Of a DNA stretch of 10,807 nucleotides, positions 1 to 10,807 are shown piece after piece. Below the pieces are notes generated by a model that was not told where the DNA came from, ran no database searches, and saw only the letters and a program-made list of their open reading frames with translations. The stretch comes from Pseudomonadota bacterium. GTDB lineage: Bacteria > CALINM01. The stretch lies in the NCBI GenBank assembly GCA_026415985.1, contig JAOAGA010000015.1, positions 1 through 10,807 of the forward strand, given 5' to 3'. The position numbers and the translations under genes are program-made. Every line of letters begins with the position of its first letter. The stretch's first letter is position 1.

Positions 1-1423
1 CCTCTGTAACATTACTATACTTAAATTTTGGATATAGCATACCAATAGAAAGCCCGAGAAAAACCAAAACAGAGGTCATAGTGATAACGTTTAGAAACGT
101 AAAGATATATATAAACCTGTCAACGCCTAACAGATAATTGGACATTAGTGATAGGAATACTGCGAATACAAGGAGAGGAATTAAAAACAAAAGGAATTTG
201 CCCAAAAAAACATTTGAAATCTTTACTGGAAAAGACTTAATAATCCAAAGACATCGCCCCTCTACTGAAAAGGAAGGGAACACAAATCTGTTAACCAGTG
301 CAGCCATTATAAATGATAAAATTCCCGTATTGAAAAAGGCAACCATATTAATTGTTATAACCTTTTCTATAGGTAAACTCTTGATACTAAAAAGATAAAC
401 AAAAACAAGTCCCAATAGAAGTAATAGTTGACTCCATTGACCGGGATCCCTAATAACATCTTTTATATCTTTCAAGTAAAAATTTTTTAAAGTTTTGTTA
501 AAGGGGAAAAGATTTATAAGCTTGTCCAGAAGGACTGCTCTTTTTGTCTTTTTTCTGAAGCTTGCCCTTGATCTTGTAAAACTATCCTGAAATATCCTTT
601 TTGACAGAAAATAAAAGATTAAGACTGAAAACGTGAAGAAAGAGATTATTAAAAAAAATTCTGATAAATATTTCACGTAAGAGTTATCAAAAGTTATTGA
701 AGATATTGCCTTTGACAGCCAGGTAGAGGGTAGATAGGGATATTCTGGTGTTTCCAAAGACTTGATAAAGGTTAAAAACTCTCCTTCTTCAGTTTTTCTG
801 AAAAGTCTCTCAGGTCTGATTAGTCTGATGATAACAAAAATAAGACCTATAAATATTGCTGAAATACTCCATAGTATTTGATATGCCCTTTTTGCAGGGA
901 AAAATCTGACAATAAGCATTGTAATTATAGAACCTAACGCGGAGAGGGCTAAGAAAAAAGGTATATAGATTAATAAAATAAACAAAATGCTTTTGAAGTG
1001 AAAATTAAATGCCGCTATCATTGAAAGATAAAAGGGCAACATGGCAAAAAAAACCATCCATGAACTTGCTAAGGTATTTTCAATGTATCTCTGAAATAAC
1101 AGTTTTGTTCGTTTTATTGGATAGGAGATTAGTAGCTCAAGGTCTTCTGATATAAAAAAATAGTAAATGGCATTTGTTAAATTACTAAAAAACAACATTG
1201 ACAAAAAGGTTAGATTCAGGATGTTAACCAGCTGAATGGTAAGTTGTTTGCTCAGAATCTCTACTTCTTCTCTTAGATATACAAAAATTTTATAAAAAAA
1301 CCTATACTCTCCGATTAAGAATAACAACGTGAGGGTTATTATGAGATAGGCCCTCAGTCTCTTTTCTTGTTTATGTTTTTTCCATCCGTTTATAAGGATA
1401 TTCTTTTTTAATTTCAGAAACAT
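1..1423 (-). CDS. Putative ABC-2-type exporter permease, partial (C-terminus beyond left edge)
   Basis: The minus-strand frame is open from the ATG at 1423 to the window edge: 474 codons with no in-frame stop, checked triplet by triplet. The protein is very hydrophobic, with membrane segments near residues 25-39, 66-90, 121-140, 145-172, 181-203, 255-273, 331-349, 357-377, 405-427 and 438-463. Between them lies a basic cytoplasmic stretch (about 275-320). Signatures of the putative ABC exporter permease family (Pfam ABC_tran_2 type) are visible: KDIKDVIRDPGQWSQ near 318-332, RFVFPSFSVEGR at 379-390, and a final SIGMLYPKFKYSN at 459-471. The family usually runs a little over 500 residues, so only a short tail is missing. 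It should be an inner-membrane permease pairing with a separate ATPase, which is not in this window. An upstream in-frame stop sits at 1442-1444. The Shine-Dalgarno is weak (AAGAG). Substrate is unknown. Confidence 0.8.
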   Translation of the reverse strand, partial: MFLKLKKNILINGWKKHKQEKRLRAYLIITLTLLFLIGEYRFFYKIFVYLREEVEILSKQLTIQLVNILNLTFLSMLFFSNLTNAIYYFFISEDLELLISYPIKRTKLLFQRYIENTLASSWMVFFAMLPFYLSMIAAFNFHFKSILFILLIYIPFFLALSALGSIITMLIVRFFPAKRAYQILWSISAIFIGLIFVIIRLIRPERLFRKTEEGEFLTFIKSLETPEYPYLPSTWLSKAISSITFDNSYVKYLSEFFLIISFFTFSVLIFYFLSKRIFQDSFTRSRASFRKKTKRAVLLDKLINLFPFNKTLKNFYLKDIKDVIRDPGQWSQLLLLLGLVFVYLFSIKSLPIEKVITINMVAFFNTGILSFIMAALVNRFVFPSFSVEGRCLWIIKSFPVKISNVFLGKFLLFLIPLLVFAVFLSLMSNYLLGVDRFIYIFTFLNVITMTSVLVFLGLSIGMLYPKFKYSNVTE

Positions 1424-1478
1424 ATTAACTCTTGACCATTTTTAAAAGATTATATATAATAATATTTGAATTTTTAAA

Positions 1479-1495
1479 AACTAATTATATGCCAA
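1479..1495 (-). promoter_or_regulatory. Weak candidate sigma-54 (-24/-12) promoter facing the permease
   Basis: Read leftward, the sequence is TTGGCATATAATTAGTT. It has a full -24 block (TTGGCA) and correct spacing to a -12 block, but the -12 half reads TTAGT-like rather than TTGCW: the invariant G is present and the C is not. A start would fall roughly 45 nt before the permease ATG at 1423. A sigma-54 activator gene lies 1.7 kb away. The match is imperfect and may be chance in AT-rich DNA. Confidence 0.22.
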
Positions 1496-1640
1496 TACTA
1501 ATAGTTTAGATGATTTTTTTCAGACTTAAAAGGGTATTAATTGGACAGGAGATTAGAGATAAAAGTTGATATTGTATCTGATTTAGGATCAAATTTGTGA
1601 GAATTAATATAATTATTGAAGCGAAAAATAGTAATGCTAA

Positions 1641-1647
1641 AAGGGGG
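1641..1647 (+). promoter_or_regulatory. Shine-Dalgarno that decides the arsR start
   Basis: AAGGGGG lies 7 nt before the ATG at 1655. The longer frame begins with a TTG at 1616 and has another ATG at 1634, but neither is preceded by a purine-rich site. The short form also begins right where ArsR homology begins. Confidence 0.75.
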
Positions 1648-1654
1648 CAATATA

Positions 1655-1936
1655 ATGAAAAATTTAAATGACTTTGAGGAGTATGCAGAAATACTAAAGG
1701 TAATTGGCCATCCTGTCAGGCTGACTATTCTTACAGGTTTAATGGAAAGAAAAAGCTGTGTTAAAGATATCTGGGATTGTTTGGGGTTACCTCAGGCGAC
1801 TGTATCACAACATTTATCAGTCCTGAAAAACAAAGGCATAATTAAATCAAAAAAAATTGGTGTAAAAAGAGAGTATTCCGTTGAAGACCCCTTTGTTAAA
1901 GAAATATTACAGATCCTGATTAAGGAGTCAAAATAA
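1655..1936 (+). CDS. ArsR/SmtB-family winged-helix repressor
   Basis: The 93-residue protein is a single winged-helix domain, the usual size for this family. ILKVIGHPVRLTIL (13-26) is the family N-terminal helix. The recognition helix is in LGLPQATVSQHLSVLKNKGI (43-62), and the wing follows around 64-75. Members are dimeric repressors released by metals, metalloids or oxidised/persulfidated cysteines. The classic ArsR metal box (CVCDL) is absent. Instead there are just two cysteines, C35 and C42, on the helix ahead of the recognition helix (KSCVKDIWDC), so the inducer could be thiophilic or redox-linked; this is inference. The start at 1655 is set by a strong Shine-Dalgarno. It is first in a four-gene operon with a TAATG overlap to the next gene, and so probably controls it and perhaps the divergent permease. 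Confidence 0.9.
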   Translation: MKNLNDFEEYAEILKVIGHPVRLTILTGLMERKSCVKDIWDCLGLPQATVSQHLSVLKNKGIIKSKKIGVKREYSVEDPFVKEILQILIKESK

Positions 1937-2340
1937 TGGATGAACTGTTAAATCTTATTAAAGAGTCAAAGAATATAGCCATTGTAGGTATCTCCAATGA
2001 TCCGGAAAAACCATCTTACAGGGTTGCAGAGTATTTAAAAAACAACGGATTTAGAATTATACCAATTAATCCTAAATACGATACCGTTCTTGGGGAAAGG
2101 TGCTACAAAAGTTTGACAGAAGTAGAAGAAAACATTGATATTATTGATGTTTTTAGAAGGAGCGAAGATATCCCAGAAATAGTAGAGGAAGCCCTGAAAA
2201 AGAGGCCTAAAATATTCTGGATGCAATTAGGTATAGAAAACAGCGAAGCAAAGAAGATGTTAGAGCAGAACGGTATTTATGTCGTTCAGAATTTATGTTT
2301 AAAAATATTTCATTCTTCCAATAGGGAGAAGCTTTTATGA
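1936..2340 (+). CDS. CoA-binding domain protein (YccU/COG1832-like)
   Basis: The 134-residue protein is a lone Rossmann-fold CoA-binding domain, full length for the family. IAIVGISNDPEKPSYRVAEYL (14-34) matches the glycine-rich nucleotide loop followed by the conserved Pro-Ser-Tyr region. IIPINPKY (41-48), IIDVFRRSEDIP (69-80) and FWMQLGIENSEA (94-105) match the other conserved strands. The C-terminal motif normally reads close to DRC followed by a short acidic stretch. Here it is VVQNLCLKIFH (116-126), keeping the cysteine (C121) but with Asn in place of Asp. The family is thought to bind CoA or acyl-CoA and its physiological role is poorly known. AAGGAG at 1922-1927 precedes the ATG, which overlaps the arsR stop by one base. 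The protein is cytosolic, with no signal or membrane segment. Confidence 0.88.
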   Translation: MDELLNLIKESKNIAIVGISNDPEKPSYRVAEYLKNNGFRIIPINPKYDTVLGERCYKSLTEVEENIDIIDVFRRSEDIPEIVEEALKKRPKIFWMQLGIENSEAKKMLEQNGIYVVQNLCLKIFHSSNREKLL

Positions 2341-2933
2341 AGAAGAGTTTCGATTTGAGAAACTTGGAATGTCCAAAGCCTGTTATTGAGACTAAAAAGA
2401 TAATCGAAGCTAATCCCAACGAGACTGTCGAGATTATATTAAACTCTTCCGTTGCAAAAGAAAATGTCCTGAGGCTTTTAAGATCTCTAAACATCGTGAC
2501 AAATGTTGAAAGTAAAGGAGAAGATATCGTTATTACTTTTAACTCTCCTATTACTGATTCAAAAGGTTTAAAGGAAGCAGATATTAACTGTTCAAGAGAA
2601 AATATGGCGAAAAATATAATTATATCTTCCAAAAGATTAGGGCAGGGAGATGAGAGGCTGGGAGAAATATTAATTAAATCATTCATTTATACCTTGTGTG
2701 AGAGAGAGATCAAACCTAAAAACATTTTTTTCGTTAACTCCGGAGTTTTTCTGACGGTAAAAGATTCTCCTGTAATTGAGGAATTAAAGAAGTTAGTTCA
2801 GGAAGGGACTAACATATTTTCCTGCGGTACCTGTCTTGATTATTACAATCTCAAAGATAAACTTGCCGTTGGTAAAATCGGAAATATGGGTATGCTCATT
2901 GATTTTCTCTACGACGAAGGAATAATATTATGA
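2337..2933 (+). CDS. yedF: YedF-type TusA-DsrE fusion (selenium/sulfur-metabolism protein)
   Basis: The 198-residue protein has two domains. Residues 4-70 form a TusA-like sulfur-carrier domain with the diagnostic LECPKP motif (C12 is the expected persulfide carrier). Residues 90-198 form a DsrE-like domain ending in SCGTCLDYYNLKDKLAVGKIGNMG (162-185). That C163-x-x-C166 pair and the following VG..NM stretch are hallmarks of the YedF family, which is described mainly from selenium-using genomes. Its exact chemistry is not established; it probably carries or delivers a reduced sulfur or selenium atom. C85 and C121 are additional cysteines. AGGGAG at 2323-2328 lies 8 nt before the ATG, and the start overlaps the previous stop as ATGA. 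No selD, selA or other selenium gene lies in the window, so a role limited to sulfur remains possible. Confidence 0.9.
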   Translation: MKKSFDLRNLECPKPVIETKKIIEANPNETVEIILNSSVAKENVLRLLRSLNIVTNVESKGEDIVITFNSPITDSKGLKEADINCSRENMAKNIIISSKRLGQGDERLGEILIKSFIYTLCEREIKPKNIFFVNSGVFLTVKDSPVIEELKKLVQEGTNIFSCGTCLDYYNLKDKLAVGKIGNMGMLIDFLYDEGIIL

Positions 2934-3091
2934 AAAAAGAGAATAATGAAGAAGAGTTTTATCTCTGCCATAAAACAGGGAAAAAGGTGTCTAAAAATAA
3001 TCCCGTATGTTTAAGTCCCAATATTTATTGCAAACACAGGCAGATGTGTGTAATATATGAACTCTACAAGAGAAACAAAAAATTAAAATGA
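2930..3091 (+). CDS. Small Cys/His-rich protein, 53 aa, function unknown
   Basis: This ORF begins with an ATGA overlap on the yedF stop. It has a good Shine-Dalgarno (AAGGA at 2917-2921, 8 nt before ATG) and ends at TGA 3089-3091. Those coupling signals match the rest of the operon and argue that it is a real gene despite its size. The 53 residues start acidic (MKKENNEEEF) and end basic (YKRNKKLK). Between them are four cysteines and two histidines: C13-H14, C27, C34, H36 and C40, with spacing C-x13-C-x6-C-x5-C. Such a set could bind zinc, iron or another soft metal, or act as a thiol/persulfide acceptor. I recognise no named family. There is no signal peptide or membrane segment. As the last gene of an arsR-CoA-binding-yedF operon, it is likely to serve the same sulfur/selenium-related job. 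Confidence 0.8.
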   Translation: MKKENNEEEFYLCHKTGKKVSKNNPVCLSPNIYCKHRQMCVIYELYKRNKKLK

Positions 3092-3103
3092 ACTAATTTT
3101 TAC

Positions 3104-3131
3104 TTGATTTTTATGAAGAAAAATATATAAT
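3104..3131 (+). promoter_or_regulatory. Sigma-70-like promoter of the sigma-54 activator gene
   Basis: TTGATT (3104-3109) and a perfect TATAAT (3126-3131) are separated by 16 bp in the 50-bp gap after the small Cys-rich gene. The predicted start near 3138 leaves only about 4 nt before the ATG at 3142, and there is no Shine-Dalgarno. The transcript would be leaderless or nearly so. Confidence 0.6.
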
Positions 3132-3141
3132 TTCAAATAAT

Positions 3142-4803
3142 ATGGAAGCTAATTTTATAGTAAACAACTTACATAAGATTGTTGAAGCCTCTGGAGACGT
3201 AAAAGAGCTTACAGGTCTTTCTCCCAATGAAGTTTTGGATAAGTATTGTTATGATGTTCTTACATCGGAGCTTTGTTTCAGAAACTGCCCCTATAATTAT
3301 GTAATCAGAAATAAAAAGACCTTTAAAAAAGATTCAATGAAGCTATACAACGAAGACGGCTCCTTTAAGGAAGTTAGTTATATAGTTTCTCCGGAATTAA
3401 ATGATCCAGAAAAAGTATCTATAAAATTAGTAAAAAATGGTGCAGGTATAAAATCTGATAATGATGATGTTTTTTCACACTCTTCCATGGAAAAAAAGCT
3501 TTTTCCAATAATTCTTGAGTCTGTTAATGACGGAGTTATAATCGTTGATAAAGATTTCAGGATTATTGAGTTTAATAAAGTTGCACAGGAACTGACGGGA
3601 TACAAAAAAGAAGAGCTATACGGGCAACCATGCCCCAATATTTGTTCCCTATCAAAAAGCTTTTCCTGTCCCTTTGATTTTTGTCTTAAGACAAATAATA
3701 CAGAAACAAAAATGCATACGATTATTAATAGAAAAAACGGGGATCCCATAATTGTAAACCTTAAGCTTAAATTAGTTTTTAATGAGTTAAATGAGCTAAT
3801 ATACGGAATAGCAATACTACAACAAGTTCTCGATATAATGCCACAGGAAAGTGAAAATTTTTATGGGATTATAGGAAGATCAAAGGAAATGAAGCTTATA
3901 CAGAAATCAATCAAGGTCGCTTCTATCTCTAACTCACCAGTCTTAATTACAGGAGAGAGTGGGGTAGGAAAAGAGCTTGTTGCCTCTGCTATACATAAAA
4001 TTCGTACATCGGAGAAAAAACCGTTTATTAAAATAAACTGTGCAGCACTACCGGAAACATTATTAGAGAGCGAGCTCTTTGGATATGAGAAAGGGGCCTT
4101 TACCAGCGCTAATATTTCTAAACCGGGCAAGTTTGAACTGGCAGAAGAGGGGACGATTCTACTGGATGAAATATCAGAAACATCAAAGACCTTTCAGGCT
4201 AAACTTCTTAGAGTTATTCAGGAAAGAGAGTTTGAGAGGTTAGGAGGAATTAATCCTATAAAGCTTAAAGCCCACATAATCGCAACAACAAATAAAGATT
4301 TAAAGCTTGAAATAGAAAAAGACAATTTCAGATCAGATCTTTTTTATCGGCTCAGTGGCTTTGTAATAAATGTTCCGCCTTTAAGAGAAAGACCTGAGGA
4401 CATACCTGTTTTAGCACAACATTTCCTGAATGAATTTATAAGAAATTACAATAGTAAATTGAATAAGAAGGTAATAGGGTTTTCTGAGGAGGCTTTAAGT
4501 ATGCTTCAGAATTATCCATGGCCGGGAAATGTCAGGGAACTAAAAAATACTATAGAAAGTATATATTTTTCAATACAGGAAGAAAAGATTAATATAACTC
4601 CCGAGGATCTTCCCGACTTCTTGAATGAGTATAAAAGAAATATAACAAAAAACCATTTTCCTGAAAGAGAAAAAATACTCAATGCCCTCAAATCAACAGG
4701 TTTTGATAAAACCAAGACTGCAAGACTGTTAGGCATCAGCAGGGTTACTCTCTGGCGAAAGATGATTCTTTACAATATAAAGATTGAAGACTTAGTTAAA
4801 TAA
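3142..4803 (+). CDS. Sigma-54-dependent transcriptional activator with two Cys-rich PAS domains
   Basis: The 553-residue protein has the order PAS (about 1-95), PAS (about 118-230), AAA+ sigma-54 interaction domain (about 243-470) and Fis-type helix-turn-helix (about 507-545). Walker A is GESGVGKE (271-278) and Walker B GTILLDEI (337-344). The arginine-finger region is FRSDLFYRL (396-404) and sensor II lies at WPGNVRELKN (460-469). The sigma-54-contact loop reads GAFTSA (318-323) instead of the usual GAFTGA. It should form an ATP-driven ring that remodels sigma-54 polymerase at distant promoters. Each PAS domain carries a cysteine cluster: C36, C45, C49 in the first and C164, C168, C176, C181 in the second. 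These suggest metal, Fe-S or thiol-based sensing; the ligand is not readable. There is no response-regulator receiver domain. The start lacks a Shine-Dalgarno, but PAS homology begins right after it and a promoter ends 10 nt upstream. The gene ends 8 bp inside the convergent exonuclease gene. Confidence 0.92.
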   Translation: MEANFIVNNLHKIVEASGDVKELTGLSPNEVLDKYCYDVLTSELCFRNCPYNYVIRNKKTFKKDSMKLYNEDGSFKEVSYIVSPELNDPEKVSIKLVKNGAGIKSDNDDVFSHSSMEKKLFPIILESVNDGVIIVDKDFRIIEFNKVAQELTGYKKEELYGQPCPNICSLSKSFSCPFDFCLKTNNTETKMHTIINRKNGDPIIVNLKLKLVFNELNELIYGIAILQQVLDIMPQESENFYGIIGRSKEMKLIQKSIKVASISNSPVLITGESGVGKELVASAIHKIRTSEKKPFIKINCAALPETLLESELFGYEKGAFTSANISKPGKFELAEEGTILLDEISETSKTFQAKLLRVIQEREFERLGGINPIKLKAHIIATTNKDLKLEIEKDNFRSDLFYRLSGFVINVPPLRERPEDIPVLAQHFLNEFIRNYNSKLNKKVIGFSEEALSMLQNYPWPGNVRELKNTIESIYFSIQEEKINITPEDLPDFLNEYKRNITKNHFPEREKILNALKSTGFDKTKTARLLGISRVTLWRKMILYNIKIEDLVK

Positions 4804-5500
4804 CCCCAAGCCTTCTGTAATGCTCCAGCAATTCCTTTGTTTGTTTCGGGATGGTATTGGCAAGCTCAAAGAATTTAGCCTCATTAAAACTATTTATTCC
4901 AATCTTTCTTAAAATATCTAATATTTTCAGAAATAATAATGCTGTAGCCCTTGCATCTCCTAAGGCCCTATGACGATTATTAATTTTTATATCAAAGTAA
5001 TCACAAACTACTTCAAGGTCATATTTATCAAGAAAAAAAAGGATCTTTTTGATTAACTCAAAGGCACAGAGTGTTCTTTCTTTAGGAGAGTAACCCATGC
5101 TTAATATTGAAGCATGTCTTATAAACTCAAAGTCGAAGGCAACATTATAGGCTACCATTACACTGTCCTGAGAAAACCTGTAAAAATCTTTTAACGCGGG
5201 TCCGACATTGGGAGCATTTTTTACATCATAATTTTTAATACCCGTTATATCGGAGACTATAGGTGGTATGGGTTTATGGGGGTTAACAAGAGTTGAAAAT
5301 TCTTTTACTATTGTTAGGTTTTCGACTCTTACCGCACCGATCTCTATTATTCTTTCCACAGGTGGAAGGTTGAAACCGGTAGTTTCTAAATCGACTATTG
5401 TAAAACTGCCTTCCCAAAGTAAAAAATCATCTTTGCTGTTTTTTATCTTAAAATGAATGTTTTTTAACAGGTCTTCCAAAAACTCAAAGATCTTTTTCAT
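4796..5500 (-). CDS. DEDDh 3'-5' exonuclease (DnaQ/RNase T-like)
   Basis: The 234-residue protein has one DnaQ-like exonuclease domain (about 32-198). All catalytic motifs are intact: ExoI IVDLETTGF with D37 and E39, ExoII AFDFEF with D123, and ExoIII HRALGD with H177 and D182, the DEDDh signature. Four acidic residues bind two metal ions and the histidine activates water. A roughly 30-residue N-terminal stretch and a 35-residue C-terminal helical tail flank the domain. Stand-alone members may proofread with DNA polymerase III or trim DNA or RNA ends; the sequence does not decide between these. The start overlaps the rsmE stop as ATGA, with a GAGGG site upstream (about 5510-5514), so it is the last gene of the prmA-rsmE operon. 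Its end overlaps the sigma-54 activator tail to tail. Confidence 0.88.
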   Translation of the reverse strand: MKKIFEFLEDLLKNIHFKIKNSKDDFLLWEGSFTIVDLETTGFNLPPVERIIEIGAVRVENLTIVKEFSTLVNPHKPIPPIVSDITGIKNYDVKNAPNVGPALKDFYRFSQDSVMVAYNVAFDFEFIRHASILSMGYSPKERTLCAFELIKKILFFLDKYDLEVVCDYFDIKINNRHRALGDARATALLFLKILDILRKIGINSFNEAKFFELANTIPKQTKELLEHYRRLGVI

Positions 5501-6231
5501 AAAATTTTTCCCTCTTTGATAAAAGATACCATAGTAATACCTGCAATAACAGCAAACTCCGCCTTTAACATCCTCTCACCAAGAGATACCGGTATAAATC
5601 CTTTATTTCTCAGATACTCATATTCATCCTTGTCAATACCTCCTTCGGGACCAAAAAATAATGACAGGTTTTCGCTTTTTTTTATATCGTTTTTTATATT
5701 AACTAACTTACGTGTGTTTTCTCCTTCATAGAAAAGTATTTTTAGACCTTCAGGAAAATCTTTTCTGTTTAGCTCCGTGATATCATGGACAATAGGCACA
5801 AAACCTAAAAATGACTCTCTTGCCATATCCTCAGCAACCCTCTGGAATCTATCTCTTTTTTTTAGCCTGTCATCGGCATTGAGTTTGACAACGGTCCTTT
5901 TCATTATTAGCGGATGAAAAGAACTAACTGAATATTGAGTGCCTGCCTTTATCACAAAATCATTTTTATCGCCCTTTAATATACCGAAAAAGAGATTAAT
6001 CCTAAGACTAACATCTTTAATTTTTCTTTTCTCCTGAATCTCTGCTATAACTCTGTCCCTTTCTATAGAGATTATTTTCATCAAATAATAATAATTTTTG
6101 GCTATTAGAAAAAAAAGGTCATTTTTTTTGTGTCTTAATACCCCTGTAAGATAAAAAAAATTATCACCTTTTATTTCGATTAAATTATTCTCCTGAATAT
6201 CTTTATCAATCAGAATTTTTGTAAAGGTCAT
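5497..6231 (-). CDS. rsmE: 16S rRNA (uracil-1498-N3)-methyltransferase, divergent
   Basis: The length (244 residues) and architecture fit RsmE: an N-terminal PUA-like domain (about 1-70) and a C-terminal SPOUT methyltransferase (about 75-244) with the knot motif FFGPEGGI (192-199) and LGERMLKAEFA (217-227). RsmE methylates U1498 of 16S rRNA in the assembled 30S subunit using S-adenosylmethionine. Several usually conserved patches differ. The KaTELGV stretch reads KAGTQYSV (95-102), the EQ(S/C)xR stretch reads MARESFL (136-142), and the RAETA stretch reads KAEFA (223-227). The GPEGG core is intact, so activity is likely but not certain. The start overlaps the prmA stop as ATGA, and prmA-rsmE adjacency is common in bacteria. 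There is no good Shine-Dalgarno, so translation probably depends on coupling. Confidence 0.88.
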   Translation of the reverse strand: MTFTKILIDKDIQENNLIEIKGDNFFYLTGVLRHKKNDLFFLIAKNYYYLMKIISIERDRVIAEIQEKRKIKDVSLRINLFFGILKGDKNDFVIKAGTQYSVSSFHPLIMKRTVVKLNADDRLKKRDRFQRVAEDMARESFLGFVPIVHDITELNRKDFPEGLKILFYEGENTRKLVNIKNDIKKSENLSLFFGPEGGIDKDEYEYLRNKGFIPVSLGERMLKAEFAVIAGITMVSFIKEGKIL

Positions 6232-7031
6232 ATTTTTTCGTATAGAAAGGATATCCAGTGATAGTTTTTATCTTTTAATGTACGCCTTTTTAAAAGTTTA
6301 TAGTCAGAAAAGGCATTCATCAACTCATCGGTCTGTTCCTTTAATATACCTGAAAGTATTAATTTCCCGCCTTTTTTTAAGGCACCGTCTATTTGCCACT
6401 TCAACTCTAAAATTGTAGTCAGTAGTATGTTACAGACGATGATATCAAACTTATCGGTTTTTTCCAATGATGTGGATAGAGATATGTTTTTACAGCGGTT
6501 TTTAATTATATTTTTTTTTGCTTCTTTAATTGCTATCTCGTCAATATCAACTGCAAAAACACGAAGTGCGCCTAACTTTTCGGCACAGATAGATAGGATT
6601 GCAGAACCACAACCTAAATCAAGAACGGTATCTCCTTTTTTAACCTCGTCAATAAGAAATTTAATACACATCTTTGTGGTGGGATGGCTACCTGTTCCAA
6701 AGGCAAATGACGGATTTATAATTATTTTTTTAAACCCTAGGGGTTTTTTTATTTTTTTAAAAGAAGGGACTATAAGGAAAGGAGGTATCCTGATAATTTT
6801 ATGAAATCTTTTCCATTTTGAAAGCCAGTCTATCTTTTGGGAAACTTTTTCGACAAATATTTCTTTGTTTGTAAAAGATGATTTAAAGCCATCAGAATCT
6901 TCCTTATTTTCAAAAAAGATTATTAGATCCTTATCACTTTCCTGAAGACCCTTTGAGTTATTTAAATAAGATGAAAGGATTATCTTTTCCTTTTCTTCTT
7001 CGTTTTTAAAAGGTATTTTGACTTGCCACAT
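6228..7031 (-). CDS. prmA: Ribosomal protein L11 methyltransferase
   Basis: The product is 267 residues from the ATG at 7031. The N-terminal substrate-recognition part (1-90) is followed by a class I SAM-dependent fold. Motifs visible are NPSFAFGTGSHPTT (106-119), VLDLGCGSAILSICAEKLGA (136-155), VDIDEIAIKEAKKNI (161-175) and CNILLTTIL (200-208), where the family usually has ANIL. PrmA trimethylates several positions on L11. A longer frame begins at TTG 7073, but that codon is part of a good -35 hexamer (TTGAAA). The -10 (7050-7045) also lies inside the extension, so the ATG at 7031 is preferred. It starts with MW, as PrmA proteins often do. It has no Shine-Dalgarno and probably a very short leader. 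It is the first gene of the prmA-rsmE-exonuclease operon. Confidence 0.92.
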   Translation of the reverse strand: MWQVKIPFKNEEEKEKIILSSYLNNSKGLQESDKDLIIFFENKEDSDGFKSSFTNKEIFVEKVSQKIDWLSKWKRFHKIIRIPPFLIVPSFKKIKKPLGFKKIIINPSFAFGTGSHPTTKMCIKFLIDEVKKGDTVLDLGCGSAILSICAEKLGALRVFAVDIDEIAIKEAKKNIIKNRCKNISLSTSLEKTDKFDIIVCNILLTTILELKWQIDGALKKGGKLILSGILKEQTDELMNAFSDYKLLKRRTLKDKNYHWISFLYEKI

Positions 7032-7052
7032 ATTAATGTTAAAGAATATAAT
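7023..7052 (+). promoter_or_regulatory. trxB promoter, overlapping the prmA promoter
   Basis: TTGCCA (7023-7028) and TATAAT (7047-7052) are 18 bp apart. The predicted start near 7059 gives a leader of about 33 nt that includes the trxB Shine-Dalgarno. Its -35 lies inside the first codons of prmA. Confidence 0.6.
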
Positions 7053-7073
7053 TAAATTTGAAAATTTTTTCAA
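7045..7073 (-). promoter_or_regulatory. prmA operon promoter
   Basis: Read leftward, TTGAAA (7073-7068) and TATATT (7050-7045) are separated by 17 bp. The predicted start near 7038 leaves about 6-7 nt before the prmA ATG, so the mRNA would be nearly leaderless. The -10 overlaps that of the opposing trxB promoter by 4 bp. Confidence 0.6.
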
Positions 7074-7091
7074 AGCTTTTTTGGAGGGCCT

Positions 7092-8006
7092 ATGAATTAT
7101 GATGTAATAATAGTTGGTGGCGGACCTGCGGGGCTTACCTCAGCCATATATACCTCAAGGGCTATGCAAAAAACACTTGTAATAGAAGAAAGGGCCGTTG
7201 GTGGTCAGATGGTATTGACAACAGAAGTTGAAAACTATCCCGGGTTTCCTGATGGTATTATGGGGGCAGAGCTGGGAAGCTTGATGGAAAAACAGGCAAG
7301 AAGATTCGGAGCAGAGATAAGGTATGGCAGTTTTAAAGGCATCGATACAGAAAAAAAGGTTTTAAAAACTTCTGAAGAAGAAATATCTTTCAAGGCTCTG
7401 ATACTTGCATTAGGAGCAGAACCCGCAAAACTTGGTTTACCAAAGGAAGAAGAGCTAACCGGCAGAGGTATCTCATACTGCGCCACCTGTGACGGTGCCT
7501 TTTTCAGAGAGCAAAAAGTTGCTGTTATCGGCGGTGGGAATACCGCATTAGAAGAAGCCCTTTTTTTGACGAATTTTGCAAGCAAGGTTTATCTGATTCA
7601 CAGAAGAGATAGCTTTAGGGGTGAGAAATATCTTCAGGAAAAGGTGAAAAAAAATCCTAAAATAGAAACTGTCTTAAGCACCATACCAAAAGAGATAATA
7701 GGTGAAAACGATGTTAACGGATTGAGGGTTTTTGGTTTGAAAGATAACAGAGAATATGTTCTTGATGTAACAGGGGTTTTTATTTTTGTTGGTTACAAAC
7801 CCAAGACCGAGATCATAAAGGGAGTTGTTGAGTTAAATGAACAAGGTTATATCAAAGCAGACAGATATCTGAGAACTTCTGTACCCTTTATCTTTGCCTG
7901 CGGGGATTGTATTGATAAACCCTATAAGCAGATTGCTTCTGCAGTAGGTGATGGATGTGTAGCGGGAATGTCTGCGGTAAGTTACATTGAATATGAATGC
8001 TTGTAG
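7092..8006 (+). CDS. trxB: Thioredoxin reductase (NADPH, FAD)
   Basis: The 304-residue protein is full length for the low-molecular-weight type. VGGGPAGL (8-15) binds FAD, and C130-A-T-C133 is the redox-active disulfide followed by DG. GGGNTALEEA (147-156) and HRRDSFR (170-176) form the NADPH site, whose arginines favour NADPH over NADH. The C-terminal FAD motif is ACGDC (269-273) followed by the conserved KQIASAVGDGCVA. It passes electrons from NADPH to thioredoxin in the cytosol, supporting thiol homeostasis. No thioredoxin gene is visible nearby. A strong GGAGGG (7083-7088) sits close to the ATG, about 3-4 nt away. The tsaE gene follows 39 nt after the stop, so the two are probably co-transcribed. 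Confidence 0.95.
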   Translation: MNYDVIIVGGGPAGLTSAIYTSRAMQKTLVIEERAVGGQMVLTTEVENYPGFPDGIMGAELGSLMEKQARRFGAEIRYGSFKGIDTEKKVLKTSEEEISFKALILALGAEPAKLGLPKEEELTGRGISYCATCDGAFFREQKVAVIGGGNTALEEALFLTNFASKVYLIHRRDSFRGEKYLQEKVKKNPKIETVLSTIPKEIIGENDVNGLRVFGLKDNREYVLDVTGVFIFVGYKPKTEIIKGVVELNEQGYIKADRYLRTSVPFIFACGDCIDKPYKQIASAVGDGCVAGMSAVSYIEYECL

Positions 8007-8024
8007 ATGGTGATTGGTGAATGG
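8007..8024 (+). repeat. Short heptamer repeat in the trxB-tsaE gap
   Basis: ATGGTGA (8007-8013) and TTGGTGA (8014-8020) are tandem heptamers that differ at one base, followed by a partial ATGG (8021-8024). They fill half of the 39-nt gap. The pattern may be a remnant of a longer array or chance. Confidence 0.35.
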
Positions 8025-8045
8025 GCGGGTGAGAGAAAAGGTCAC

Positions 8046-8483
8046 ATGGAAGAAAAAACAGAGCTCTTTATCTCAAAGTCCTTTGAGGAAACAATTCTTA
8101 TAGGGGAAGAGTTTTCAAAAAAGATCTACGGTGGAGCCATCGTTGCCCTATATGGAGAGTTAGGTTCAGGGAAGACACATTTTGTAAAGGGTATTGCAAA
8201 GGGACTCAGGGTTGAGAGAGAAATTACAAGTCCTTCCTTTGTAATATCTCAGTATTACAGAGGCACTTTATTCAATCTTATTCATATTGATTTATATAGA
8301 ATAAATAATTTCAATGAGTTAGAAGATATTGGCTGGTACGATTTTTTAAATGAGAAAAATATTATCCTCATAGAATGGGCAGATAAGATAGAAGAAGAGT
8401 TAAGAGAGTATAAGGTTATAAGGGTATATTTTAGCTATATAAATGAAAACTCGAGAGAGATAAAAATCATTTATCCGAACTAA
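8046..8483 (+). CDS. tsaE: tRNA threonylcarbamoyladenosine biosynthesis ATPase TsaE
   Basis: The 145-residue protein matches the usual TsaE length of about 150. Walker A is GELGSGKT (37-44). TSPSFVI (61-67), HIDLYRI (80-86) and the Walker B-like LIEWAD (108-113) are all family hallmarks. TsaE hydrolyses ATP to reset the TsaB-TsaD complex, which makes t6A at position 37 of ANN-decoding tRNAs. The start at 8046 is chosen because AAAGG lies just upstream. The in-frame ATG at 8007, directly after the trxB stop, has no ribosome site and would add 13 unlike residues encoded by the heptamer repeat. The stop directly abuts the stop of the convergent CBS gene with no spacer. Confidence 0.93.
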   Translation: MEEKTELFISKSFEETILIGEEFSKKIYGGAIVALYGELGSGKTHFVKGIAKGLRVEREITSPSFVISQYYRGTLFNLIHIDLYRINNFNELEDIGWYDFLNEKNIILIEWADKIEEELREYKVIRVYFSYINENSREIKIIYPN

Positions 8484-8933
8484 TTATCTTTCAAGGTATG
8501 CCAAGAGTAACCCCTCTTTAGTAATAACTCCAACTGGTTTATTATTTTCAACAACAGGGATGTGGTAGAGCTTTTTTTCTACCATTATTGTTGCCACTTC
8601 GTCTATGGTAGCTGAGGGAGAAACGGTTATTAGGTCCTCTGTCATTAGTTCTTCTGCCTTTGATGCGGATATCTTTTTTATCTCTTCGTTAAGTCTGCTC
8701 ATATTTTCAAAAAAAATCATCGAATCAAGGAAGGTAAAAAAGGTTGGTATATGAACCTTTTTTTCCTGAAAGATTAAATCGGTTTCAGTAATTATACCTA
8801 ATAAGTTATTGTCATCATCAACCACAAGGGCAAAATCTTCCTTTTTTTCAAGAAAAAGTTTTGCTACGTCTTTTACTGGCGTATCTTTTTTTATCTTAAT
8901 AAAATCCTTTTTCATTATATCGGTGATATTCAT
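8484..8933 (-). CDS. Two-CBS-domain protein
   Basis: The 149-residue protein is a tandem CBS (Bateman) module and nothing else. CBS1 spans about 1-56 (ITDIMKKDFIKIKKDTPVKD and LLGIITETDLI), and CBS2 spans about 93-149 (AEELMTEDLITVSPSATIDE and PVGVITKEGLL). A hydrophobic and then helical linker of about 35 residues (HIPTFFTFLDSMIFF and on) joins them, as in many stand-alone members. Such modules bind adenine nucleotides or SAM and act as energy or ligand sensors; the partner is unknown. The ATG at 8933 is preferred over one at 8945. It overlaps the upstream stop as ATGA, and the sequence of the longer start itself forms the GGGAGGA ribosome site. Lying behind a nicotinamide-nucleotide repair gene, it may sense a nucleotide, but that is conjecture. 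Confidence 0.88.
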   Translation of the reverse strand: MNITDIMKKDFIKIKKDTPVKDVAKLFLEKKEDFALVVDDDNNLLGIITETDLIFQEKKVHIPTFFTFLDSMIFFENMSRLNEEIKKISASKAEELMTEDLITVSPSATIDEVATIMVEKKLYHIPVVENNKPVGVITKEGLLLAYLER

Positions 8934-10531
8934 ATTTCCTCCCATTTTTTTAGTATTTTGTGGAGATTCTTTATAATATCTGTTGCTGTAAGGGCATTTT
9001 CTCCAACCTCGGACCTTGCAGAGTCTCCTGCTAAGCTATGCAAAGTTACCGCTATCTTAATTGCCGATATTATATCATATCCCTGTCCAATAAAAGAACC
9101 AATAATACCGGATAAAACATCTCCGCTACCCGCTGTAGCCATGCCGGGATTTCCATAAGCTGAAAAAAATACGCTTCCTTTGGGTTCAGCAATAAACTTA
9201 ACAGAAGATTTTAAAACAAGATAAACACCATAAGTATTTGCAAAATTAACCGCGGTCTTGTGAGGTTCAGTAAGGATTATCCTTTTCTCTGTTTTAGAAA
9301 GTCTTTCCATCTCGCCAATATGGGGAGTTAAAACTATCGGGGCTTCAATATTTTTTAGAATTTCAGGATTTTCAGATATGATATTTAGCCCGTCTGCGTC
9401 GATAACAACCGGTATTTTTATTTTTGTGATGAATGATTTTAAAAATATTTTTGTATCTTCTGATAATCCTAAGCCACAGCCAATAATAAGAGCATCTTTA
9501 CTATTGACAAAATTTAATATCTTGTCTTCATCTTCTACCCACTTTTTCACAGGAAAGGTCATAATTTCAGGGTTTGAGACCTGAAAGCAGTAAGACATTT
9601 CTTCAGGTATTATTGCAGTAACAAGTCCACATCCGGATTTCAAAGCGGACACACATGCCAACAAAGCAGCGCCTGACATTCCCTTAGAACCACCCAATAC
9701 CACTACGTGACCATAGCTACCTTTATGGGTATTTAACTTTCTTTTTTTTAGAATGCCTTTTATTTCCTTCTCTTCTAATAAATAACAGTTTCCTTGAGAG
9801 TAATCATAAACCCTCGGAAGGGATATGTCGCCAGACTTCAGCTGGCCACAGTACTCTCTTCCTTCACCTAAAAAATGTCCCAGCTTATAATAACCAAGGG
9901 CGACTGTAAGATCTGCCTTTATAGCAACACCACAGACCTTTCCGGTGTCTGAATCAATTCCTGAGGGAATATCCACGGATATGACGTATTTTTTGTTTTG
10001 ATTAATGAAATCAATGATTTGTTTGTAATAACCAGTTATATCCTTTGATAATCCTGTTCCAAAGATGGCATCTATAATTATATCTGATTTTATGATCTCA
10101 GTTTTAAGTTCTTCACTTAAATCTTCAACCCCAATCTCTTTATTATCCATGGGTTCTTCTGTAGCATAAACTATTTCTTCGGTACTCTTTACAATTATCT
10201 TTTTTATGAAAATTAATCCTAAAGAACTGATAATCTGGAAATTCTGCAGACTTTCAGGTGATAGCCTCTCCCTTTCTCCTAAAAAGAGGATCTTTACGTT
10301 ATAACCATGATTGTGTAAATATCTCGCAACTACAAAGCCGTCACCGCCGTTATTGCCTTTACCGCATACTACGAGTAGTTCAGGATTCTGTAACCCTTTT
10401 TCTTTAATAATTCTCTCGGTTTCTAAATAAACAGACCTCCCCGCATTCTCCATCAATATTAAACGGTAGATACCAAGCTCCTCAGCCCTTTTTTCTGCTT
10501 CTTTCATTTCGTTAGCATTTACTATTCTCAT
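8930..10531 (-). CDS. nnr: Bifunctional NAD(P)H-hydrate epimerase / ADP-dependent dehydratase
   Basis: The 533-residue fusion repairs hydrated NAD(P)H. The N-terminal epimerase (YjeF_N, about 1-240) shows MENAGRSVY (27-35), CGKGNNGGDGFVVARYL (56-72), DAIFGTGL (154-161) and SVDIPSGIDSDTG (185-197). The C-terminal dehydratase (ribokinase-like, about 255-530) shows KGSYGHVVVLGGS (270-282), VIDADGLNII (376-385), LTPHIGEMERL (401-411), ATAGSGDVLSGIIG (465-478) and GENALTATDII (510-520). The epimerase interconverts the R and S hydrates; the dehydratase restores NAD(P)H from the S form using ADP or ATP. About 20-25 extra residues sit near 113-140, before the epimerase GTG motif, compared with what I expect for the family. 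The ATG overlaps the acpS stop as ATGA, and its own stop overlaps the CBS gene start. acpS-nnr pairing is common in bacteria. Confidence 0.95.
   Translation of the reverse strand: MRIVNANEMKEAEKRAEELGIYRLILMENAGRSVYLETERIIKEKGLQNPELLVVCGKGNNGGDGFVVARYLHNHGYNVKILFLGERERLSPESLQNFQIISSLGLIFIKKIIVKSTEEIVYATEEPMDNKEIGVEDLSEELKTEIIKSDIIIDAIFGTGLSKDITGYYKQIIDFINQNKKYVISVDIPSGIDSDTGKVCGVAIKADLTVALGYYKLGHFLGEGREYCGQLKSGDISLPRVYDYSQGNCYLLEEKEIKGILKKRKLNTHKGSYGHVVVLGGSKGMSGAALLACVSALKSGCGLVTAIIPEEMSYCFQVSNPEIMTFPVKKWVEDEDKILNFVNSKDALIIGCGLGLSEDTKIFLKSFITKIKIPVVIDADGLNIISENPEILKNIEAPIVLTPHIGEMERLSKTEKRIILTEPHKTAVNFANTYGVYLVLKSSVKFIAEPKGSVFFSAYGNPGMATAGSGDVLSGIIGSFIGQGYDIISAIKIAVTLHSLAGDSARSEVGENALTATDIIKNLHKILKKWEEI
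8937..8943 (-). promoter_or_regulatory. Shine-Dalgarno that decides the CBS gene start
   Basis: GGGAGGA lies 3-4 nt before the ATG at 8933 and inside the last codons (Trp-Glu-Glu) of the NAD(P)H-hydrate repair gene. It supports the 149-residue form and translational coupling. Confidence 0.7.
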
Positions 10532-10807
10532 ACTTTCTCTAATATTACAAAGGATATAACGTAATCCTTCTCATGTGATATTGACAAATGAATTTTTATC
10601 TCCTCTCCCCTGAAAAATTTTTCATAAACATTTTTATTAATACATATACAGGGTTTTCCTTTTTCATCATTAATTATCTCCAGGTCTTTAAAGGAGATTC
10701 CTCTGAAACCGGTTCCTAAAGCTTTAACAAAGGATTCCTTTGCTGAAAATTTTCCGCCTATTTCTTCAATACTGAACCTATTCAGTTCCCGGGGGGTAAA
10801 GATTTTT
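10528..10807 (-). CDS. acpS: Holo-[acyl-carrier-protein] synthase, partial (N-terminus beyond right edge)
   Basis: Ninety-two codons plus the stop are visible; about 30 N-terminal residues, including the metal-binding Asp near the start, lie outside the window. The visible part begins KIFTPRELNRF and contains GGKFSAKESFVKALGTGF, in which the Glu of AKES is the conserved metal-binding residue. It continues with RGISFKDLEI and IHLSISHEKDYVISFVI, all standard for AcpS. The enzyme moves 4'-phosphopantetheine from CoA to a serine of acyl carrier protein, making it active for fatty-acid synthesis. Its TGA stop overlaps the ATG of the NAD(P)H-hydrate repair gene, so this minus-strand operon starts outside the window. 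Confidence 0.93.
   Translation of the reverse strand, partial: KIFTPRELNRFSIEEIGGKFSAKESFVKALGTGFRGISFKDLEIINDEKGKPCICINKNVYEKFFRGEEIKIHLSISHEKDYVISFVILEKV

Follow-up and report, generated by a model that had tools for sequence, protein, structure and literature searches.

A lineage-specific YedF operon with an ArsR-family repressor and a cysteine-rich PAS regulator that looks devoted to thiol chemistry

The window, by which we mean the entire 10,807-nucleotide stretch analysed here, contains what looks like a real, lineage-specific module for thiol chemistry. Genes for an ArsR-family repressor, a CoA_binding_2 protein, YedF and a 53-aa Cys4 mini-protein overlap end to end, and a gene for a sigma-54-type activator follows 50 bp further on (Table 1). 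We call the module lineage-specific because one sister genus shares its order, which was seen nowhere else. The reading that we tentatively favour, plausible if somewhat short of probable, is a chalcogen-carrier operon of YedF that a thiol-responsive repressor controls, next to a Cys-PAS regulator transcribed on its own.

Table 1 Features of the locus (positions in the window)
Feature	Position	Strand	Basis
Promoter-like TTGACC-17-TATAAT, candidate operon promoter	1432..1460	+	11/12, best sigma-70-like match in region; consensus match only
ArsR/SmtB-family repressor, 93 aa; Cys35 and Cys42 in alpha3 region	1655..1936	+	NF033788; 62% identity to G002 copy, both Cys kept
CoA_binding_2 (COG1832/YccU-like) protein, 134 aa	1936..2340	+	PF13380; solved relatives PH1109, TT1466
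YedF: TusA domain CPKP (Cys12) and DsrE-like domain CGTC (Cys163/166)	2337..2933	+	TIGR03527; motifs invariant in 18 YedF except variable x
Cys4 mini-protein, 53 aa	2930..3091	+	ORF kept in G002, 50% identity, 4/4 Cys
Promoter-like TTGATT-16-TATAAT in 50-bp gap, candidate activator promoter	3104..3131	+	10/12 match
Sigma-54-type activator, 553 aa: Cys-rich PAS region, AAA+, Fis-type HTH	3142..4803	+	PF13426, PF00158, PF02954; 7/7 sensor Cys kept in G002

The layout agrees with that described in the earlier note: four tightly overlapping genes, with overlaps of 1 nt (ArsR/CoA_binding_2), 4 nt (CoA_binding_2/YedF) and 4 nt (YedF/53-aa ORF), followed by a co-oriented activator. The potentially reactive cysteines that it had listed are likewise in place, namely C35/C42 of ArsR, C121 of the CoA-binding protein, C12/C163/C166 of YedF, four in the mini-protein and seven in the PAS region of the activator. 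Their presence in every member is partly a family look, because C121, CPxP and CGxC are general traits of the respective families.

Conservation of the gene order in related genomes was borne out in part. The five-gene order recurs in G002, which belongs to another genus of the same family, at 35–62% protein identity, a recurrence that goes beyond chance; it is found in this family only, and every other genome and YedF locus examined lacks it. Apart from the genome of the window, G002 alone in the family has this site assembled. In G001 the flanking exonuclease gene runs off the contig end; absence there as a sign of loss was rejected, and this genome is unusable as a contrast because the module site falls in an assembly gap. 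As just two genomes have the arrangement, common descent could account for the order in place of selection. It is conceivable, though in our view unlikely, that there is no functional module, and that four housekeeping sulfur/CoA genes lie by chance beside an unrelated activator in an order that persists by descent together with the exonuclease, rsmE, prmA and trxB. The confinement to two genomes of one family fits this explanation, as do the convergent, functionally unrelated right flank (exonuclease/rsmE/prmA/trxB) common to the window and G002, and the promoter-like site that precedes the activator in both genomes. However, the four overlapping genes keep their short translational overlaps and contiguity in G002, with 48–62% identity for those measured; conservation does not extend to the left flank, so that the block begins at ArsR; and the activator differs in its cysteine pattern from all others that we examined in these genomes.

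To our knowledge, YedF has a strong association with selenium genes and no known biochemical role. The protein encoded here is a full two-domain YedF, matching TIGR03527 with 204.8 bits (cut-off 110; positions 2-185/194), and the G002 copy scores 205.7 bits; the invariant motif positions are C12-P13-x-P15 (CPxP) and C163-G-x-C166 (CGxC). The distribution of YedF was judged mainly from genome searches. A contig scan with YedF alone as query gave no match, and a scan with the 18-row YedF alignment gave at least 80 loci, mostly from Bacillota among the matches listed. One Peptococcaceae MAG has an ArsR gene directly upstream of YedF (L119), a pairing that is probably independent or due to chance.

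YedF has been associated with SelD,(PMC5322559; PMC2432076) and the known YedF/SirA-like selenium neighbourhood combines it with SelD, a Sec-lyase-like gene, DUF3343 and LysR_Se.(PMC2432076, PMC5322559) Across 109 YedF loci we counted DUF3343 in 47, a Sec-lyase-like gene in 30 and SelD in 21. The window shares with this neighbourhood a SelD-containing genome, but the usual partners are replaced by ArsR, CoA_binding_2, the Cys4 mini-protein and the Cys-PAS activator. ArsR, CoA-binding and sigma are not mentioned in Lin 2015 (PMC5322559), nor are ArsR and sigma in Zhang 2008 (PMC2432076). Co-occurrence with selD, raised in the earlier note, is seen at the level of the genome, which carries selD (324 bits, with an in-frame TGA) and selA (378 bits); judging from these two genes, the organism is a selenium user. 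A selenium-specific system, with ArsR or the activator as the sensor of selenium status and YedF as the supplier of selenium to SelD or a selenoenzyme, would draw on the membership of YedF in a SelD-linked family, on selA and the selenoprotein SelD, and on the rise of TusA/TusD-type transcripts by about 4.5 log2-fold upon selenium depletion in Methanococcus maripaludis.(PMC11097638) We nevertheless consider it quite improbable: no feature of ArsR points to selenium, and the module has no selD, selA, Sec-lyase-like or DUF3343 gene beside it, though selD and selA are on separate contigs here. SelD, Sec-lyase-like, DUF3343 and LysR genes were absent from L033 (tblastn) and from the annotated genes of the window.

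The CoA_binding_2 protein is a full-length match to PF13380 (positions 1-115/116, E 1.4e-42). CoA binding is predicted from PDB relatives named as CoA-binding proteins, and its C121, which is accompanied by C56, has an aligned cysteine in PH1109, 2duw and TT1466. The mini-protein, with the spacing C-x13-C-x6-C-x5-C, has no family match in profile searches, and its single-sequence AlphaFold model (pLDDT 57) is not usable. Distant relatives were found. Its motif C-x-K..C-x2-P-x3-C-K-x-R-x2-C-x-I also occurs in RACo-type corrinoid activators (L055, L058), in a B-box-like Cys module at their N terminus; there the module belongs to a larger protein that also has 2Fe-2S and ASKHA domains, whereas here it stands alone in 53 residues.

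The best family match of the repressor is the metalloregulator subfamily NF033788 (76.2 bits, cut-off 55); against NF040642 it reaches 42 bits, below the cut-off of 155. Together with its cysteines, this match raises the possibility of an ordinary metal or metalloid sensor that binds As(III), Cd, Zn or the like on C35/C42. The operon would then answer metal stress, with YedF, the CoA-binding protein and a zinc-knuckle peptide serving as buffers for thiols or metal. C35 aligns with the first cysteine of ELCVCDL-type metal sensors (CVCDI in Lmo1102), and a pair of cysteines within a single helix is able to bind soft metals. However, ArsR reads KSCVKDI, so that the second cysteine of the metal site is Lys; in both genomes, we recognised no gene for metal efflux, an arsenate reductase or a P-type ATPase within the operon or directly beside it; and relatives of this ArsR adjoin thiol reductases rather than transporters. 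We regard a metal sensor as somewhat unlikely.

C35 and C42 are the only cysteines of the repressor. SqrR, BigR, SoxR and sHdrR are sulfane-sulfur-responsive ArsR repressors, in which the two cysteines correspond to Cys50/Cys116 of SoxR.(PMC10451225) They resemble our protein in the ArsR fold, in having exactly two cysteines and in the presence of a TusA-domain protein in the operon; the pair here, however, lies inside one helix region. An SqrR/BigR-type repressor was rejected on cysteine positions, since the alpha2 cysteine of BigR is Thr here and no cysteine follows residue 42.

The earlier note had proposed that the operon handles or senses a reactive sulfur, selenium or CoA-thiol species, and the neighbours of related repressors support this in part. 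Thioredoxin, thioredoxin-reductase or CoA-disulfide-reductase genes adjoin ArsR relatives in 12 of 28 loci, compared with 4 of 92 controls (p 2.9e-6), but the BigR-type alpha2 cysteine is missing, and in a large group of relatives with the C35/C42 layout, around G310, the tested thiol reductases were found within 1.5 kb in 0 of 30 loci. Those loci lie mostly beside bio-like and opp-like genes. Loci combining a related ArsR with CoA-disulfide-reductase-like or thioredoxin/TrxB genes (L222, L225, L217) have the same N-terminal cysteine and adjoining thiol or CoA-thiol chemistry; reductases occupy the place taken here by YedF and the CoA-binding protein. In this repressor branch Cys34/35 is accompanied by the wing Cys73 or by Cys42, and hardly ever by both (23:7:1, p 3e-6), which is the pattern that joint action of two cysteines would produce. 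This exclusivity provides a testable rule for thiol sensing by such repressors.

The candidate operon promoter leaves a leader of ~190 nt before ArsR, in which no Rfam match worth keeping was found and a riboswitch was rejected; G002 has TTGACT-17-TATAAT just upstream of ArsR. A 7-4-7 palindrome was discarded as an ArsR operator: it overlaps the -10 element in G002 (p 0.15 by shuffling), and the window is without a perfect counterpart.

Under the YedF carrier reading that we favour, the CPxP and CGxC cysteines of YedF would hold the sulfane sulfur or selenium that it carries, as its families suggest. The CoA-binding protein may be its partner for a CoA-thiol, and the Cys4 protein, a probable zinc knuckle, another partner. 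ArsR would repress its own operon and, by analogy with the neighbours of related repressors, could be released when C35/C42 are modified by persulfide, selenide or another thiol oxidant. The activator would be a separately transcribed redox or metal/Fe-S sensor that uses its seven conserved PAS cysteines. On present data, sulfur, selenium and CoA-thiol signals are indistinguishable, and redox or metal signals are likewise candidates. The operon gives YedF named partners (a repressor, a CoA-binding protein and a small Cys4 protein) and a built-in reporter promoter with which its cargo can be tested.

The activator is assigned PAS, Sigma54_activat and HTH_8 domains by profile. Its PAS-region cysteines (C36, C45, C49, C164, C168, C176 and C181) are all retained in G002, although the two proteins agree at no more than 75 of the 238 aligned positions (naive p about 2.5e-4). 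The suggestion that the activator provides a wider output found mixed support. In a comparison with other activators found in three genomes, all of which have rpoN, the AAA+ motor of the window protein looks usable with sigma-54 (GESGVGKE as Walker A, GAFTSA instead of GAFTGA, FRSDLFYRL), whereas that of G002 looks decayed (GQTGTGKK, DAFEGA, NKDLYEII), so that the protein there is probably a DNA-binding regulator without sigma-54 remodelling. The activator also appears to have its own promoter in both genomes, with TTGCAA-16-TATAAT at the same place in the G002 gap. Because of this apparent promoter and the decayed motor, a wider output through sigma-54 is doubtful in G002. Control of the operon by the adjacent activator was rejected, as the window and L033 have no -24/-12 site at the threshold used. 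A bolder and, we think, unlikely proposal is a previously undescribed two-sensor chalcogen module. Here a C35/C42 repressor, whose partner cysteine would have shifted from wing to alpha3, would read CoA- or protein-bound sulfane sulfur or selenium that reaches it via YedF, the Cys4 protein and the CoA-binding protein. The second sensor would be the Cys-PAS activator-like protein, which in one genus would have lost its sigma-54 motor and become a plain regulator. The activator shares the domain order PAS–AAA+–Fis HTH with PAS-type sigma-54 activators, and differs from them in its GAFTSA loop, in the degenerate motor of the sister genus and in the two cysteine clusters of its sensor; the other activators that we examined in these genomes lack such a cluster.

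All five genes that the earlier note had grouped into a module were confirmed: an ArsR repressor, a CoA_binding_2 protein, YedF, a 53-aa ORF that matches no family and a sigma-54-type activator with PAS, AAA+ and HTH domains. Every cysteine claimed for the five proteins is present. The first four genes overlap by 1, 4 and 4 nt, and the activator starts 50 bp downstream of the 53-aa ORF. The window comes from a 1.57 Mb draft genome (84% complete), whose same-family relatives in the searched collection are G001 and G002 only; the remaining genomes share the domain only. The gene order, for which conservation in relatives had been put forward as a check, recurs in G002, a genome of another genus, with the order and strand of all five genes unchanged. 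Identities to the window proteins are 62% for ArsR, 48% for YedF, 50% for the mini-protein encoded by the 53-aa ORF and 35% for the activator. In both genomes the module is followed by a convergent exonuclease gene, rsmE, prmA and trxB. To the left of ArsR the two genomes differ: the window carries a divergent gene, truncated by the window edge, that looks membrane-protein-like from its sequence, and G002 carries a CRP/FNR-like regulator. ArsR therefore marks the start of the conserved block. Because the 53-aa ORF is kept within this block in G002, where its four cysteines are retained, it is very likely a real gene. The exonuclease gene of G001 is truncated by a contig end (C132:1-459), which makes the absence of the block there uninformative. 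The thioredoxin reductase gene, three genes away from the module in both genomes, reflects a shared neighbourhood only, without evidence of co-regulation.

Coordinates of the module and associated features in the window and at L033, the module locus of G002
Feature	Locus	Position	Strand	Remarks
Promoter-like site before ArsR	window	1432-1460	+	11/12 match, by consensus only; equivalent in G002
Putative leader	window	1467-1654		
ArsR	window	1655-1936	+	
CoA_binding_2	window	1936-2340	+	
YedF	window	2337-2933	+	
53-aa ORF	window	2930-3091	+	
Promoter-like site in 50-bp gap before activator	window	3104-3131	+	10/12 match, by consensus only; equivalent in G002
Activator	window	3142-4803	+	
Activator ortholog	L033	5294-6994		
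Thioredoxin reductase	window	7092-8006		
Thioredoxin reductase	L033	2084-2992		

Among 386 genomes, YedF was found above the cut-off in 52 and CoA_binding_2 in at least 233. Comparison of positions placed the two side by side in the window genome and G002 only, among the matches listed, which exclude weaker CoA_binding_2 matches, so that a weak neighbour of YedF could escape notice. A tblastn survey of 109 YedF loci (80 from named genomes, mostly Bacillota) detected no ArsR, CoA-binding and mini-protein genes together beside YedF outside the family; common neighbours were DUF3343 (47 loci), Sec-lyase-like (30) and SelD (21). We conclude that the operon is real, conserved and lineage-specific, that in it the YedF neighbourhood takes a variant form, with two regulators that bear cysteines, and that its function is directly testable. 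The sole other pairing of an ArsR gene immediately upstream of yedF was seen in a Peptococcaceae MAG (L119:560-1539).

The window repressor is a member of the ArsR/SmtB family (NF033788). The sulfane-sulfur sensors SqrR, BigR and SoxR have two cysteines in common, Cys50 and Cys116 in SoxR (PMC10451225), whereas in the window ArsR a Thr aligns with the BigR alpha2 cysteine and no C-terminal cysteine is found; membership of this group therefore fails. A cysteine at 34/35 is present in 30 of 31 related repressors, and its partner lies at wing position 73 in 23, at 42 in 7 and at both in 1 (kinship ignored); the window and G002 repressors both have the partner at 42. This swap of position (73 versus 42) occurs within the ArsR branch of loci L210-L237. 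Thioredoxin, thioredoxin reductase or CoA-disulfide reductase genes lie within 1.5 kb at 12 of 28 loci of the ArsR subfamily versus 4 of 92 controls (p = 2.9e-6, kinship ignored). In the same branch, ArsR genes adjoin CoA-disulfide-reductase-like genes (L222, L225, L228, L232) or thioredoxin plus thioredoxin reductase (L215, L217, L223). The repressors at L222 and L225 have Cys42, and their reductase-like neighbours match TIGR03385 best, below its cut-off; L222 also carries a rhodanese-domain protein. A close relative of the window ArsR is carried by the majority of genomes in a large group related to G310 (L238-L287), with Cys42 in the inspected copies, yet none of 30 such loci has these reductases alongside. 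The proposed sulfur or thiol switch is thus favoured by the subfamily's neighbours and weakened by the missing BigR-type cysteine and the G310 group, and a thiol-responsive window ArsR is a lead rather than a result. Neighbours in the G310 group often resemble biotin-synthesis (bioF/bioH/bioC-like), oligopeptide-transport (opp-like ABC) and rRNA-methyltransferase genes, as read from sequence.

Each of the three genomes has rpoN; at the threshold used, neither the window nor L033 yielded a -24/-12 site. The window activator has an intact Walker A motif and arginine fingers, with GAFTSA replacing GAFTGA; since GAFTDA or GSFSGA loops occur in further activators of these genomes, the GAFTSA loop is not necessarily inactive. 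Its G002 ortholog has a DAFEGA loop and has lost both arginine fingers, but retains the HTH and all seven sensor cysteines (the one remaining cysteine is not retained), which suggests, at the level of sequence, that sigma-54 function decayed while the sensor was kept. Apart from this orthologous pair, none of the activators examined in the three genomes has the sensor clusters C-x8-C-x3-C and C-x3-C-x7-C-x4-C, and the natural reading of the protein would be a redox or Fe-S/metal sensor. If the site before ArsR is the operon promoter, the transcript would have a leader of ~190 nt, for which no Rfam family was found.

It is established that cysteines of TusA and DsrE domains act as sulfur carriers, that YedF is associated with selenium genes, and that repression of the operon in which they are encoded is common among ArsR proteins. 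We propose that ArsR would be released by thiol modification, that the CoA-binding protein and the mini-protein could be partners of YedF, and that the activator, expressed from its own transcription unit, might respond to redox state or metal. The signal of the module may be sulfur, selenium, redox or metal.

The co-occurrence with selD that the earlier note had suggested checking was observed: the window genome contains selA and a selD with a single in-frame TGA (L044:1501-2409; G000:C33:19300-20208), and SelD in this organism is probably itself a selenoprotein. Co-occurrence of YedF and SelD has already been published (PMC5322559; PMC2432076), so selD adds no new link to the operon.

The mini-protein has distant relatives only, namely small four-cysteine proteins encoded away from YedF and the B-box-like N terminus of RACo-type corrinoid activators, where the related cysteine module forms part of a longer protein. 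Two such activators (L055:1-1647 and L058:1-1647) match PF17651, PF14574 and PF00111, with an additional weak match to PF00643 in L055.
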